Part shown: positions 1 to 64,000 of the stretch, in pieces
Numbering within the stretch: the stretch's first letter is position 1
Layout: every line of letters begins with the position of its first letter
Assembly (NCBI GenBank): GCA_947499145.1
Contig: CANMNB010000004.1
Span: 248,001-312,000, forward strand
From: an uncultured Arachnia sp.
GTDB lineage: Bacteria; Actinomycetota; Actinomycetes; Propionibacteriales; Propionibacteriaceae
Direction: 5' to 3'
DNA: 64,000 bases
Program-made: the position numbers and the translations under genes
The notes under the pieces: model-generated
What the model saw: only the letters and a program-made list of their open reading frames with translations
The model's database searches: none
What the model was told of the DNA's origin: nothing

Positions 1-1
1 G

Positions 2-988
2 CACCACCTGAAGCTCGCCCGCTTCGGCGACAACATGCGCAACGTCGCCGTCACCGAGGGCGACAAGACCGAGGCCGAGCTGCGTCTGGGCGTCTCCGTC
101 AACACCTGGGGTGTCAACGACCTCGTCGCCGCTGTCGACGCGATCGACGACGCCGCCATCGACGCCCTGGTCGCCGAGTACGAGGAGCTCTACGACGTCG
201 TCCCCGAGCTCCGCAAGGGCGGCGACCGGCACGAGTCCCTGCGCTACGGCGCACGCCAGGAGCTGGGGCTGCTGAGTTTCCTCGAGGGCGGCAACTTCGG
301 CGCCTTCACGACGAACTTCGAGGACCTGGGCGGACTGAAGCAGCTGCCCGGCCTGGCCGTGCAGCGCCTGATGGACGCCGGATACGGATTCGGCGCCGAG
401 GGTGACTGGAAGACGGCCATCCTGGTGCGGCTCGCCAAGGTCATGGGCTACGGCCTCCCCGGTGGTGCCTCGCTGATGGAGGACTACTGCTACGAGATGA
501 CGCCCGGCAAGGAGAAGATCCTCGGAGCCCACATGCTCGAGATCTGCCCGTCCCTGACCTCCGACAAGCCGAAGCTGGAGATCCACCCCCTCGGTATCGG
601 GGACCGCGAGGATCCCGTGCGGCTGGTCTTCGATGCCGACCCGGGCCCCGCCCTCGTCATTGCGATGGCCGACATGCGCGAGCGCTTCCGCCTCACGATG
701 AACGTCGTGACCAACGTGGAGCCAGACGCCCCGCTGCCCAACCTTCCCGTGGCGCGGGCCGTCTGGGAGCCGGCTCCCGACTTCGCCACCTCGGCGGAGT
801 GCTGGCTGATCTCCGGAGCCGCGCACCACACCGCGATGAGCACCGCGACCAGCCGCGAGATGTGGGAGGACTTCGCCGAGATGGCCGAGATGGAACTGGC
901 GGTCATTGACGAGAACACCACCGCGCGTGGCTTCTCGGCCGAGCGCCGGCTGGAGCACGTGTTCCACCGCCTGACCCAGGGCATCTGA
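2..988 (+). CDS. araA: L-arabinose isomerase, C-terminal part (5' end outside window)
   Basis: The reading frame is open from the first bases of the window, so this is the last ~328 residues of a protein normally near 500. It converts L-arabinose to L-ribulose in the cytoplasm, the entry step of arabinose catabolism. The sequence follows E. coli AraA closely: RFGDNMR at the left edge, [14 protein letters not shown] in the middle, and the four metal-site regions in order ([23 protein letters not shown] and GAAHHTA, corresponding to Glu306, Glu333, His350 and His450 of E. coli). A LacI-type regulator begins 10 bp downstream on the same strand, suggesting cotranscription. araB and araD may lie upstream, outside the window. 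Confidence 0.96.
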
Positions 989-998
989 CGGAACGCCC

Positions 999-2006
999 GT
1001 GAGCAGGAGCACCGGCGGGCGCCCGCCCGGCATGATGGCCGTGGCGAGGCTCGCCGGTGTATCCCACCAGACGGTGTCCCGGGTGCTCAACCACCCCGAC
1101 GCGGTGCGACCCGAGACGCGGGCGCGCGTCCAGGCAGCGATGGACGAGCTTGGATACAGCCGGAACCTTGCCGCACGTGCGCTCGTCACCCGACAGACAG
1201 GTCTCATCGGTGTCGTCTGGACCGGCGCCGGCTACTTCGGCCCCTCCAGCACCGTGGCCGGGATCGAAGTGGCGGCACGGTCTGCCGGGTACTCGACCCT
1301 GGTGGGCGCGCTGGGCGCTGACACCGCGACGGAGATGGCCGACGTGGTGCGCAGCTTCCGCGACCGCGGCGTCGAGGGCATCATCGTCGTCGCCCCGCAC
1401 GACCAGATGGCAGGGCTGGCTCGGGACCACGCGCTCGGCATTCCCACCGTTCTCGTGGCCGACGTGGACGGGGAACCGGGCATGCACGCCGTGTCCGTCG
1501 ACCAACGCGAGGGCGCCCGCCTCGCGGTCCAGCTGCTGGTGGATCGCGGGTGTCGCAGCATCCTCCACGTCTCGGGACCGCTCGATTGGTTCGACGCCCG
1601 CGCCCGCATCGACGGGTGGCGCTCCACCCTGGTGGCCAACTCGCTGGACGTTCCCCAGGTCGTCGTGGGCGATTGGGAGGCTGACCGCGGCTATGCACTC
1701 GCCGAACGACTGGCGGACAGCCGGGAACTGCCGGACGGCATCTTCTGTGGCAACGACGCCCTGGCGCTCGGGATGCTGGCCGGCTTCCGCGACCGCGGGG
1801 TCGCCGTCCCCCAGCAGGTCAGTCTGGTCGGATTCGACGACGTCGACGGTGCTGCCTTCTTCGCGCCGCCGTTGACGACGATTCGACAACCCTTCACGGA
1901 ACTGGGCGGCGCGTGCGTCGAGGTGTTGATGCGCGCCATTGGCGGGGCGGAACCGTCCGTCACCAAACTGCCGCCGGAACTGGTCCTGAGGCGCAGCACC
2001 CGCTGA
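999..2006 (+). CDS. LacI-family regulator, probably of arabinose/arabinan genes
   Basis: A 335-residue LacI/GalR-type repressor. The N-terminal helix-turn-helix (MMAVARLAGVSHQTVSRVLN, about residues 12-31) is followed by a hinge and a periplasmic-binding-like effector domain with typical late motifs (GIFCGNDALALGML, VSLVGFDDVDGAAFF). The GTG start lies 10 bp after the araA stop; an in-frame ATG at 1031 is possible but would trim residues before the DNA-binding helices. Its place behind araA and facing the glycosidase run makes L-arabinose or an arabino-oligosaccharide the likely effector; that is inferred from context only. It is more distant from the two other LacI proteins of the window than they are from each other. 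Confidence 0.9.
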   Translation: MSRSTGGRPPGMMAVARLAGVSHQTVSRVLNHPDAVRPETRARVQAAMDELGYSRNLAARALVTRQTGLIGVVWTGAGYFGPSSTVAGIEVAARSAGYSTLVGALGADTATEMADVVRSFRDRGVEGIIVVAPHDQMAGLARDHALGIPTVLVADVDGEPGMHAVSVDQREGARLAVQLLVDRGCRSILHVSGPLDWFDARARIDGWRSTLVANSLDVPQVVVGDWEADRGYALAERLADSRELPDGIFCGNDALALGMLAGFRDRGVAVPQQVSLVGFDDVDGAAFFAPPLTTIRQPFTELGGACVEVLMRAIGGAEPSVTKLPPELVLRRSTR

Positions 2007-2044
2007 GCTCCGTCCCGGGGCAATCCGAACCGGGACGGAGCTCA
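2004..2044. terminator. bidirectional terminator between the araA/lacI unit and the convergent GH51 gene
   Basis: A perfect 15-bp inverted repeat (2004-2018 and 2030-2044) with an 11-nt loop starts in the stop codon of the LacI gene and ends just past the stop of the minus-strand GH51 gene. There is no long U-tract, as is common in high-GC actinobacteria. Its position suits termination in both directions. Confidence 0.8.
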
Positions 2045-2051
2045 GCTGGGT

Positions 2052-3578
2052 TCAGCTGGCGTCGGTTGCGGGCGTGGTCGAGAGCCGGATCATGCTCCAG
2101 CTCACCGGCGGCAGTGAACCGGTCAGCACTCCCTCGTCGAGGGACACGCCGTCGAGGGGTTGCGGTACCACCGAGGTGGAATCCTCCATGGTGGCGTGCC
2201 ACGTGTGGTCCGGGTTCGAGAGCTGGACCGCCTCCACCACCGTCGGCGCGTCGAAGGCGCGCAGGTTGATGCGGAAGTCCGTGGACTCCGTCTGCGAGCG
2301 ATTGACGAGGAACACGGCCAGATCGCCGGTGGCCTTGTCGTGGGTGCCGACGGCGTCCAGCACCGCCACCTCCCCGTACTTCTCGGTCTCGTAGGTCGGG
2401 CCGACGATCGGTACCGCCAGCACATCACCCTGCGCGTATCTGGAGGTCAGGGCGAACGGGTGGAAGATCGTCTGCTTCCACGCCGGGCCGCCCGGCTCCG
2501 TCATGATCGGGGCGATGACGTTGACGAGCTGTGCCAGCGATGCGGCGTGCACGCGGTCCGTGTGCCGGAGGAGCGAGATCAGCAGGTTGCCGACCACGAC
2601 GGAATCCGCGACGTTGTACCGGTCCTCGAGCAGGCGCGGGGCTACCGGCCAGTCGTCGCCCTCGGAGACCTTGGACTCGGCGCGCTTCTGGTACCAGACG
2701 TTCCATTCGTCGAAGGAGATGTTGATCCGCTTCTCGCGCTTGGTGGCGGTGCGCACAGCGTCCGCGGTGGCGACGATGCCCTCGATGAAGCGGTCCATGT
2801 TCACTGCCGAGGCGAGGAAGGAGCCCAGGTCGCCGTCCTCCTCGAAGTAGTAGACGTGGGCCGAGATGTAGTCGACGTAGTCGTAGCTCTCGGTGAGGAC
2901 GATGCGCTCCCAGTCGCCGAAGGTGGGCATCCGGGAGTGCGAGGAACCGCAGGCGACGAGTTGGAGATCCGGATCAACCATGCGCATCGCCCGGGCCACC
3001 TCGGTGGCCAGCCGGCCGTACTCGTCGGGGGTCTTGTGTCCGACCTGCCAGGGGCCGTCCATCTCGTTGCCGAGGCACCACATCTTCACGCGGTAGGGGT
3101 CTTCGACGCCATTGGCGCGGCGCTTCTCAGCCAGGTGGGACCCGCCGGGCACGTTGCAGTACTCGAGGAGGTCGAGCGCCTCCTGGATGCCGCGCGTCCC
3201 CAGGTTGATGGCCATCATGGGCTCCACGTCCGCCTTCGTGCACCAGGCCATGAACTCGTCGGTGCCGAAGGTGTTCGGGTCGGAGGAGTGCCAGGCGAGG
3301 TCGAGGCGGGTGGGCCGCTCGTCAGCGGGTCCGACGCCGTCCTCCCACCGGTAGTTGGAGACGAAGTTGCCGCCCGGGTAGCGGATGGTGCTGACGCCGA
3401 GTTCCCGCACCAGCTCCAGCACGTCGGTGCGGAACCCGTTCTCGTCCGCGCTCGGGTGGTCGGGTTCGTAGATCCCCGTGTACACGCAGCGACCGAGGTG
3501 CTCCACGAAGGACCCGAAGGTGCGCCGCCGTACGGGGCCGACGGAGAAGTCGGGATCGAGGGTGATGCGAGCTGTCAT
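2052..3578 (-). CDS. GH51 alpha-L-arabinofuranosidase (copy A)
   Basis: About 508 residues with no signal peptide, so a cytoplasmic exo-enzyme that removes terminal alpha-L-arabinofuranosyl units from imported oligosaccharides. The (beta/alpha)8 barrel shows RYPGGNF, the acid/base glutamate in WCLGNEMDGPW (Glu172) and the nucleophile in ISFDEWNVWY (Glu291); a C-terminal beta-sandwich follows (about 370-508). The ATG at 3578 is chosen because AGGA/GAGG precedes it and it aligns with the start of the paralogue at 11889-13385. Upstream in-frame codons give no family-like sequence. It is the last gene of the minus-strand glycosidase run, about 50 bp after the GH127 gene. Confidence 0.95.
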   Translation of the reverse strand: MTARITLDPDFSVGPVRRRTFGSFVEHLGRCVYTGIYEPDHPSADENGFRTDVLELVRELGVSTIRYPGGNFVSNYRWEDGVGPADERPTRLDLAWHSSDPNTFGTDEFMAWCTKADVEPMMAINLGTRGIQEALDLLEYCNVPGGSHLAEKRRANGVEDPYRVKMWCLGNEMDGPWQVGHKTPDEYGRLATEVARAMRMVDPDLQLVACGSSHSRMPTFGDWERIVLTESYDYVDYISAHVYYFEEDGDLGSFLASAVNMDRFIEGIVATADAVRTATKREKRINISFDEWNVWYQKRAESKVSEGDDWPVAPRLLEDRYNVADSVVVGNLLISLLRHTDRVHAASLAQLVNVIAPIMTEPGGPAWKQTIFHPFALTSRYAQGDVLAVPIVGPTYETEKYGEVAVLDAVGTHDKATGDLAVFLVNRSQTESTDFRINLRAFDAPTVVEAVQLSNPDHTWHATMEDSTSVVPQPLDGVSLDEGVLTGSLPPVSWSMIRLSTTPATDAS

Positions 3579-3630
3579 GATGTGCCTCTTCCTGCCGCGC
3601 CGGCGGCACCGTGGGTGTAGGTGGTTCGCG

Positions 3631-5553
3631 TCATTCCGTGGGGAGCCAGACGCGCATCGTGCCGCGTCCCCTGTTGCCCCACGCGAAGTAGGGGACCGCG
3701 ACGGCGGTCCCCGCGGGGGAGTGTCCCGTGGGCATGGTGTCGGCCACGTAGGGCCACCACCCCCGATCCTCACGGTCCCGTTGGTGGGCCTCGAATTGGA
3801 GGGTCACGACGGGGAGACCGACGTCCGGGCCGACCGCGACGGACGTTCCCGGCGGGGTCACGAGGTCATCGAGGGACACGGGAGCGTCGAGGCCCTCGAC
3901 GCAGTAGACGAGCGGCCCGCGCTCAAGGGCGACGGAGCGTCGAATGGCGTCGGCCCGCGGATCGCCCACAACCAGGCGTGGCTCCATGGGGAGGATCAGT
4001 TCGATCGTGTCCCCGGCCTCCCAGGCCCGGGTGATCCGCCACCAGCCGCCCTCGGGTGACCCCGGGGCGGGCTCGCCGCCCAGCCGCAAATCCGCTGAGG
4101 GCGCCCACTGGGGGACACGCAACGACAACGTCCACTCGCCGTCGATGTCGGTGTCCTCGACGGTGAGGGTCACCGAGCTGTCCCACGGGTACTCGGTTTC
4201 CGTGCGCAGCCTGACTGTCCCTCCGTCGATCTTCGCCGTGGCGATGCCGCTCCAGTACTGGTGGACGACGACCTCGGAGGACGAGGTGAGAACGCCGTAC
4301 GTGTTGAGCGAGGCGAGGAGCCGCATCACGTTGGGCGGGCAGCAGGCGCAGTGGAACCAGGGCACCCGGCCGTAGTCGCCGTCGTGGCCGCGGTCGAGGT
4401 GACCGTCCCTGACCTGGAGGGGATTGGCGTAGATGTACTTCGTGCCGTCGAGCGAGATCCCTGCCAGGAATCCGTTGTAGAGCGTGCGCTCGAGGAGGTC
4501 GGCGTACTTCGACTCGCCGGTCAGCGCCAGCATCCGGTAGCAGAAGTGGATGGACGCGATCGCTGCGCACGTCTCGGCGTAACTCCGCTCGTTCGGGAGC
4601 TCGTACGGGTCTCCGAATGCCTCGTCCTGGTGATGGGCACCGAGACCGCCGGTGATGTAGGTCTTGGTGCGGGTCATCTGGTCGAAGAGGCGGTCGGCGG
4701 CCAGCGCGAGGCCCTCGTCCCCCGTCTCGGCGGAGACGTCGGCCACTCCGGCCAGCAGGTAGAGCTGCCTGACGGAGTGCCCCTCGACATTCTCGGCCTC
4801 CCGGACGGGGGCGTGGTCCTGGAAGTACTGGGCTCCGAAGCTACCCGCCTCCAGGCTGCCGTGGCCCCTCCGCTCGACGAAGAACCGGGCCGCGTCGAGG
4901 TACCGGGACTCACCGGTCTCCCGGTACAGCTCCACCAGCGCGGTCTCGACCTCCGGATGCCCACCGACGCGGTTGATCCGGCCCTCGCCGGTCCCGAAGG
5001 TCCCCACCACCAAGTCCGCGAACCGCCGTGCGATTCCCAGCAGGCCCTCCTCGCCCGTGGTGCGGTGCCACGCGACGGCGGCCTGGATGAGGTGCCCGGC
5101 GCAGTAGAGCTCGTGGCCCCACTCGAGTTCCTCGAAGCGCATGCCCGGATGCTTGACCTGGTAGTAGCTGTCCAGGTAGCCGTCGGGCTGTTGCACTGCA
5201 AGGAGGAGCTCCTCGGTGGAGGCGCCCTGCTCCTGGAGGCGCCGGCGGACCTCGTCGGGCAGGTCCGGGTCCTGGAAGGTCCAGGCCACGGCTTCCAGCC
5301 ACTTGTAGATGTCGGTGTCCAGGAACCACAGGTTGTTCACGTAGTCGCCCTCGGTCCTTCCCGCAGCGAGCTCAAGGTTGTGGTAGTTGCCGGCCTCGTG
5401 GAGGCGGTCCCAGGCCTGCGGGACGCTGACCTCGCGGTTGATGCGCCGACGCTCGGCCCAGAGCCCGCCGGTGATGTGGGCATCCGTGACCGGGTGGTAT
5501 TTCAGTCGGCTCTCGCGTCCGGGGTGAACGGGTCCTGAAGGTGTCTGTGGCAT
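3631..5553 (-). CDS. GH127 beta-L-arabinofuranosidase
   Basis: About 640 residues without a signal peptide. The family (type enzyme Bifidobacterium longum HypBA1) cleaves terminal beta-L-arabinofuranosyl residues using a zinc-bound cysteine nucleophile. The signature residues are visible: Glu311 (HypBA1 acid/base Glu322), the E-T-C pair at Glu327/Cys329 (Glu338/Cys340) and the CACC motif with Cys404/Cys405 (nucleophile Cys417 and Cys418). Spacing between these matches HypBA1 closely. The ATG at 5553 follows GGAG; the open frame upstream gives no family-like residues. Its presence beside alpha-arabinofuranosidases implies that the substrate has both alpha- and beta-linked arabinose, or that its real activity differs from HypBA1. 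Confidence 0.93.
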   Translation of the reverse strand: MPQTPSGPVHPGRESRLKYHPVTDAHITGGLWAERRRINREVSVPQAWDRLHEAGNYHNLELAAGRTEGDYVNNLWFLDTDIYKWLEAVAWTFQDPDLPDEVRRRLQEQGASTEELLLAVQQPDGYLDSYYQVKHPGMRFEELEWGHELYCAGHLIQAAVAWHRTTGEEGLLGIARRFADLVVGTFGTGEGRINRVGGHPEVETALVELYRETGESRYLDAARFFVERRGHGSLEAGSFGAQYFQDHAPVREAENVEGHSVRQLYLLAGVADVSAETGDEGLALAADRLFDQMTRTKTYITGGLGAHHQDEAFGDPYELPNERSYAETCAAIASIHFCYRMLALTGESKYADLLERTLYNGFLAGISLDGTKYIYANPLQVRDGHLDRGHDGDYGRVPWFHCACCPPNVMRLLASLNTYGVLTSSSEVVVHQYWSGIATAKIDGGTVRLRTETEYPWDSSVTLTVEDTDIDGEWTLSLRVPQWAPSADLRLGGEPAPGSPEGGWWRITRAWEAGDTIELILPMEPRLVVGDPRADAIRRSVALERGPLVYCVEGLDAPVSLDDLVTPPGTSVAVGPDVGLPVVTLQFEAHQRDREDRGWWPYVADTMPTGHSPAGTAVAVPYFAWGNRGRGTMRVWLPTE

Positions 5554-5668
5554 CTCGTCTCCATGCGGCCGGCGTGTCCCCGGTGGGTCGGTGGTCAGTC
5601 TAGGGAGTGCGACGGCGGGTTGCAGGGGATCGAGCAACCCCATCGCCAGGCGGTTGAGGCGGCCGAAC

Positions 5669-5714
5669 ACACAGCATCCGGGCGAGCCGCCGAAGCGGTG
5701 CCCGGATGCTGTGT
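5669..5714 (-). terminator. terminator after the large GH43 gene
   Basis: A 15-bp perfect inverted repeat (5669-5683 and 5700-5714) with a 16-nt loop lies just after the stop codon of the minus-strand GH43 gene and before the GH127 start. It probably separates or attenuates transcription between the two genes. There is no U-tract. Confidence 0.65.
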
Positions 5715-5722
5715 TGGGGGGA

Positions 5723-7996
5723 TCAGCTCCCGGCCAACCCCGCCACCTGGGAGTCGGACAGGACGTCGTCGAAGACCTTCAGCTCATCCATCAGGCCCTG
5801 GTATGGGGTGTCCCACCAGTTGACGCCGAGGGCGAAGACGGCGGAGGAGTCCTTGAGGACGTCGGGGAACCCAGTGCCCTCGTGGACGCGCACCCCGTCC
5901 ACCCAGGCGAGGATGTCGCCCGAGTCCACCGTGAAGGCGACGTGCGTCCACTCACCGGTCGGGATCTGGGAACCGAAGCTGGCGTCGTACCAGGCGGTGC
6001 CGGACCAGACCATCGACTCCATGGGTCCCCCGGGCCCTCGCGGGACCACACTCACCCACGAATCGACGTTCTGTGCAGCGAAGAACGTCGTTGTGTACTG
6101 CGACGTGGCCGTCGGATTGAGCCACAGTGACACCGACCACGTGGGACCGTGCACCAACCCGTCAGGCAGCCGGACGCCGGACGTGCCGTCGAACACGGCC
6201 GCTTGGCCCGCGACGCCGTCGGCGTACGTGATGGCGCCGCCGGCGTTGTCGATGCGGCTCCCGGTGACCGTCCCGGCACCCGCCTGCGGGCTGCTGAGGT
6301 CGCCGTCGAAGTCGTACTCCGCCACCAGCCCGGTCCCGGTCCGGGCGGGCACGGTGACCTGGAAGGTGACCTCTGCCGTGGCGTCTCCGTTGGTGATGGT
6401 GGCAGTCAGCGTCACCGTGGCATCCGCCTCGCCATTGTCCGGGCGGGTCACCACGCCTTGGGGCGAGATGACGGTCGGCATGGAGCTTGTCCAGGCGATG
6501 ACGGAGCCCTGCGTGCCGGCGGTGGGCAGATCGAGGTCGGTTGCGGTGGTGCTGGGCAGGTCCAGGTCCTCCGCCACCCGTTCGACGGCCTCCGCCGGGC
6601 TGACGACCTCGGTGCGGATGCCCCAGAGGGGGGCGCCGCTGTCCTGCAGTCCCGTGAAGGTCCAGATCCATTCGGCCCGATTCGGGTCGAACTGTCGGGA
6701 CAGCTCCGCCTCGACCACATCGCCGTCGAGGTGGAGCAGGATCCGGCTCTGGCCGTCGCGCTCCCACGTCCCGCTGAGTGCGCCGGTGACGTCGCCCTGT
6801 TGGGTGAGGGTGACCTGCTGGGCGGTGTGGACGTCGGCATCGATGTCCTTGGGGGCGTGGTCGACCACGGCCCACGTGCCGACGGCCTCGTGCCGTTTGG
6901 AGGTGCGCGGCTGTTCGCCGCCGTAGCGCAGCGGCGCGATGACCGGCCAGCCCTCCGCGTCGAGGAACATCTCGTGGACCCGAACCTGGTGCAGTTCTCC
7001 CTGTCCCGGGAAGCGGGTGTGGAAGATGAGGTAGGACTGACCGTCGACGGTGATGGGTGAGCTGCCCCCGGGGGAGACGTAGCCGATGCCGCGACCGGTG
7101 CCGGGATCTCCCGGCAGGCGCGCGAACTCGTGGTTCCCCATGAGCTTCACCGCGGTGGGCGCGATGGAGACGTCGTCGAAGAGTGGCAGGTCCGGATCGG
7201 CCTTCACCTCTGCCATGTCCTGGCCGGCCATGTCCACGTAGGGGCCGTCCGGGGCAGTGGATCGCGCGACCCGCACGTTGTATCCGCCGCTGGCGTCCAG
7301 GCCGCCGTAGGTGACGAACAGGTAGTAGTAGCCGGTCTCGGCGTCGTACTGCACCGCCGGGCCCTCGATGCGGGCGTGGTTGCCGCCCCAGAGGTGCGTG
7401 CCGTAGCCCTGGTCGGGCTTCGGGAAGCCGGTGGTCGGGTCGAGTTCGAGGATGAAGATGCCGCCGGAGAAGCTGCCGTAGACCATCCACCAGCGGCCCT
7501 CGGTGTCGGTGAAGACGTCCGGGTCGACGACGTTGGGATGGACGGTGGCGTCGTAGATGGTGCCGTCCTCGCTCTCCTGGCCCCACATGCCGGACTTGAG
7601 GAAGACGCCCTGGTCCTCATAGGGGCCGGTCACCTCGTCGGCGAGGGCCAGCCCCATGGCCGAGAGCGGGGAGTCGCCCCGACAGGCGTTGTAGTACATC
7701 GCGAAGCGGCCGTCGGGCAGCTGCGTGACGTCGGGCGCCCAGAGGGTGTCCGACTGCGCCCACTCGAGCGCCTCCGCGAGCTCCTCGGTGACGTCCTCGA
7801 AGATCGGATTGGCGGGGTTCACCCCCTCGGCCACCTGCTCCCAGGCGACGAGGTCGTCGCTCTTGGCGACCTGCAGGTGGGACCCGAAGACGTAGTGGAC
7901 CCCGTCCACCTCGATGTGGTCCGGATCGTGCACCGTGGCGTCGGCGAACTTGGGCGCGGGGGCCTGGGGCTGGGCCGGTGGGAGTGAACACAGCAC
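5723..7996 (-). CDS. multidomain GH43 endo-1,5-alpha-L-arabinanase; secretion signal missing or broken
   Basis: 757 residues from a GTG start. The GH43 five-bladed propeller (about 18-340) has HDPD near residue 24, VVDPDVF and ARIEGPAV as the catalytic aspartate/aspartate/glutamate regions. A GH43 C-terminal beta domain follows (about 370-465, ending in APLWGIR), then an atrophied bacterial Ig-like domain (about 470-550) and a LamG/concanavalin-like domain (about 555-757). This architecture belongs to secreted enzymes, yet the frame upstream of 7996 closes within nine codons at a TGA. The first residues (MLCSLPPAQPQAPAP) look like the tail of a signal peptide whose hydrophobic core is absent. 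Either the 5' end was lost or a frameshift lies just upstream. The catalytic domains look intact. Confidence 0.85.
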   Translation of the reverse strand: MLCSLPPAQPQAPAPKFADATVHDPDHIEVDGVHYVFGSHLQVAKSDDLVAWEQVAEGVNPANPIFEDVTEELAEALEWAQSDTLWAPDVTQLPDGRFAMYYNACRGDSPLSAMGLALADEVTGPYEDQGVFLKSGMWGQESEDGTIYDATVHPNVVDPDVFTDTEGRWWMVYGSFSGGIFILELDPTTGFPKPDQGYGTHLWGGNHARIEGPAVQYDAETGYYYLFVTYGGLDASGGYNVRVARSTAPDGPYVDMAGQDMAEVKADPDLPLFDDVSIAPTAVKLMGNHEFARLPGDPGTGRGIGYVSPGGSSPITVDGQSYLIFHTRFPGQGELHQVRVHEMFLDAEGWPVIAPLRYGGEQPRTSKRHEAVGTWAVVDHAPKDIDADVHTAQQVTLTQQGDVTGALSGTWERDGQSRILLHLDGDVVEAELSRQFDPNRAEWIWTFTGLQDSGAPLWGIRTEVVSPAEAVERVAEDLDLPSTTATDLDLPTAGTQGSVIAWTSSMPTVISPQGVVTRPDNGEADATVTLTATITNGDATAEVTFQVTVPARTGTGLVAEYDFDGDLSSPQAGAGTVTGSRIDNAGGAITYADGVAGQAAVFDGTSGVRLPDGLVHGPTWSVSLWLNPTATSQYTTTFFAAQNVDSWVSVVPRGPGGPMESMVWSGTAWYDASFGSQIPTGEWTHVAFTVDSGDILAWVDGVRVHEGTGFPDVLKDSSAVFALGVNWWDTPYQGLMDELKVFDDVLSDSQVAGLAGS

Positions 7997-8070
7997 CCGC
8001 CGAAACCGTCCGCCGAAACCGGGTTGCGATCACCGTTTACGGAGCCATCAGAGCGGCAATCACAGGCTCT

Positions 8071-8096
8071 CCACCAAAAACGATCGTTTTCGGTGG
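8071..8096. promoter_or_regulatory. 26-bp palindromic operator, LacI-type
   Basis: CCACC-A-AAAACGATCGTTTT-C-GGTGG is a palindrome with one mismatched pair, centred on a CG-containing core typical of LacI/GalR operators. It lies 75 bp upstream of the GTG start of the large GH43 gene (minus strand), where it could control that gene. Which of the three LacI proteins binds it cannot be told from sequence. Confidence 0.65.
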
Positions 8097-8321
8097 GGAT
8101 GCCGTCGACGTCGACCAGAGGGCCGACACGCCGAGGGATCGCCTGTAGATGCTCACGCTCAGTGGCGTGGTTCCAGGTGAGCAGATTGGCGTCACCCGAG
8201 CGGTCAGGTGGTCCGGTAGACCTCACGGCGAGCCGACCCGGCGGTATCGCCTTCGGAGCGGAATCTGCCGGACTTCGAGCTACACGACGCAATTCCGAGC
8301 AACACGTGCTTCGATACCTAC

Positions 8322-8636
8322 ATGACGAAGAACAAGATCCGCATCGCTTTCACCGCCCTTCTCGTTTCCCTCCTCGCTCTCACTGCCCTCCCCGCTCAGG
8401 CCTGGTCCTAGATGGACTACCAAGAGAACTTCTCCCTGAAATCGAACTGCCAGGCTCGTGGCCAGTGGCTCGTCAAAAACGTCGTCGACCTTGGAGCCTT
8501 CGAGTGTCGCTACAACAGCAAGTCACGCACATACAGACTATGGGTTCTGCGCGATGATGAGTTCGGCTGCCGAACCGCCTTGTCGGCGACCAGGAAGAGC
8601 ATCACTGCTCCGCAGGGATGCGGAGGCAGCGTATGA
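8322..8636 (+). pseudogene. small secreted cysteine-containing protein interrupted by an in-frame TAG
   Basis: From ATG 8322 a textbook signal peptide is encoded (MTKNKIRI, a hydrophobic core, then ALPAQAWS), followed by TAG at 8409-8411. The very next codon, in the same frame, is an ATG (8412) opening 74 residues with four cysteines (NCQ, ECR, GCR, GCG) and a TGA at 8634. Without the TAG this would be a 103-residue exported protein with two possible disulfides. It is either a recent nonsense mutation, a readthrough gene, or a secretion signal cut off from a cytosolic product started at 8412. I recognise no family. No good ribosome-binding site precedes 8322. The stretch is more A/T-rich than its surroundings (34 G/C of 60 in 8461-8520). 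Confidence 0.6.
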
Positions 8637-9031
8637 TTACACCTCCCGACGAACTGATCAACGATCTCCGCGAAGCAGTCGCAAAGAACCAGATCGCACA
8701 CTTCCTTCGTGACCCACACACCCAGGCAATCAGAGTTCTCGTGCACGATGAGACGGCCGGCCGGCACCTGGCCGACAAATGGCCTGGGCGGCTCCTCCTC
8801 GTCAACTCCCAGTGGACGGTAGACGAACTCACCCAGTTCGACTCGGTTATAGATGCCTTCCAAGGCCACGTACTCACTCACCAGGGCGGGATCAATCTCA
8901 ACACCATGCAGCCCTACGTGACCCTGACCGTGGATCGGGACACACCAGAGGTACAACACCTACGTAACGCCGTGCCCTCCACCTACCTCACGGTGAGGAT
9001 CAGCCCAGGCAGCGAGCCTCTGACCGCATGA
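8633..9031 (+). CDS. unknown 132-residue protein coupled to the split secreted protein gene
   Basis: The ATG at 8633 overlaps the TGA of the preceding frame (ATGA) and is preceded by CGGAGGCAGC, so translation is coupled and this start is preferred over the GTG/ATG codons further upstream. The product (MITPPDELINDL... to ...SPGSEPLTA) has no signal peptide, membrane segment or motif I recognise; it looks like a small cytosolic alpha/beta protein. The pairing of a small exported protein with a small cytosolic partner is reminiscent of effector/immunity or chaperone pairs, but nothing in the residues proves this. Base composition is low for the window (33 G/C of 60 in 8641-8700), suggesting acquisition together with its neighbour. 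Confidence 0.6.
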   Translation: MITPPDELINDLREAVAKNQIAHFLRDPHTQAIRVLVHDETAGRHLADKWPGRLLLVNSQWTVDELTQFDSVIDAFQGHVLTHQGGINLNTMQPYVTLTVDRDTPEVQHLRNAVPSTYLTVRISPGSEPLTA

Positions 9032-9305
9032 AATGACTCAGCGTTCGATCGTGGGGTCCCCTCGCCCAGGGCACGCGGTACCGACCCCTCGTCGTCAGCC
9101 AGCAGACCCACCCCGACCCACCCCCTTGGTGTGGTCGCACCTCTGAGTCTCGACAAGTTACAGGATTATAAGACAGGCTCGTGGAGGTCGTTCTTTTCCG
9201 GCGAGTCCCGCGGAGACGGGCGTCAGCGGGGGTGGCTCCGACGAGGGCCACCCCGACGGCCAGGGCCACGAGGGCCCTGGACCGCCGGAAGGCAAGCGAC
9301 AGCAT
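9000..9305 (-). pseudogene. orphan signal peptide: 5' remnant of a secreted-protein gene
   Basis: AGGAG precedes an ATG at 9305, 32 bp after the stop of the upstream GH51 gene, so this is positioned as the next gene of the glycosidase run. The first 29 residues are a classic Sec signal (FRRSR, then a hydrophobic core, then GATPADA). After about 9219 the frame runs into arginine-rich, non-protein-like sequence and ends at 9000 inside the oppositely oriented unknown gene. The mature domain is therefore missing. Either it belonged to another secreted enzyme now deleted, or it was once the start of the large GH43 gene that lies 1.2 kb further on and lacks a signal. The interval 9032-9218 holds no other gene that I can support. 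Confidence 0.55.
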
Positions 9306-9336
9306 TGTTGCTCCTGGGGGGTGAGGGGGTGGGTGG

Positions 9337-10854
9337 TCAGCCCAGTGTCAGCTCCAGGGTGATGAAGCTGTGGGCGGGGAGTTCGACGGTGAGTGTGCCG
9401 TCGGTGACAGCAGCGACGTCGAGGTCCTGGGGGGCCACGGCGTCGGGCTGGTGGGCGGTGTTGTGGGCGTTGATGGCGCCCGCGGTGAGGATGCGGCCGG
9501 TCAGGTCGGTGACCTGGTGGCCTCGGAGGTCGAGGGTCACCGAATGGGCGGCCTCGAGGTCGAGGTTGGACAGGGAGATGAGTGCTCGGCCGTTCTTGGT
9601 GGAGGCCGACGCGGAGACCAGCGGGAACTCGCGGTTGCCGACGGTGCGGGTGGGCAGGGCCTGGCCGGTCCAGTTGAGGGGGAGCAGGTCGGCGTCGTGG
9701 TGGCCCTTGTTCATCTCGAACACGTGGTAGGTGGGCGTTGTGATCAGCGTGTCGCCGTCGGTGAGGAGCATGGCCTGCAGCACGTTGACGGTTTGGGCGA
9801 TGTTGGCCATCACGAGCCGGTCGGCGTGGTGGTGGAAGGAGTCGAAGTGCACCGAGGCGACGAGGGCGTCGCGCATCGTGTTTTGCTGGTAGAGGAAGCC
9901 GGGGTTGGTGCCGGGTTCGACGGCGAACCAGGTGCCCCACTCATCGAGGACCAGGCCGATGCGCTTGGCGGGGTCGTAGACGTCCATGATGTTGCCGTGC
10001 CGGGTGAGGAGTTCATCGATCCGCCAGGCAGCGGCCATGGTCTGGTAGTAGGTGTCGGCGTCGAAGTCGGTGGCTGACTTCTTGTCCTCGAAGCCGGTGG
10101 GCATCGTGTAGTAGTGCAGCGAGATGGCGTCGAAGAAGTGGCGGGGGTTGCAGCCGCAGCCCAGGTCCCCGAGGGTCTTCATCAGGGTCTCGGTCCAGTG
10201 GTAGTCGTCGACGTTGGCGCCGCCGGCGATCTTGTAGAGCTTGTTCCCGTCGTGCTCGCGGCAGTAGGTGGAGTACTGGCGGGCGAGGTCGGCGTAGTAC
10301 TCGGCGCGCATGTTGCCGCCGCAGCCCCAGGACTCGTTGCCGATGCCCCAGTAGGTCACCTGCCAGGGCTCGTCGCGGCCGTTGCTGCGGCGCAGTTCGG
10401 ACATCGGCGCCTCACCGGAGCGGGTGAGGTATTCCATCCAGTCGGCCATCTCGCGGACGGTGCCGGAGCCGACGTTGCCGCAGATGTAGGGCTCGGTGCC
10501 GAGCTGCTCGATGAGGTCCATGAACTCGTGGGTGCCGAAGGAGTTGTCCTCCACGACATTGCCCCAGTGGGTGTTGACGACGGTGGGGCGCTGCTCCTTC
10601 GGGCCGACGCCGTCTCGCCAGTGGTACTCGTCGGCGAAACAGCCGCCCGGCCAGCGCAGGTTCGGGATGTCGATCGCGCGGAGGGCTTCGACGACGTCGG
10701 TGCGGATCCCGCGCACGTTGGGGATCTGCGAGTCCTCACCGACGAAGAACCCGCCGTAGATGCAGGCCCCGAGGTGCTCGGCGAAATGGCCGTACACGTG
10801 ACGCGAGATCGTGTGGCTGGTCACGTCGAGATTGATGACAGCGTTGAGGGACAT
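9337..10854 (-). CDS. GH51 alpha-L-arabinofuranosidase (distinct subtype)
   Basis: 505 residues, cytoplasmic. Acid/base Glu174 sits in [11 protein letters not shown] and the nucleophile Glu305 in [24 protein letters not shown] is also typical. The sequence resembles the hexameric GH51 enzymes of Geobacillus and Thermobacillus more than the other three GH51 proteins here, which share GNEMDGPW and DEWNVWY. A different preference among alpha-1,2, alpha-1,3 and alpha-1,5 linkages is likely but cannot be read from sequence. The ATG at 10854 lies 3 bp beyond the stop of the GH43 lipoprotein gene with AGGAG inside that gene's end, indicating an operon. Confidence 0.95.
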
Positions 10855-10857
10855 GGG

Positions 10858-11892
10858 TCAGGACTCCTGATCGGGTGCGGTGGTACTGAGGACGGGCCAT
10901 CCGTCCTCAGTCCATCCAAGCTCATGGATGGCGAGTTGGAAGTCGCCGCCCAGGGTTGCGTCGTAATAGTGGTGCGCCAGGTGGTTGCCGGAGACCGACT
11001 GCCCACCCGGGCCGATGCGGTCGCCGTCGCTCTCCAGCAGCAAGGTGCCGCCGCCCTCGAGCAGCGGGACGCCATCGGCATCCAGGTAGGGGCCGGCGAT
11101 CTGCTCGGCGCGCCCGACATTGATGTTGTAGGTGCTGGCGGTGCCGCGGCAGCAGGAGTCGAAGGAGACGAACAGGTAGTACCAGCCGTCACGGTGGAGG
11201 AGCGCCGGCGCCTCGATGGCATTCGGCGGGAACCCGCGGTCGGCGATGGTGACCGGCTCGGCGCCCGCCGGCGGTTTGCCCGAGGGGAAGTCCAGCTCGA
11301 TCAGATGGATGCCGCCCCAGAAGGAGCCGAACGCCATCCAGCCCTGCCCGTCCTCGTCGATGATGATGGCTGGATCGATGGCGTTGTAGTTCTTCGAGCC
11401 GTCGGAGCTCCACACCTCGCCCTGGTCCACCCAGCCCTCGGAGGGGTTCTCGGGGTCGAGGTCGTCGTTGGTGCGCAGGCCGATGGCCGAGGTGTTGGAG
11501 CCGAAGGTGGAGGCGGAGTAGTAGAGGTACCACGTGCCGTCGTACTCGAAGACCTCCGGAGCCCAGAAGTTCTCGACCCCCTGGATCTTCTCGATGGCCC
11601 ACGTGGGCTCGGTCTCGGGCGTCCAGGCCTGTCCCACGTGCGTCCACTCCTCGCCGTCCGGGGAGGTGCGGACCTGGATGGCGCCCTGTCCGACCCGCGG
11701 GTCGCCCGTGGAGAAGACCATCCACGGCCGGTCGCCGTCGCCGACGACGAGTCCCGGGTCATGGGTGCGGAGCTCGCCGTACACGTCGATCGGCGTGGCG
11801 ACGGGAGAGGTCGCGTCGTCGCTCCCCCCAGCCTGGCACCCGACCAGGAGGGCCGCGGCGGCCAACACCGCGCCCCACCGGGCGAGCCTCAT
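10858..11892 (-). CDS. GH43 endo-alpha-1,5-L-arabinanase lipoprotein
   Basis: 344 residues. The N-terminus (MRLARWG, hydrophobic core, LLVGC) is a lipoprotein signal with Cys19, so the enzyme should be anchored outside the membrane. GH43 landmarks are THDPGLV (base), NAIDPAIII (pKa modulator) and NAIEAPALL (acid), together with FWAPEVFEYDGTWYLYYS and GSFWGGIHL. It would cut arabinan to oligosaccharides for import. Its ATG overlaps the stop of the upstream GH51 gene (ATGA, 11889-11892) and it is followed after 3 bp by the second GH51, so the three genes form one coupled unit. Confidence 0.94.
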   Translation of the reverse strand: MRLARWGAVLAAAALLVGCQAGGSDDATSPVATPIDVYGELRTHDPGLVVGDGDRPWMVFSTGDPRVGQGAIQVRTSPDGEEWTHVGQAWTPETEPTWAIEKIQGVENFWAPEVFEYDGTWYLYYSASTFGSNTSAIGLRTNDDLDPENPSEGWVDQGEVWSSDGSKNYNAIDPAIIIDEDGQGWMAFGSFWGGIHLIELDFPSGKPPAGAEPVTIADRGFPPNAIEAPALLHRDGWYYLFVSFDSCCRGTASTYNINVGRAEQIAGPYLDADGVPLLEGGGTLLLESDGDRIGPGGQSVSGNHLAHHYYDATLGGDFQLAIHELGWTEDGWPVLSTTAPDQES

Positions 11893-13385
11893 CGCGCCAG
11901 CCTGGTCATGGACCAGGAGATCGGGGGCAGGTCGATCGTGAGGGTCTGCCCGTCGAGGGTGGCGGAGTCGTTGGGGCGGGGAGCGACGGTGGTGTCGTCC
12001 TCCACGCTGGCCTGCCAGCGGGGGTCGTCGTGGTGGAGGGTCAGGGCCTCGCCGAGACGGCAGCCGGCGGGGACCTCGATGGAGACGGTGATGGTGTCCG
12101 TCTCGTGGCGGTTGACGAGGAAGACCGTTCCCTCGTCGTCCTCCCAGGTGGCGACGGCGTCGATCGCCTGGACGGTCCCGAACTCGGACGAGTCGATCGT
12201 CGGTCCGTCGATGACGACGCGCAGCACGTCGCCCCTCGCGTGGGCGGACGTCAGGGCGAAGGGGTGGAAGATCGTCTGCTTCCAGGTGGGGCCGCCCGGC
12301 TCGGCCATGATCGGGGCGATCACGTTGACCAGCTGCGCCTGGCTGGCGGACCACACCCGGTCGGTGTGGCGGAGCAGCGAGATCATCAGGTTCCCGACCA
12401 CGACGGCGTCGGCGACGCTGTAGTTGTCCTCCAGCAGACGCGGCGCGACGGGCCAGTCGTCACCCGTGGGTGGCTTGGACGGCGTGCGGTCCTGGTACCA
12501 GACGTTCCACTCGTCGAAGGAGATGCCGATCATCTTGTCGGACTTGCGGGCAGCCGCCACGGTGTCGGCGGTGGCCGCGACCTGGTTGATGAATCGATCC
12601 ATGTCCTCGGCGGAGACGAGGAACTCCTGCAGCCCGGCCTCCTTCTCCCAGTAGTAAGCATGGGCGGAGATCATGTCGACGTGGTCCCACGCCTCGGTCA
12701 GGACCGTGCGCTCCCACTCCCCGAAGGTCGGCATGGAGCGTGACGACGATCCGCAGGCGACGAGCTCGAGGTCGGGGTCGATCATGCGCATGGCGCGGGC
12801 CGTCTCGGTGGCGATGCGGCCGTACTCCTGGGCGGTCTTGTGCCCGATCTGCCAGGGGCCGTCCATCTCGTTGCCCAGGCACCACATCGTCACCCGGTAG
12901 GGGTCGGCGGCCGCGTTCATCCTGCGCTGTTCGGCCCAGTGGGAGCCCGCCGGCACGTTGCAGTACTCGAGCAGGTCGAGGGCTTCCGCGACGCCGCGAG
13001 TGCCGAGGTTGACCGCCATCATGGGCTCGACGCCGGCCTTGGCGGCCCAGGCCATGAACTCGTCGGTGCCGAAGGTGTTGGGCTCCATGGAGTGCCACGC
13101 GAGGTCAAGCCGCTGGGGCCGGTCGTCCACCGGTCCGACGCCGTCCTCCCAGCGGTACCCGGAGACGAAGTTGCCTCCGGGGTAGCGGACCGTGCTCACG
13201 CCGAGCTCCTTGACCAGGTCCAGCACGTCGGTGCGGAATCCGTCCTCGTCGGCGGTGGGGTGGTCCGGCTCGTGGAGCCCGGTGTACACGCACCTCCCCA
13301 GGTGCTCCACGAAGGAGCCGAACGTGCGCCTGCGCACGGGTCCGACGGTGAAGTCGGGATTGATGACGAGACGTGCGGTGTCCAT
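11889..13385 (-). CDS. GH51 alpha-L-arabinofuranosidase (copy B)
   Basis: 498 residues, no signal peptide. Acid/base Glu173 in WCLGNEMDGPW and the nucleophile in ISFDEWNVWY (about 292). The first 30 residues (NPDFTVGPVRRRTFGSFVEH) are nearly identical to copy A at 2052-3578, so the two look like paralogues from a fairly recent duplication. The ATG at 13385 follows AAGGAG. It is the first gene of the minus-strand glycosidase operon and shares a divergent intergenic region with the ABC importer operon. Confidence 0.95.
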   Translation of the reverse strand: MDTARLVINPDFTVGPVRRRTFGSFVEHLGRCVYTGLHEPDHPTADEDGFRTDVLDLVKELGVSTVRYPGGNFVSGYRWEDGVGPVDDRPQRLDLAWHSMEPNTFGTDEFMAWAAKAGVEPMMAVNLGTRGVAEALDLLEYCNVPAGSHWAEQRRMNAAADPYRVTMWCLGNEMDGPWQIGHKTAQEYGRIATETARAMRMIDPDLELVACGSSSRSMPTFGEWERTVLTEAWDHVDMISAHAYYWEKEAGLQEFLVSAEDMDRFINQVAATADTVAAARKSDKMIGISFDEWNVWYQDRTPSKPPTGDDWPVAPRLLEDNYSVADAVVVGNLMISLLRHTDRVWSASQAQLVNVIAPIMAEPGGPTWKQTIFHPFALTSAHARGDVLRVVIDGPTIDSSEFGTVQAIDAVATWEDDEGTVFLVNRHETDTITVSIEVPAGCRLGEALTLHHDDPRWQASVEDDTTVAPRPNDSATLDGQTLTIDLPPISWSMTRLAR

Positions 13386-13429
13386 GGAGAGCGGCTCCTT
13401 CGCCGGTCGAGCATTCAACGATGAAGGGA

Positions 13430-13459
13430 AGCATGTCATGCGTCACAGCAGGCGGTCAA
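13430..13459 (-). promoter_or_regulatory. putative promoter of the minus-strand glycosidase operon
   Basis: On the minus strand TTGACC (13454-13459) is followed after 18 bp by CATGCT (13430-13435), about 45 bp upstream of the GH51 start at 13385. The -35 is good and the -10 is poor. Confidence 0.4.
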
Positions 13460-13517
13460 CCCTCTGCTGGCAACTGGGGGCAGCAGGTCACGATCTGATC
13501 CCGACTCCCCGTGAGGG

Positions 13518-13546
13518 TTGACGCATTCATCGATTACCGTTATACA
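13518..13546 (+). promoter_or_regulatory. sigma70-type promoter of the ABC importer operon
   Basis: TTGACG (13518-13523), a 17-bp spacer and TATACA (13541-13546) form a near-consensus promoter about 95 bp upstream of the binding-protein start. The spacer contains ATCGATTACCGTTAT, which shares a TTACC core with the element upstream of the LacI gene at 38684 and may be a repressor contact. This promoter and the minus-strand one are about 60 bp apart, so one regulator could control both operons. Confidence 0.65.
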
Positions 13547-13641
13547 TGTCCCCAAGAGTCTCCAGGGCCGGAGCTCGCGAAGGAGTTCGCCAAGGAAGGC
13601 AGCCCTTCCGGGGATCGGCCCCCAACATCGAAAGGGCCAGC

Positions 13642-15000
13642 ATGTTTGGCAAAATCAACCGCCGCACCCTACTCGCCGGAGCCGGCGCAGCGGCCATGGC
13701 CACCGGCCTCGCCGCCTGTGGGGGCAATGACAACGCCTCTCCGCAGGCCTCCGGATCGGCATCGGCCTCGGGAGGCGCCGGCAGCAATGCGGGCGTCGAG
13801 ATCACCTACATGTTCCGCGGGGGCGAGGACGAGCGGAAGGCCTACGACCAGGCCATCGCCGCCTTCGAGGAGCAGACCGGCGCGAAAGTCAAGGTCATCG
13901 TGACCGACGCCGACCAGTACCGCACCAAGCTGCAGGCCGCCATCACCGGCAATCAGGTGCCCGACGTGTTCTACCTCGAGCAGGGCTCCGTCATGGCGTT
14001 CGCCAAGAACGGCATCGTCAAGAACATCACCCCCGACATCGAGGCCGCCGGCCTGGACATCGACCGCGTGTGGAAGTACGGCGTCGACTCCTACCGCTTC
14101 GACGGCGATCAGGTCGGCCAGGGCGACATCTACGGCCTGCCCAAGGACGTCGGCCCGTTCTCCTTCGGCTACAACAAGACCATGCTCGAGGCCGCGGGGA
14201 TCCCGCTGCCCGACAAGGACAAGCCCTACACGTGGGCCGAGTTCCGTGAGGTCTCCAAGCAGCTGACCAAGGACGAGCAGTGGGGCACCGGCCTCAACGT
14301 GGTGTGGAACCTGCAGGCGTGGGTCTGGTCCAACGGCGCGGACTGGGCGGACGAGGAGCGTCGCACCGTCACCGTCGACACCCCGGAGTTCGCCGAGGCC
14401 CTCCAGGACTTCGCCGACATCCAGCTCGTCGACAAGTCCACCCCGTCGGTCGAGCAGGCGCAGACCATGGACACCTACCAGCGCTGGATGCGCGGGCAGA
14501 TCGGCTTCTTCCCCGTCGGCCCGTGGGACGTCTCCACCTACCGCGAGCTCGACTTCGAGTGGGACCTCATCCCTTGGCCCGTGGGCAAGACCGGCGAGAC
14601 GGCCACCTGGCTGGGCTCGCTCGGCATCTCCGTGTCCAACAAGACCGAGCACCCGGAGCTCGCCACCCAGCTTGCGATGTTCCTCTCGGCCGACGAGGAG
14701 ACCCAGCGCAGCCTCTACAAGGCCGGTATCCAGATCCCCAACCTGGTCGACATGGCCGAGGGCGAGTACCTCGAGGATGAGCTTGCCCCTGCCAACAAGG
14801 AGGAGTTCGTCCAGATCGCCCGCGACTACGGCCGTGCGCTGCCGGCCGCGGAGACCTGGTCCCCCGAGTGGTACGACGACTTCTGGATCGACATCCAGCA
14901 GGTCCTCGACGGCGACATCACCGCTGCCGACTGGCTGGCCCAGGTCCAGCCCCGGATGCAGCAGAAGCTGGACCAGGCCAACATGGCCGCCGGCCGCTGA
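13642..15000 (+). CDS. ABC sugar importer, substrate-binding lipoprotein
   Basis: 452 residues of the family 1 extracellular solute-binding type. The N-terminus combines twin arginines (NRRTLLAG) with a lipobox (TGLAAC, Cys26), so it is a probable Tat-exported lipoprotein. A low-complexity Ser/Gly/Ala linker follows. Internal features include DVFYLEQGSV, YGLPKDVGPFSFGYNK and a tryptophan-rich C-terminal lobe. It should capture arabino-oligosaccharides or L-arabinose, judged by its glycosidase neighbours. The ATG at 13642 follows AAAGGG; the longer upstream frame is leader. It is followed by a stable hairpin and then two permease genes. Confidence 0.93.
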   Translation: MFGKINRRTLLAGAGAAAMATGLAACGGNDNASPQASGSASASGGAGSNAGVEITYMFRGGEDERKAYDQAIAAFEEQTGAKVKVIVTDADQYRTKLQAAITGNQVPDVFYLEQGSVMAFAKNGIVKNITPDIEAAGLDIDRVWKYGVDSYRFDGDQVGQGDIYGLPKDVGPFSFGYNKTMLEAAGIPLPDKDKPYTWAEFREVSKQLTKDEQWGTGLNVVWNLQAWVWSNGADWADEERRTVTVDTPEFAEALQDFADIQLVDKSTPSVEQAQTMDTYQRWMRGQIGFFPVGPWDVSTYRELDFEWDLIPWPVGKTGETATWLGSLGISVSNKTEHPELATQLAMFLSADEETQRSLYKAGIQIPNLVDMAEGEYLEDELAPANKEEFVQIARDYGRALPAAETWSPEWYDDFWIDIQQVLDGDITAADWLAQVQPRMQQKLDQANMAAGR

Positions 15001-15016
15001 CCCACTTCCGATGAGG

Positions 15017-15045
15017 GGGGCGGGGCCCTGCCCGGGTCCCGCCCC
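15017..15045 (+). terminator. intra-operon hairpin between binding-protein and permease genes
   Basis: A 12-bp G/C stem (15017-15028 with 15034-15045, one G-U pair) with a 5-nt loop sits just after the binding-protein stop. It probably acts as a partial terminator and 3' mRNA stabiliser, giving more binding protein than permease, a common arrangement in sugar ABC operons. Confidence 0.6.
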
Positions 15046-15066
15046 ACTCCTGATCCGAGGACAAGC

Positions 15067-16020
15067 ATGAGTGCCACCACGGCCGATGCGACGACGACGT
15101 CGCCGCCGAAGCGCCAGAAAGCGCCGAAGAAGCGCAAGTCAACCCTGTACCGCCGCGAGCACCTCGTCGCCGCGGCCTTCATCGCCCTGCCCCTGATCGG
15201 GTTCCTCACGTTCGCGATCGGGCCGTTCATGTACAGCGTCTACGCCTCGTTCACCAACTGGAACATGCTGAGCGAGCCCACGTGGATCGGCCTGGCCAAC
15301 TACGCGCAGGCGTTCGAGGACCCGTACTTCCGCAAGACGATGTTCAACACGTTCTTCTACATGATCGGCATCCCGATCGGTCTTGCGCTCTCCCTCACCC
15401 TCGCCCTGGCGATGAACCGAAGAATGCCGGGGCAGACCTTCTTCCGCTCCATCTACTACGTGCCCGTCGTCTCCTCGCTGGCGGCTGTCTCCATCCTCTG
15501 GCAGTGGGCCTACAACGGTGACTTCGGTCTGGTGAACCAGGTCCTGGCGCTGGTGGGCATCGACGGCCCCAACTGGTTGATGAACAAGGACACGGTCAAG
15601 CCGGCCCTCATCATCATGGCGATCTGGAAGGGCCTCGGCTTCTCGATGCTGCTCTACCTCGCAGCGCTGCAGAGCGTGCCGCGGTCGCTCTACGAAGCGG
15701 CCGAGATCGACGGCGCCAGCGCATTCAAGCGCTTCTGGTACATCACCTTCCCGATGGTGCAGCCGGTGACCTTCTTCCTCGTCGTCACCAACATCATCGC
15801 CGGCTCGCAGATCTTCACCGAAATCAACATCATGACCCCCACCGGCGGTCCCGAGTTCAGCTCCGCCTCGGTCGTTTGGTACATCTGGCGGCAGGCCTTC
15901 TCCAACCTCCAGATGGGTTACGCGTCGGCGATGGCCGTCCTCCTCGGGCTCCTCGTTTTCCTCATCACCGCGTTCCAGTTCTGGCTGAACGCCCGCAACT
16001 CCCACGAGGGGATGGAGTGA
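15067..16020 (+). CDS. ABC sugar importer permease (MalF type)
   Basis: 317 residues with six predicted membrane segments after a lysine/arginine-rich cytoplasmic start (SPPKRQKAPKKRKSTLYRRE). The EAA loop that docks to the ATPase is visible as YEAAEIDGASAFKRFWYITFP near residue 215. It forms a heterodimer with the next gene product. The ATG follows GAGGAC. No ATP-binding subunit is encoded nearby, so a shared MsiK-like ATPase elsewhere is expected. Confidence 0.95.
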   Translation: MSATTADATTTSPPKRQKAPKKRKSTLYRREHLVAAAFIALPLIGFLTFAIGPFMYSVYASFTNWNMLSEPTWIGLANYAQAFEDPYFRKTMFNTFFYMIGIPIGLALSLTLALAMNRRMPGQTFFRSIYYVPVVSSLAAVSILWQWAYNGDFGLVNQVLALVGIDGPNWLMNKDTVKPALIIMAIWKGLGFSMLLYLAALQSVPRSLYEAAEIDGASAFKRFWYITFPMVQPVTFFLVVTNIIAGSQIFTEINIMTPTGGPEFSSASVVWYIWRQAFSNLQMGYASAMAVLLGLLVFLITAFQFWLNARNSHEGME

Positions 16021-16021
16021 C

Positions 16022-16870
16022 ATGGCCAGGACAGTGAAGCAGCGTTACCGCACCGGCAACATCATCGTCGCCGTCGCCCTGTTGATCGGCGGCATCATCA
16101 TGGTGGCGCCCCTGCTATGGATGGTCTCCACGTCGCTCAAGACCCGCGAGGGCGTCTTCGCGCTCCCGCCCGAGTGGATCCCCCCGGTTCCACAGTGGGA
16201 GAACTACGTGCGGGTCTGGTCAGCGGGTCCGCTCCTCTCAGGCATCAAGAATTCCCTGATCGTGTCGCTGAGTGTCACGATCATCGGCTCCATCACGTCC
16301 ACGCTGGCGGCCTTCGCGTTCGCCAAGCTCCGCCTTCCGGGCAAGAACGCGATCTTCCTCTTCATGCTGGCCGGGCTGATGATCCCGTTCCCGACGCTGA
16401 TGATCCCGCAGTTCGTGATGTTCGCGAGCGTGGGCTGGGTGGACACCCTCCTGCCCCTGATCGTGCCTTTCCTGTTCGGCAACATCATGATGATCTTCTT
16501 CCTGCGGCAGTACCTCCACAGCGTCCCGGACTCGCTGATCGAGGCCGCGAAGATCGACGGTGCGGGCTACGGCCGGATCTTCGCCTCCATGATCCTGCCG
16601 CTCATCCGCCCCGCCATCGCTGCCCAGTTCATCCTGTGGTTCATGGCGGTCTGGAACGACTACCTCGCGCCGCTCATCTACCTCAACACCCCGGAGAAGC
16701 AGACGTTGCAGGTGGTCATCGCCAACTTCAACGCCAACTACGCCATCCAAACCGACTACCCACTGATCATGGCGGCGTCCGTGATCGCACTCGTCCCGGT
16801 CTTCGCGATCTTCGTCGCCTTCCAGCGGCAGATCATCGAGTCCGTGGCACTGACCGGCTCGAAGGGCTGA
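16022..16870 (+). CDS. ABC sugar importer permease (MalG type)
   Basis: 282 residues with six membrane segments. The EAA loop reads IEAAKIDGAGYGRIFASMILP (about 178-198), and the segment before it (FLFGNIMMIFFLRQYL) is typical of MalG/AraQ permeases. The start ATG lies one base after the preceding stop (TGACATG), so translation is coupled. Partner of the permease at 15067-16020 and the lipoprotein at 13642-15000. Confidence 0.95.
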   Translation: MARTVKQRYRTGNIIVAVALLIGGIIMVAPLLWMVSTSLKTREGVFALPPEWIPPVPQWENYVRVWSAGPLLSGIKNSLIVSLSVTIIGSITSTLAAFAFAKLRLPGKNAIFLFMLAGLMIPFPTLMIPQFVMFASVGWVDTLLPLIVPFLFGNIMMIFFLRQYLHSVPDSLIEAAKIDGAGYGRIFASMILPLIRPAIAAQFILWFMAVWNDYLAPLIYLNTPEKQTLQVVIANFNANYAIQTDYPLIMAASVIALVPVFAIFVAFQRQIIESVALTGSKG

Positions 16871-16871
16871 C

Positions 16872-18113
16872 ATGGAACCCGACTACCTCGCACCCTCCGC
16901 CGACCTCGCAGCCGGCGACCCCGGAGCCTGGGGGGCGCACGACCCGACGGTCGTGGCCGCCCGGGACGGCCGGTGGCTGATGTTCAGCACCGACACCGCC
17001 GTGGCCGGCGCGCCCGGGGCAGGCGTACAGATCCGCCAGTCCGACGACCTGGTGACGTGGCGCTGGTTCGGCCACGCATTCGACGGCGTCCCGCACGAGG
17101 CGGCGGAGTGGTCCGGTGCCCGCGGCATCTGGGCGCCCGAGGTGGTCGTGCGGGGTGACGAGTACCGGATGTACTACTCGGCCAGCTCCTTCGGGTCCCG
17201 GACCTCGATGATCGCGCTCGCCACGGCACCGGACGCCACCGGGCCCTGGGCACACGTCGGACCCATCGTCACCACGGGCCACGACGTCGACGTCGTCAAC
17301 GCGATCGACGCGGCCGTCGTCGTGGACGAGGAGGGACGGGACTGGCTGCTCTACGGCTCCTTCTTCGGTGGCCTTCGCATCCTCCCCCTGGGCGAGGACG
17401 GCCGACCGGTTCGGGAGGGGGACAAGGGGAGCGAGGTGGTCGTGCGCCCCGAGTCGCTGCACGGCGCCGTCGAGGGAGGACACATCCTTCGCGACGAGGA
17501 GTCCGGCACCTTCGCGCTGTTCTGCTCGTTCGACTCGCTCTTCGACACCTACAACATTCGCGTCGCCCGTTCGGACTCGGTGACGGGGCCATACCGGGAC
17601 GCCGCAGGCAAGAACATGGTGGACCCGTCGGAGCCGCCCCATCCCGTGGGCACGGTCATCGTCGCCGGCTACGAGGCACCCGACGGTACCCACTGGGCTG
17701 CGCCGGGCCACAGCTCGCACCTGGTGACCGACCTCGGGATCTTCCTCGTGCACCACGTGCGCGACGGCGCCGACCCCACACACCACACCGCGCACCTCCG
17801 CCGCCTGGCGTGGACCACGGGCGGATGGCCTCTGGCGAGCCCCCTGCCGTATGGCGGTCAGGTGGCCCAGGTCCCCGATGAACTGAGCGGGGAGTGGCTG
17901 GTCTACGAGCTGGTTCCCGACGCCCCCAACCCGCTGCGCCCTCGCCGCGTCCCAGTGACGGAGGGCCAACTCGCTCCGCTCGCCCAGAGCGGCCGGGGTA
18001 GGGTCGAACTCGACGGCCGGTCCCTCGACGCCGTCCTGTTCGTCGAGGCCGACGGCGTAGCCGTCGCGGGACTCGATGATCGAGGAGTGGTGCTGTGGGG
18101 GATCCGAGCCTGA
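16872..18113 (+). CDS. cytoplasmic GH43 arabinanase/arabinofuranosidase
   Basis: 413 residues without signal peptide or lipobox. GH43 landmarks are AHDPTVV (base, near residue 24), NAIDAAVVV and GAVEGGHIL for the other two acidic positions, with IWAPEVVVRGDEYRMYYSASSFG and GSFFGGLRIL between. In the third motif the usual ProAla after Glu is GlyGly. A C-terminal beta domain ending in VVLWGIRA resembles the domain after the catalytic part of the GH43 at 5723-7996. Being internal and in the importer operon (TGACATG junction), it probably shortens imported oligosaccharides. The DUF624 gene overlaps its last 19 bp. Confidence 0.88.
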   Translation: MEPDYLAPSADLAAGDPGAWGAHDPTVVAARDGRWLMFSTDTAVAGAPGAGVQIRQSDDLVTWRWFGHAFDGVPHEAAEWSGARGIWAPEVVVRGDEYRMYYSASSFGSRTSMIALATAPDATGPWAHVGPIVTTGHDVDVVNAIDAAVVVDEEGRDWLLYGSFFGGLRILPLGEDGRPVREGDKGSEVVVRPESLHGAVEGGHILRDEESGTFALFCSFDSLFDTYNIRVARSDSVTGPYRDAAGKNMVDPSEPPHPVGTVIVAGYEAPDGTHWAAPGHSSHLVTDLGIFLVHHVRDGADPTHHTAHLRRLAWTTGGWPLASPLPYGGQVAQVPDELSGEWLVYELVPDAPNPLRPRRVPVTEGQLAPLAQSGRGRVELDGRSLDAVLFVEADGVAVAGLDDRGVVLWGIRA

Positions 18114-18766
18114 GCCGTCGCATTCAGGGAGCCGACAGCAATGGCGGCTGGTCACACGTCGCCATGCGCTGGCTCGGGCGCGTCACCCAGGTCGTCGAGG
18201 TGTCCATCCTATGGGTGCTGGGCACGCTGGCCGGCGGTGTGGTCCTCGGCTGGCTCCCCGCCAGCGTGGCCGCGTCCGAACTCCTCCACCGGCTCCTGAC
18301 GCCGGAACCCAGCGACCGGCCCATCGCGGATTTCTTCTCCCTGTGGCGACGCCACTTCCAGCGCGCCAACGCCGTCGGGTGGCCCGCCACGGCGGCCGGC
18401 CTCATCCTGCTGCTCGACGTGTGGATCCTGCTGGGGTTCCGCGGCGCCTGGGTTGCGGTCGCACTCCTGGCCACCCTGCTGGTCGGTGCGTGGCTCACGC
18501 TCGCGGTGGGGTACCTCGTGAACCTCCTGCCGCTCCCGGAGGGGGCGACGGCTTCTGCTGGTTCGCTCTGGCGAACGTCCCTGACCATGCCGCTGGTGTC
18601 GGCCGGACACACCGTGGTCTGGCTCGTCTGCGTGGTCTCGCTCGCGGTCGTGGTGTGGGTCTACCCCCTCGTCGGGGTGTTGGCCGGACCTGGCCTCGTC
18701 ACGCTGCTCACGACGTGGCTGACGAGGCGGCGGCTGCGGGCCGCCGGGATCACGGCAGACGTGTGA
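18095..18766 (+). CDS. DUF624 (YesL-like) membrane protein
   Basis: 223 residues with about five hydrophobic segments and the family pattern near the N-terminus (a membrane segment followed by acidic/arginine residues around DFFSLWRRHFQRAN). DUF624/YesL proteins are often encoded beside carbohydrate ABC importers; their function is not established. The GTG at 18095 lies inside the GH43 gene and is preceded by GAGGAG, which fixes the start. It closes the importer operon. The convergent LacI gene ends 4 bp further on, with no hairpin between. Confidence 0.85.
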   Translation: MGDPSLSRRIQGADSNGGWSHVAMRWLGRVTQVVEVSILWVLGTLAGGVVLGWLPASVAASELLHRLLTPEPSDRPIADFFSLWRRHFQRANAVGWPATAAGLILLLDVWILLGFRGAWVAVALLATLLVGAWLTLAVGYLVNLLPLPEGATASAGSLWRTSLTMPLVSAGHTVVWLVCVVSLAVVVWVYPLVGVLAGPGLVTLLTTWLTRRRLRAAGITADV

Positions 18767-18770
18767 GCAC

Positions 18771-19790
18771 CTAGCTGGAGGACTCCCGGACGACCACCTC
18801 GTAGTCGGCGTAGACGCGTCGGATCGGGACGCGGCCGTCCATCGGGTGGCTGGCCTCCTCGATCCGGGTCGTCAGCAGGTCCACCGCCTGCCTGGCGATC
18901 TGCTCGCGACCGGGCGAGACACTGGACAGGGTTGGCCGGGTGTAGGCGGCCTCGTCGATGTCGTCGAAGCCGATCACCGCGACGTCCGTCGGCACACTGA
19001 TCCGGTGCGAGTGGAGGCTGCGCAGCACGCCCATCGCCAGCGTGTCGTTGAGGGCGAAGACGGCATCGAATTCCACTCCCTCGTCGATCATCTCGTCCGT
19101 GGCCGCCGCTCCAGTGTTGCGATGCCACAGGACGGTGGTGCGGATGAGTGACTCGTCGACGGGGATGCCGGCCTCGGCGAGGGCTTCGCGGTAGCCGCGC
19201 TCGCGCAGGGCCGCCGAGCCGATCTTTTCGCCCGGGTGGGCGCCCACGACGGCGACCCGGCGTCGACCCTGCCGGAGGAGGTGCCGCGTCGCGGCCTTGG
19301 CCGCCTCGACGTTGCTCATCGTGATGTGGTCGTTGGTCGAACCGAAGACACGCTCGCCGAGGAGCACCATGGGGAAGTCCACGCGGAACAGCCCGATGTC
19401 GTCCTGGCCCAGGGCGAGCGGGGAGAAGATCAAGCCATCGGTCATGAATCGGCGCTGGCCGTGGAGGACGTCGATCTCCCGGTCGCGGTCGGAGTTGGTC
19501 TGCTCGATGAGGACTCGGAGGCCGTGCTGTTCGGCCTCGACGATGACGGAGTCCGCGAGTTCGGCGAAGTAGGGGAGTTTCAGCTCCGGCAGGGCCAGTC
19601 CGATGAGTCCGGTGCGGCCCTTGCGGAGGTTGCGGGCGGTGACGTTCAGCTCGTAGCCGAGCTTCTTGATGGCGGCCTGCACGCGGGCTCGGGTGGCCTC
19701 CGCCACGTGGGGATGGCCATTGACGACGTTGGAGACGGTCTTGGCCGACACCCCCGCCAACTTGGCGACGTCCTGCATCGTCGCGGCCAC
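18771..19790 (-). CDS. LacI-family regulator of the region 1 arabinan genes
   Basis: 339 residues. The helix-turn-helix ([20 protein letters not shown]) is followed by a sugar-sensing domain with [18 protein letters not shown] and [14 protein letters not shown]. The GTG at 19790 is chosen because AGGAGAGTTC precedes it; the ATG four codons later is an alternative. It is clearly paralogous to the regulator at 37668-38684 (shared TVSNVVN-like helix, YFAEL and FSPLAL segments). It lies convergent with the importer operon and probably represses the divergent operons at 13.4 kb; that is inference from position. Confidence 0.92.
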
Positions 19791-19886
19791 GAACTCTCCT
19801 CCACCACCGTGATTTTGTTGCACCATCCTCCCACATCCACGCCCGTGGGGGACAGCCGGGCACCACCGTCTGGCACAGTGATGGCC

Positions 19887-20594
19887 ATGTCGGAACCGAT
19901 CGTCGTGCTGACGGGGGCGGGAGTGTCCGCGGAGTCGGGCATCAGGACGTTCCGCGCCTCCGATGGGCTCTGGGAGGACCACCGCGTGGAGGACGTCGCC
20001 ACCCCGGAGGGATTCGCCTCCGATCCGCTGCTGGTGCACAGGTTCTACAACGAGCGCCGCCAACAGCTCCGCGACCCCTCGGTTCGGCCGAACCCGGCGC
20101 ACGAGGCACTCGCGCGGCTGGAGCGGGAGTACGACGGAGACGTCCTGGTGGTGACGCAGAACATCGACGACCTGCACGAGCGAGCGGGCAGCCGCAACGT
20201 CGTGCACATGCATGGGGAGCTGCTCAAGGCCCGCTGCGCAGGTTGCGGCGCGGTGGTCGCCGCCGTCGGCGACCTGGGCCCGACGGACTCCTGCGAGGCC
20301 TGCGGTGCGCTGGGCGCTATGCGGCCGCACGTCGTCTGGTTCGGCGAGATTCCGCTGCTGATGGACGAGATCTCTTCGGCGATCCAGCGCTGCGGGACGT
20401 TCGTCGCCATCGGGACGTCGGGCCTGGTGTACCCGGCGGCGGGCTTCGTGCAGGTGGCAGGACTCGCCGGGGCGCACACCGTGGAGATCAACCTCACCAC
20501 GTCGTACGTCACCTCCGTGTTCGACGAGGTAGTGACTGGTCCCGCGGGGGAGCAGGTGCCCGCTTGGGTCGAGCGCCTGTTGGCCCGTACCTGA
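19887..20594 (+). CDS. cobB: sirtuin NAD-dependent protein deacylase (Sir2/CobB)
   Basis: 235 residues, compact class III type. Motifs in order: [15 protein letters not shown] (NAD binding), [14 protein letters not shown] (catalytic His), zinc cysteines CAGC and CEAC, and a C-terminal NAD region ([13 protein letters not shown]). FYNERRQQL carries the Tyr-x-x-Arg pair associated with desuccinylase activity in CobB/SIRT5. It reverses lysine acylation of cytosolic enzymes. The start may be ATG 19881 or 19887; neither has a strong ribosome-binding site. It stands alone, divergent from the LacI gene. Confidence 0.94.
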
Positions 20595-20596
20595 AA

Positions 20597-20653
20597 GGGG
20601 CCGATTCGGACACGGCGTGGACGTCTGGACCGCGCCTGCGCTGTTTCGGCCCC
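20597..20653 (+). terminator. weak terminator-like hairpin after the sirtuin gene
   Basis: GGGGCCGA (20597-20604) can pair with TCGGCCCC (20646-20653) across a 41-nt G/C-rich interior. The position just past the stop fits a terminator, but the large loop makes this tentative. Confidence 0.35.
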
Positions 20654-20695
20654 CTTCGTGCGCGGCTTGCGTGCCCGCGGGTGGATGATGGTCAC

Positions 20696-21274
20696 ATGCG
20701 AATCCGGGTGTTGGCGCTGGCCGTGGCGCTCCTGGCCGCCTCCGCGGTCACGTCGTGGGCTCCCGCGCCGGTCGCCTGGGCATGCAGCTGCGTCGCCATG
20801 ACCACCGAGGAGTACGCCGACTCGGCCGACGTCGTCGCCCGCGGCACCGTGACGGCGGTGGAGTCGCCGGCCGACCCCGGCTCCAGCGCCGACGACGCCC
20901 TGTACACGCTGCGGATCGATGAGGTCTGGAAGGGGCGCGTCACCACCCCCGCCACCGTCCTCAGCGCCGTCGATGGTGCAAGCTGCGGTTGGGAGGGGAT
21001 CGAGGAGGCGATGGAGATCGTGCTCTTCGGCCGCTACGACGGCGACGACCTGCGCTCCAACCTCTGCGACGGCTCGGGCCCCGCTGACGCCGACGTGACG
21101 CAGGCCATTGCCGAGCACCTCGGAGACTCCCGGCCCGCCCTACCTGCCGAGGTGCTCGACCAGCAGGACGAGCCCCAGGGCGACGGCGAGTGGTCTCCCT
21201 GGCTGGTGGCCGGGATCGTCATCGCCATGATCGGCGCCGTAGCCGGGGCGGCGCTGGCCGCGCGCCGTCGCTAG
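20696..21274 (+). CDS. secreted, membrane-anchored TIMP-like protein
   Basis: 192 residues. A signal peptide (MRIRVLALAVALLAAS... VAWA) would leave a mature N-terminus of Cys-Ser-Cys, the hallmark of TIMP/netrin-like domains, where the amino-terminal cysteine is structural. The domain (about 30-130) contains further cysteines (ASCGW, SNLCDGSG) that could form disulfides. An acidic linker and one C-terminal membrane segment (LVAGIVIAMIGAVAGAALAA) ending in ARRR follow. The usual reading is a surface-anchored protein of unknown target. It converges with nei2, overlapping by 4 bp. Confidence 0.75.
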   Translation: MRIRVLALAVALLAASAVTSWAPAPVAWACSCVAMTTEEYADSADVVARGTVTAVESPADPGSSADDALYTLRIDEVWKGRVTTPATVLSAVDGASCGWEGIEEAMEIVLFGRYDGDDLRSNLCDGSGPADADVTQAIAEHLGDSRPALPAEVLDQQDEPQGDGEWSPWLVAGIVIAMIGAVAGAALAARRR

Positions 21275-22134
21275 CCTTCGCGGGGCTGGCAGACGGGGCA
21301 CCAATAGATCAGGCGCTCCTGCCCCGCCCGTGGGTCCGCGACCGTCGTCGCACCGCCGAGGGTGTCGCGCTGGATGGTGGTGCCGCACCGGCGGCACGGG
21401 CGCCGCTGGCGCGAGTAGACCCAGGTGTTCTCGCCGGGCCGGTCAACGCCCGTGAAGACGCGCAGCGTCCGGTCGCGGTTGGACTGCAGCAACCGGGCCG
21501 CCAGGTCCACGACCTCCGCGGGGTCGCGGACGGTGACAGCTGCGGCCGGGTGCACCCCGAGGAGGAAGCAGAGTTCGGCGCGAAACACGTTCCCCAGGCC
21601 CGCGATCACGCGCTGGTCGAGTACCGCCTCGCCCAAGGAGGTCTCGCGCTCTGCCGCCAGACGGGCGACCGCCTCGTCGCGACCGGGCCGCTCCCACCGT
21701 CCCGGTACGTTCCAGTCGTGGCCCAGTGGATCGGGGCCCAGGTGTGCCGTGCGTTGCTCGTAGAGGTCCGCCGGCCACATCTCGACCATCCCCAGGTCGT
21801 GCCCCACCAGCTCCACCTCGACGCCGGGGTCGGGCGCACCGGTCACCCGCACCACGAGCCGGGCCGTGTGCTCCGGGGCGGTCCATCGGCTGCCCGCAGC
21901 GTGGGTGCGCCACGTGCCGTCCATCCTCAGGTGCGTGTCGAGGATGTCGGTGCCGCGATCAGAGGTGATGGCCCAGAAGAGGTGCTTGCCCCACGGCCAC
22001 ACCCGCTCGATCGCCGATCCCACGGCATCCGTCGTGGCCAGCGAGGCCACCCGCGCGTCCCAGTGGGTGATGGTGCGCCCCTCCAGCGGCTTCAACCGCT
22101 GCGCCAGCTGGTAGATGGTGTCGCCCTCAGGCAC
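21271..22134 (-). CDS. nei2: Fpg/Nei-family DNA glycosylase (Nei2 type)
   Basis: 287 residues starting GTG-CCT-GAG, which gives the obligatory Pro2-Glu3 catalytic N-terminus (PEGDT), with the conserved lysine in WPWGKHLFW, the helix-two-turn-helix region (LDQRVIAGLGNVFRAE) and a C-terminal zinc finger (PCRRCG and WCPVC). It excises oxidised bases and nicks abasic sites. It overlaps the end of lhr by 8 bp on the same strand, matching the lhr-nei neighbourhood of Mycobacterium tuberculosis (Rv3296-Rv3297) as I recall it. The two probably act together in repair. Confidence 0.94.
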   Translation of the reverse strand: MPEGDTIYQLAQRLKPLEGRTITHWDARVASLATTDAVGSAIERVWPWGKHLFWAITSDRGTDILDTHLRMDGTWRTHAAGSRWTAPEHTARLVVRVTGAPDPGVEVELVGHDLGMVEMWPADLYEQRTAHLGPDPLGHDWNVPGRWERPGRDEAVARLAAERETSLGEAVLDQRVIAGLGNVFRAELCFLLGVHPAAAVTVRDPAEVVDLAARLLQSNRDRTLRVFTGVDRPGENTWVYSRQRRPCRRCGTTIQRDTLGGATTVADPRAGQERLIYWCPVCQPREG

Positions 22135-25100
22135 GGTGGCCCTCGAAACTCACCCCGCGCGGTGTCACTCGCGCCCCGGCCTTCAACAGCACCTCGACGT
22201 CCGGACCCACGCCGGCGCGCTCACCGTCGATCTCCTCGATCCGGACGCGGTTCATCCGACCCTCGGAGACGGCTTGCTGGATCGCACGCCCGACCACTGC
22301 CATGCGCACGTTGCGCTCGGGGCCATCCGCGGGGTCGAAGACCGTGAGATTGCGGCCGCCGCGCGTGAGGTGGGCCAAACAGAGCCCGTCGGCGAGGACG
22401 ACCAACGCCCCGGCAGCCCGGGAGACGCGAGCGGTCGGATGCTCGGGCCAGGGCACCACGGTGCCGTAGGGATTGGCTGGGTCCACGGCGGCGAGGACGA
22501 TCGGCTTCCCGGTGGCCACGCCTGAGGGCCAGGCGGAGTCGTCGGTGCTGTCGGAGAAGCTGCGGATGTGGTCGATCGTTGCGGACGTCGCGAACTGGGA
22601 GCCCCCGAGGGACTCGACGACGTAGCCCCGCACCACCTTGCCCGCTTGCTCGAGCTCGGCGAGCACCCGGTAGGCGGCGGCGAACCCACCCTCGGGGGAG
22701 TCCGCCATGACGGCACCGCGGGTGACGACGCCGTATCGCTCCAGCCAGCCGGAGACCTGCGCGATCGCCTGCTCAGCGGGGGTGAGGGACGGATCGTGGA
22801 CCGGGTACCAACGGCCCGCGACGCTCGGCGGCGCACCGTCCCCGGTGGGCCGGGACAGCAGGGCCCGTCCCGGTCGTGGGAGCCGGGCGCGCGAGCGCGG
22901 GGTGGAGCGTGGTCCCTTGTGGGCACCTCGGCCGGCGCCCCCGATCCGGGCTCGGACGGGAGCCATCGACGTCGGGGCGATGACCCCTGCCTCAGCTGCT
23001 CGCCACCACAGCTCGTTGAGCTCGGGAGTGTTGGTGAGGTTTCCGGTGGCCGCCTCCCGGGCGGATCGCACCTCGGTGAAGAGTCCGCCGGTGGCGCCCA
23101 GTTCGGCTGCCAGCGCGACGAGATCGTCGGCGGCCGGCTCCGGTGGTGGCAGCAGGTCGATGTCCGCCGCCGGAACCAGCGCGACGAGCGGGTCCTCGGG
23201 GCCCAGGCTGCCGCGCAGCCGGATCAGCACCTCGCCCTCGGCGACGAGCTCGTCGAGGTGCGACGGCGAGTAGTCGCGCAGGCGGCTCGGCAGCACATGG
23301 GTCTCCCAGGCGCTGGCCGGGAGAGCCGCGCCCGCCAGCCGCTGGAGGGCGATCAGGACCTCGTCGGGACTCGACGTCGGGCGGTCATCGACGCCGTGCC
23401 AAGCCGCCAGGAATCGTGCGAGGCCGGACGTGGATACCGGCTGGATCTGGGCGCGGGCGTCCGCGAGGCAGCGGGTACGGATGCGGCGAAGGACGTCCGG
23501 ATCGGAATACTCCGGCTCGCTGCGGCCCGGCGTGAAGTGCCCCTGCAACAGCCGTTTGGCGGCCACCTCGCGGTCGAGGACCAGCTGTGCCGTGGCGGCC
23601 CCCATGTGGAAGGCGGCGGCGACCTGCGTCGTCGTGAAGGGAGCGTGGGTGCGGGCGTAGCGCGAGACGAGTTGGGTCAGCGGGTCGCGCTCCGACGCCT
23701 CGCTCGGGGCTGGTGCCCCGGGCGGGAGCGGTATCCCCAGGGCATCGCGGAGCAGGACCAGGTCTGATGCGGCGACCACGTGCGGGCGGCCGGCGAGGTG
23801 CACGACGGCAACCCGGCCACCCAGCTGTGCCAGCGCGCCATCCAGGTCCGAAGCGATCTCGTCCGTCACGCGTCGGGGGACCTCGTCCAGCGGAATCGGC
23901 CCGAGCAGGCGGGGCAGGTCCGCCAGCGCCTCGACGCTGCTGGCGCGCCGGTCCTCCGTCGTGTGCTGCAGCTCCGCCTCGACGGCGTTGATGACGTCCA
24001 GGTCGAGGAGTTCGCGGAGGTCGACGGTGCCCAGCACGGCCGCTAGCAGGGCCGGGTCCATGGACAGCGTCGCAGCGCGGCGCTCGGCCAACGGGGTGTC
24101 GCCCTCGTACATGAAGGCCCCGGTGTAGCGGAACAGCATGCTTGCGGCGAACGGGCTTGGCGTGGGCGTCGTGACCTCCACGAGCCTCATGGCTCCACGC
24201 CGCAATCGACGCAGGACCTCCACGAGTTCCGGCAGGTCGTAGACGTCCTGCAGCACCTCGCGAACGGTCTCGATGATGATCGGGAAGCGCGGGTGGAGCC
24301 GCGCTACCTCGAGTAGCTGCGCCGCTCGCTGGCGCTGCTGCCACAGGGGGCTGCGCCTGCTCGGGTCGCGCTGCGGCAGGAGCAATGCCCGGGCCGCGCA
24401 CTCCCGGAACCGGGCAGCGAAGAGGGCGGTGCCGCCCACCTGCTCCGTGACGGTGGTGGAGACCTCGTCGGGCTCGTGGATGAGGTGGTCGACGATGTGT
24501 TCGGCGGCTTCGGAGTCGGGGAGTCGCCAGATGATGCCGTCGTCGGAGGCAACTGGGACCACGTCCATCCCGGTGGCCTGTTGCAGGGAGGCGCCGATCG
24601 CGAGTGCCCACGGTGCCAGTACCGCCCGCCCGAGCGGGCAGTGGAGCACGAAGCGCCAGTCGCCGACCTCGTCCCGAAAGCGCTCGACGACCACGGTCGT
24701 GTCATCCGGCACCTGCCCCGTGGCGTCGCGCTGCTCGGCGAGGTAGCGCCCGATGTTGCGGCGCACGTTCTCGTGGAGGACCCCCTCGGTGAGCCGCTCG
24801 TCTCCGCGCAGCACCTCGCGGTGGAAGCGTCCGATGTGTGCGCCCAGCTCGGCGGGGCGTGATTCCTGGTCGCCGTGCCAGAATGGCAGCCGACCGGTGT
24901 GGCCCGGGGCAGGGGTGACCAGGACCTGGTCGCGGGTGATCTCGATGATGCGCCAGGACGACGCGCCCAGCGTGAACACGTCGCCCACCCTGGACTCGTA
25001 GACCATCTCCTCGTCCAGCTCCCCGACCCGGCGACCCGCCCCCTCTTCGCCGGCGAGGAACACGCCGAACATCCCGCGGTCGGGGATGGTCCCTCCGGAG

Positions 25101-26719
25101 GTGACGGCGAGCCGCAGGGCTCCCGGGCGCGCGAACAGGCGGCCGTCGCCCTGGACCAGGCGGGCGCGCAAGTCGCCGAAGTCCGCGCTGGGGTAGGCGC
25201 CTGTCAGCAGCTCGACGACGGAGTCGAACAGCGACCGATCGAGCGCGGCGTACGGCATGGCTCGGGTGACGGAGGCGTACCACTGTTCGACGTCGAGCCC
25301 CGATTCCCCGGAGGCCACCGCGGCAGCCACGGTCTGCTGGGCCAGGACGTCGAGGGGTGAGCGGGGGATGTGCAACGCCTCGATCTCGCCCCGCAACATG
25401 CGCTCCGTGGCGACGGCGGAGGGGATCAGGTCGCCGCGATGCAGCGGGTGGACGATGCCGCGGGAGACCGCGCCGACGTCGTGACCGGCGCGGCCGATCC
25501 TCTGGAGGGCGCTGGCCACCGACGGCGGGGCGGAGACCTGGATGACGCGGTCCACTGCCCCCATGTCGATGCCCAACTCCAGCGAGGACGTCGCCACCAC
25601 GCACTTCAGCTCGCCGGACTTGAGCGCCCCCTCGATGTCCGCCCGGGCCTCCTTGCTCACCGAGCCATGGTGGGCGCGGGCGATGACGGCAGGTGCCGCG
25701 CCCACCTCGTCAGCCGACGCCATGACCTGGGCGGGAGGCCGCCGCGTGGGCGCGGCGAGGGACTCCGGGTCGTGCTCAGCCGCCCAGATCTCGTTCAGCC
25801 TGGCGGTGAGGCGCTCGGCGGTGCGGCGGGAGTTGGTGAAGACCAGCGTGGATCGGCCGGCCATGACGACGTCGTAGATGTGCTGCTCGACGTGTGGCCA
25901 CAACGAGTCGGTACTCTCTGGTGCGGCCCCCAAGAGTGGGTCATGGGCCTCCGTCGGGGCGCCGGGCGGGGGACCGGGCTGGGTGATGTCCTCGACGGGG
26001 AGCCGTACGCTGACATCCCACTCCTTCCTTGCCGGTGGGGCCACGACCTGCACGGGCCGATCCCCGCCCAGGAACGCCGCCACCTTGTCGATGGGTCTGA
26101 CAGTGGCGGACAGTGCGATGCGCTGCACGTTCCCGCCCGCCAGATCGTCGAGCCGCTCCAGGCTGAGTGCCAGGTGGGAACCGCGCTTGGTTCCGGCCAG
26201 GGCATGGATCTCGTCGACGATGACCGTGCCGACGTCGGTCAGCGTGGAGCGCGCCTGCGAGGTCAGCATCAGGTAGAGCGACTCGGGCGTGGTGATGAGG
26301 ATGTCCGGAGGACGCCGCACAAGGGCTGCCCGCTCCCGCGACGGGGTGTCACCGGAGCGGATGCCGACGGTGGTCTCGGGCACGCTCAGGTGCAGGCGCT
26401 CCGCGGTCCGCTTGATGCCCACCAGGGGTGCGCGGAGGTTGCGCTCCACGTCGACGCCGAGGGCCTTGAGGGGCGAGATGTAGACCACGCGCGTTCCGGT
26501 GCCCGCCGGCTTCGGGATGGTGGCGAGTTGGTCCAGGGCGTGGAAGAAGGCGGCGAGGGTCTTGCCGGAGCCGGTAGGGGCGACGACGAGGGCGTGGTTC
26601 CCCTGGGCGATGGCACCCCAGGCCTCCGTTTGGACCTGTGTGGGCGCGCGGAACACGTCGGTGAACCACTGGCGGGCCGGCTCCGAGAACTGGGCCAACC
26701 CCGGTGCGGGCGCGCTCAT
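22127..26719 (-). CDS. lhr: Lhr-type ATP-dependent helicase
   Basis: About 1530 residues, the full length of actinobacterial Lhr. The N-terminal superfamily 2 core shows the Q-like motif, Walker A (APTGSGKTLAAFFHALDQL), DEIHALAGTKRG (motif II DEIH), SATVRP (motif III), ATSSLELGIDMG and QRIGRAGHD (motifs V and VI). A winged-helix and beta-barrel domain follow, then a long C-terminal half of the Lhr type (about 870-1530). It is a 3'-5' translocase on single-stranded DNA used in mutagen-induced repair. ATG 26719 is taken because motif Q follows shortly; the in-frame extension upstream to 26761 lacks family features. Confidence 0.96.
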   Translation of the reverse strand: MSAPAPGLAQFSEPARQWFTDVFRAPTQVQTEAWGAIAQGNHALVVAPTGSGKTLAAFFHALDQLATIPKPAGTGTRVVYISPLKALGVDVERNLRAPLVGIKRTAERLHLSVPETTVGIRSGDTPSRERAALVRRPPDILITTPESLYLMLTSQARSTLTDVGTVIVDEIHALAGTKRGSHLALSLERLDDLAGGNVQRIALSATVRPIDKVAAFLGGDRPVQVVAPPARKEWDVSVRLPVEDITQPGPPPGAPTEAHDPLLGAAPESTDSLWPHVEQHIYDVVMAGRSTLVFTNSRRTAERLTARLNEIWAAEHDPESLAAPTRRPPAQVMASADEVGAAPAVIARAHHGSVSKEARADIEGALKSGELKCVVATSSLELGIDMGAVDRVIQVSAPPSVASALQRIGRAGHDVGAVSRGIVHPLHRGDLIPSAVATERMLRGEIEALHIPRSPLDVLAQQTVAAAVASGESGLDVEQWYASVTRAMPYAALDRSLFDSVVELLTGAYPSADFGDLRARLVQGDGRLFARPGALRLAVTSGGTIPDRGMFGVFLAGEEGAGRRVGELDEEMVYESRVGDVFTLGASSWRIIEITRDQVLVTPAPGHTGRLPFWHGDQESRPAELGAHIGRFHREVLRGDERLTEGVLHENVRRNIGRYLAEQRDATGQVPDDTTVVVERFRDEVGDWRFVLHCPLGRAVLAPWALAIGASLQQATGMDVVPVASDDGIIWRLPDSEAAEHIVDHLIHEPDEVSTTVTEQVGGTALFAARFRECAARALLLPQRDPSRRSPLWQQRQRAAQLLEVARLHPRFPIIIETVREVLQDVYDLPELVEVLRRLRRGAMRLVEVTTPTPSPFAASMLFRYTGAFMYEGDTPLAERRAATLSMDPALLAAVLGTVDLRELLDLDVINAVEAELQHTTEDRRASSVEALADLPRLLGPIPLDEVPRRVTDEIASDLDGALAQLGGRVAVVHLAGRPHVVAASDLVLLRDALGIPLPPGAPAPSEASERDPLTQLVSRYARTHAPFTTTQVAAAFHMGAATAQLVLDREVAAKRLLQGHFTPGRSEPEYSDPDVLRRIRTRCLADARAQIQPVSTSGLARFLAAWHGVDDRPTSSPDEVLIALQRLAGAALPASAWETHVLPSRLRDYSPSHLDELVAEGEVLIRLRGSLGPEDPLVALVPAADIDLLPPPEPAADDLVALAAELGATGGLFTEVRSAREAATGNLTNTPELNELWWRAAEAGVIAPTSMAPVRARIGGAGRGAHKGPRSTPRSRARLPRPGRALLSRPTGDGAPPSVAGRWYPVHDPSLTPAEQAIAQVSGWLERYGVVTRGAVMADSPEGGFAAAYRVLAELEQAGKVVRGYVVESLGGSQFATSATIDHIRSFSDSTDDSAWPSGVATGKPIVLAAVDPANPYGTVVPWPEHPTARVSRAAGALVVLADGLCLAHLTRGGRNLTVFDPADGPERNVRMAVVGRAIQQAVSEGRMNRVRIEEIDGERAGVGPDVEVLLKAGARVTPRGVSFEGHRA

Positions 26720-26774
26720 GGGCCAAGTCTGCCAGCCGGGTCCGACAGATCCGGCTGGCAATGGGAGTCTGCTC

Positions 26775-28223
26775 CTAGTGCAGGTCCTCGCCCGGTACCT
26801 CGGCCCCGTCGGTGGACCAATTGGTGTGCCAGACGCCCTCGATGTCGGTCCGGAGGTAGGTGTGGGCGCCGAAGTAGTCGCGCAGGCCCTGAGTCAGAGC
26901 GGCGTTGAGGCGCGGGGCGCGGGCCTGGTCGTAGTGGGCCAGAGCCGCGCTGAAGCCCGGCACGGGGACGCCGGCGCGGACCGCCGTCGCGATGACCTCG
27001 CGCCAGCCGTCCTGGGTGGCGGCCAGCTCCTGCGCCACCGACGGCGCCTCCAGGAGGGTGGCGAGGTTGCCAGCGGCGTACTCGGACCGGATGCGCTCGA
27101 GCAGCTTGGCGCGGATGATGCAGCCAGCCCGCCAGATCTTCGCTACCTCCGCCACGTCGATGTCCCAGCCGTACTCGGCCCCGGCCATCCTGATCTCATC
27201 GAGGCCCTGGGCGTAGGCGACCACCTTGGAGGCCCACAGTGCCTGCCGGATCTGGTCGATGAAGGTCTGGCGATCCTCCACGACGAACGTCCCGTCGGGT
27301 CCCTGCAGGGCGGCCTGCGCGGCCTTGCGAAGGTCGGGATGCGACGAGACGGCGCGCGCGAAGACCGACTCGGCGATGGTGTTGACGGGGGTGCCCAGGT
27401 TGAGCGCGGCCTGCACGGTCCACGTGCCGGTGCCCTTCATACCCGCCGCGTCCACGATGGACTCGACGAGCGGGCCCCCGGTGCGGGCGTCGGTCTTGCG
27501 CAGCACCTCGGAGGTGATCTCGATGAGGTAGGAGTCCAGGTCCCCGGTGTTCCAGGTGGCGAAGACGTCGGCCATCTCCTCGTGGCTCAGGCCGAGGGCC
27601 TTGAGCAGCACGTAGGCCTCGCCGATGAACTGCATGTCGGCGTACTCGATGCCGTTGTGGACCATCTTCACGAAGTGGCCGGCGCCGTCGGTGCCGATCC
27701 AAGTGCAGCACGGCTCGCCGTCGACGTGTGCGGAGATCTTCTCGAGGATCGGGCCCAGGGCCTCGTAGGACTCCCGCGACCCGCCCGGCATGATCGACGG
27801 CCCCTCGAGCGCGCCGACCTCACCGCCGGAGATGCCCGCACCGACGAAGTGCAGCCCCATGCCGCGCAGCTTCTCCTCACGCACCCGGGTGTCCTCGTAG
27901 TGGGCGTTTCCGCCGTCGACGACGATGTCACCCTCCTCGAGCAGCGGCACGAGGGAGTCGATCGTGGCGTCGGTGCCGCGTCCGGCCTTGACCATGAGGA
28001 TGACCCGGCGCGGCCGCTCCAGCGAGGCGACGAAGTCGGCGAGCTCGGTCGACGGGCGGAAGTCGCCCTCGTGGCCGTGGTCTGCGATGACCGCATCGGT
28101 CTTGGAGGTGGTGCGGTTGTACACGGCGACGGCGTAGCCGTTGCGGGCCAGGTTCCGGGCCAGGTTGGAGCCCATCACCGCCATGCCGATCACACCGACG
28201 TCTGCCAGTTCCTTGCGAGCCAT
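26775..28223 (-). CDS. gnd: 6-phosphogluconate dehydrogenase, decarboxylating
   Basis: 482 residues, matching the long NADP-type enzymes. The N-terminal dinucleotide fold reads VGVIGMAVMGSNLARN; the substrate region has GISGGEVGALEGPSIMPGG and KMVHNGIEYADMQ (catalytic Lys/His/Asn). It oxidises 6-phosphogluconate to ribulose 5-phosphate and CO2 in the pentose phosphate pathway, into which arabinose-derived xylulose 5-phosphate also feeds. The ATG at 28223 follows GGAAAGG; upstream residues in the open frame are not enzyme-like. It is monocistronic, downstream of no obvious partner. Confidence 0.97.
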   Translation of the reverse strand: MARKELADVGVIGMAVMGSNLARNLARNGYAVAVYNRTTSKTDAVIADHGHEGDFRPSTELADFVASLERPRRVILMVKAGRGTDATIDSLVPLLEEGDIVVDGGNAHYEDTRVREEKLRGMGLHFVGAGISGGEVGALEGPSIMPGGSRESYEALGPILEKISAHVDGEPCCTWIGTDGAGHFVKMVHNGIEYADMQFIGEAYVLLKALGLSHEEMADVFATWNTGDLDSYLIEITSEVLRKTDARTGGPLVESIVDAAGMKGTGTWTVQAALNLGTPVNTIAESVFARAVSSHPDLRKAAQAALQGPDGTFVVEDRQTFIDQIRQALWASKVVAYAQGLDEIRMAGAEYGWDIDVAEVAKIWRAGCIIRAKLLERIRSEYAAGNLATLLEAPSVAQELAATQDGWREVIATAVRAGVPVPGFSAALAHYDQARAPRLNAALTQGLRDYFGAHTYLRTDIEGVWHTNWSTDGAEVPGEDLH

Positions 28224-28338
28224 GGTCGCCTTTCCATCGGGGGCTGAGTTCCGGGACAGCCTATCCGCCCGGCGTGCGCGGGGGAGTTCTGCATCACCCC
28301 GTGGACGACACCCAACGCGTGAGGAACCTGACCTGAAT

Positions 28339-28352
28339 CGAACGGACGTACG
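28339..28352. promoter_or_regulatory. LexA (SOS) box-like site upstream of the DUF222/HNH gene
   Basis: CGAAC-GGAC-GTACG differs at one base from the actinobacterial LexA consensus CGAAC-N4-GTTCG and lies 22 bp before the likely ATG of the HNH gene. In M. tuberculosis several 13E12-repeat genes of the same family carry LexA boxes at this position, which supports the call. Confidence 0.6.
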
Positions 28353-28373
28353 AAATTGTCGGGGGTTGATTCT

Positions 28374-29735
28374 ATGGTTGTGGGTATGGATGAGCAGGCG
28401 CGCCAGACCGCTGAGCAACTGCGTTCGGTCGATGAGTTGCGCCGGTTCGCGGAGGCCCAGACGATCAGGTTGTTGTGTGACCTGGCCCGCCAGTACCGGG
28501 TCGAGTATGACGACGTGGTGGAGGTGCTGGCGGAGCGCCGGGTCCGGCTGGGTGGGGTGGGGACTCCGGCGGTGTCGGAGTTCATCGGCTTGGAGTTGGC
28601 GGGGCTGTTGCGGTGTCCGCCGATGGTGGCGGCGTCGAAGCTAGCTGACGCGCTCAACCTGCAGTACCGGCACCCGCAGTTGTTCGTCGCGGTGCAGGGG
28701 CTGCGCGTGGAAGCCGCGAGGGCGTGCAAGGCGGCCGCTTTGTGTTCTGACCTGCCGGCCGAGGTGGCCGCCCGGGTGACCGAGGAGTGGGTGGGCCGGC
28801 AGGAGTCGTTGGGGTGGACGGCGTCGTTGAACCTGTTGAAGAAGTTGATCATCCAGGCGGACCCGGCCCGGGCCGCGGAGCAGGAGCGGCGGCGTCGGGC
28901 GGAGCGTGGGGTGTGGGTGTGGGGGCTGCATGAGGGGGCGATGAACCTGACCGGCTGCCTCGATGTGTTGGATGCCCGTTACCTCGACGCTGCCGTCGAC
29001 CGGATCGCCGACCTCCTCGCCCCGGATCATCCCGGATCCTCCCAGTCGGTGTTGCGGGCCAAGGCGTTGGGGGTGTTGGCGAACCCGGCCTACGCGCTGG
29101 CGCTGCTGCAACAGGCGGCTCAGCCCACCCTGAGCGACACCGATACTGTCTCCGCTGTGGCTGCTGGTCCCGATGCGTCGGGGGATCTGCCGCAGCGGCA
29201 TGACCCGCACTGCCTCGGGGTGTTGTGCGGCACGATCACCACACCCTTGGCGAAGCTGCGGCCGCGTTTGGAGTTGGCCGTGCACATTCACGCGGATGCC
29301 GTCGGTCGGCTCACCGGCACCGCCCGCATCGACAAAGCCGGCCACATCACCACCGCACTACTGGCCGAGCTCCTCCCCGACACCGAGGTCACCGTCCAGT
29401 CGGTCATCGACCCCGCCGAGATCCCCGCCGAGGACCGCTACGTCCCCACCGTGAGGATGCGCAAGGCACTGGTGCTGGCCCTCAAACACGAACTCTTCCC
29501 GTATTCGAACACCCGATCCGCGGGCCTGGACATCGACCACACCCAACCCTTCGCCCCCGGCCGGCCGGCCCAGACCCGGATCGGGAACCTTGCCCCCGTG
29601 TCCAGACGGGTCCACCGGGCGAAGACCGCCCGCGCCTGGCTGGTGCGACAACCCAGCCCCGGGAAACTCACCTGGACCAGCCCACTCCGATTCGCCTACG
29701 ACGTCACCCCCACCGGCACCCGCATGCTCGCCTAG
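28374..29735 (+). CDS. DUF222 / HNH endonuclease-domain protein (13E12 family)
   Basis: About 453 residues. The N-terminal DUF222 helical region spans about 10-330. At the C-terminus an HNH-like nuclease motif is built around FPYSNTRSAGLDIDHTQPF and IGNLAPVSRRVHRAKT, with LDIDH in place of the metal-binding D-H and RVHRAKT as the last histidine. The family is repeated many times in mycobacteria (REP13E12) and Propionibacteriaceae; its role is unsettled but linked to mobile elements and DNA damage. Start choices are ATG 28374 (GGGGG eight bases upstream) or ATG 28386. The gene ends overlapping the convergent pyrC by 4 bp. Confidence 0.9.
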   Translation: MVVGMDEQARQTAEQLRSVDELRRFAEAQTIRLLCDLARQYRVEYDDVVEVLAERRVRLGGVGTPAVSEFIGLELAGLLRCPPMVAASKLADALNLQYRHPQLFVAVQGLRVEAARACKAAALCSDLPAEVAARVTEEWVGRQESLGWTASLNLLKKLIIQADPARAAEQERRRRAERGVWVWGLHEGAMNLTGCLDVLDARYLDAAVDRIADLLAPDHPGSSQSVLRAKALGVLANPAYALALLQQAAQPTLSDTDTVSAVAAGPDASGDLPQRHDPHCLGVLCGTITTPLAKLRPRLELAVHIHADAVGRLTGTARIDKAGHITTALLAELLPDTEVTVQSVIDPAEIPAEDRYVPTVRMRKALVLALKHELFPYSNTRSAGLDIDHTQPFAPGRPAQTRIGNLAPVSRRVHRAKTARAWLVRQPSPGKLTWTSPLRFAYDVTPTGTRMLA

Positions 29736-31000
29736 CCGCGACGGTAAGTGACCTGCCCCCGGAAGACGGTGAGCTCCACCGGGTCGGGTAGATCCCTGCC
29801 GTGGTACGGGTTGTTGCGGCTGAGTGACGCGGAGTCCGCCTTGTCCACGAGTGCGCGGCGCGTGGGGTCCACCAGCACCAGGTTGGCGGGCTCGTCCACG
29901 GCGAGCGGTCGGCCCTGCCCGCCGACGCGGCCGACGCGCGCCGGGGCGTGGCTCATGCGGTCGGCGACGCCCTGCCAGTCCAGGCGACCGGGCTCGACCA
30001 TCGTGTCGATGACCACGGCCAGCGCCTGCTCGAGGCCCAGCATCCCGGGCCGGGCGTCGGCGAAGGCGTGGTCCTTGTCGTGGGCGGCATGGGGGGCGTG
30101 GTCGGTGCCGACGATGTCGATGGTGCCGTCGGCCAGCGCCTCGCGGAGTGCTTCGACGTGCTCGGAGGTCCTCAGCGGAGGGTTGACCTTGTAGGTGGTG
30201 TCGTAACCGACGAGTTCCTCCGTCGTCAGCGACAGGTGGTGGGGTGTCGCCTCGGCCGTCACCTTGATGCCGCGCGCCTTCGCCCAGCGGATCACCTCGA
30301 TGCCCTCGGCCGTCGAGACGTGGCAGGCGTGGTAGCGGGAGCCGGTCGCCTCGGCGAGTTGGACGTCGCGGGCCAGGATCACTGACTCCGCCACCGGCGG
30401 CCAGCCGCCGAGTCCCAAGCGGCCGGACAGCTCACCCTCGTGGCAGCAAGCGCCCGGGCCGGCAAGGTTGCTGTCCTGGGCGTGTTGGGCGAGCACACCG
30501 TCGAAGGGTCTGATCCACTCGAATGCGCGCCTCATGAGCGAGGCGTCCATGACGCAGAAGCCGTCGTCGGAGAAGACGGTTACGCCGGCGCGGGACCGGT
30601 GCATGAGCGCCAGGTCCGCGAGCTCCTCACCACGCAGTCCACGCGTAATCGCACCGACCGGGACCACCTGCACCAGACCCGCGCGTTCACCGAGGCCGAG
30701 GACGTGCTCCGCTCGCTCGGGAGTGTCCGTGACGGGCGAGGTGTTGGCCATGGCGTGGACGCAGGTGAACCCCCCACGGGCGGCAGCGCGCGACCCGGAG
30801 GCCACCGTCTCGGCGTCCTCCCGTCCGGGCTCCCGGAGGTGGGTGTGGAGGTCCACCAGCCCCGGGAGGGCGACCAGCCCGTCGGCGTCGATGCGCTCCG
30901 CGTCGGCCGAGGCTTCGTCCACCAGGACGCCGTCGCGGATGTGGAGGTCCGTGCGAGTGCCGTCGGGCATTTGGACCCCTGTGATCACCAGGTTGCTCAT
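29732..31000 (-). CDS. pyrC: dihydroorotase
   Basis: 422 residues, class I type. Metal-site residues are visible: HTHLREPG (two His), SDDG (Asp in place of the carboxylated Lys, as in Aquifex-type enzymes), LAQHAQD, YHACHVSTAEG and GTDHAPH. It closes N-carbamoyl-aspartate to dihydroorotate in pyrimidine synthesis. ATG 31000 is preceded by GAAGGA at proper distance; an upstream GTG at 31015 would overlap pyrB by 4 bp and is the alternative. Third gene of the pyrR-pyrB-pyrC operon. Confidence 0.96.
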   Translation of the reverse strand: MSNLVITGVQMPDGTRTDLHIRDGVLVDEASADAERIDADGLVALPGLVDLHTHLREPGREDAETVASGSRAAARGGFTCVHAMANTSPVTDTPERAEHVLGLGERAGLVQVVPVGAITRGLRGEELADLALMHRSRAGVTVFSDDGFCVMDASLMRRAFEWIRPFDGVLAQHAQDSNLAGPGACCHEGELSGRLGLGGWPPVAESVILARDVQLAEATGSRYHACHVSTAEGIEVIRWAKARGIKVTAEATPHHLSLTTEELVGYDTTYKVNPPLRTSEHVEALREALADGTIDIVGTDHAPHAAHDKDHAFADARPGMLGLEQALAVVIDTMVEPGRLDWQGVADRMSHAPARVGRVGGQGRPLAVDEPANLVLVDPTRRALVDKADSASLSRNNPYHGRDLPDPVELTVFRGQVTYRRG

Positions 31001-31011
31001 CGTGTCGTCCT

Positions 31012-31938
31012 TCACTCGTTTCCGGCCAGCAGGTGGTACAGCACGCTCATGCGCACGGCGACGCCCGCGGACACCTGGTCCAGGACGATGGCCCTGGCGC
31101 TGTCGGCGGCGTCGGAGGAGATCTCCAGGCCTCGGTTCATCGGTCCCGGGTGCGCGATGACGGCGGTCGGTCGCATCGAGGCGAGGCGCGTGCCCGTCAG
31201 TCCATAACCGGCGATGTACTCGCGCTCGGAGGGGAAGAACCCGCCCTGCATGCGCTCGCGTTGCACGCGCAGCATCATGGCGACATCCGCCTCGGGGAGC
31301 ACGTCATCGAGTTCAGTGGTGACCTCCACTCCCCAGGTGTCGACGCCGGCGGGCAAGAGCGTGCGCGGGGCGACCAGTGCCACAGAGGCGCCGAGTCGGG
31401 GGAGCAGCGCGACGTTGGAGCGCACCACCCGGGAGTGGAGAAGGTCGCCCACGATGACCACCCGTTTGCCCTCGAGCGTCCCGAGGTCATGGTTCCGGAA
31501 GTGCCGCAGCATGGCGTGTGCGTCGAGCAGGGCCTGCGTCGGGTGCTCGTGCGTGCCGTCACCGGCGTTGATCATGGACGCCCGCACCCAGTTGGCGGCC
31601 TGCGCCACGGCGCCGGAGCCTGCGTGTCGCATGACGATGGCGTCGACGCCCATGGCGTCGAGGGTGAGCAGCGTGTCCTTCATCGACTCGCCCTTGGACA
31701 CCGACGACCCCTTCGCGGAGACGTTGATCGCGTCAGCGGACAGCCACTTGGCCGCCAGCTCGAAGGACGAGCGGGTCCGGGTGGAGTCCTCGAAGAAGAG
31801 ATTGACCACCGTGCGCCCGCGTAGGGCCGGGAGCTTCTTCACGGGTCGCGACTGGACGTCGTGCATCTCCTCGGCCGTGGCCAGCACGGCCTCCAGGTCG
31901 GTGTCGGTCAGGTCGTGGATGCTCAACAGGTGCTTCAC
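31012..31938 (-). CDS. pyrB: aspartate carbamoyltransferase, catalytic subunit
   Basis: 308 residues. The carbamoyl-phosphate loop [13 protein letters not shown] and the second loop [13 protein letters not shown] are intact, with [12 protein letters not shown] and the C-terminal aspartate-binding MHPGPMNRG equivalent ([12 protein letters not shown]). It joins carbamoyl phosphate and aspartate. Its ATG overlaps the pyrR stop (ATGA), so the genes are translationally coupled. No regulatory pyrI gene is seen, as usual in Gram-positives. Confidence 0.97.
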
Positions 31939-32492
31939 AGGTCGTCCCCTCCGGATTCGCGCTCGATGACCACCTCGTCGAGTCCGTCCAACTCCTCGAA
32001 CCGCACCCGCACGCGCTCGGCTCGTGACGTGGGGAGCGTCTTGCCGACGATGTGTGCCTGGATCGGCAGTTCCCGATGCCCGCGGTCCACGAGTGCGAGC
32101 AGCTGGATCTGGCGCGGCCGCCCGAGGTCGGCCAGCGCGTGGAGCGCGGCCTGGACCGTGCGGCCGGAGAACAACACGTCGTCGACGAGCACCACGGTGG
32201 CGTCGTCGATGGATCGGGGGAGCCGCGTGCGGCCGACCGGACGGGTGGGGTGGCGGCGGAGGTCGTCGCGATACATCGTGATGTCCAGTTCCCCGACGGC
32301 GATGTCGACGCCCTCGGCCTCGGCGATCGCGGCGGCCAGCCGTTCCGCCAGCGGGACGCCGCGGGTCAGGATGCCCAGGAGAACGACGTCGGTGGTGCCC
32401 TGGTTGAGTTCGAGCAGTTCATGGGTCATGCGGCGGATCGCACGGCCCATCTCGGCGGCGTTGAGCACGCAGGTGGACTCGGGTGGCGTCAT
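31935..32492 (-). CDS. pyrR: PyrR bifunctional regulator / uracil phosphoribosyltransferase
   Basis: 185 residues of the type I PRTase fold. The PRPP-binding loop is [13 protein letters not shown] (about 104-116), and an N-terminal segment [15 protein letters not shown] is typical of PyrR. It senses UMP/UTP and binds pyr mRNA. The ATG at 32492 follows GAGGACAG. It leads the pyr operon. A strong minus-strand hairpin lies only about 40 nt before its start, which could serve as an attenuator as well as a terminator for the preceding gene. Confidence 0.95.
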
Positions 32493-32531
32493 CTGTCCTC
32501 GATGCTGGAGTGTCGTCAGGGGGCAAACGAA

Positions 32532-32564
32532 AAGCCCGGCCGACGGGAGGGTCGGTCCGGGCTT
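32532..32564 (-). terminator. Rho-independent terminator upstream of pyrR
   Basis: AAGCCCGG pairs with CCGGGCTT and CCGAC with GTCGG (one bulged base), followed on the minus strand by TTTTCGTTTG. It ends transcription of the small membrane-protein gene and/or acts as a leader terminator of the pyr operon. Confidence 0.8.
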
Positions 32565-32577
32565 GTCGTGTTCATCG

Positions 32578-32853
32578 TCAGAGCGCAGGCTCTCGGGTCT
32601 CGCGGTCGCGTGCCTCGGTGGTGGCGAGCCCCTCGTCCGGCGGGTCCTGCTCGTAGTCGGTCAACGCGACCTCTCGCGATCCGCTGGTCTCGGTGCGGAA
32701 CCGCCGAGACAGCGTCGGCGTGAACGTGATCAGGGCGACCACGACTCCCACCAGCAGCGGGCCGATGAGCATGAGCATCACCATCGAGAAGCCGGACGCC
32801 TCGGGGGCCTCGGGCCACCCGGGCAGCGTCTCCAGCGGCAGCAACCAGTTCAT
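32578..32853 (-). CDS. small single-span membrane protein, unknown
   Basis: 91 residues: a short N-terminal part ([12 protein letters not shown]), one membrane segment (about 25-48, [20 protein letters not shown]), then a charged cytoplasmic tail rich in Arg, Glu and Asp. It lies 19 bp after the pepN stop on the same strand and before the pyr operon, separated from the latter by a terminator. No family is recognised. Confidence 0.6.
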
Positions 32854-32872
32854 GAGGCCCAAGGATAGCGGC

Positions 32873-38684
<5,812 letters not shown>

Positions 38685-38697
38685 GGGCCGATGGTAG

Positions 38698-38715
38698 CGA
38701 ATTGGTAACGATTCG
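38698..38715. promoter_or_regulatory. putative autoregulatory operator of the LacI gene
   Basis: CGAAT-N8-ATTCG encloses TGGTAACG. On the minus strand it lies just upstream of TACCAT, a possible -10 for the LacI gene at 38684. Weak symmetry; tentative. Confidence 0.35.
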
Positions 38716-38752
38716 TGCCCGATCGGGAGGAACCGCTGGACAGTGAACTACT

Positions 38753-38797
38753 CCCGTTGTAAAACTATGCGCAGACAGTTTTACACCCGTTGTAAAC
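38753..38797. promoter_or_regulatory. operator cluster upstream of the GH51/importer operon
   Basis: CCCGTTGTAAA occurs twice as an exact direct repeat, 38753-38763 and 38786-38796, 33 bp apart (about three DNA turns). TGTAAAACT (38758-38766) and AGTTTTACA (38777-38785) form an exact inverted repeat, and TTTACA-N5-TGTAAA (38780-38796) is a second palindrome. TTGTAA and TTTACA, 17 bp apart, could be the -35 and -10. This is the likely binding region of the divergent LacI protein, 30-75 bp before the GH51 start. Confidence 0.65.
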
Positions 38798-38826
38798 GCA
38801 AGCGTGCAGCTCAAAGGAGAGTTGAA

Positions 38827-40335
38827 GTGACTTCTGTCGTGCATGTGAACCCTGCGTTCGCGGTGGGGGAGGTGAACCGCCGCATCTTCGGAACCTTCGT
38901 CGAGCACATGGGACGCACCGTCTACACCGGCATCTTCGAGCCGGACCATCCCACGGCCGACGAAGCGGGCTTCCGCCAGGACGTCGCCGATCTCGTGAAG
39001 GAGATGGGGCCCACGATCGTCCGATACCCGGGGGGCAACTTCGTCTCCAACTACCGGTGGGAGGACGGCGTCGGACCCGTTGACGAGCGTCCCACGCGGC
39101 TGGACTTCGCCTGGCGCTCGATCGAACCCAACACCGTGGGCACCGACGAGTTCCTGGCCTGGTGCGAGCGGATGGGGATCGAGCCCATGCTCGCGGTGAA
39201 CCTGGGGACCCGGGGGTTGGAGGAGGCGATGGAGTACCTCCAGTACGTCAACGCCGAGACCGGCACCGAACTCCCGGACCGTCGCGCAGCCAATGGGCGG
39301 CCCGAACCCTGGAACGTGCGCATGTGGTGCCTGGGCAACGAGATGGACGGCCCCTGGCAGATGGGACACATGACCGAACAGGAGTACGCCCGGATCGCGA
39401 CGGAGGTGGGCAACGCCTTCAAACGGTTCGACCCCTCGCTGGAACTCGTCGCCTGCGGCTCCTCCAACCGCACCATGCCCACGTTCGGCCGCTGGGAGCG
39501 CGTGACGCTCGAGGCGGCCTTCGACAAGGTGGACCACATCTCCGCCCACGCGTACTACGAGCCACTCGACGGCGATCTGGTCTCCTACCTGGCCTGTGCC
39601 GAGGACATGGATCGCTTCATCGACTCCGTGGTCGCGACGGCGGACCACGTGGCCGCCCTCAAGGGGTCCGAGAAGCGCATCGGAGTGTCCTTCGATGAAT
39701 GGAACGTCTGGTACCAGGCGAAGTTCGACGGTGAGACCTCCATCCCGATCCAGCACGCGCCACGCCTCATCGAGGACGTCTACACCACCCTGGATGCCGT
39801 CGTCGTCGGCAGCCTGCTGATCACGCTGCTGCGCCACACCGACAGGGTCGCGGCCGCCTGTCAGGCTCAACTCGTCAACGTCATCGGGCCGATCATGACC
39901 GAACCGGGCGGGTCCGCCTGGCGGCAGACGATCTTCCACCCGTTCGCGCTCACAGCCCGCCACGCCCACGGTGACGTCCTGCAACTCGCAGTCGAGTCGC
40001 CCACCATCACGACGCCGCAGTTCGGTGACGTCGACCAGATCTGGGCCACCGCCACCCACGACGCCGACTCGAACGAGATCGCCGTCTTCCTCGTCAACCG
40101 GTCACTCGAGGCCGACGACGAAGTCCACATCAAGCTCGCGGGGTTCGAGGACCTCGACCTCGTGGAACACCTGGTGATCCACACCGACGACCACGACGCG
40201 GCCAACACCGCTGCTGCCCCCGACGTGGTCACGCCCCAAGCCGGGGAGTCCTCCCTGGCCTCCGGCACCCTCACCATCGCAGCGCCCGCGATCTCGTGGC
40301 ACTGCATCCGCCTCTCCGGAAGGAAAACCTCATGA
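38827..40335 (+). CDS. GH51 alpha-L-arabinofuranosidase (copy C)
   Basis: 502 residues, no signal peptide. Acid/base Glu172 in WCLGNEMDGPW; nucleophile in VSFDEWNVWY. Same subtype as copies A and B but more divergent (NPAFAVGEVNRRIFGTFVEH). The GTG at 38827 is preceded by AAAGGAG and aligns with the starts of the paralogues; the open frame upstream crosses the operator region and is not coding. First gene of the region 3 operon; its stop overlaps the binding-protein ATG (ATGA). Confidence 0.95.
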   Translation: MTSVVHVNPAFAVGEVNRRIFGTFVEHMGRTVYTGIFEPDHPTADEAGFRQDVADLVKEMGPTIVRYPGGNFVSNYRWEDGVGPVDERPTRLDFAWRSIEPNTVGTDEFLAWCERMGIEPMLAVNLGTRGLEEAMEYLQYVNAETGTELPDRRAANGRPEPWNVRMWCLGNEMDGPWQMGHMTEQEYARIATEVGNAFKRFDPSLELVACGSSNRTMPTFGRWERVTLEAAFDKVDHISAHAYYEPLDGDLVSYLACAEDMDRFIDSVVATADHVAALKGSEKRIGVSFDEWNVWYQAKFDGETSIPIQHAPRLIEDVYTTLDAVVVGSLLITLLRHTDRVAAACQAQLVNVIGPIMTEPGGSAWRQTIFHPFALTARHAHGDVLQLAVESPTITTPQFGDVDQIWATATHDADSNEIAVFLVNRSLEADDEVHIKLAGFEDLDLVEHLVIHTDDHDAANTAAAPDVVTPQAGESSLASGTLTIAAPAISWHCIRLSGRKTS

Positions 40336-41675
40336 ACAACGTCTCACGCCGTGGCTTCCTCACAGGATCGCTGGCCGTCAGCGCCGCCGTCGGCCTGTCC
40401 GCCTGTGGCGGCCAGAGCATGCAGCAGGATCCGGCCGCCACCACCGGTGCCACCGCAAGCGCGACCGGGGACGGCGGCTCCTCGGGCTACGACGGCCCCA
40501 ACGTCGACCTCCAGTTCTGGAACGGCTTCACCGGCGGCGACGGCGCGTTCATGAAGACGCTCGTCGACCAGTTCAACGAGGAGCACGCCAACATCGCGGT
40601 CAGCGTGCGGACCCTGCAGTGGGCCGACTACTACGACACCCTGCCCACTGCGGTGCAGGCCGGTCGTGGCCCGGACATCGGCATCATGCACGTCGACTCC
40701 GTCGCCAGCAACGCCGCCCGGCAGATCATCCAGCCGCTGGACGATGTCGCCCAGGCCCTGGAGCTCTCCGAGTCCGACTTCGCTCCCGTCCCGTGGGAGG
40801 CGGGCATCTACAAGGACACCCGCTACGCCATCCCGCTCGATGTCCACCCGCTCGGCTTCTTCTACAACAAGCAGGTCATGGAGTCCGCCGGCCTCGACCC
40901 AGACAACCCGCCCATGGACATGGACTCCTACATGGATGCGCTCGACAAGCTGAAGAGTGCCGGAATCCAGGGCCACTGGACGTCCCCGTTCCCGTTCACC
41001 GGCGGACTCAGCATGCAGTCACTTGTGCACCAGTTCGGTGGCCGTTTGTTCAACGAGGGTGCCACCGAGGCCGCCTGGGCCAGCCCGGAGGCCGTCGAGG
41101 CGTTCACCTGGTGGCAGAACCTGGCCAAGGAAGGGCACTCCCCCCAGGAAGTCGCCCAGGACGCCGACTTCATCGCCCTCCAGAACGGCGAGACCGCCTT
41201 CAACTGGAACGGCATCTGGTCCATCAACACCCTGCGGGAGAAGACAGACCTGGAGTGGGGCGTCGCCAGGCTCCCCAACATCGGCGGGACCGATGCCGCG
41301 TGGGCCGGTTCGCACCAGTTCGTGCTGCCCACTCGCAAGAGCCCCGACGAGAACAAGGACCAGGCCTCCCGCGTCTTCCTCAACTGGATCTCCGAGCAGT
41401 CGCTCGAGTGGGCCAAGGGCGGGCAGGTGCCGGCCCGCAACTCCGTGCGCGAGTCGGAGGAGTTCCAGGAGCTCACCGAGCAGGCGGCTCTCGCCGAGCA
41501 GATCGACGACCTCGTCTTCCTGCCGGCCGTCCCCGGCATCGGTGATGCCATGGTGGAGTGGGACAAGGCCCTCAACGAGATCACGCTGGCCGGCCGCGAG
41601 GTCGCCCCCACCCTCGAGGCCTCCGTCGAGCGCGCGAACAAGATCCTCGAAGAGAACGCCCAGCGGTACGCATGA
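40332..41675 (+). CDS. ABC sugar importer, substrate-binding lipoprotein
   Basis: 447 residues. The N-terminus is a Tat-type lipoprotein signal (SRRGFLTGS, then VGLSAC). A Gly/Ser/Thr-rich linker leads to a family 1 solute-binding fold with LQFWNGFTGGDGAFMK near the start, YAIPLDVHPLGFFYNK and an aromatic-rich cleft. Presumed to bind arabino-oligosaccharides because of the GH51 and GH43 genes around it. It differs clearly from the binding protein at 13642, so the two importers may have different ligands. Confidence 0.93.
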   Translation: MNNVSRRGFLTGSLAVSAAVGLSACGGQSMQQDPAATTGATASATGDGGSSGYDGPNVDLQFWNGFTGGDGAFMKTLVDQFNEEHANIAVSVRTLQWADYYDTLPTAVQAGRGPDIGIMHVDSVASNAARQIIQPLDDVAQALELSESDFAPVPWEAGIYKDTRYAIPLDVHPLGFFYNKQVMESAGLDPDNPPMDMDSYMDALDKLKSAGIQGHWTSPFPFTGGLSMQSLVHQFGGRLFNEGATEAAWASPEAVEAFTWWQNLAKEGHSPQEVAQDADFIALQNGETAFNWNGIWSINTLREKTDLEWGVARLPNIGGTDAAWAGSHQFVLPTRKSPDENKDQASRVFLNWISEQSLEWAKGGQVPARNSVRESEEFQELTEQAALAEQIDDLVFLPAVPGIGDAMVEWDKALNEITLAGREVAPTLEASVERANKILEENAQRYA

Positions 41676-42688
41676 TGTCCGACACCGCCACCACCACCGG
41701 TGGCGGTGCCAGGGCGGACGGCACCCCGTCGCCTGCGGAGGCAGCCCCCCGCAGGCGACGGGGCATCCACGGGTCCCGCTGGACCCCCGTTCTGTTCCTG
41801 GCGCCGTACCTGGTGCTCTTCGGCATGTTCATCGTGCTGCCCGCCTTCTACGGCATCTGGATCAGCCTCCACCAGTGGGACTTCGTGCTGCCGTCCAAAC
41901 CGTTCGTGGGACTGGACAACTACGCTGCGCTCCTCGACTCGACGTCGGTGCAGTTCCAGCCCTTCTGGAACGGCATGATGGCGACGGGCATCTTCACGTT
42001 CTGGTCGGTGCCCCTGCTGGTGGTGCTGCCGCTGCTGTTGGCCATGCTCCTGCACCGGGAGTTCCCCGGCCGCACCTTCTTCCGGGCCATCTACTTCGCC
42101 CCCTACGTGCTCGGCGTGGCCGTCATCGGCCTGATGTGGCGCTACCTGCTCGACGGCAACTTCGGGCTGATCAACCACATCTTCGGCCTGGACATCCAGT
42201 GGACGACCACCCAACCCTGGGCCTGGGTGGCGCTCGTGCTGGTCACCGTGTGGTGGACGCTGGGCTTCAACACCATCATCTACCTCGCTGGCCTGGGCGA
42301 CATCCCCGTGGACCAGTACGAGGCGGCCTCGCTCGACGGGGCGTCGAAGTGGCAGCAGTTCCGGTACGTGACCCTGCCCGGACTGCGCCCTGTGCTGATC
42401 TTCATCCTCATCACGACCACGCTCGCGAGCGCGAACATGTTCGGCCAGTCCTACCTGATCACCGACGGCGGACCGACCGAGACCACGCGCACCGCCATCA
42501 TGGTCATCACGCAGACGGGCTTCTCCCAGAATCGACCCGGCCCCGCAGCGGCGATGAGCTACATCCTCGCCCTGTTCCTGGCCGTCATCTCGGTGGTCAA
42601 CTTCTACCTCATGCGTGACAAGGACGCCTCACGGGTGAAGAAGGAGCAGAAGCGCATCGATCGGGAACAGAAGGAGGCGACGTCATGA
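41672..42688 (+). CDS. ABC sugar importer permease (MalF type)
   Basis: About 338 residues. A disordered, arginine-rich N-terminus (AAPRRRRGIHGSR) precedes six membrane segments. The EAA loop is YEAASLDGASKWQQFRYVTLP (about residue 225). Two consecutive ATG codons (41672, 41675) can serve as start; the first overlaps the preceding TGA. The C-terminal tail after the last membrane segment is unusually charged (RVKKEQKRIDREQKEATS). Confidence 0.94.
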   Translation: MMSDTATTTGGGARADGTPSPAEAAPRRRRGIHGSRWTPVLFLAPYLVLFGMFIVLPAFYGIWISLHQWDFVLPSKPFVGLDNYAALLDSTSVQFQPFWNGMMATGIFTFWSVPLLVVLPLLLAMLLHREFPGRTFFRAIYFAPYVLGVAVIGLMWRYLLDGNFGLINHIFGLDIQWTTTQPWAWVALVLVTVWWTLGFNTIIYLAGLGDIPVDQYEAASLDGASKWQQFRYVTLPGLRPVLIFILITTTLASANMFGQSYLITDGGPTETTRTAIMVITQTGFSQNRPGPAAAMSYILALFLAVISVVNFYLMRDKDASRVKKEQKRIDREQKEATS

Positions 42689-43515
42689 ACAAGCATGCGA
42701 AGAACCCGCTCTTCTGGCTGCTGTTGGTGGTGCTGACGGCCATTTTCATCGGTCCGTTGCTGCTCATCCTCTTCACGTCGTTCAAGCCGATGATCGAGGC
42801 CCAGTCCGTCCCGCCCACCTTCCTCCCCGAGACGTGGACGACCCGGGCGTACGAGCAGTTGTTCTTCATCGACGATGCCTCGCCCATCCTGCGCTGGTTC
42901 ACGAACTCGTTGATCGCCGCCACACTGCATGCGCTGCTCGTCGTGACGATCACGTCCATGGCGGGGTACGCACTGGCGCGCATGAACTTCCCGTTCAAGA
43001 ACGCCATCTTCGCGATCATCATCTCGACGATGCTCGTCCCCGGCTTCGTGTTCCTCATCCCCAATTTCGAGATGCTCAACCGGCTCGCCTGGCTCGACAC
43101 CTTGGCCGCGATCGTGGTGCCGGGCGCAGCTGGCGCCTTCGGTGTGTTCTTCATGCGCCAGTTCTTCCTGGGACTGCCCGTGGAGTTCGAGGAGAGCGCA
43201 CGGATCGACGGGGCGGGGCCCTTCCGCACCTTCGTCTCGGTCGTGCTGCCCAACGCGCGGCCAGCCGTCGTCACCCTGTTCATCATCAGTTTCCTGACGA
43301 ACTGGAATGACTTCATCTGGCCCATCTACGTGCTGTTCAGCGACCAGAACCTGACCCTGCCGGTCGGGCTCAGCCGACTCCAGGGCGCCTACACGATCGA
43401 CTACCCGGTGGTCATGGCCGGCGCCATGGTGGCGGCGATCCCGGTGCTGGTCATCTACTCGTTCGTGCAGCGCTACATCATCGCGGGCGTCGCCAGCTCC
43501 GGACTCAAGGGGTGA
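42685..43515 (+). CDS. ABC sugar importer permease (MalG type)
   Basis: 276 residues with six membrane segments and an EAA loop FEESARIDGAGPFRTFVSVVLP (about 170-191). ATGA overlap with the preceding permease. Forms the channel with it. As in region 1, no ATPase gene follows. Confidence 0.94.
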   Translation: MNKHAKNPLFWLLLVVLTAIFIGPLLLILFTSFKPMIEAQSVPPTFLPETWTTRAYEQLFFIDDASPILRWFTNSLIAATLHALLVVTITSMAGYALARMNFPFKNAIFAIIISTMLVPGFVFLIPNFEMLNRLAWLDTLAAIVVPGAAGAFGVFFMRQFFLGLPVEFEESARIDGAGPFRTFVSVVLPNARPAVVTLFIISFLTNWNDFIWPIYVLFSDQNLTLPVGLSRLQGAYTIDYPVVMAGAMVAAIPVLVIYSFVQRYIIAGVASSGLKG

Positions 43516-43519
43516 CCGC

Positions 43520-44575
43520 GTGCGCCCGAACATCAGCGCGGCCCTGGCCGCAGGCCTCCTGCTCCTGGCGGCCTGCGGCACGGCCGACCCGCCGCCAGGA
43601 GAGGAGAGCATGACCGAGGAACCAGAGACCGTGACCACGTCAGCCGCCGAGGAGACAGCCGGAGCGGAATCCGGCTTCACCAACCCGGTCCACCCGTACA
43701 ACTTCCCGGACCCCCAGATCATCCGTGATGAGGACGGCACCTACGTGGCGATCGCCACCAACGGCAACGGCATGAACGTCCAGATGCTCACCAGCCCGGA
43801 CATGGTGACCTGGACCGAGGCGGACGATCCGCTCCCGCGGATCGCCTCGTGGTCCGCCGAGGGGAAGGTGTGGGCTCCGGAGATCATCCGGTGGACCGAC
43901 GGCTCCTACCGCCTGTACTACACCACCCGAGCCCCGCAACCCGAGTGGCAGTGCATCTCCGTCGCGACGTCGGACACCCTCCGCGGTCCCTACGTCGACG
44001 ACAGCGCTGAGCCCTTCATCTGCGAGATCGATGAGGGCGGATCCATCGACCAGTCGCCGTTCATCGACTCCGAGGGCAACGCCTGGCTCTACTGGAAGAA
44101 CGACGGCAACGCGGCCAGCGTTGACACCTACATCCGGGTGCAGCGGCTGACCGCGGACGGACTCGGCGTGGAGGGTGAGGTCACCGATCTCCTCGTGCAG
44201 GACCTGCCGTGGGAGGGTGAGCTGATCGAGGGTCCTGCCGTGGTCGAGGTCGACGGCGTGTTCCACATGTTCTACTCCGGGAACGGGTACTGGACCGACC
44301 GCTACGCCGTCGGGCACGCGACCGCGGATTCACCGACCGGACCGTTCACCAAGTCCGGGGACCCGCTGCTGGTGACGAATGAGGTCGCGGCCGGCCCGGG
44401 CCACAACCAGTTGCTGGAGGTCGACGGGCAGTGGTGGACGGTCTATCACGCATGGGAGCCGGACTTCATCGGCATGGATGCGATCGGGCGGCAGATGTGG
44501 CTCTCGCGGGTCACGTTCGACGGACGGACCGCCGAGATCGAACCGCCGACGGTGCAGCACCCCCAGCGGCCCTGA
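43520..44575 (+). CDS. GH43 arabinofuranosidase/arabinanase lipoprotein
   Basis: 351 residues from a GTG four bases after the permease stop. A lipoprotein signal (LLLLAAC, Cys19) and a Glu/Thr-rich linker lead into a GH43 propeller with NFPDPQII (base), GSIDQSPF (modulator) and ELIEGPAV (acid). The motif spacing and the CDQ-like region differ from the endo-arabinanases in region 1, resembling exo-acting GH43 enzymes that release arabinose or short oligosaccharides. Extracellular, membrane-anchored. Last gene of the region 3 operon; it ends 4 bp from the convergent enoyl-CoA hydratase with no hairpin. Confidence 0.92.
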   Translation: MRPNISAALAAGLLLLAACGTADPPPGEESMTEEPETVTTSAAEETAGAESGFTNPVHPYNFPDPQIIRDEDGTYVAIATNGNGMNVQMLTSPDMVTWTEADDPLPRIASWSAEGKVWAPEIIRWTDGSYRLYYTTRAPQPEWQCISVATSDTLRGPYVDDSAEPFICEIDEGGSIDQSPFIDSEGNAWLYWKNDGNAASVDTYIRVQRLTADGLGVEGEVTDLLVQDLPWEGELIEGPAVVEVDGVFHMFYSGNGYWTDRYAVGHATADSPTGPFTKSGDPLLVTNEVAAGPGHNQLLEVDGQWWTVYHAWEPDFIGMDAIGRQMWLSRVTFDGRTAEIEPPTVQHPQRP

Positions 44576-44579
44576 CGCC

Positions 44580-45341
44580 TCAGGTGGGCCCAGACCAGGT
44601 GAAGCGAGGTGGCCTCCGCTCGGCGAAGGCCGACATCCCCTCCGCCAGGTCCGGGCCCGTCTCCGCCCGGCTGACCCATGCATCGACGAGGGACTCGTCC
44701 AGCGTGCCGTCCACGAGTCCATCGACGATGTCCTTCGTGGCCTGGATCGTCAGCTGCGAGCGACCGGCGATGGTGGCGGCAACGTGCCGAGCCCGGGCGT
44801 CCAGCAGATCGGGGGAGACAACCTCTTCGATGAGCCCCATGTGCAGCGCCCGTGTCGCATTCACCCGATCCGCCGAGAAGATGAGGTACTTCGTGGCCGA
44901 CGGGCCGATGAGGGACATCAGTCTCCGGGTCGCCGACAGCGGGTAGACGATCCCCAACTTGGCCGGGGGAGCGGCGAATACGGCGGTGTCCGCCGCGATG
45001 CGAATGTCGCATGCTGTGGCCAGCTGCAGCCCACCGCCGAAGCAGAAGCCCCGCACGGCCGCTATCACGGGCTTCGGGAAGGCCGCGACGGCGAGCTCGG
45101 CGGCGACGGGGAGCTCCCCGCGGTGGAGCTGGTCCAGGCTGCCGATGTCGGAACCGGCCGAGAACTGCTCCCCGGCGCCCTGGAGCAGCAGCGCCCGGAC
45201 GCTGCCGTCGGCCGCGAGCTCCTCCAGCGCGGCCGGGATGCGTCGGTACATCGCGGGCGTCATCGAGTTGTGCTTGCCCGGGTTGTTGATGGTGAGCGTG
45301 GCGACGCCCTGGTCCACGCCGATGTCGATGGATCCCGGCAC
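44580..45341 (-). CDS. enoyl-CoA hydratase/isomerase family protein
   Basis: 253 residues of the crotonase fold. The oxyanion-hole segments are SAGSDIGSLDQL and FCFGGGLQLATACDIRIAA; one expected catalytic Glu position (near GIVYPLSATRRL) carries no Glu, as in many non-hydratase crotonases, so the exact reaction is open. The GTG at 45341 is preceded by GGAAGGAA. It lies 13 bp behind the eis-like gene on the same strand. Confidence 0.9.
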   Translation of the reverse strand: MPGSIDIGVDQGVATLTINNPGKHNSMTPAMYRRIPAALEELAADGSVRALLLQGAGEQFSAGSDIGSLDQLHRGELPVAAELAVAAFPKPVIAAVRGFCFGGGLQLATACDIRIAADTAVFAAPPAKLGIVYPLSATRRLMSLIGPSATKYLIFSADRVNATRALHMGLIEEVVSPDLLDARARHVAATIAGRSQLTIQATKDIVDGLVDGTLDESLVDAWVSRAETGPDLAEGMSAFAERRPPRFTWSGPT

Positions 45342-45354
45342 TTCTCGTTCCTTC

Positions 45355-46584
45355 CTAGAAGATCGACGCCGCGACCGGGGGTTCCCAGGACGTGAGGAGT
45401 CGGCTCGCGGAGCCGACGACCGATGGGTCGCCGTGCACCAGGCCCGCCGACGCCAGGGTGTCGACGTGCTCCAGCCCGGACAGCACGGTCGAGAACGTCG
45501 CGATGTCCATGCCCAGTTCCGGCTCGCCGGAGGTGGGCTCCGCGGAGGCCACACCGTCGCGGATCGACAACCGCCATGTGCCCGCGGCGTAGCCGAGTGG
45601 GTCGTCGATGTTGACGGCGACCTCGCCGTCGCGGTCGAAGCTGCGGGCGGCCACCGCGCGGGGGAGGTCGAGGATCCGGGTCCAGACCGTGTCGAAGGTC
45701 TTGGCCGTCGTGACGATGCGAGGATCCTTCAGAGCCCACGTGATGGGGTGGCGGGGGTCGAAGCAGTGCCGCCAGACGATCTTCTCGTGTCCCTCGGCGT
45801 GCGCGAGGAGGCGGATGAGCTCCACCTCCGCCGCGCGGGTGGTTCCGAGCAGGTCGCGCACCAGGATGTGGTCGGACTCGATGGCGAAGACGACGGCCGC
45901 GTCCGGCTCCCCGTCGTCGTCGAGGTGGACGGCGGCCCGGTGCGGCGTGGCTCGCTGTTCGTGCCAGTCGAAGCCGGTGGACCAGTAGTGCTGAGCGCGG
46001 CCGACCGACCAGAACTGCTCGCGGTGGAAGCACTCGAAGAGGTGGCGGCGGACGTCCACGACGTCATCGGGCGCGGCAAAGGCGGTACTTCCGTAGGGCT
46101 CGGTGCGCAGGGCGAACTTGGGGCCGGAGTCGATCTCGAGCCGGCGTGCGGTGGCGGTGACCCCGAAGCCGAACCGGCCGTAGATCTGGGCGTCGGTGGC
46201 GGTGAGCAGGGCGACGACGTCGCCGCGCTCGTGGGCCTCCCGGAGGTCGTGCAGCATCAGCTTGTTCATCAGCCCGCGCCGCCGATGGGTGGCCTGGACG
46301 GTGACGTCGGTGATGAAGTTGGCGTCCACCATCCCACGCCCGGCGTTGAGGGTACCGCCCCAGGAAGCGAAAGTGGCCACGGGCTCGTCGGCCTTCCCGA
46401 ACGGGCGGCTGTGGTCCCGGATCACGCGCAGGCGCGTCCCATCGGCCTGCAGGTGGGCCAGCCAGATCGCCAACCCCTCCTCCGACATGGGTGATTCGTG
46501 GAAGCCGGCCCGCATGGCCGCCGCGTAGGCGCGCAGGTCGTCGGTCACGTGGTCGGGGACGTCGAGCGTGGTCACCTCTGTCAT
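45355..46584 (-). CDS. eis: Eis-type GNAT N-acetyltransferase
   Basis: 409 residues: two GNAT domains (acetyl-CoA loop VTVQATHRRRGLMNKLM, near residue 92-108) and a C-terminal sterol-carrier-like domain. The chain ends in phenylalanine (AASIF); in M. tuberculosis Eis the C-terminal carboxylate is catalytic, so this end fits. Family members acetylate amines on several positions, including aminoglycosides; the physiological substrate here is unknown. The start ATG 46584 has a weak ribosome-binding site. Followed on the same strand by the crotonase gene. Confidence 0.92.
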   Translation of the reverse strand: MTEVTTLDVPDHVTDDLRAYAAAMRAGFHESPMSEEGLAIWLAHLQADGTRLRVIRDHSRPFGKADEPVATFASWGGTLNAGRGMVDANFITDVTVQATHRRRGLMNKLMLHDLREAHERGDVVALLTATDAQIYGRFGFGVTATARRLEIDSGPKFALRTEPYGSTAFAAPDDVVDVRRHLFECFHREQFWSVGRAQHYWSTGFDWHEQRATPHRAAVHLDDDGEPDAAVVFAIESDHILVRDLLGTTRAAEVELIRLLAHAEGHEKIVWRHCFDPRHPITWALKDPRIVTTAKTFDTVWTRILDLPRAVAARSFDRDGEVAVNIDDPLGYAAGTWRLSIRDGVASAEPTSGEPELGMDIATFSTVLSGLEHVDTLASAGLVHGDPSVVGSASRLLTSWEPPVAASIF

Positions 46585-46647
46585 GCCCACGAGACTAACG
46601 GCTGAGCACAGGGCCCACCGTGGAACCCGAGGTGGGATAGTGGGGCC

Positions 46648-47091
46648 ATGCGAGTTCACATTGCCACCGATCATGCAGCCTTCGAGCTGAAGAACTACCT
46701 GGTCGAGAAGCTGCGCGAGGCCGAGTACGACGTTGTCGACCATGGCGCGGATTCCTACGACGCACTGGACGACTACCCGGAGCTGGTGATTCCGTGCGCG
46801 GAGGCCGTCGCGTCGGAGGGCTCGATCGGCATCGTGCTGGGCGGCTCCGGCAACGGCGAGCAGATCGCTGCGAACAAGGTCAAGGGGATCCGGGCGGCGC
46901 TCGCTTACAACGCCGACATCGCACGGCTCGCCCGTGAGCACAACGACGCCAACATCGTCTCCCTCGGCGGTCGCATGCAGTCGCTGGAGGAGGCGTGGGA
47001 GATCGTCGACACGTTTGTCAACACCCCGTTCAGCGGCGAGGAGCGGCACGCCCGCCGCATCGAGCAGATGAGGAACTACGAGGAGCGCTGA
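46648..47091 (+). CDS. rpiB: ribose-5-phosphate isomerase B
   Basis: 147 residues. The sequence matches the actinobacterial RpiB type, with GGSGNGEQIAANKVKG providing Glu71 as catalytic base (Glu75 in M. tuberculosis) instead of the cysteine of E. coli RpiB; IATDHAAFELK at the start binds phosphate. It interconverts ribose 5-phosphate and ribulose 5-phosphate, and may also handle allose 6-phosphate-like sugars. It supplies the same pathway as gnd. Confidence 0.97.
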   Translation: MRVHIATDHAAFELKNYLVEKLREAEYDVVDHGADSYDALDDYPELVIPCAEAVASEGSIGIVLGGSGNGEQIAANKVKGIRAALAYNADIARLAREHNDANIVSLGGRMQSLEEAWEIVDTFVNTPFSGEERHARRIEQMRNYEER

Positions 47092-47261
47092 GTCGCACCG
47101 GGTGGAACCCGGGGCTCGTCGTCGCGGTCGGCGGCGGCGTTGCGTGATCGTCGCTGCTCGCGCTCGGCGCGATCAATACCGGGCAGCAGCCGGGCGCGCA
47201 GCGCCCGGTCGTGGGTGACCAGACCCTTGCGCGGCGTCGAATCACCTCGGGTTGCTGCCAT
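47076..47261 (-). CDS. small basic protein, hypothetical
   Basis: 61 residues (MAATRGDSTPRKGLVTHDRA...), strongly charged, overlapping the rpiB 3' end by 16 bp on the opposite strand. No motif or good ribosome-binding site. Plausible as a small conserved actinobacterial protein, but it could be chance. Confidence 0.3.
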   Translation of the reverse strand: MAATRGDSTPRKGLVTHDRALRARLLPGIDRAEREQRRSRNAAADRDDEPRVPPGATQRSS

Positions 47262-47284
47262 GCTCGCAGTCTACGGCGCGGGCC

Positions 47285-47917
47285 TCAGAAGCGGAGTTCG
47301 CCCCGCATGATGGTGTCGCCCGAGTGCCGGGGCTCGTCGTCGAACTGCTCGTTCGAGAGGTCCACGATGAGGTAGCCGGAGTCGATCAGGGCCTCGTCCA
47401 CCGTGAACTGCCCCAGGTTGTCGGCGGCGAACACGCCCACGGAGACCATGCGCTGTCCGTCGGTGTTGATCAGCCACACCTCGACGTAGCCGTCGGGGTT
47501 GCTGACGCCCTCGGGCACCTCCACCGCCAGGCTGTAGCCCGTGTTGCGGCGGAGCAGTTCGGCGGTCCCGAGGCGCTCGTTCGGCTGGTCGAGGGGAGTG
47601 AGCTCCGCGCGGCGAACGGCCTCGGCGGCCTCGTCGCGGACCGCATCAATCCCCGCCATGCCGGCAGCGCCCAGCGCGATGCCGGCGATCACACCGCCGG
47701 CCCCGAACAGCCAGGCACGACGCGAGACCGCCGGATCCGGGGCGCCGGACTGGCGTGCGTTCGCGGGTGGCTGGGCGGCGGCGGTGGAAACCCCCGTGGC
47801 CACAGCAATCGCCTCCCACGTCCCGGCAGAGGGTTCGGACCACTCGGGCTCGGAGCGAGAGGCGCGGCGGAATCGTACCGCGACGTCGTCGAGCGTGTAC
47901 TCGTTCTCCTCAGCCAC
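47285..47917 (-). CDS. anti-sigma factor, RskA-like
   Basis: 210 residues. A short cytoplasmic N-terminal part (to about 60) would bind the sigma factor; one membrane segment (RRAWLFGAGGVIAGIALGAAG) follows, then an extracytoplasmic RskA-type domain with GYVEVWLINTDGQRMVSVGV and the ending HSGDTIMRGELRF. No zinc-binding HxxxCxxC motif is visible. The GTG at 47917 is preceded by GGAGG; it overlaps the sigma gene by 8 bp. It should hold the sigma factor until an envelope or redox signal triggers proteolysis. Confidence 0.85.
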   Translation of the reverse strand: MAEENEYTLDDVAVRFRRASRSEPEWSEPSAGTWEAIAVATGVSTAAAQPPANARQSGAPDPAVSRRAWLFGAGGVIAGIALGAAGMAGIDAVRDEAAEAVRRAELTPLDQPNERLGTAELLRRNTGYSLAVEVPEGVSNPDGYVEVWLINTDGQRMVSVGVFAADNLGQFTVDEALIDSGYLIVDLSNEQFDDEPRHSGDTIMRGELRF

Positions 47918-48476
47918 GGGAATCCACCTCCTCAAACACTGCTCTCAGCCTCTCGAGGCCTCGTCGTACATGGCTCTTGACCGTGCCCAGCGGCAGGTCG
48001 AGCTGCTGGGCCACGTCGTCATGGGTCCTGTCCTCCAGGTACACCATGGTCAGGATTCTGGCCCGTGGGTCTCCCAGCGCGGCCAAGGCATCCCGGACGA
48101 CTACGGAGTCGATGATGGAGTCAACTCCGGACATCTCGGCGGGGGATTCTACCGCCTCCTGGGCGACGGCCTCCTCGTTGCGGAAGCCCCTGCTGCGGGC
48201 CCGGAGGGCGTCGATCACCTTGAGCCGGCAGATGCCGATCAACCAGGCCGGTAGCGACTCGTCGCTGGCCCGGAGGGTGGACCTGGAGTTCCAGGCCGAG
48301 ATGAAGACTTGCTGTGTCACGTCGTCGGCATCGGCCGTGGAGCCGAGCGACGACCGGGCGATGGTGTGGATCAGGCGGGACCAGCGGGAGAAGGCCTCCC
48401 GGAGTGCCCATTCCTCGCCGGAGGCGAACCGCGCGGCGAGGACGCTGATCGGCGTCTCCATCACGTCTGCGGTCAC
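47910..48476 (-). CDS. ECF RNA polymerase sigma factor (SigK-like)
   Basis: About 188 residues. Region 2 contains DADDVTQQVFISAWNSR and a WLIGICRLKVIDALR segment; region 4 has DVAQQLDLPLGTVKSHVRRG for -35 recognition. Placement next to an RskA-like gene supports a SigK-like group. The start is uncertain: GTG 48476, GTG 48464 or ATG 48461, none with a clear ribosome-binding site. The likely target is the neighbouring DUF4397 gene, whose upstream DNA resembles a SigK promoter. Confidence 0.88.
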   Translation of the reverse strand: MTADVMETPISVLAARFASGEEWALREAFSRWSRLIHTIARSSLGSTADADDVTQQVFISAWNSRSTLRASDESLPAWLIGICRLKVIDALRARSRGFRNEEAVAQEAVESPAEMSGVDSIIDSVVVRDALAALGDPRARILTMVYLEDRTHDDVAQQLDLPLGTVKSHVRRGLERLRAVFEEVDSRG

Positions 48477-48520
48477 GCCTGCAAGTCTCGCACATCGTTC
48501 GGCCTCCGAAGGACAGTGAA

Positions 48521-48560
48521 ACGGTTCCCGTCCCGGCTCGAGCACCGGGACGGGAACCGT
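48521..48560 (-). terminator. terminator of the DUF4397 gene
   Basis: A perfect 16-bp inverted repeat (48521-48536 and 48545-48560) with an 8-nt loop just after the DUF4397 stop, followed on the minus strand by TTTC. It isolates that gene from the sigma gene downstream. Confidence 0.85.
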
Positions 48561-48573
48561 CTACCCCGGGAGA

Positions 48574-49377
48574 TCAGGAGTTGACGCGGACCCGACGCTG
48601 GGCGACGACCGCGGTGGCGGCGCCGGCCAGGACAAGGGAGCCCACGGCCAGGGCGAGCGGCGAGATGGCCGCCGGGCCCTCCGCGCCGGTGCTCGGCATG
48701 CCGGCCGAGTGCTGCAGCTCGACGTCCTGGATGGCCAGCGCGAGGTTCTCGGCCTCGAGTGAGCCCCAGGCATAGACGATCGTGTTCATACCGGCCTTGA
48801 TCTCGACATCGGCGGGGCCGAGCACCACGGTGTCGGTGCCGGCGGCGACGACGTCGGCAGGGATGGTTCCCGCCGCCACGTCGAGCTTCGCCTCATTCGG
48901 GTTCGCGAGGCCCGGAACCGCGACCTCGCCGCCGGCGCGGACGTCGACCTCGGGAGCTGCGGCCACGTGGCGAACGGTGAGTCGGCCACCCTCCTCGGAG
49001 GCGCTGGTGTCGTTGACGAAGGGGGTCAGGGTGGGGGTGCCATCAGACTTCAGGTGGGCGACCACCGTGATGTTCGCGCCGGCGGGGACCTGGACATCGT
49101 CGGCCTGGATGACGGCCTCGCCGTCGGCCCCGGCGCCGGCGGCGACGACCTTGAGGTCGTAGGTGCCCTCGGGCAGCTGCTGCGGGTCGGTCAGGGTGCC
49201 GGGCTCGAAGCCGGTGAGGAGGGCGTCGCCGTTGGCGTAGACGTCCACGGTGGCCCCGGGAACGCCGTGGAGGATGGAGACCGTGGAGGTGTGGTTGTCG
49301 GCTCCGGCAAGGCCGGCGGTGCCGGCGGTGGCGGCGAGGGCGAGGGATCCGGCGATGAAGATGCGGGAGAGCTTCAT
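48574..49377 (-). CDS. DUF4397 surface protein with LPxTG-like end
   Basis: 267 residues. A Sec signal (MKLSRIFIAGSLALAA... LAGA) is followed by two DUF4397 domains (about 30-120 and 125-215) with VSILHGVPGATVDVYANGD and a second RHVAAAPEVDVRAGG. The end reads MPSTGAEG, a hydrophobic stretch (SPLALAVGSLVLAGAATAVV) and RRVRVNS, which looks like a sortase signal with Met for Leu. It is therefore probably cell-wall or membrane anchored. The ATG at 49377 follows AAAGGA. Regulation by the adjacent ECF sigma factor is inferred. Confidence 0.85.
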   Translation of the reverse strand: MKLSRIFIAGSLALAATAGTAGLAGADNHTSTVSILHGVPGATVDVYANGDALLTGFEPGTLTDPQQLPEGTYDLKVVAAGAGADGEAVIQADDVQVPAGANITVVAHLKSDGTPTLTPFVNDTSASEEGGRLTVRHVAAAPEVDVRAGGEVAVPGLANPNEAKLDVAAGTIPADVVAAGTDTVVLGPADVEIKAGMNTIVYAWGSLEAENLALAIQDVELQHSAGMPSTGAEGPAAISPLALAVGSLVLAGAATAVVAQRRVRVNS

Positions 49378-49432
49378 GGGAGTGGTCCTTTCACGAGTGC
49401 TGTGCCAGGCGACGATCGCCTTGACATGGAGT

Positions 49433-49461
49433 ACTTCGTCGCGACCGGTGGGTTTGGATGC
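49433..49461 (-). promoter_or_regulatory. ECF (SigK-like) promoter of the DUF4397 gene
   Basis: On the minus strand GCATCC (49456-49461), a 17-bp spacer and CGAAGT (49433-49438) approximate the M. tuberculosis SigK pattern CCATCC-N17-CCGAAT. It lies about 55 bp upstream of the DUF4397 start. Confidence 0.45.
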
Positions 49462-49510
49462 ACCCAGATTCAACTTTCTTGAACTTTTTTCCGGACGGTA
49501 GTCTGACGGG

Positions 49511-50332
49511 ATGCCCGAGGGACACGTCATTCATCGCCTCGCCCGCGAGATCTCGCGGATCTTCGGCGGTCGAACCGTGTCGGTGTCGTCCCCCCAAGGA
49601 CGCTTCGCGACGGAGGCAACCCGTCTCGACGGGGCGGTCCTGGTGGGAGCAGAGGCGATCGGCAAGCACCTGTTCATCGAGTTCGACGTTCCCGAGCCGC
49701 GCTTCGTCCACATCCACCTGGGCCTCATCGGGAAGCTGGTGATCCACGAGATGGGCGCGGCTCGCGGTCAGGTGCGGCTGCGCATGCACGACGAGGCAAC
49801 GGCTGCGGACCTGTACGGGCCGCAGTGGTGCCGCGCCATCACCACTGGGCAGCGGGACGCGGTGTGGGCGGCATCCGGGCCCGATCCCCTGCGCGCCGAC
49901 GCGGACCCTGCTCGCGGCTACGAGCGTGTCCGTCGCTCCGGGAAGTCCATCGCCGCCCTGCTCATGGACCAGCGGGTGGCCGCCGGCGTGGGCAACATCT
50001 TCCGGGCCGAGGTGCTGTTCCGGCATCGCATCCGACCGTCGACGCCCGGCAAGAACATCGATGCGCGCACGTGGGGGAGGATCTGGGACGACTTGGTGGT
50101 CCTGATGGCGCGGGCCCTGGAGGTGGGTCGGATCGACACCGTCGACGAGGAGCACTCCCCGGAGGCGCAGTCCCGCCCGCCGCGTGAGGACCGCCACGGC
50201 GGGGAGGTGTACGTGTACCGGCGAGCCGGGCAGGACTGCCTGGTGTGCGGGCGTGAGGTTCGCACGTCGCTGCTCGAGGGCCGCAACCTGTACTGGTGCC
50301 CCGGATGCCAGCGCCGCACCCGGGCGCGCTGA
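49511..50332 (+). CDS. nei: Fpg/Nei-family DNA glycosylase (Nei1 type)
   Basis: 273 residues. Pro2-Glu3 catalytic start (MPEGHVIHRLA), conserved lysine in IGKHLFIEF, DNA-binding MDQRVAAGVGNIFRAEVLF and a zinc finger with CLVCGREV and WCPGC. It removes oxidised pyrimidines. It is one of two Fpg/Nei proteins in the window; this one corresponds to the M. tuberculosis nei that lies beside rpiB, whereas here the sigma/anti-sigma/DUF4397 block lies between. Confidence 0.95.
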   Translation: MPEGHVIHRLAREISRIFGGRTVSVSSPQGRFATEATRLDGAVLVGAEAIGKHLFIEFDVPEPRFVHIHLGLIGKLVIHEMGAARGQVRLRMHDEATAADLYGPQWCRAITTGQRDAVWAASGPDPLRADADPARGYERVRRSGKSIAALLMDQRVAAGVGNIFRAEVLFRHRIRPSTPGKNIDARTWGRIWDDLVVLMARALEVGRIDTVDEEHSPEAQSRPPREDRHGGEVYVYRRAGQDCLVCGREVRTSLLEGRNLYWCPGCQRRTRAR

Positions 50333-50368
50333 CGGGCCGCCGGCGCGATCCTTGTTAGGCTGGCAGCC

Positions 50369-51082
50369 ATGGATCTCGGGCAGTATCGCGCCTACCTGTT
50401 CGACCTCGACGGTGTGATCACCCCGACGGCCGACTTGCACCGGCGGGCATGGGCGCAGCTGTTCAACACGTACCTCGGAGGGCATCCTGGCGCTGAGCCG
50501 TACTCGGAGGAGGACTACTACGCCCACCTCGACGGCAAGCCCCGCTACCAGGCCGTGGCCGACCTCCTGGACTCGCGGGGGCTCGGGCTGCCGTGGGGTG
50601 ACCCGGACGACTCGCCCGACGCCGAGACGGTGTGTGGGCTCGGCAACCGCAAGAACGACGTCTTCAACGAAGTCCTGGAGCGCGACGGGGTCACGGCCTA
50701 CCCCGGCACGATGGTGCTCCTGGAGCGGCTGGTGTGCCTGGACGTCGAGCTCGCGGTGGTCTCCTCCTCCAAGAACGCAGGCACGGTGCTCAGGGCCGCC
50801 GGTCTGGCGGACTACTTCCCGGTCGTCGTCGACGGTGTCGTTGCGGCCAGGGAGGAACTCGCGGGCAAACCCGCCCCTGACACCTTCCTCCGCGCCGCGC
50901 GACTGCTCAACGCCCGGCCGGAGGAGTGCGTGGTCCTCGAGGACGCGACCTCGGGCGTGGTCGCAGCTGCGGCGGGGGGATTCGGCCTGGTCGTCGGAGT
51001 GGATCGCGGGGCGGGCAGGGAAGCTCTCGTCCGCGCCGGGGCCGACGTCGTCGTCGCCGACCTGAAGGAGCTCGTGGGATGA
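50369..51082 (+). CDS. pgmB: HAD-family beta-phosphoglucomutase
   Basis: 237 residues. HAD motif I is FDLDGVITPTADLH (nucleophile and acid/base Asp), motif II VVSSSKNAGT, motif III GKPAPD and motif IV VLEDATSGV. The cap domain and the partner gene (GH65 phosphorylase, ATGA overlap) identify it as beta-phosphoglucomutase, converting beta-glucose 1-phosphate to glucose 6-phosphate. Confidence 0.93.
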   Translation: MDLGQYRAYLFDLDGVITPTADLHRRAWAQLFNTYLGGHPGAEPYSEEDYYAHLDGKPRYQAVADLLDSRGLGLPWGDPDDSPDAETVCGLGNRKNDVFNEVLERDGVTAYPGTMVLLERLVCLDVELAVVSSSKNAGTVLRAAGLADYFPVVVDGVVAAREELAGKPAPDTFLRAARLLNARPEECVVLEDATSGVVAAAAGGFGLVVGVDRGAGREALVRAGADVVVADLKELVG

Positions 51083-53580
51083 TCCGGCGCATCAACGACG
51101 ACCCGCTCGACCGTTCGCGCTTCCCCGTGGACGAGTGGCGCCTTGTCGAGACTGAGCACTCGTCGGCGGACCTCGGGGTCACCGAGACGTTGTTCTCGGT
51201 GGGCAACGGTTACCTGGGGATGCGGGGCAACCCCGAGGAGGGCAGGGACTCCTACGCTCATGGCACGTTCATCAACGGCTACCACGAGACCTGGCGGATC
51301 CACCACGCCGAGGAGGCGTTCGGTTTCGCCCGGACGGGGCAGACGATCGTCAACGTCCCGGACTCCAAGCTCATCAAGGTCTATGTCGACGACGAACCCC
51401 TGACCCTCGCCATCGCCGACCTCGACCGCTACGAGCGGGCACTGGACTTCCGCTCTGGCCGTCTCGAGCGCGACATCGTGTGGCGCACTCCGGCGGGGAA
51501 GCGGGTGCGCATCAACACTCGGCGCATGGTGAGCTTCACCGACCGGCACCTGGTGCTCTACGAGGTGGCCATCACCATGCTGGACGGCGATGCTCCCGTC
51601 GTGGTCAGTTCGCAGATCGTCAATCGACAGGATGGGTTCGACGACTACCGCCGCCCGCACACCGACGAGGGTATGGACCCGCGACGCTCGAACGGCTTCA
51701 ACGGTCGGGTGCTGCAGCCGCAGACGCAGTGGTCCAACGACGAACGCATGCTCATGGGCTACCAGACGACCAACTCGGGCATGACGCTTGCGATCGGTGC
51801 CCACCACTCCATCGAGACCAACAACCACTACGAGGTGCTGCACTCCGTCGAGGACGACATCGGAAAGCATGTGTTCCGCATCGAGGCCTCGGAGGGGGTC
51901 CCGGTGGTGGTGCGAAAGGCGGTTGCCTACCACTCATCGCGGGGCGTGCCGATCCACGAGTTGTTCGACCGGTGCCGCCGGACGCTCGACCGGGTGACGG
52001 ACAAGGGGTTCGACTACTACTACGGCGAGCAGCGTCGATGGCTGGAACGGTTCTGGCGGGACTCCGACGTCGAAGTGGGCGACCAGCCCGCCGTACAGCA
52101 GGCCATCCGCTGGTGCCTCTTCCAGCTGGCCCAGGCCGCGGCCCGCGCGGACCAGATGGGCATTCCGGCGAAGGGTGTGACGGGTTCGGGCTACGACGGC
52201 CACTACTTCTGGGACAGCGAGATCTACGTACTACCGTTCCTCATCTACACGAGCCCACGCGCGGCCCGCAACACCCTGCGCTCCCGAGTGAACTTCCTGC
52301 CGCAGGCACGGGAGCGCGCCCGGGTCTTGTCCCAGAACGGGGCCCTGTTCCCGTGGCGCACGATCAACGGCGAGGAGGCGTCGGCCTACTACGCGGCCGG
52401 CACCGCCCAGTTCCACATCGACGCCGACATCGCGTTCGCCTTCGACAAGTACCGCGACATCACGGGGGATCGTCAGTTCATCTACCGCGACGGCGCCGCC
52501 GTCATGGTGGAGACCGCACGGATGTGGGCGGACCTCGGCTTCTGGCGGCTCGGTGCCGACGGGAACGACTCGTTCCACATCCACGGCGTCACGGGTCCGG
52601 ACGAGTACACGACGGTGGTGAACAACAACATGTTCACCAATGTCATGGCCAGGGCGAATCTCCGCAACGCCGCGTCCCTGATGCGCGAGATGCAGGAGAC
52701 CGACATGGACGCCTGGCAGCGGATCGTCGGGTCGTTGCGTCTGGACCCGGCGGAGATCGACGAGTGGGAGCGGTGCGCCGAGCACATGGTGGTGCTGTTC
52801 GACGACACGCTGGGGATCCACCCCCAGGACGAGAAGTTCCTGCAGTCCGAGCTCTGGGACCTGCCCAATACTCCCGCGGACCGATACCCGCTGCTGCTCC
52901 ACTACCACCCCCTCGTCATCTACCGGTTCCAGGTCCTCAAGCAGGCCGACGTCGTGCTGGCCCTCTTCCTCCAGGGCGACCAGTTCACGCTGGAGGAGAA
53001 GCGGGCGGACTTCGAGTACTACGACCCGATCACGACGGGCGACTCCTCGCTCTCGGGCGTCGTCCAGTCGATCATCGCGGCCGAGGTCGGTTACCAGGAC
53101 CTCGCGATGCAGTACTTCCTCACGAGCCTCTTCCTGGACCTCGCGGACCTCCATCGCAATGCTCGCGACGGCGTGCACATCGCGTCCGCTGGAGGAGTGT
53201 GGAACGCATTGGTCTACGGCTTCGCCGGCCTGCGGGACTACGACGGTGACATCCACTTCGACCCACGGTTGCCCGTCGAATGGCCGAGCCTCCGCTTTGC
53301 GCTGCAGGTGCGAGAGTCGCGACTGGGGGTCCTGCTCGAGACCCACGCGATCTCGTTCACCCTGGAAGACGGTGATCCCGTCGAGGTCGACGTCCGCGGC
53401 CAGCGCGTTCTGGTGACGTCCGACGAACCGGCGAGCGTGGCGCTCGACCACCAGGGGGAACGGCTGGCGACGATGCAGGCGCGGCACAGCGTCGCGGGCG
53501 ACCGCCGGGCCGACGGCTCGGTCATCACGGCGAACGTGCCGGAGGCGCCCGACTCCGACGGCCCCGTCCCGGGTACGTGA
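51079..53580 (+). CDS. GH65 disaccharide phosphorylase (maltose/trehalose/kojibiose type)
   Basis: 833 residues. An N-terminal beta-sandwich domain (about 1-270), a linker helix, an (alpha/alpha)6 barrel (about 320-720) and a small C-terminal domain. The catalytic acid is the Glu in VTGPDEYTTVVNNN (near residue 509); phosphate is coordinated by late residues around TTGDSSLSG. It cleaves an alpha-glucosyl disaccharide with phosphate into glucose and beta-glucose 1-phosphate, which the upstream enzyme consumes. The exact disaccharide (maltose, trehalose, kojibiose, nigerose) cannot be assigned from sequence. Confidence 0.94.
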   Translation: MIRRINDDPLDRSRFPVDEWRLVETEHSSADLGVTETLFSVGNGYLGMRGNPEEGRDSYAHGTFINGYHETWRIHHAEEAFGFARTGQTIVNVPDSKLIKVYVDDEPLTLAIADLDRYERALDFRSGRLERDIVWRTPAGKRVRINTRRMVSFTDRHLVLYEVAITMLDGDAPVVVSSQIVNRQDGFDDYRRPHTDEGMDPRRSNGFNGRVLQPQTQWSNDERMLMGYQTTNSGMTLAIGAHHSIETNNHYEVLHSVEDDIGKHVFRIEASEGVPVVVRKAVAYHSSRGVPIHELFDRCRRTLDRVTDKGFDYYYGEQRRWLERFWRDSDVEVGDQPAVQQAIRWCLFQLAQAAARADQMGIPAKGVTGSGYDGHYFWDSEIYVLPFLIYTSPRAARNTLRSRVNFLPQARERARVLSQNGALFPWRTINGEEASAYYAAGTAQFHIDADIAFAFDKYRDITGDRQFIYRDGAAVMVETARMWADLGFWRLGADGNDSFHIHGVTGPDEYTTVVNNNMFTNVMARANLRNAASLMREMQETDMDAWQRIVGSLRLDPAEIDEWERCAEHMVVLFDDTLGIHPQDEKFLQSELWDLPNTPADRYPLLLHYHPLVIYRFQVLKQADVVLALFLQGDQFTLEEKRADFEYYDPITTGDSSLSGVVQSIIAAEVGYQDLAMQYFLTSLFLDLADLHRNARDGVHIASAGGVWNALVYGFAGLRDYDGDIHFDPRLPVEWPSLRFALQVRESRLGVLLETHAISFTLEDGDPVEVDVRGQRVLVTSDEPASVALDHQGERLATMQARHSVAGDRRADGSVITANVPEAPDSDGPVPGT

Positions 53581-54923
53581 CGACGATCGAGGTCGCCGGG
53601 CAGCGCTACCACGTGGTTCGTCAGGACCGGAGTCTCCTGCTGATCGGTGTGGAGGCCCGGCTGGACGAGATCAGCGTGCAGCTGCCCGAGGGCTGGAAAC
53701 CCGTAGGCGGGGAACCGGACGAGTACGTCTGGGCCATGGACCAGGTGGCGCAGTTCCGGGTTCGCCTCCGCTCCGGCGAGCACCTGGCGCTCGACGCGGA
53801 CCTCGTGGAACTTGGGGGTGAGGCCCGCCGGTTGGAGCCCATCGTGCTCCGCGTGCGGGCGGGCGAGCGCCCGCCCGTGCAGTGGCTGGCCGGGGCCGCC
53901 GGTGAGGTCGTCGTGGGCCACGACGACGGGCCCGTCCTGCTGAGCCAGCGGCGCGGGATCTGCTCGCACACCGCCGATGATGACGGCATTGCCCTCTTCG
54001 GCGATCCGATGCTGGTGTGGCCGGGCCAGACGCTCAGCTCCTCATGGCGGGTGGAACCTTGGCCCCCCGGACGGTGGCCACCGGAACCGGCGTGGGTCCC
54101 CGTGGAGAGGTACCAGCGATGGGGCGAACCAGTCGTCGTCGACCAGGCGGACGCCGCGGTCGTGGCTCCCGAGGGCGTCACCGTGCGCCAGCTGCACGCG
54201 ACGACCGAACTGGTGCCGACGGTGGGCCTCCACTCCGTCCAGCTCCGGTCAGCGCCCGGGACCGTTACGTTCGAGGTGGGCGCATACGACGACATCGCAT
54301 CCCTGCTCGAGCCGAGCCGGCTGCCGGCGACGTCGAGCGACGTGGCGGTCTGGTTGGGCACCTGGCAGGTGTTCCACCAAGTTCCTGGCGCACCCAGCGT
54401 CGACGAGCTGGACCGGCTGCTGGGCGAGGCCCTTGAAGAGCCCAGTCTGTGGGGGATCCTGGCCGGTATCCAGGCCCTGGTGGCCACCGACCTTCCCGTG
54501 GAGCACGACGTTCGTTCCGCGGCTGCTGTGCTCGCCCGCGAGAGCCCGGCCTCGGAGGCTCTCCCCATGCTCGCCCTCTTCGGCCTCACCCGGGGCCGGG
54601 GGATTATCGCGCTCGACGAGATCGTCGCGACGACCCAGTTGCGGCTGGGCGGCGCTTGGGAGGCGCTGGCCGGGTCGGACGACTCGTGGCCCAGGCTCGC
54701 GGCGGGCGTCGAGTACGGTCGAATCAGTTCCCGGCCCCCCCGGTGCTCGGCCCGGGACGTCGCGATGGCCGACCTGTGGTTGGCATCCCGACCCGACTCA
54801 GCCGTGCACGTCGAGCTGGGTGAGGTGAGCCGCCGAGCCCGGGCTCGCCTGATGTGCCAGCTCTCCGTCGAGCCGGACCCGCTGGAGCTCGCCTGGCTGC
54901 TGGTGGGTCACGAATTGTGGTGA
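53577..54923 (+). CDS. unknown protein coupled to the GH65 gene
   Basis: 448 residues, GTGA overlap with the GH65 stop. The first half (to about 245) looks like beta-rich repeats with several RVR/HLAL patterns and many Trp/Pro (VEPWPPGRWPPEPAW); the second half is helical and leucine/alanine-rich (VAVWLGTWQVFHQV, LDRLLGEALEEPSLWGILA). No signal peptide, membrane segment, Walker motif or glycosidase signature is visible. The tight coupling on both sides suggests a role in the same disaccharide or glycolipid process. I do not recognise the family. Confidence 0.8.
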   Translation: MTTIEVAGQRYHVVRQDRSLLLIGVEARLDEISVQLPEGWKPVGGEPDEYVWAMDQVAQFRVRLRSGEHLALDADLVELGGEARRLEPIVLRVRAGERPPVQWLAGAAGEVVVGHDDGPVLLSQRRGICSHTADDDGIALFGDPMLVWPGQTLSSSWRVEPWPPGRWPPEPAWVPVERYQRWGEPVVVDQADAAVVAPEGVTVRQLHATTELVPTVGLHSVQLRSAPGTVTFEVGAYDDIASLLEPSRLPATSSDVAVWLGTWQVFHQVPGAPSVDELDRLLGEALEEPSLWGILAGIQALVATDLPVEHDVRSAAAVLARESPASEALPMLALFGLTRGRGIIALDEIVATTQLRLGGAWEALAGSDDSWPRLAAGVEYGRISSRPPRCSARDVAMADLWLASRPDSAVHVELGEVSRRARARLMCQLSVEPDPLELAWLLVGHELW

Positions 54924-55843
54924 GCCGTCGCGGTCTCCTGCTGGGAGCTGCCTCGTCGCTGCTCGCCACGGGGTGCGCCACGGCCCCGACGGTGCCGGAG
55001 CGTCGGATCCTCGACATCCCGTACACCACGCTCGGCAGCCGCCCGCATCGGCTCGACCTGTACCTCCCGCGTCGGGTTCGTGGGCGTCCCCCCGTCGTCG
55101 CCTTCTTCCACGGCGGCGGCTGGGCCGCGGGGGACAAGGCGCTCCTCGCGCCCGGCCACGCGTTCGCCCCCTGGCGTGCCCGCATGGTGGCCGAAGGGTT
55201 CGCTGTTGCCAGCGTCAACTACCGGCTCACCAGCGACGGTGCCGTGTTCCCGGACCCGGTCCACGACGTGATGGCCGCACTGCGGTTCCTGCGGCGGGAG
55301 TCCTCCTCATTGGGGATTGACCCCCAACGCCTCGCGGTGGCCGGGGACTCGGCCGGTGGCCACCTGGCCATGATGGTCGGCACGTCGATGAGGGACCCCG
55401 AGATGGAGGGCAACGTGGGCGTCCCGGGAACCACGTCCGGTGTCCGCGCGGTCATCAGCTACTACGGGGCCTGCGACATGGTGGAGCGCTTCTCCGACCA
55501 CCTCGCTGCCGGTTGTCCGCCGTACGTGGATCCCTCGAAGACGTCGACTGGAACCCTCCTGGGTGGGGTGGATCCCCTGGACCCGGAGCTGCGAGACCTC
55601 GCCCGCAAGGCCAGTCCGGCCGTGCGGATCTACACCTACCCGAGTCCGCCGCTGCTGCTGTTCCACGGCACCCGTGACTGCATCGTTCCCCCGGGGCAGG
55701 GGGAGCGCATGGTGGCGGCGGCACGCGACGTCGGCGTCCCCGCCGACCTGGTCACGGTGCCCACCGGCCACAGTGACCCCGCGTTCGTCAGACGCGGCGA
55801 CCTCCAGGGGGCGGCCGTCGACTTCCTCAGACGCTGGTTGTGA
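54920..55843 (+). CDS. alpha/beta-hydrolase esterase lipoprotein
   Basis: 307 residues. Twin-arginine lipoprotein signal (SRRGLLLGA, lipobox TGC). The hydrolase shows the oxyanion motif FFHGGGW, nucleophile GDSAGG, and C-terminal Asp/His (HGTRDCIVPPGQG, TGHSD), as in the carbohydrate-acetyl esterase/BD-FAE and HSL group. Exported, so it could remove acyl groups from sugars outside the membrane. Start GTG 54920 overlaps the previous TGA. It converges with the RND gene (17-bp overlap). Confidence 0.88.
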   Translation: MSRRGLLLGAASSLLATGCATAPTVPERRILDIPYTTLGSRPHRLDLYLPRRVRGRPPVVAFFHGGGWAAGDKALLAPGHAFAPWRARMVAEGFAVASVNYRLTSDGAVFPDPVHDVMAALRFLRRESSSLGIDPQRLAVAGDSAGGHLAMMVGTSMRDPEMEGNVGVPGTTSGVRAVISYYGACDMVERFSDHLAAGCPPYVDPSKTSTGTLLGGVDPLDPELRDLARKASPAVRIYTYPSPPLLLFHGTRDCIVPPGQGERMVAAARDVGVPADLVTVPTGHSDPAFVRRGDLQGAAVDFLRRWL

Positions 55844-58800
55844 CTCCTGGGTCGAGTGCCCGGCGGGGCGTCGTGTCGTCCGTCACGGGAGCCCCCTCCA
55901 CCGCTGCCGGGTCGTGACCCCGCCGCTCCTTGAGCCCCTCGATCATCCGGTACAGCACGGGCACGATGACCAGCGTGATGAGCGTCGAGGCGACGAGCCC
56001 GCCGATCACGGCGACGGCCATTGGGGCCGACACGAAACTGGACTGCCCCGAGAGTCCGAGCGCGGGCGGGATCATGGCCATGATGGTGGCCGCCGCGGTC
56101 ATGATGATGGGCCGGACGCGGTTCTGGCCACCGCGCAGGAGCGCGTCGTCCAACGCCATGCCGTGGCGTCGGTACTGGTTGACCAGGTCGATCAGGACGA
56201 TGGCGTTGGTGACGACGATGCCGATGAGCATCAGCATCCCGACGAGGCTCGGCAGGCCGAGCGGCGTGCCCGTGAGCCACAGGGCCAGGATGGTTCCGGT
56301 GGCGGCGAAGGGGATTGACACCAGCAGGATGAGGGGCTGGATCAGCGACTTGAACAGCCACACCAGGACCACGTAGATCAGCAGGATGGCCGCGATCATG
56401 GCCAGAGCGAGCTGACGGAACGCCTCGTCGACGTCGGCCGTCACGCCGCCGATCTCCCACGTCACGCCGTCGGGGAGGTCCAGGTCCTCCAGGGCGGAAC
56501 GCACCTCGTCTCCGACAGCACCCACGTCGTCGCTGTTCGCGGGGGTGGCGGAGATCGTGATCGTGCGCACGGCATTGACCGTCGAGATCGACGGGGCGAC
56601 GTTGACGCGGTCGACGTCGGCGATGGCGGAGAGGGGGAAGCCGCCGAGGTCGAGGCTCTCGACGTCCTCGACGGTGTCGACGGAGCGGCCGGTCTCGAGG
56701 TACACGTCGAGGTCGGTCCCGTCGATGGCGACGCTGCCGACGGGGAAGTCAGCGGTGTTCACGGCGACGAGTCCGACGGCGTCAGTGACCGACAGGCGGA
56801 GGGCGGCGGCGTCGTCCTCCCGGATGGTGATTTCCAGGCTGGGCGCCGTGGCCGCGAAGTCGGAGGAGACCGTCGTGACGCCGTCGAGGTCGGTGAGCGC
56901 CGCGACGACCTGCTCGTTGGCGGCACCGCGGGTCTCGTCGTCCAGGGCCGTCACCGCGACGTCCACGGTGCTGGAGCCCAGAATGCTGCCGGCGTCCATG
57001 ACGTCGATCTCACCGGTGGCTTCGTCGCTGGACTGGTGGTCCTCCAGCGCCGTGGTGATGTCCTGCAACAGCAGTGCCTGGTCGGCCTCTACGTCCGTGG
57101 TGATGGTGTAGCTGATCTCGTTGCTGCCACCTCCGCCTCTTCCGAACCCGAAGTTGCTGCCGCCGACCGAGGTCTGGACGCTCTCCACGCCGTCGATGTC
57201 GCGGAGCACTGCCTCGGTCCTCTCCGCCTCAGCGACGGACCCCTCCAGGACGGTCCCGGCAGGCAGTGTCTGGCTGACCTGGACACTGTTCATGCCGGAT
57301 TCCCCCAGGAGGTTGACCTTGAGGAGGGGGAACAGCGCGATGCTGCCGGCGAAGATGATCGTCGCCAGCACCGCGGTGACGACGCGGTGCGAGAGAGCCC
57401 AGGCCAGGCCGGGGCGGTAGAGCCGCGCGAGCCAACCGTTGGAAACGTCGAACCAATGCTCGTCGTCCGGGTCGTCCGCTCCCTCGCCCGCAGTGCCTCG
57501 CATGAACCAGTACGCCAGCACGGGGACGATCGTCAGCGACACCAGGAGGGAGCCGGTCAGGGCCAGCACGGTGGTCAACGCGAAGGGGCGGAAGAGCTCG
57601 CCCGCCAGACCCGGCACGAGGGCGATGGGGAGGAACACCAGCAGCGCGACCACCGTGGACGAGACCACAGCGCTCGCGACCTCGGTGACTGCATCGACGA
57701 TGGTGCGGAAGCGGCCCTTCGTGGACGCTCCGAGGTGGCGGACGATGTTCTCGATCACGACGATGGAGTCGTCGACCATGCGGCCGATGGCCAGCATCAG
57801 GCCGGCCAGCGACATCATGTTGATGGTCGTGCCGGTGGCCAGCATGCCGATGAACGCGAAGAGCAGTGACAGCGGGATCGAGATCGCGGTGATGATCGTG
57901 GGGCGTACGGCCCACAGGAAGACGAAGATCACCACGACGGCGAACACCAGCCCCCAGGCGCCCTCGGTGGCGAGCCCGCTGATGGACTCCTGGATGAAGG
58001 GCGCCTGGTCGAAGATGACTGTGAACTCGGTGTTGGCCCCGATGGTCTCCGCGGCGTCGTCGAGGATGGCGCTCACGGCGTCGGAGAGCTCCACGAAGTT
58101 GGCGTCGGTGGCGGGGCTGATCAACATGGTGATCGAGTCGCGACCGTCGGTGCGCGAGACGGACTGGGCGTCGGCGGTCGTCTGCTCGACGGTGGCGACC
58201 TCGCCGAGCGCCACGGGGGTCGACTCTTCTGCTGCCGGGATGATGCGCAGCGCGGCGAGGTCGTCCACGCTGGTGAACGGGTTGCCGATGGTGATGTCGA
58301 GGTCCACGGTGCCGTCGGTGACGGTGCCGCCGGGAACCAGGAGCCCGGCGTCGTCGAGTGCCGAGATGATGTCGCCCTGGGTGACCCCATTGGCTGCCAT
58401 CGCGGCCTGGTCGAGAGTCAACCGGATGACCTCGTCGGCCGCGCCGATGAGCTGGACGGTGGCGACGCCGCCGACGGAGTCGATGTCAGCCAGCGCCGTC
58501 AGGTCCAGGCGACGCGCCAACTCGGGCGTCTCGAGGTCGGAGGCGACGGAGACGATCATCGCTGGTAGGTCCCCGGAGCCGCCGGTCATGACCTGCGTCG
58601 TGGTGCCGTCGGGGAGCTGCTCCTCGATCCGGGAGAGGAGGACGTCGGCCTGGGAGGCTGCGCGGTAAATGTCGGACCCGTACTCGAGCTCGACACTGAC
58701 CATGGTGAAGTTCGAGTTGCTGGTGGCGCTGGTGCCCTCGACGTTGTCGAGGGTGCGGAGCTGGCGCTCGATGGGGTCCGCCACGGTGCCGGCCATCTGC

Positions 58801-58973
58801 TCCGAGGAGGCACCAGGGTTGGTGGCGATGACGGCGACGGCCGGCAGCGACACCGAGGGCACGAGTTCCTGGCGCAGGATGCTCATGGACACCCCGCCCA
58901 GCACGGCAATGATCACGCAGACCAACGCGATGAAGGAGCGGTTCTTCAGGCTCAGCAGGGGCAGGCGACTCAA
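55827..58973 (-). CDS. RND-type efflux pump (HAE1/SwrC-like)
   Basis: 1048 residues, twelve membrane segments with two large extracellular loops. Transmembrane helix 4 carries the proton-relay pair in LAIGRMVDDSIVVIENIVRH. The TTG at 58973 is chosen because AAAGG precedes it and the protein then begins MSRLPLLSLKNRSF. No membrane-fusion or outer-membrane partner is encoded nearby; SwrC-type pumps of Gram-positives export amphipathic compounds alone. Substrate unknown. Confidence 0.93.
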   Translation of the reverse strand: MSRLPLLSLKNRSFIALVCVIIAVLGGVSMSILRQELVPSVSLPAVAVIATNPGASSEQMAGTVADPIERQLRTLDNVEGTSATSNSNFTMVSVELEYGSDIYRAASQADVLLSRIEEQLPDGTTTQVMTGGSGDLPAMIVSVASDLETPELARRLDLTALADIDSVGGVATVQLIGAADEVIRLTLDQAAMAANGVTQGDIISALDDAGLLVPGGTVTDGTVDLDITIGNPFTSVDDLAALRIIPAAEESTPVALGEVATVEQTTADAQSVSRTDGRDSITMLISPATDANFVELSDAVSAILDDAAETIGANTEFTVIFDQAPFIQESISGLATEGAWGLVFAVVVIFVFLWAVRPTIITAISIPLSLLFAFIGMLATGTTINMMSLAGLMLAIGRMVDDSIVVIENIVRHLGASTKGRFRTIVDAVTEVASAVVSSTVVALLVFLPIALVPGLAGELFRPFALTTVLALTGSLLVSLTIVPVLAYWFMRGTAGEGADDPDDEHWFDVSNGWLARLYRPGLAWALSHRVVTAVLATIIFAGSIALFPLLKVNLLGESGMNSVQVSQTLPAGTVLEGSVAEAERTEAVLRDIDGVESVQTSVGGSNFGFGRGGGGSNEISYTITTDVEADQALLLQDITTALEDHQSSDEATGEIDVMDAGSILGSSTVDVAVTALDDETRGAANEQVVAALTDLDGVTTVSSDFAATAPSLEITIREDDAAALRLSVTDAVGLVAVNTADFPVGSVAIDGTDLDVYLETGRSVDTVEDVESLDLGGFPLSAIADVDRVNVAPSISTVNAVRTITISATPANSDDVGAVGDEVRSALEDLDLPDGVTWEIGGVTADVDEAFRQLALAMIAAILLIYVVLVWLFKSLIQPLILLVSIPFAATGTILALWLTGTPLGLPSLVGMLMLIGIVVTNAIVLIDLVNQYRRHGMALDDALLRGGQNRVRPIIMTAAATIMAMIPPALGLSGQSSFVSAPMAVAVIGGLVASTLITLVIVPVLYRMIEGLKERRGHDPAAVEGAPVTDDTTPRRALDPGVTTSV

Positions 58974-59077
58974 CGGGTGCCTTTCGGGAAGGGCCGGCAA
59001 CTCCGCTTGGGTGGGGTCGCCCGCACGGAGATCTTTCCATCATCGTAACTGAGTCGAGTGAGGCGTAACATGGGGGA

Positions 59078-59806
59078 ATGAGACGCGCAGCAGCTGCGTC
59101 GGCCGTGGTGGCCCTGCTGCTCGCCGGCTGCTCGGAGGAGACACCCCAACCGAGCACGCCGACCAGCTCCGTTCCCACCCCCGCCGACGCCACCCCGAGC
59201 ACCAGTGCACCTCCGACGAGTCCAACGACCTCCGAGGAGCCCACGCCGCCATCCCCCACGCCGACGCGTTCGTCCAACGCCGAGGCCACCACCCCAACCC
59301 CGTCCCAGGTCACGTCAGCGCCCTCGACGACGCCGGAACCCGACGATGTCGATGCCCTCCACCCGTGGCTCACCGAGTCGTCCCAGCATCAAGGGTCGGG
59401 CGACGCCGCGGACGCCCCGCAGGAGATCATCGACGTCCGGGTGGGGGAGCACGACGGCTACGACCGCGTGGTCTTCGACCTCTCGGGCGACCAACCGCGA
59501 CTGGGATGGTTCGCGGGCTTCACCAATGAGGCGATCGAGGACCCCACGGGCAATCCCCTGGATGTGGACGGGGATGCCTTCCTGCAACTCGGCATCAACG
59601 GCATCGACTGGGCCCGGGAGGCTCCCGAGCGGTACTCGGGAGAGACCATCGACGCCGACGACCTCGAGGTCGTCGAGGAAGTCGTCTTCGGCGGCTTGTT
59701 CGAGGGCCAGCAGCAGGTGTTGATCGGCCTCGACGAGGAGACGGCCTACCGGGTCTTCACTCTCTCGGGGCCAGCCCGCATCGTCGTCGACGTCCGGCAC
59801 GACTGA
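59078..59806 (+). CDS. AMIN-like-domain lipoprotein
   Basis: 242 residues. Lipoprotein signal (VVALLLAGC, Cys17), a long Thr/Pro/Ser linker (about 20-90) and a C-terminal beta domain (about 105-242) with DVRVGEHDGYDRVVFDLSG and ARIVVDVRHD, the pattern of actinobacterial AMIN-like domains thought to bind cell-wall polymers. Surface exposed, unknown partner. It abuts the convergent reductase gene with no gap. Confidence 0.88.
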   Translation: MRRAAAASAVVALLLAGCSEETPQPSTPTSSVPTPADATPSTSAPPTSPTTSEEPTPPSPTPTRSSNAEATTPTPSQVTSAPSTTPEPDDVDALHPWLTESSQHQGSGDAADAPQEIIDVRVGEHDGYDRVVFDLSGDQPRLGWFAGFTNEAIEDPTGNPLDVDGDAFLQLGINGIDWAREAPERYSGETIDADDLEVVEEVVFGGLFEGQQQVLIGLDEETAYRVFTLSGPARIVVDVRHD

Positions 59807-60364
59807 TCACGCCGGCAGCACCTTGTAGACGAGCCGCGCGAACTGTCCGAACGCCCGGGCAGACAGCAGGCGGAGACGGTGGGATTCGACGCGCCTTGGG
59901 AACACGGGTGCGCCTCCGAGCAGCGCCACGGGCGCCACGGAGATCGCGATTTCGTCGAGCAGTCCGGCGTCGAAGAACTGTCCGGCCAGGTCGCCTCCGC
60001 CGACGACCCAGATCGTGCCCTCGCCCGCGGCTGCGCGGATCTCGGGCATGGTGTCGGCGACTGGCCCCGAGACCATCCGCACGTCCGCCCCTGCGGGCCT
60101 CGGCAGGTCGCGGGAGGTGAACACGAACGTCGGCCGGTCGCCGTGGAAGCCTTGCCACTTCTCGGGCTGGTTGAGGACGTCCTCCGCGTCAAGCAGCCAT
60201 TCGTAGGTGGTGGATCCCTCCACCATGACGGTGACGCCCTCCGGAAAGAGCCCTTCGTCGGGATGCTCCCCGCCCTCGACCGCGAAGAGCCAGTCGAGCG
60301 AATTGTCCTCGTCGGCGATGAAGCCGTTCAGGCTTGTGGCGGTATCGAAGATCACCTTTCCCAT
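59807..60364 (-). CDS. RibD/dihydrofolate-reductase-like protein
   Basis: 185 residues of the RibD C-terminal/DHFR-like fold. Features: SLNGFIADEDNSLDWL at the start, IWVVGGGDLAGQFFDAGLLDE (NADPH-binding turn), and a short C-terminal strand. Members are NADPH-dependent reductases of unknown substrate. Not part of a riboflavin operon here. Confidence 0.9.
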   Translation of the reverse strand: MGKVIFDTATSLNGFIADEDNSLDWLFAVEGGEHPDEGLFPEGVTVMVEGSTTYEWLLDAEDVLNQPEKWQGFHGDRPTFVFTSRDLPRPAGADVRMVSGPVADTMPEIRAAAGEGTIWVVGGGDLAGQFFDAGLLDEIAISVAPVALLGGAPVFPRRVESHRLRLLSARAFGQFARLVYKVLPA

Positions 60365-60429
60365 GCCGGCAGCCTATGACGACCACGTCCGCGCATCCAG
60401 CGCGTCTGTTGAAGCAGTACTTCGCACGA

Positions 60430-60930
60430 TCACCAGCCCATGGAGCCAGGCGTTCCCTTGAACGGGCCGGTCACCGTCGAGGTGATCCAACCGCCGTAGA
60501 AGCCGCCGGGCTGCGGGACCACTTCCTCGCCGTCGACGAAGCAGGCGTCCATCTGCCCTGCGTACAGCGCAACGTGACCGTCGAGGACGGAGAAGGACGC
60601 CGTCGGCGACGGGTAGTACCAGGCGGCTGCAGGGGCCGTCCGCCCGCCTCCCACGACGTCGAGGTAGCGAGCAGGTCCCTTCCATTCGCAGAAGGACGCT
60701 CCCGGGGCCTCCCTCAGGGCTCCCGCCACGAAGGCCGAGCGGGGGAGGTAGTACGTCGGGGGATGGCTCGTCTCCAGAACCTGCCAGGACTCCTTCGTTC
60801 GGCACACCACCTCGCCGCCGAGCACCACCTCTATGGGGAGCGTGCAGCGACGCAGCGCAGGCGGCCGCGGATAATCCCAGACCGACTCCTGTCCCGGTCC
60901 GGGTGGGTCCGGCTGTGGGTGCTGCACCAT
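60430..60930 (-). CDS. DUF427 domain protein
   Basis: 166 residues with the DUF427 pattern: TYYLPRSAFVAGALREAP, CEWKGPARYLDV, AAWYYPSPT, and a late VDGEEVVPQPGGFYGGWIT. The fold is a small beta-barrel; function is unknown. It stands alone, 65 bp from the reductase gene. Confidence 0.88.
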   Translation of the reverse strand: MVQHPQPDPPGPGQESVWDYPRPPALRRCTLPIEVVLGGEVVCRTKESWQVLETSHPPTYYLPRSAFVAGALREAPGASFCEWKGPARYLDVVGGGRTAPAAAWYYPSPTASFSVLDGHVALYAGQMDACFVDGEEVVPQPGGFYGGWITSTVTGPFKGTPGSMGW

Positions 60931-60952
60931 GGCAAGACGATACTCCCGGCGC

Positions 60953-61198
60953 TCAGCGGCCTGACCGACGCCCCATTTCCTCGACGATCCAGCGCGCCGT
61001 CTCCCGCGAACACGCGCCCGGCTCGCTGAAGCTCACGGCGAAGACGCCGGTGATCTCGGTGAGAGTGGGGATGCCACGAAGCGCGAGGATCGCGTCCGCC
61101 TCTTGTTCGTACTCGTTCCGGGGTGCACCACCGGCGACCAGTCCCACGGGATCGGCCTCCGCCAGGATGGAGATCATGTCGTCGCGTGTGATGGCCAT
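60953..61198 (-). CDS. small conserved-looking protein, unknown
   Basis: 81 residues (MAITRDDMISILAEADPVGL...). The composition (Ile/Leu helices with DPVGL and Glu-rich EYEQEAD) is typical of a small all-helical cytosolic protein common in actinobacteria. ATG 61198 is preferred; the longer frame upstream is antisense to the next gene. 22 bp from DUF427. Confidence 0.65.
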   Translation of the reverse strand: MAITRDDMISILAEADPVGLVAGGAPRNEYEQEADAILALRGIPTLTEITGVFAVSFSEPGACSRETARWIVEEMGRRSGR

Positions 61199-61271
61199 GG
61201 CGAGGAGCCTAGGCCACGGTTGCGGCCGCGGCACTCGAGCCGGGGTCTGCAAGTGGTGGGACAGTGGAGAG

Positions 61272-62114
61272 ATGGAGTCCTTCTCGCACCAAGGGATGAC
61301 GTTCCCCGTCGCCGATTCGGGGCCTGCGGACGCCGGGCCCGACCGAACCGTCGTCCTGCTGCACGGTTTCCCCCAGACTCGAGTGTCGTGGCAGGACGTC
61401 TCCCCGCGCCTCAATGCCGCCGGTTTTCGTGCCCTGGCGCCGGACCTGCGGGGACTTCCGCCGACCGCCCGCCCGCGTTCGCGACGTGACTACCGGATGG
61501 AACGGCTCGTCGAGGACGTGGACGCGCTGCTCCACCAGGCTGGATTGGCTGGTGCTCACGTCGTCGGACACGACTGGGGCGGAGGCGTCGCGTGGGAAGT
61601 GGCTCTGCGACGACCGGAGCGGGTCCGCAGCCTCACCGTGCTGTCCACGCCCCACCCCTCGGCCCTGCTGTGGGCGATGACGAGGAGCACGCAGGGCTTG
61701 CGGAGCTGGTACATGCTCGCCATGCAGTTGCCATGGCTCCCAGAGGCCTGGGTCGCGAGGGTGCTGCGGCGAGAGGGGCTCCGTTCGCTCGGCCTTCCGG
61801 AGAAGTACCGCGTTGCCTTCGAGGAACAACTGCGACGACCCGGCGCGATCACCGGGGCCGTCGCGCCGTATCGGGCACTCTTCCTCTGGCCCTCACCGGT
61901 CAGGACGCGGTCCCGTGCGGGGGTGGAGATCCCGACCACCTACGTCTGGTCACGCCGAGACCCCTACCTCGGCCCCACGGCAGCCCATCGGACCGCGCAC
62001 TACTGCACCGGGCCCTACCGGTTCCTCGAGGTCGACGGCGACCACTGGCTTCCCGAGAAGCAGCCCGATCTGGTTGCGGAGGCGATCCTCCATCGCGTCA
62101 CCGGCCGGTCGTAG
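61272..62114 (+). CDS. alpha/beta-hydrolase (epoxide hydrolase-like)
   Basis: 280 residues. HGFPQTRVSWQ (oxyanion region), the nucleophile aspartate in VVGHDWGGGVAWEVALR, a cap domain (about 130-200) and a C-terminal GDHWLPEKQP histidine. The nucleophile in GHDWGG is Asp, which fits epoxide hydrolases or haloalkane dehalogenase-like enzymes rather than esterases. Substrate unknown. Confidence 0.88.
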   Translation: MESFSHQGMTFPVADSGPADAGPDRTVVLLHGFPQTRVSWQDVSPRLNAAGFRALAPDLRGLPPTARPRSRRDYRMERLVEDVDALLHQAGLAGAHVVGHDWGGGVAWEVALRRPERVRSLTVLSTPHPSALLWAMTRSTQGLRSWYMLAMQLPWLPEAWVARVLRREGLRSLGLPEKYRVAFEEQLRRPGAITGAVAPYRALFLWPSPVRTRSRAGVEIPTTYVWSRRDPYLGPTAAHRTAHYCTGPYRFLEVDGDHWLPEKQPDLVAEAILHRVTGRS

Positions 62115-62127
62115 GGCCGAGCTGAGT

Positions 62128-62574
62128 TCAGTGTGTGTCCTGGGGGCGCGCGCGGTTCCGCTTGGTCTCCGCCACACGCCGTTTGGCCAGCAGCCGCCGT
62201 TCGATCGAGCGCCGGGTAGGGCGAGTGCTGCGCCTGGGTGGGGAAGGCGGCGCCACCCCTTCCCGGATAAGCACGGCGAGACGTTCCCGGGCGGCCGCCC
62301 GATTCTGCCGCTGGGAGCGGGATCCGGCGGCGACGACCGTCAGGACGCCGTCCGCCAGCCGGGTCCTCAACCGACGCTGCAGACGCTCGCGCTGGACCTC
62401 GTCCAGTGTGGCGGAGCGTGCGACGTCGAATGAGAGTTGCACCCGTGAGTCGGTGGTGTTCACTCCCTGACCCCCGGGACCAGACGCATGCGAATAGCGT
62501 TCGACCAGTTCCCCGTCGGGAATGGCCAGTCCATCAGGCAGTCCCGGCCCCGGACCGATCCACAACCCCTTCAT
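62128..62574 (-). CDS. arfB: peptidyl-tRNA hydrolase ArfB-type release factor
   Basis: 148 residues. The catalytic GGQ motif lies in ASGPGGQGVNTTDSRVQL (about 40-57), followed by a long Arg/Lys-rich C-terminal tail that would enter the mRNA channel of a stalled ribosome. It rescues non-stop ribosomes. ATG 62574 gives MKGLWIGPGPGLP; the longer frame to 62610 is less likely. Confidence 0.92.
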   Translation of the reverse strand: MKGLWIGPGPGLPDGLAIPDGELVERYSHASGPGGQGVNTTDSRVQLSFDVARSATLDEVQRERLQRRLRTRLADGVLTVVAAGSRSQRQNRAAARERLAVLIREGVAPPSPPRRSTRPTRRSIERRLLAKRRVAETKRNRARPQDTH

Positions 62575-62597
62575 GAGGCCAGCGTAGACGCGCTTGA

Positions 62598-63232
62598 TCC
62601 GGAATCGCATTCTGGAGCCGATTCGCCGAACGGGGCTACGTCGTCGCCGTCGTCGAATATCGGCCCTCGCAGGTGGCCATCCACCCGGCCCAGGTGCACG
62701 ACGTCAAGGCCGCCATCCGGTGGCTGCGGCTCAACGCCGAGGCCTACTCGATCGACCCCCACCGTGTGGCCATCAGCGGTGACTCCTCAGGCGGCCACGT
62801 GGCGCTCCTGGTCCACGGTACCGACGGCGTTCCAGAGTTGGACGATGCGCCCGACGGTGAGCCGGTGGACGTCAGCGCCGCCGTGGCGTTCTACGCCCCG
62901 ACGAACCTCCAGCAGATCGAGGACGACGAGGCTGTCCAGCTCCTGCTCGGTGGGGGCAGCGACCCCGAGAGGTCCCCGACCTGGCGCTGAGCGCCGATCC
63001 AGTCCATTTCGCGACACAGGGACGCCCTCTCACTCCTGTGTTGCTCGTCCACGGCACCCAGGATCCCGTGGTGCCGGTTGAGCAGAGCGTCGCGTACGCG
63101 GAAGTGCTTTCTCGCGCCGGTCAAAAGGTTGAGCTCGTGCTGGTCGAGGGCGGTGGCCACGGCATCTGGCCCTCCTTCTTCAGCGATGACTTGGCTGATG
63201 TCGTCCACGAATTCCTGGCCGCGAACCTCTGA
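62598..63232 (+). pseudogene. alpha/beta-hydrolase pseudogene, N-terminally truncated and frameshifted
   Basis: From about 62598 the frame encodes the middle of a BD-FAE/HSL-type hydrolase (RFAERGYVVAVVEYRPS, then GDSSGGHVALLV with the nucleophile). It stops at 62988-62990, while the homologous C-terminal part (LTPVLLVHGTQDPVVPVEQS ... VEGGGHGIW ... ) continues in another frame to 63232. The two are joined by a one-base change in the TCCCCG stretch near 62975. The N-terminal oxyanion part (HGGGW) is absent. Non-functional. Confidence 0.85.
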
Positions 63233-63287
63233 CGAGCACTTGCGGGGCTCGAGGTGGCCCAAGCGCTCGGGGTGGGGTCGCCGGGGC

Positions 63288-63881
63288 CTATCTGGCCTGG
63301 AGGTGGTGGAGGTGCCGGCGGACCGCTGGCCAGTCACCGTCGGTGATCGAGTACTGGGCGGTGTCGGTGACCTCACCGGTTTTCAGGACCCTGTCGTTGC
63401 GGATGCGTCCCTCGAACACCGCTCCCAGACGTTCGATCGCCCGCCGCGACTGATGGTTGAACCAGGTTGCACGGAAGCAGACCCGGCGGCAGCCCCAGCT
63501 CTCGAAGGCGTGGGTCAGCATGAGGAGCTTGGCCTCGGTGTTGGTGCCCGTGCGGTGGGCAGAGGCCGCCTGCCACGTGTAGCCGATCTCGACCGCCGGT
63601 ACGGCAGGGAGCGGATTGCAGAAGGTGGTGACTCCGATGAGTCGGTCGTCAGCAAGTCGGCGGATCGCGAACGGCAGCATCTGCCCCCGGTCAGCCAGGT
63701 CGCGCTTGGTCGCGACATCGACGTCGGTCAATGCGGGTGACGGCGCGGAGGTGTACCAGAGGTCGTGGATGTGGCCGTCTTGCACTGCCCGGTGCAGACC
63801 GTCGACGTGCTCCTCGGTCAGGGGTTCGAGACGTACCAGGCGTCCCGTGAGGGTCGTGGGGGAAAGACTCAGCACTCTCAA
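63288..63881 (-). CDS. GNAT-family acetyltransferase (RimJ/RimL-like)
   Basis: About 197 residues. The fold is shown by LVRLEPLTEEHVDGLHRAV, VEIGYTWQAASAHRTGTNTE and the acetyl-CoA region RTGTNTEAKLLMLTHAFE, then FRATWFNHQSRRAIERLGAVFEG. These resemble ribosomal-protein N-acetyltransferases. The start is uncertain (TTG 63881 or GTG 63875). It lies at the window's right end; 63882-64000 shows no gene I can support. Confidence 0.85.
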   Translation of the reverse strand: MRVLSLSPTTLTGRLVRLEPLTEEHVDGLHRAVQDGHIHDLWYTSAPSPALTDVDVATKRDLADRGQMLPFAIRRLADDRLIGVTTFCNPLPAVPAVEIGYTWQAASAHRTGTNTEAKLLMLTHAFESWGCRRVCFRATWFNHQSRRAIERLGAVFEGRIRNDRVLKTGEVTDTAQYSITDGDWPAVRRHLHHLQAR

Positions 63882-64000
63882 TGCCTATCACCGGGGGAGC
63901 CAGACGGGCGTGACATTGCCTGTACTGGGACGAACCTGCGTTTCCCCTGTCAGGTGCCATTGCCATGACCTGGCTCGGGAGTTACGTTGGCTGCCTGTCC

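Follow-up and report, generated by a model that had tools for sequence, protein, structure and literature searches.

A probable nonsense mutation in a small secreted-protein gene on a foreign fragment in an uncultured Arachnia sp.

Recent nonsense pseudogenes are marked by a stop arising from a one-base change, an intact copy in a close relative and a remainder of the frame that has not decayed, and the gene considered here, at positions 8322-8636 of a window (the whole stretch of 64,000 nucleotides that was analysed) from an uncultured Arachnia sp., is like them in these respects. It is unlike typical nonsense pseudogenes in having no Pfam or NCBIfam family and in lying on a foreign fragment inside another disrupted gene. 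Its surroundings recall the res regions of actinobacterial plasmids (e.g., pS16-2 and pR912B), which precede an operon ending in a serine recombinase gene and likewise contain a dyad near CCGAAAACGATCGTTTTCGG and CCGAAAC repeats; in contrast with these regions, the window has pieces only, which are ordered differently and have no adjacent resolvase gene. There is also a likeness to integron cassettes, i.e., small genes in a row and a junction sequence that is repeated in a second species of the same genus (hereafter G003). The core motif of integron attC sites is GTTRRRY, and the crossover sites of serine recombinases are near-dyads; unlike attC, the 16-bp junction found here has no GTTRRRY core (by eye) and is nearly a dyad. 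In-frame stops are widespread in bacterial genes and do not always mean loss, as far as the consulted part of one report goes (PMC7918605).

The interrupted gene and its copy in a second species

The features of the gene and of its downstream neighbour are:
8322..8408, + strand: first part of the broken gene, a Sec-type signal peptide (recognised by eye) and two mature residues
8409..8411, + strand: nonsense codon TAG, a tryptophan codon in G003
8412..8636, + strand: rest of the broken gene (74 codons, four of them for cysteine), without a family match
8622..8626, + strand: GGAGG, Shine-Dalgarno-like, six bases upstream of the gene at 8633
8633..9031, + strand: downstream gene encoding 132 aa, without any difference from G003 and without a family match above cut-off

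The frame opens at ATG 8322, meets TAG at 8409-8411, resumes with ATG 8412 and ends at TGA 8634-8636 (translation MTKNKIRIAFTALLVSLLALTALPAQAWS, stop, MDYQ...GGSV, stop), and the reading given in the earlier note, i.e., 29 codons, TAG and then 74 codons with four cysteines in the same frame, holds. Cleavage of Sec signals usually follows the A-X-A rule and is predicted here after AQA (residue 27), which would place the TAG, codon 30, two residues into the mature part; the stop, earlier said to fall at the cleavage boundary, is therefore near it and not exactly on it. By itself, a stop followed by ATG is not rare in the window: when the ATG-initiated frame before the stop must have 25 codons or more, and the open frame after it 70 or more, the raw count over all six frames is 6, the broken gene being included by its lengths. 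That the two halves are one gene and not a chance arrangement follows from G003, where they are joined.

A stretch of 1,232 bp around the gene recurs in G003 and differs there at 7 bases (99.4% identity; DNA alignments of 1,136 bp at 99.47% and 112 bp at 99.1%, with a 16-bp overlap in common), namely window positions 8077, 8110, 8325, 8410, 9069, 9106 and 9165. At position 8410 G003 reads TGG (tryptophan) against TAG in the window, and its gene encodes an uninterrupted secreted protein of 104 residues in a stop-to-stop frame of 138 codons. The earlier note had listed a nonsense mutation as one of three options and had named a sense codon in a relative as the sign of it; this codon is present and supports that option, and a conserved TAG acting as a functional stop is rejected by the same observation. 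We consider it very probable that the TAG is a nonsense mutation and that the gene for a 104-residue secreted four-cysteine protein is now a pseudogene, lying within a 1.2-kb foreign fragment. The fragment would have been acquired recently by one or both of the two lineages, and a single G-to-A change in the window's lineage would then have turned TGG into TAG at codon 30, a direction suggested by the intact frame in G003, the only other copy found. The product would be lost or nearly so, leaving at most a 29-residue signal-peptide fragment, and ribosomes restarting at the adjacent ATG could yield some unexported 74-residue remnant.

Gene decay is further favoured by the host region, itself a disrupted GH43 gene, while the undecayed frame downstream of the TAG counts against loss by a nonsense mutation. 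Both differences inside the broken gene, Thr/Ala at 8325 and the nonsense change at 8410, alter the protein, in contrast to the 399-bp neighbour gene, which has 0 differences from G003; with 7 differences in all, such a distribution would arise by chance in about 6% of cases and is only suggestive. A base-calling or assembly error could account for the stop, as it depends on one base in one draft genome of 26 contigs, but the six other differences are spread through the insert and the copy seems diverged in its own right, making such an error extremely improbable. When the G003 protein was used to search 198 genomes of the family, the gene was found in two of them, the window's own genome (G000) with one TAG and G003 without, so that the stop is present in one of the two copies.

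The frame that stays intact after the TAG would also agree with low-frequency readthrough, by which this strain would make a little of the secreted four-cysteine protein, and one source reports bacterial in-frame stops that are under purifying selection (PMC7918605). A recent mutation would likewise leave the downstream frame intact, however, the sole other copy found has a sense codon, and no PylS exceeds the cut-off, and we regard readthrough as very improbable. The whole-genome search for PylS gave two weak matches, of 30.2 and 19.5 bits against a curated cut-off of 178.15 (in control genomes, matches occurred in 13 of 14 and exceeded the cut-off in 1), and the window contains no tRNA genes; the earlier observation that the window shows no pyrrolysine genes agrees with this search, and pyrrolysine decoding is rejected as far as PylS goes. 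It is similarly highly unlikely that ATG 8412 gives a second product, i.e., a functional cytosolic protein of 74 residues. The stop and the ATG are adjacent, a geometry generally favourable to restart, and the 74-codon frame is open, but no GGAGG-like sequence occurs in the 15 bases preceding 8412, the same ATG corresponds to an internal methionine codon of the intact G003 gene, and the intact protein has a signal peptide and four cysteines that would suit an extracellular fold.

The earlier note had leaned towards a functional arrangement, partly because the downstream gene is coupled by ATGA. The TGA at 8634-8636 does overlap the ATG at 8633, which is a weak sign of function because the downstream gene, with a GGAGG of its own, could be translated independently of the broken one; as G003 has a plain sense codon, the leaning finds no support. 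No promoter or terminator consensus was seen in 7950-9350.

The gene is a rare one. Strong matches to the 74-residue part occur in two of 146 related genomes, G000 and G003; at E values up to 1 there are matches in 68 of the 146, the best beyond these two having an E value of 0.012. For the 132-residue protein of the downstream gene, 59 of the 146 genomes give matches, the next best at E 0.003, and no more distant relative of either protein is convincing at these values. Plasmid records yielded two matches to the 74-residue part (E 0.5 and 0.8) and none to the 132-residue protein or to the 104-residue G003 protein. There was no match in phages to the 74-residue part, nor to 7982-8140 as DNA, and none in the viral contigs searched. 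A locus in a Bacteroidetes record was rejected as a homologue, as it lies in another frame of a 404-codon gene (frames compared by hand). No Pfam or NCBIfam family exceeded its cut-off for the broken gene, its intact G003 form or the 132-residue protein, for which Slr4 scored 12.3 bits against a cut-off of 25.

The foreign fragment and the split GH43 gene

The fragment and the gene that it interrupts are arranged as follows:
7982..9213, + strand: foreign insert, 1,232 bp, 60.3% GC against 68.7% for the window
5723..7996, - strand: body of a GH43 glycosidase gene, parted from its own signal-peptide start by the insert
9219..9305, - strand: original GH43 signal-peptide start (MLSLAFRRSRALVALAVGVALVGATPADA)
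9181..9213, + strand: first 11 codons of a further G003 frame (GTG start), cut at the insert end

The insert lies inside a host gene: two relatives, G025 and G021, have the GH43 gene uninterrupted, and the insert ends are uncertain by a few bases, since alignment to the relatives breaks off at 7970 for G025 and 7962 for G021 and picks up again at 9217 or 9219. Export of the GH43 enzyme has probably been lost. G003 gave no match to this protein at E values up to 1e-20. Set against G003, the insert opens on the final codon of a glyoxalase-like gene, and, because both ends fall inside G003 genes, it seems to be a piece of some larger donor, without defined ends of its own. A transposon with terminal inverted repeats was considered and rejected, none being seen in the insert (by eye).

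Res-like pieces in the window and on plasmids

Judged by its sequence, the insert opens with pieces resembling the res site of an actinobacterial plasmid serine resolvase, and the fragment may well derive from a plasmid. The pieces are:
7996..8042, + strand: CCGAAACC repeats together with ACCGTTTACGG, similar to the accessory portion of a res site on plasmids
8078..8093, + strand: AAACGATCGTTTTCGG, putative serine-resolvase crossover core (site I), one copy in the window
8073..8135, + strand: 63 bp that share 90.5% identity with the sequence following tetR in plasmid pS16-2 and in a Corynebacterium faecale plasmid

Positions 7997-8028 share 26 of 32 bases with the Microbacterium plasmid pMspBDGP8B (E 5e-6 in a two-sequence comparison), the same comparison with the other seven plasmid loci being weaker (best E 0.006 to 0.36). 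The 63-bp stretch matches three actinobacterial plasmid records just after tetR (90.5%, 90.5% and, over 51 bp, 88.2%). The 16-mer AAACGATCGTTTTCGG is present in two of 142 related genomes, G000 and G003, and, among 396 genomes of the phylum, a 17-base form of the core occurs in two, G512 and the genome of the window.

On pMspBDGP8B, a similar site precedes a frame that starts like a serine resolvase (read by eye), and a query with this site and frame matched 43 plasmid records; among the best 40, 34 have a recombinase, resolvase or DNA invertase annotated under the match. With up to 6 mismatches, a dyad near CCGAAAACGATCGTTTTCGG was found at five of eight hand-picked plasmid loci, 153-238 bp before the start of the operon or resolvase:
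pS16-2: 2 mismatches, 175 bp before vbhA of a vbhA-fic-recombinase operon
Xylanimonas: 6 mismatches, 178 bp before a vbhA-fic-recombinase operon
Glutamicibacter pR912B: 1 mismatch, 178 bp before a hypothetical-fic-recombinase operon
Tessaracoccus flavescens: 4 mismatches, 238 bp before a hypothetical-nucleotidyltransferase-recombinase operon
pMspBDGP8B: 3 mismatches, 153 bp before a resolvase-like ATG

The dyad is absent at this threshold from L082, whose record ends about 100 bases ahead of the match, and from L083 and L084. The genes to the left of the dyad vary (SMR transporters with tetR; a DUF1905 pair; hypothetical genes), and metal ATPase and cadmium genes occur at plasmid loci where the dyad was not found. 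We read the dyad as a putative crossover site I of the resolvase and 7996-8042 as candidate accessory repeats.

Neither the window nor G003 has a complete res site with its own resolvase nearby; the window holds pieces only. Among the ten serine-recombinase loci of G000, G003 and G512, no dyad occurs at up to 4 mismatches, and one with 5 mismatches (L073) lies about 760 bases past the recombinase start, not upstream of it. Resident resolvases are rejected as the cognate enzyme, as none of the ten loci has the site upstream.

Two further loci were observed alongside. On the Paenarthrobacter plasmid pYJND-1 the res region is split between L062 3000-3110 and L084 3900-4060, its broken ends are TGTGGATCGCATCG and, in inverted orientation, TGTGAATCGCATCG, and a copy of CCAGAGCGC lies outside each of them (by eye); one of the parts is bordered by genes with the annotations Mu-type transposase, ATP-binding protein and recombinase, and the arrangement resembles the insertion of a transposon into the res site. 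In G512, of another family, a perfect dyad CGAAAACGATCGTTTTCG lies on the chromosome (C1:2964854-2964870, L067) a short way past a stop codon and downstream of a CCGAAAAC repeat, and resembles a further module boundary.

A possible slot for small modules

In G003, an extra 796 bp with a DUF4440 gene lies exactly between two copies of AAACGATCGTTTTCGG (within L041 5145-7172), and the window has the same junction without the 796-bp module and with a single copy of the core. A tentative and rather doubtful reading is that the broken gene travels as cargo in an actinobacterial cassette system, in which site I of a plasmid serine resolvase would be the entry slot for small modules. Such a slot may be likened to attC or pdif sites, but these serve tyrosine recombinases. 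The precise flanking is known from one example, the same junction would result if the DNA between two 16-bp repeats were simply deleted, and none of the ten resident serine-recombinase loci has the site upstream. Transposons that seek out res sites are described in the consulted parts of two reports (PMC7765201, PMC12217951). The literature found, as far as its available parts go, describes no cassette slot of this kind for actinobacterial plasmids, which is not proof of its absence. Near the array of small genes in G003 there are also two tandem copies of a 1,436-bp unit, 99.9% alike (L041 79-2906), with a transposase frame that we take to be ISL3-like, and a second transposase frame (L041 3068-4306), presumably IS256-like.

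The TAG itself is most likely ordinary gene decay, i.e., a mutation that recently cost a rare, acquired gene its function, and it illustrates that a stop between a signal peptide and its mature domain can look designed. The res-like junctions are more interesting than the TAG: if the cassette reading were true, actinobacterial plasmids would gain genes in an integron-like manner, via the site of a serine resolvase.
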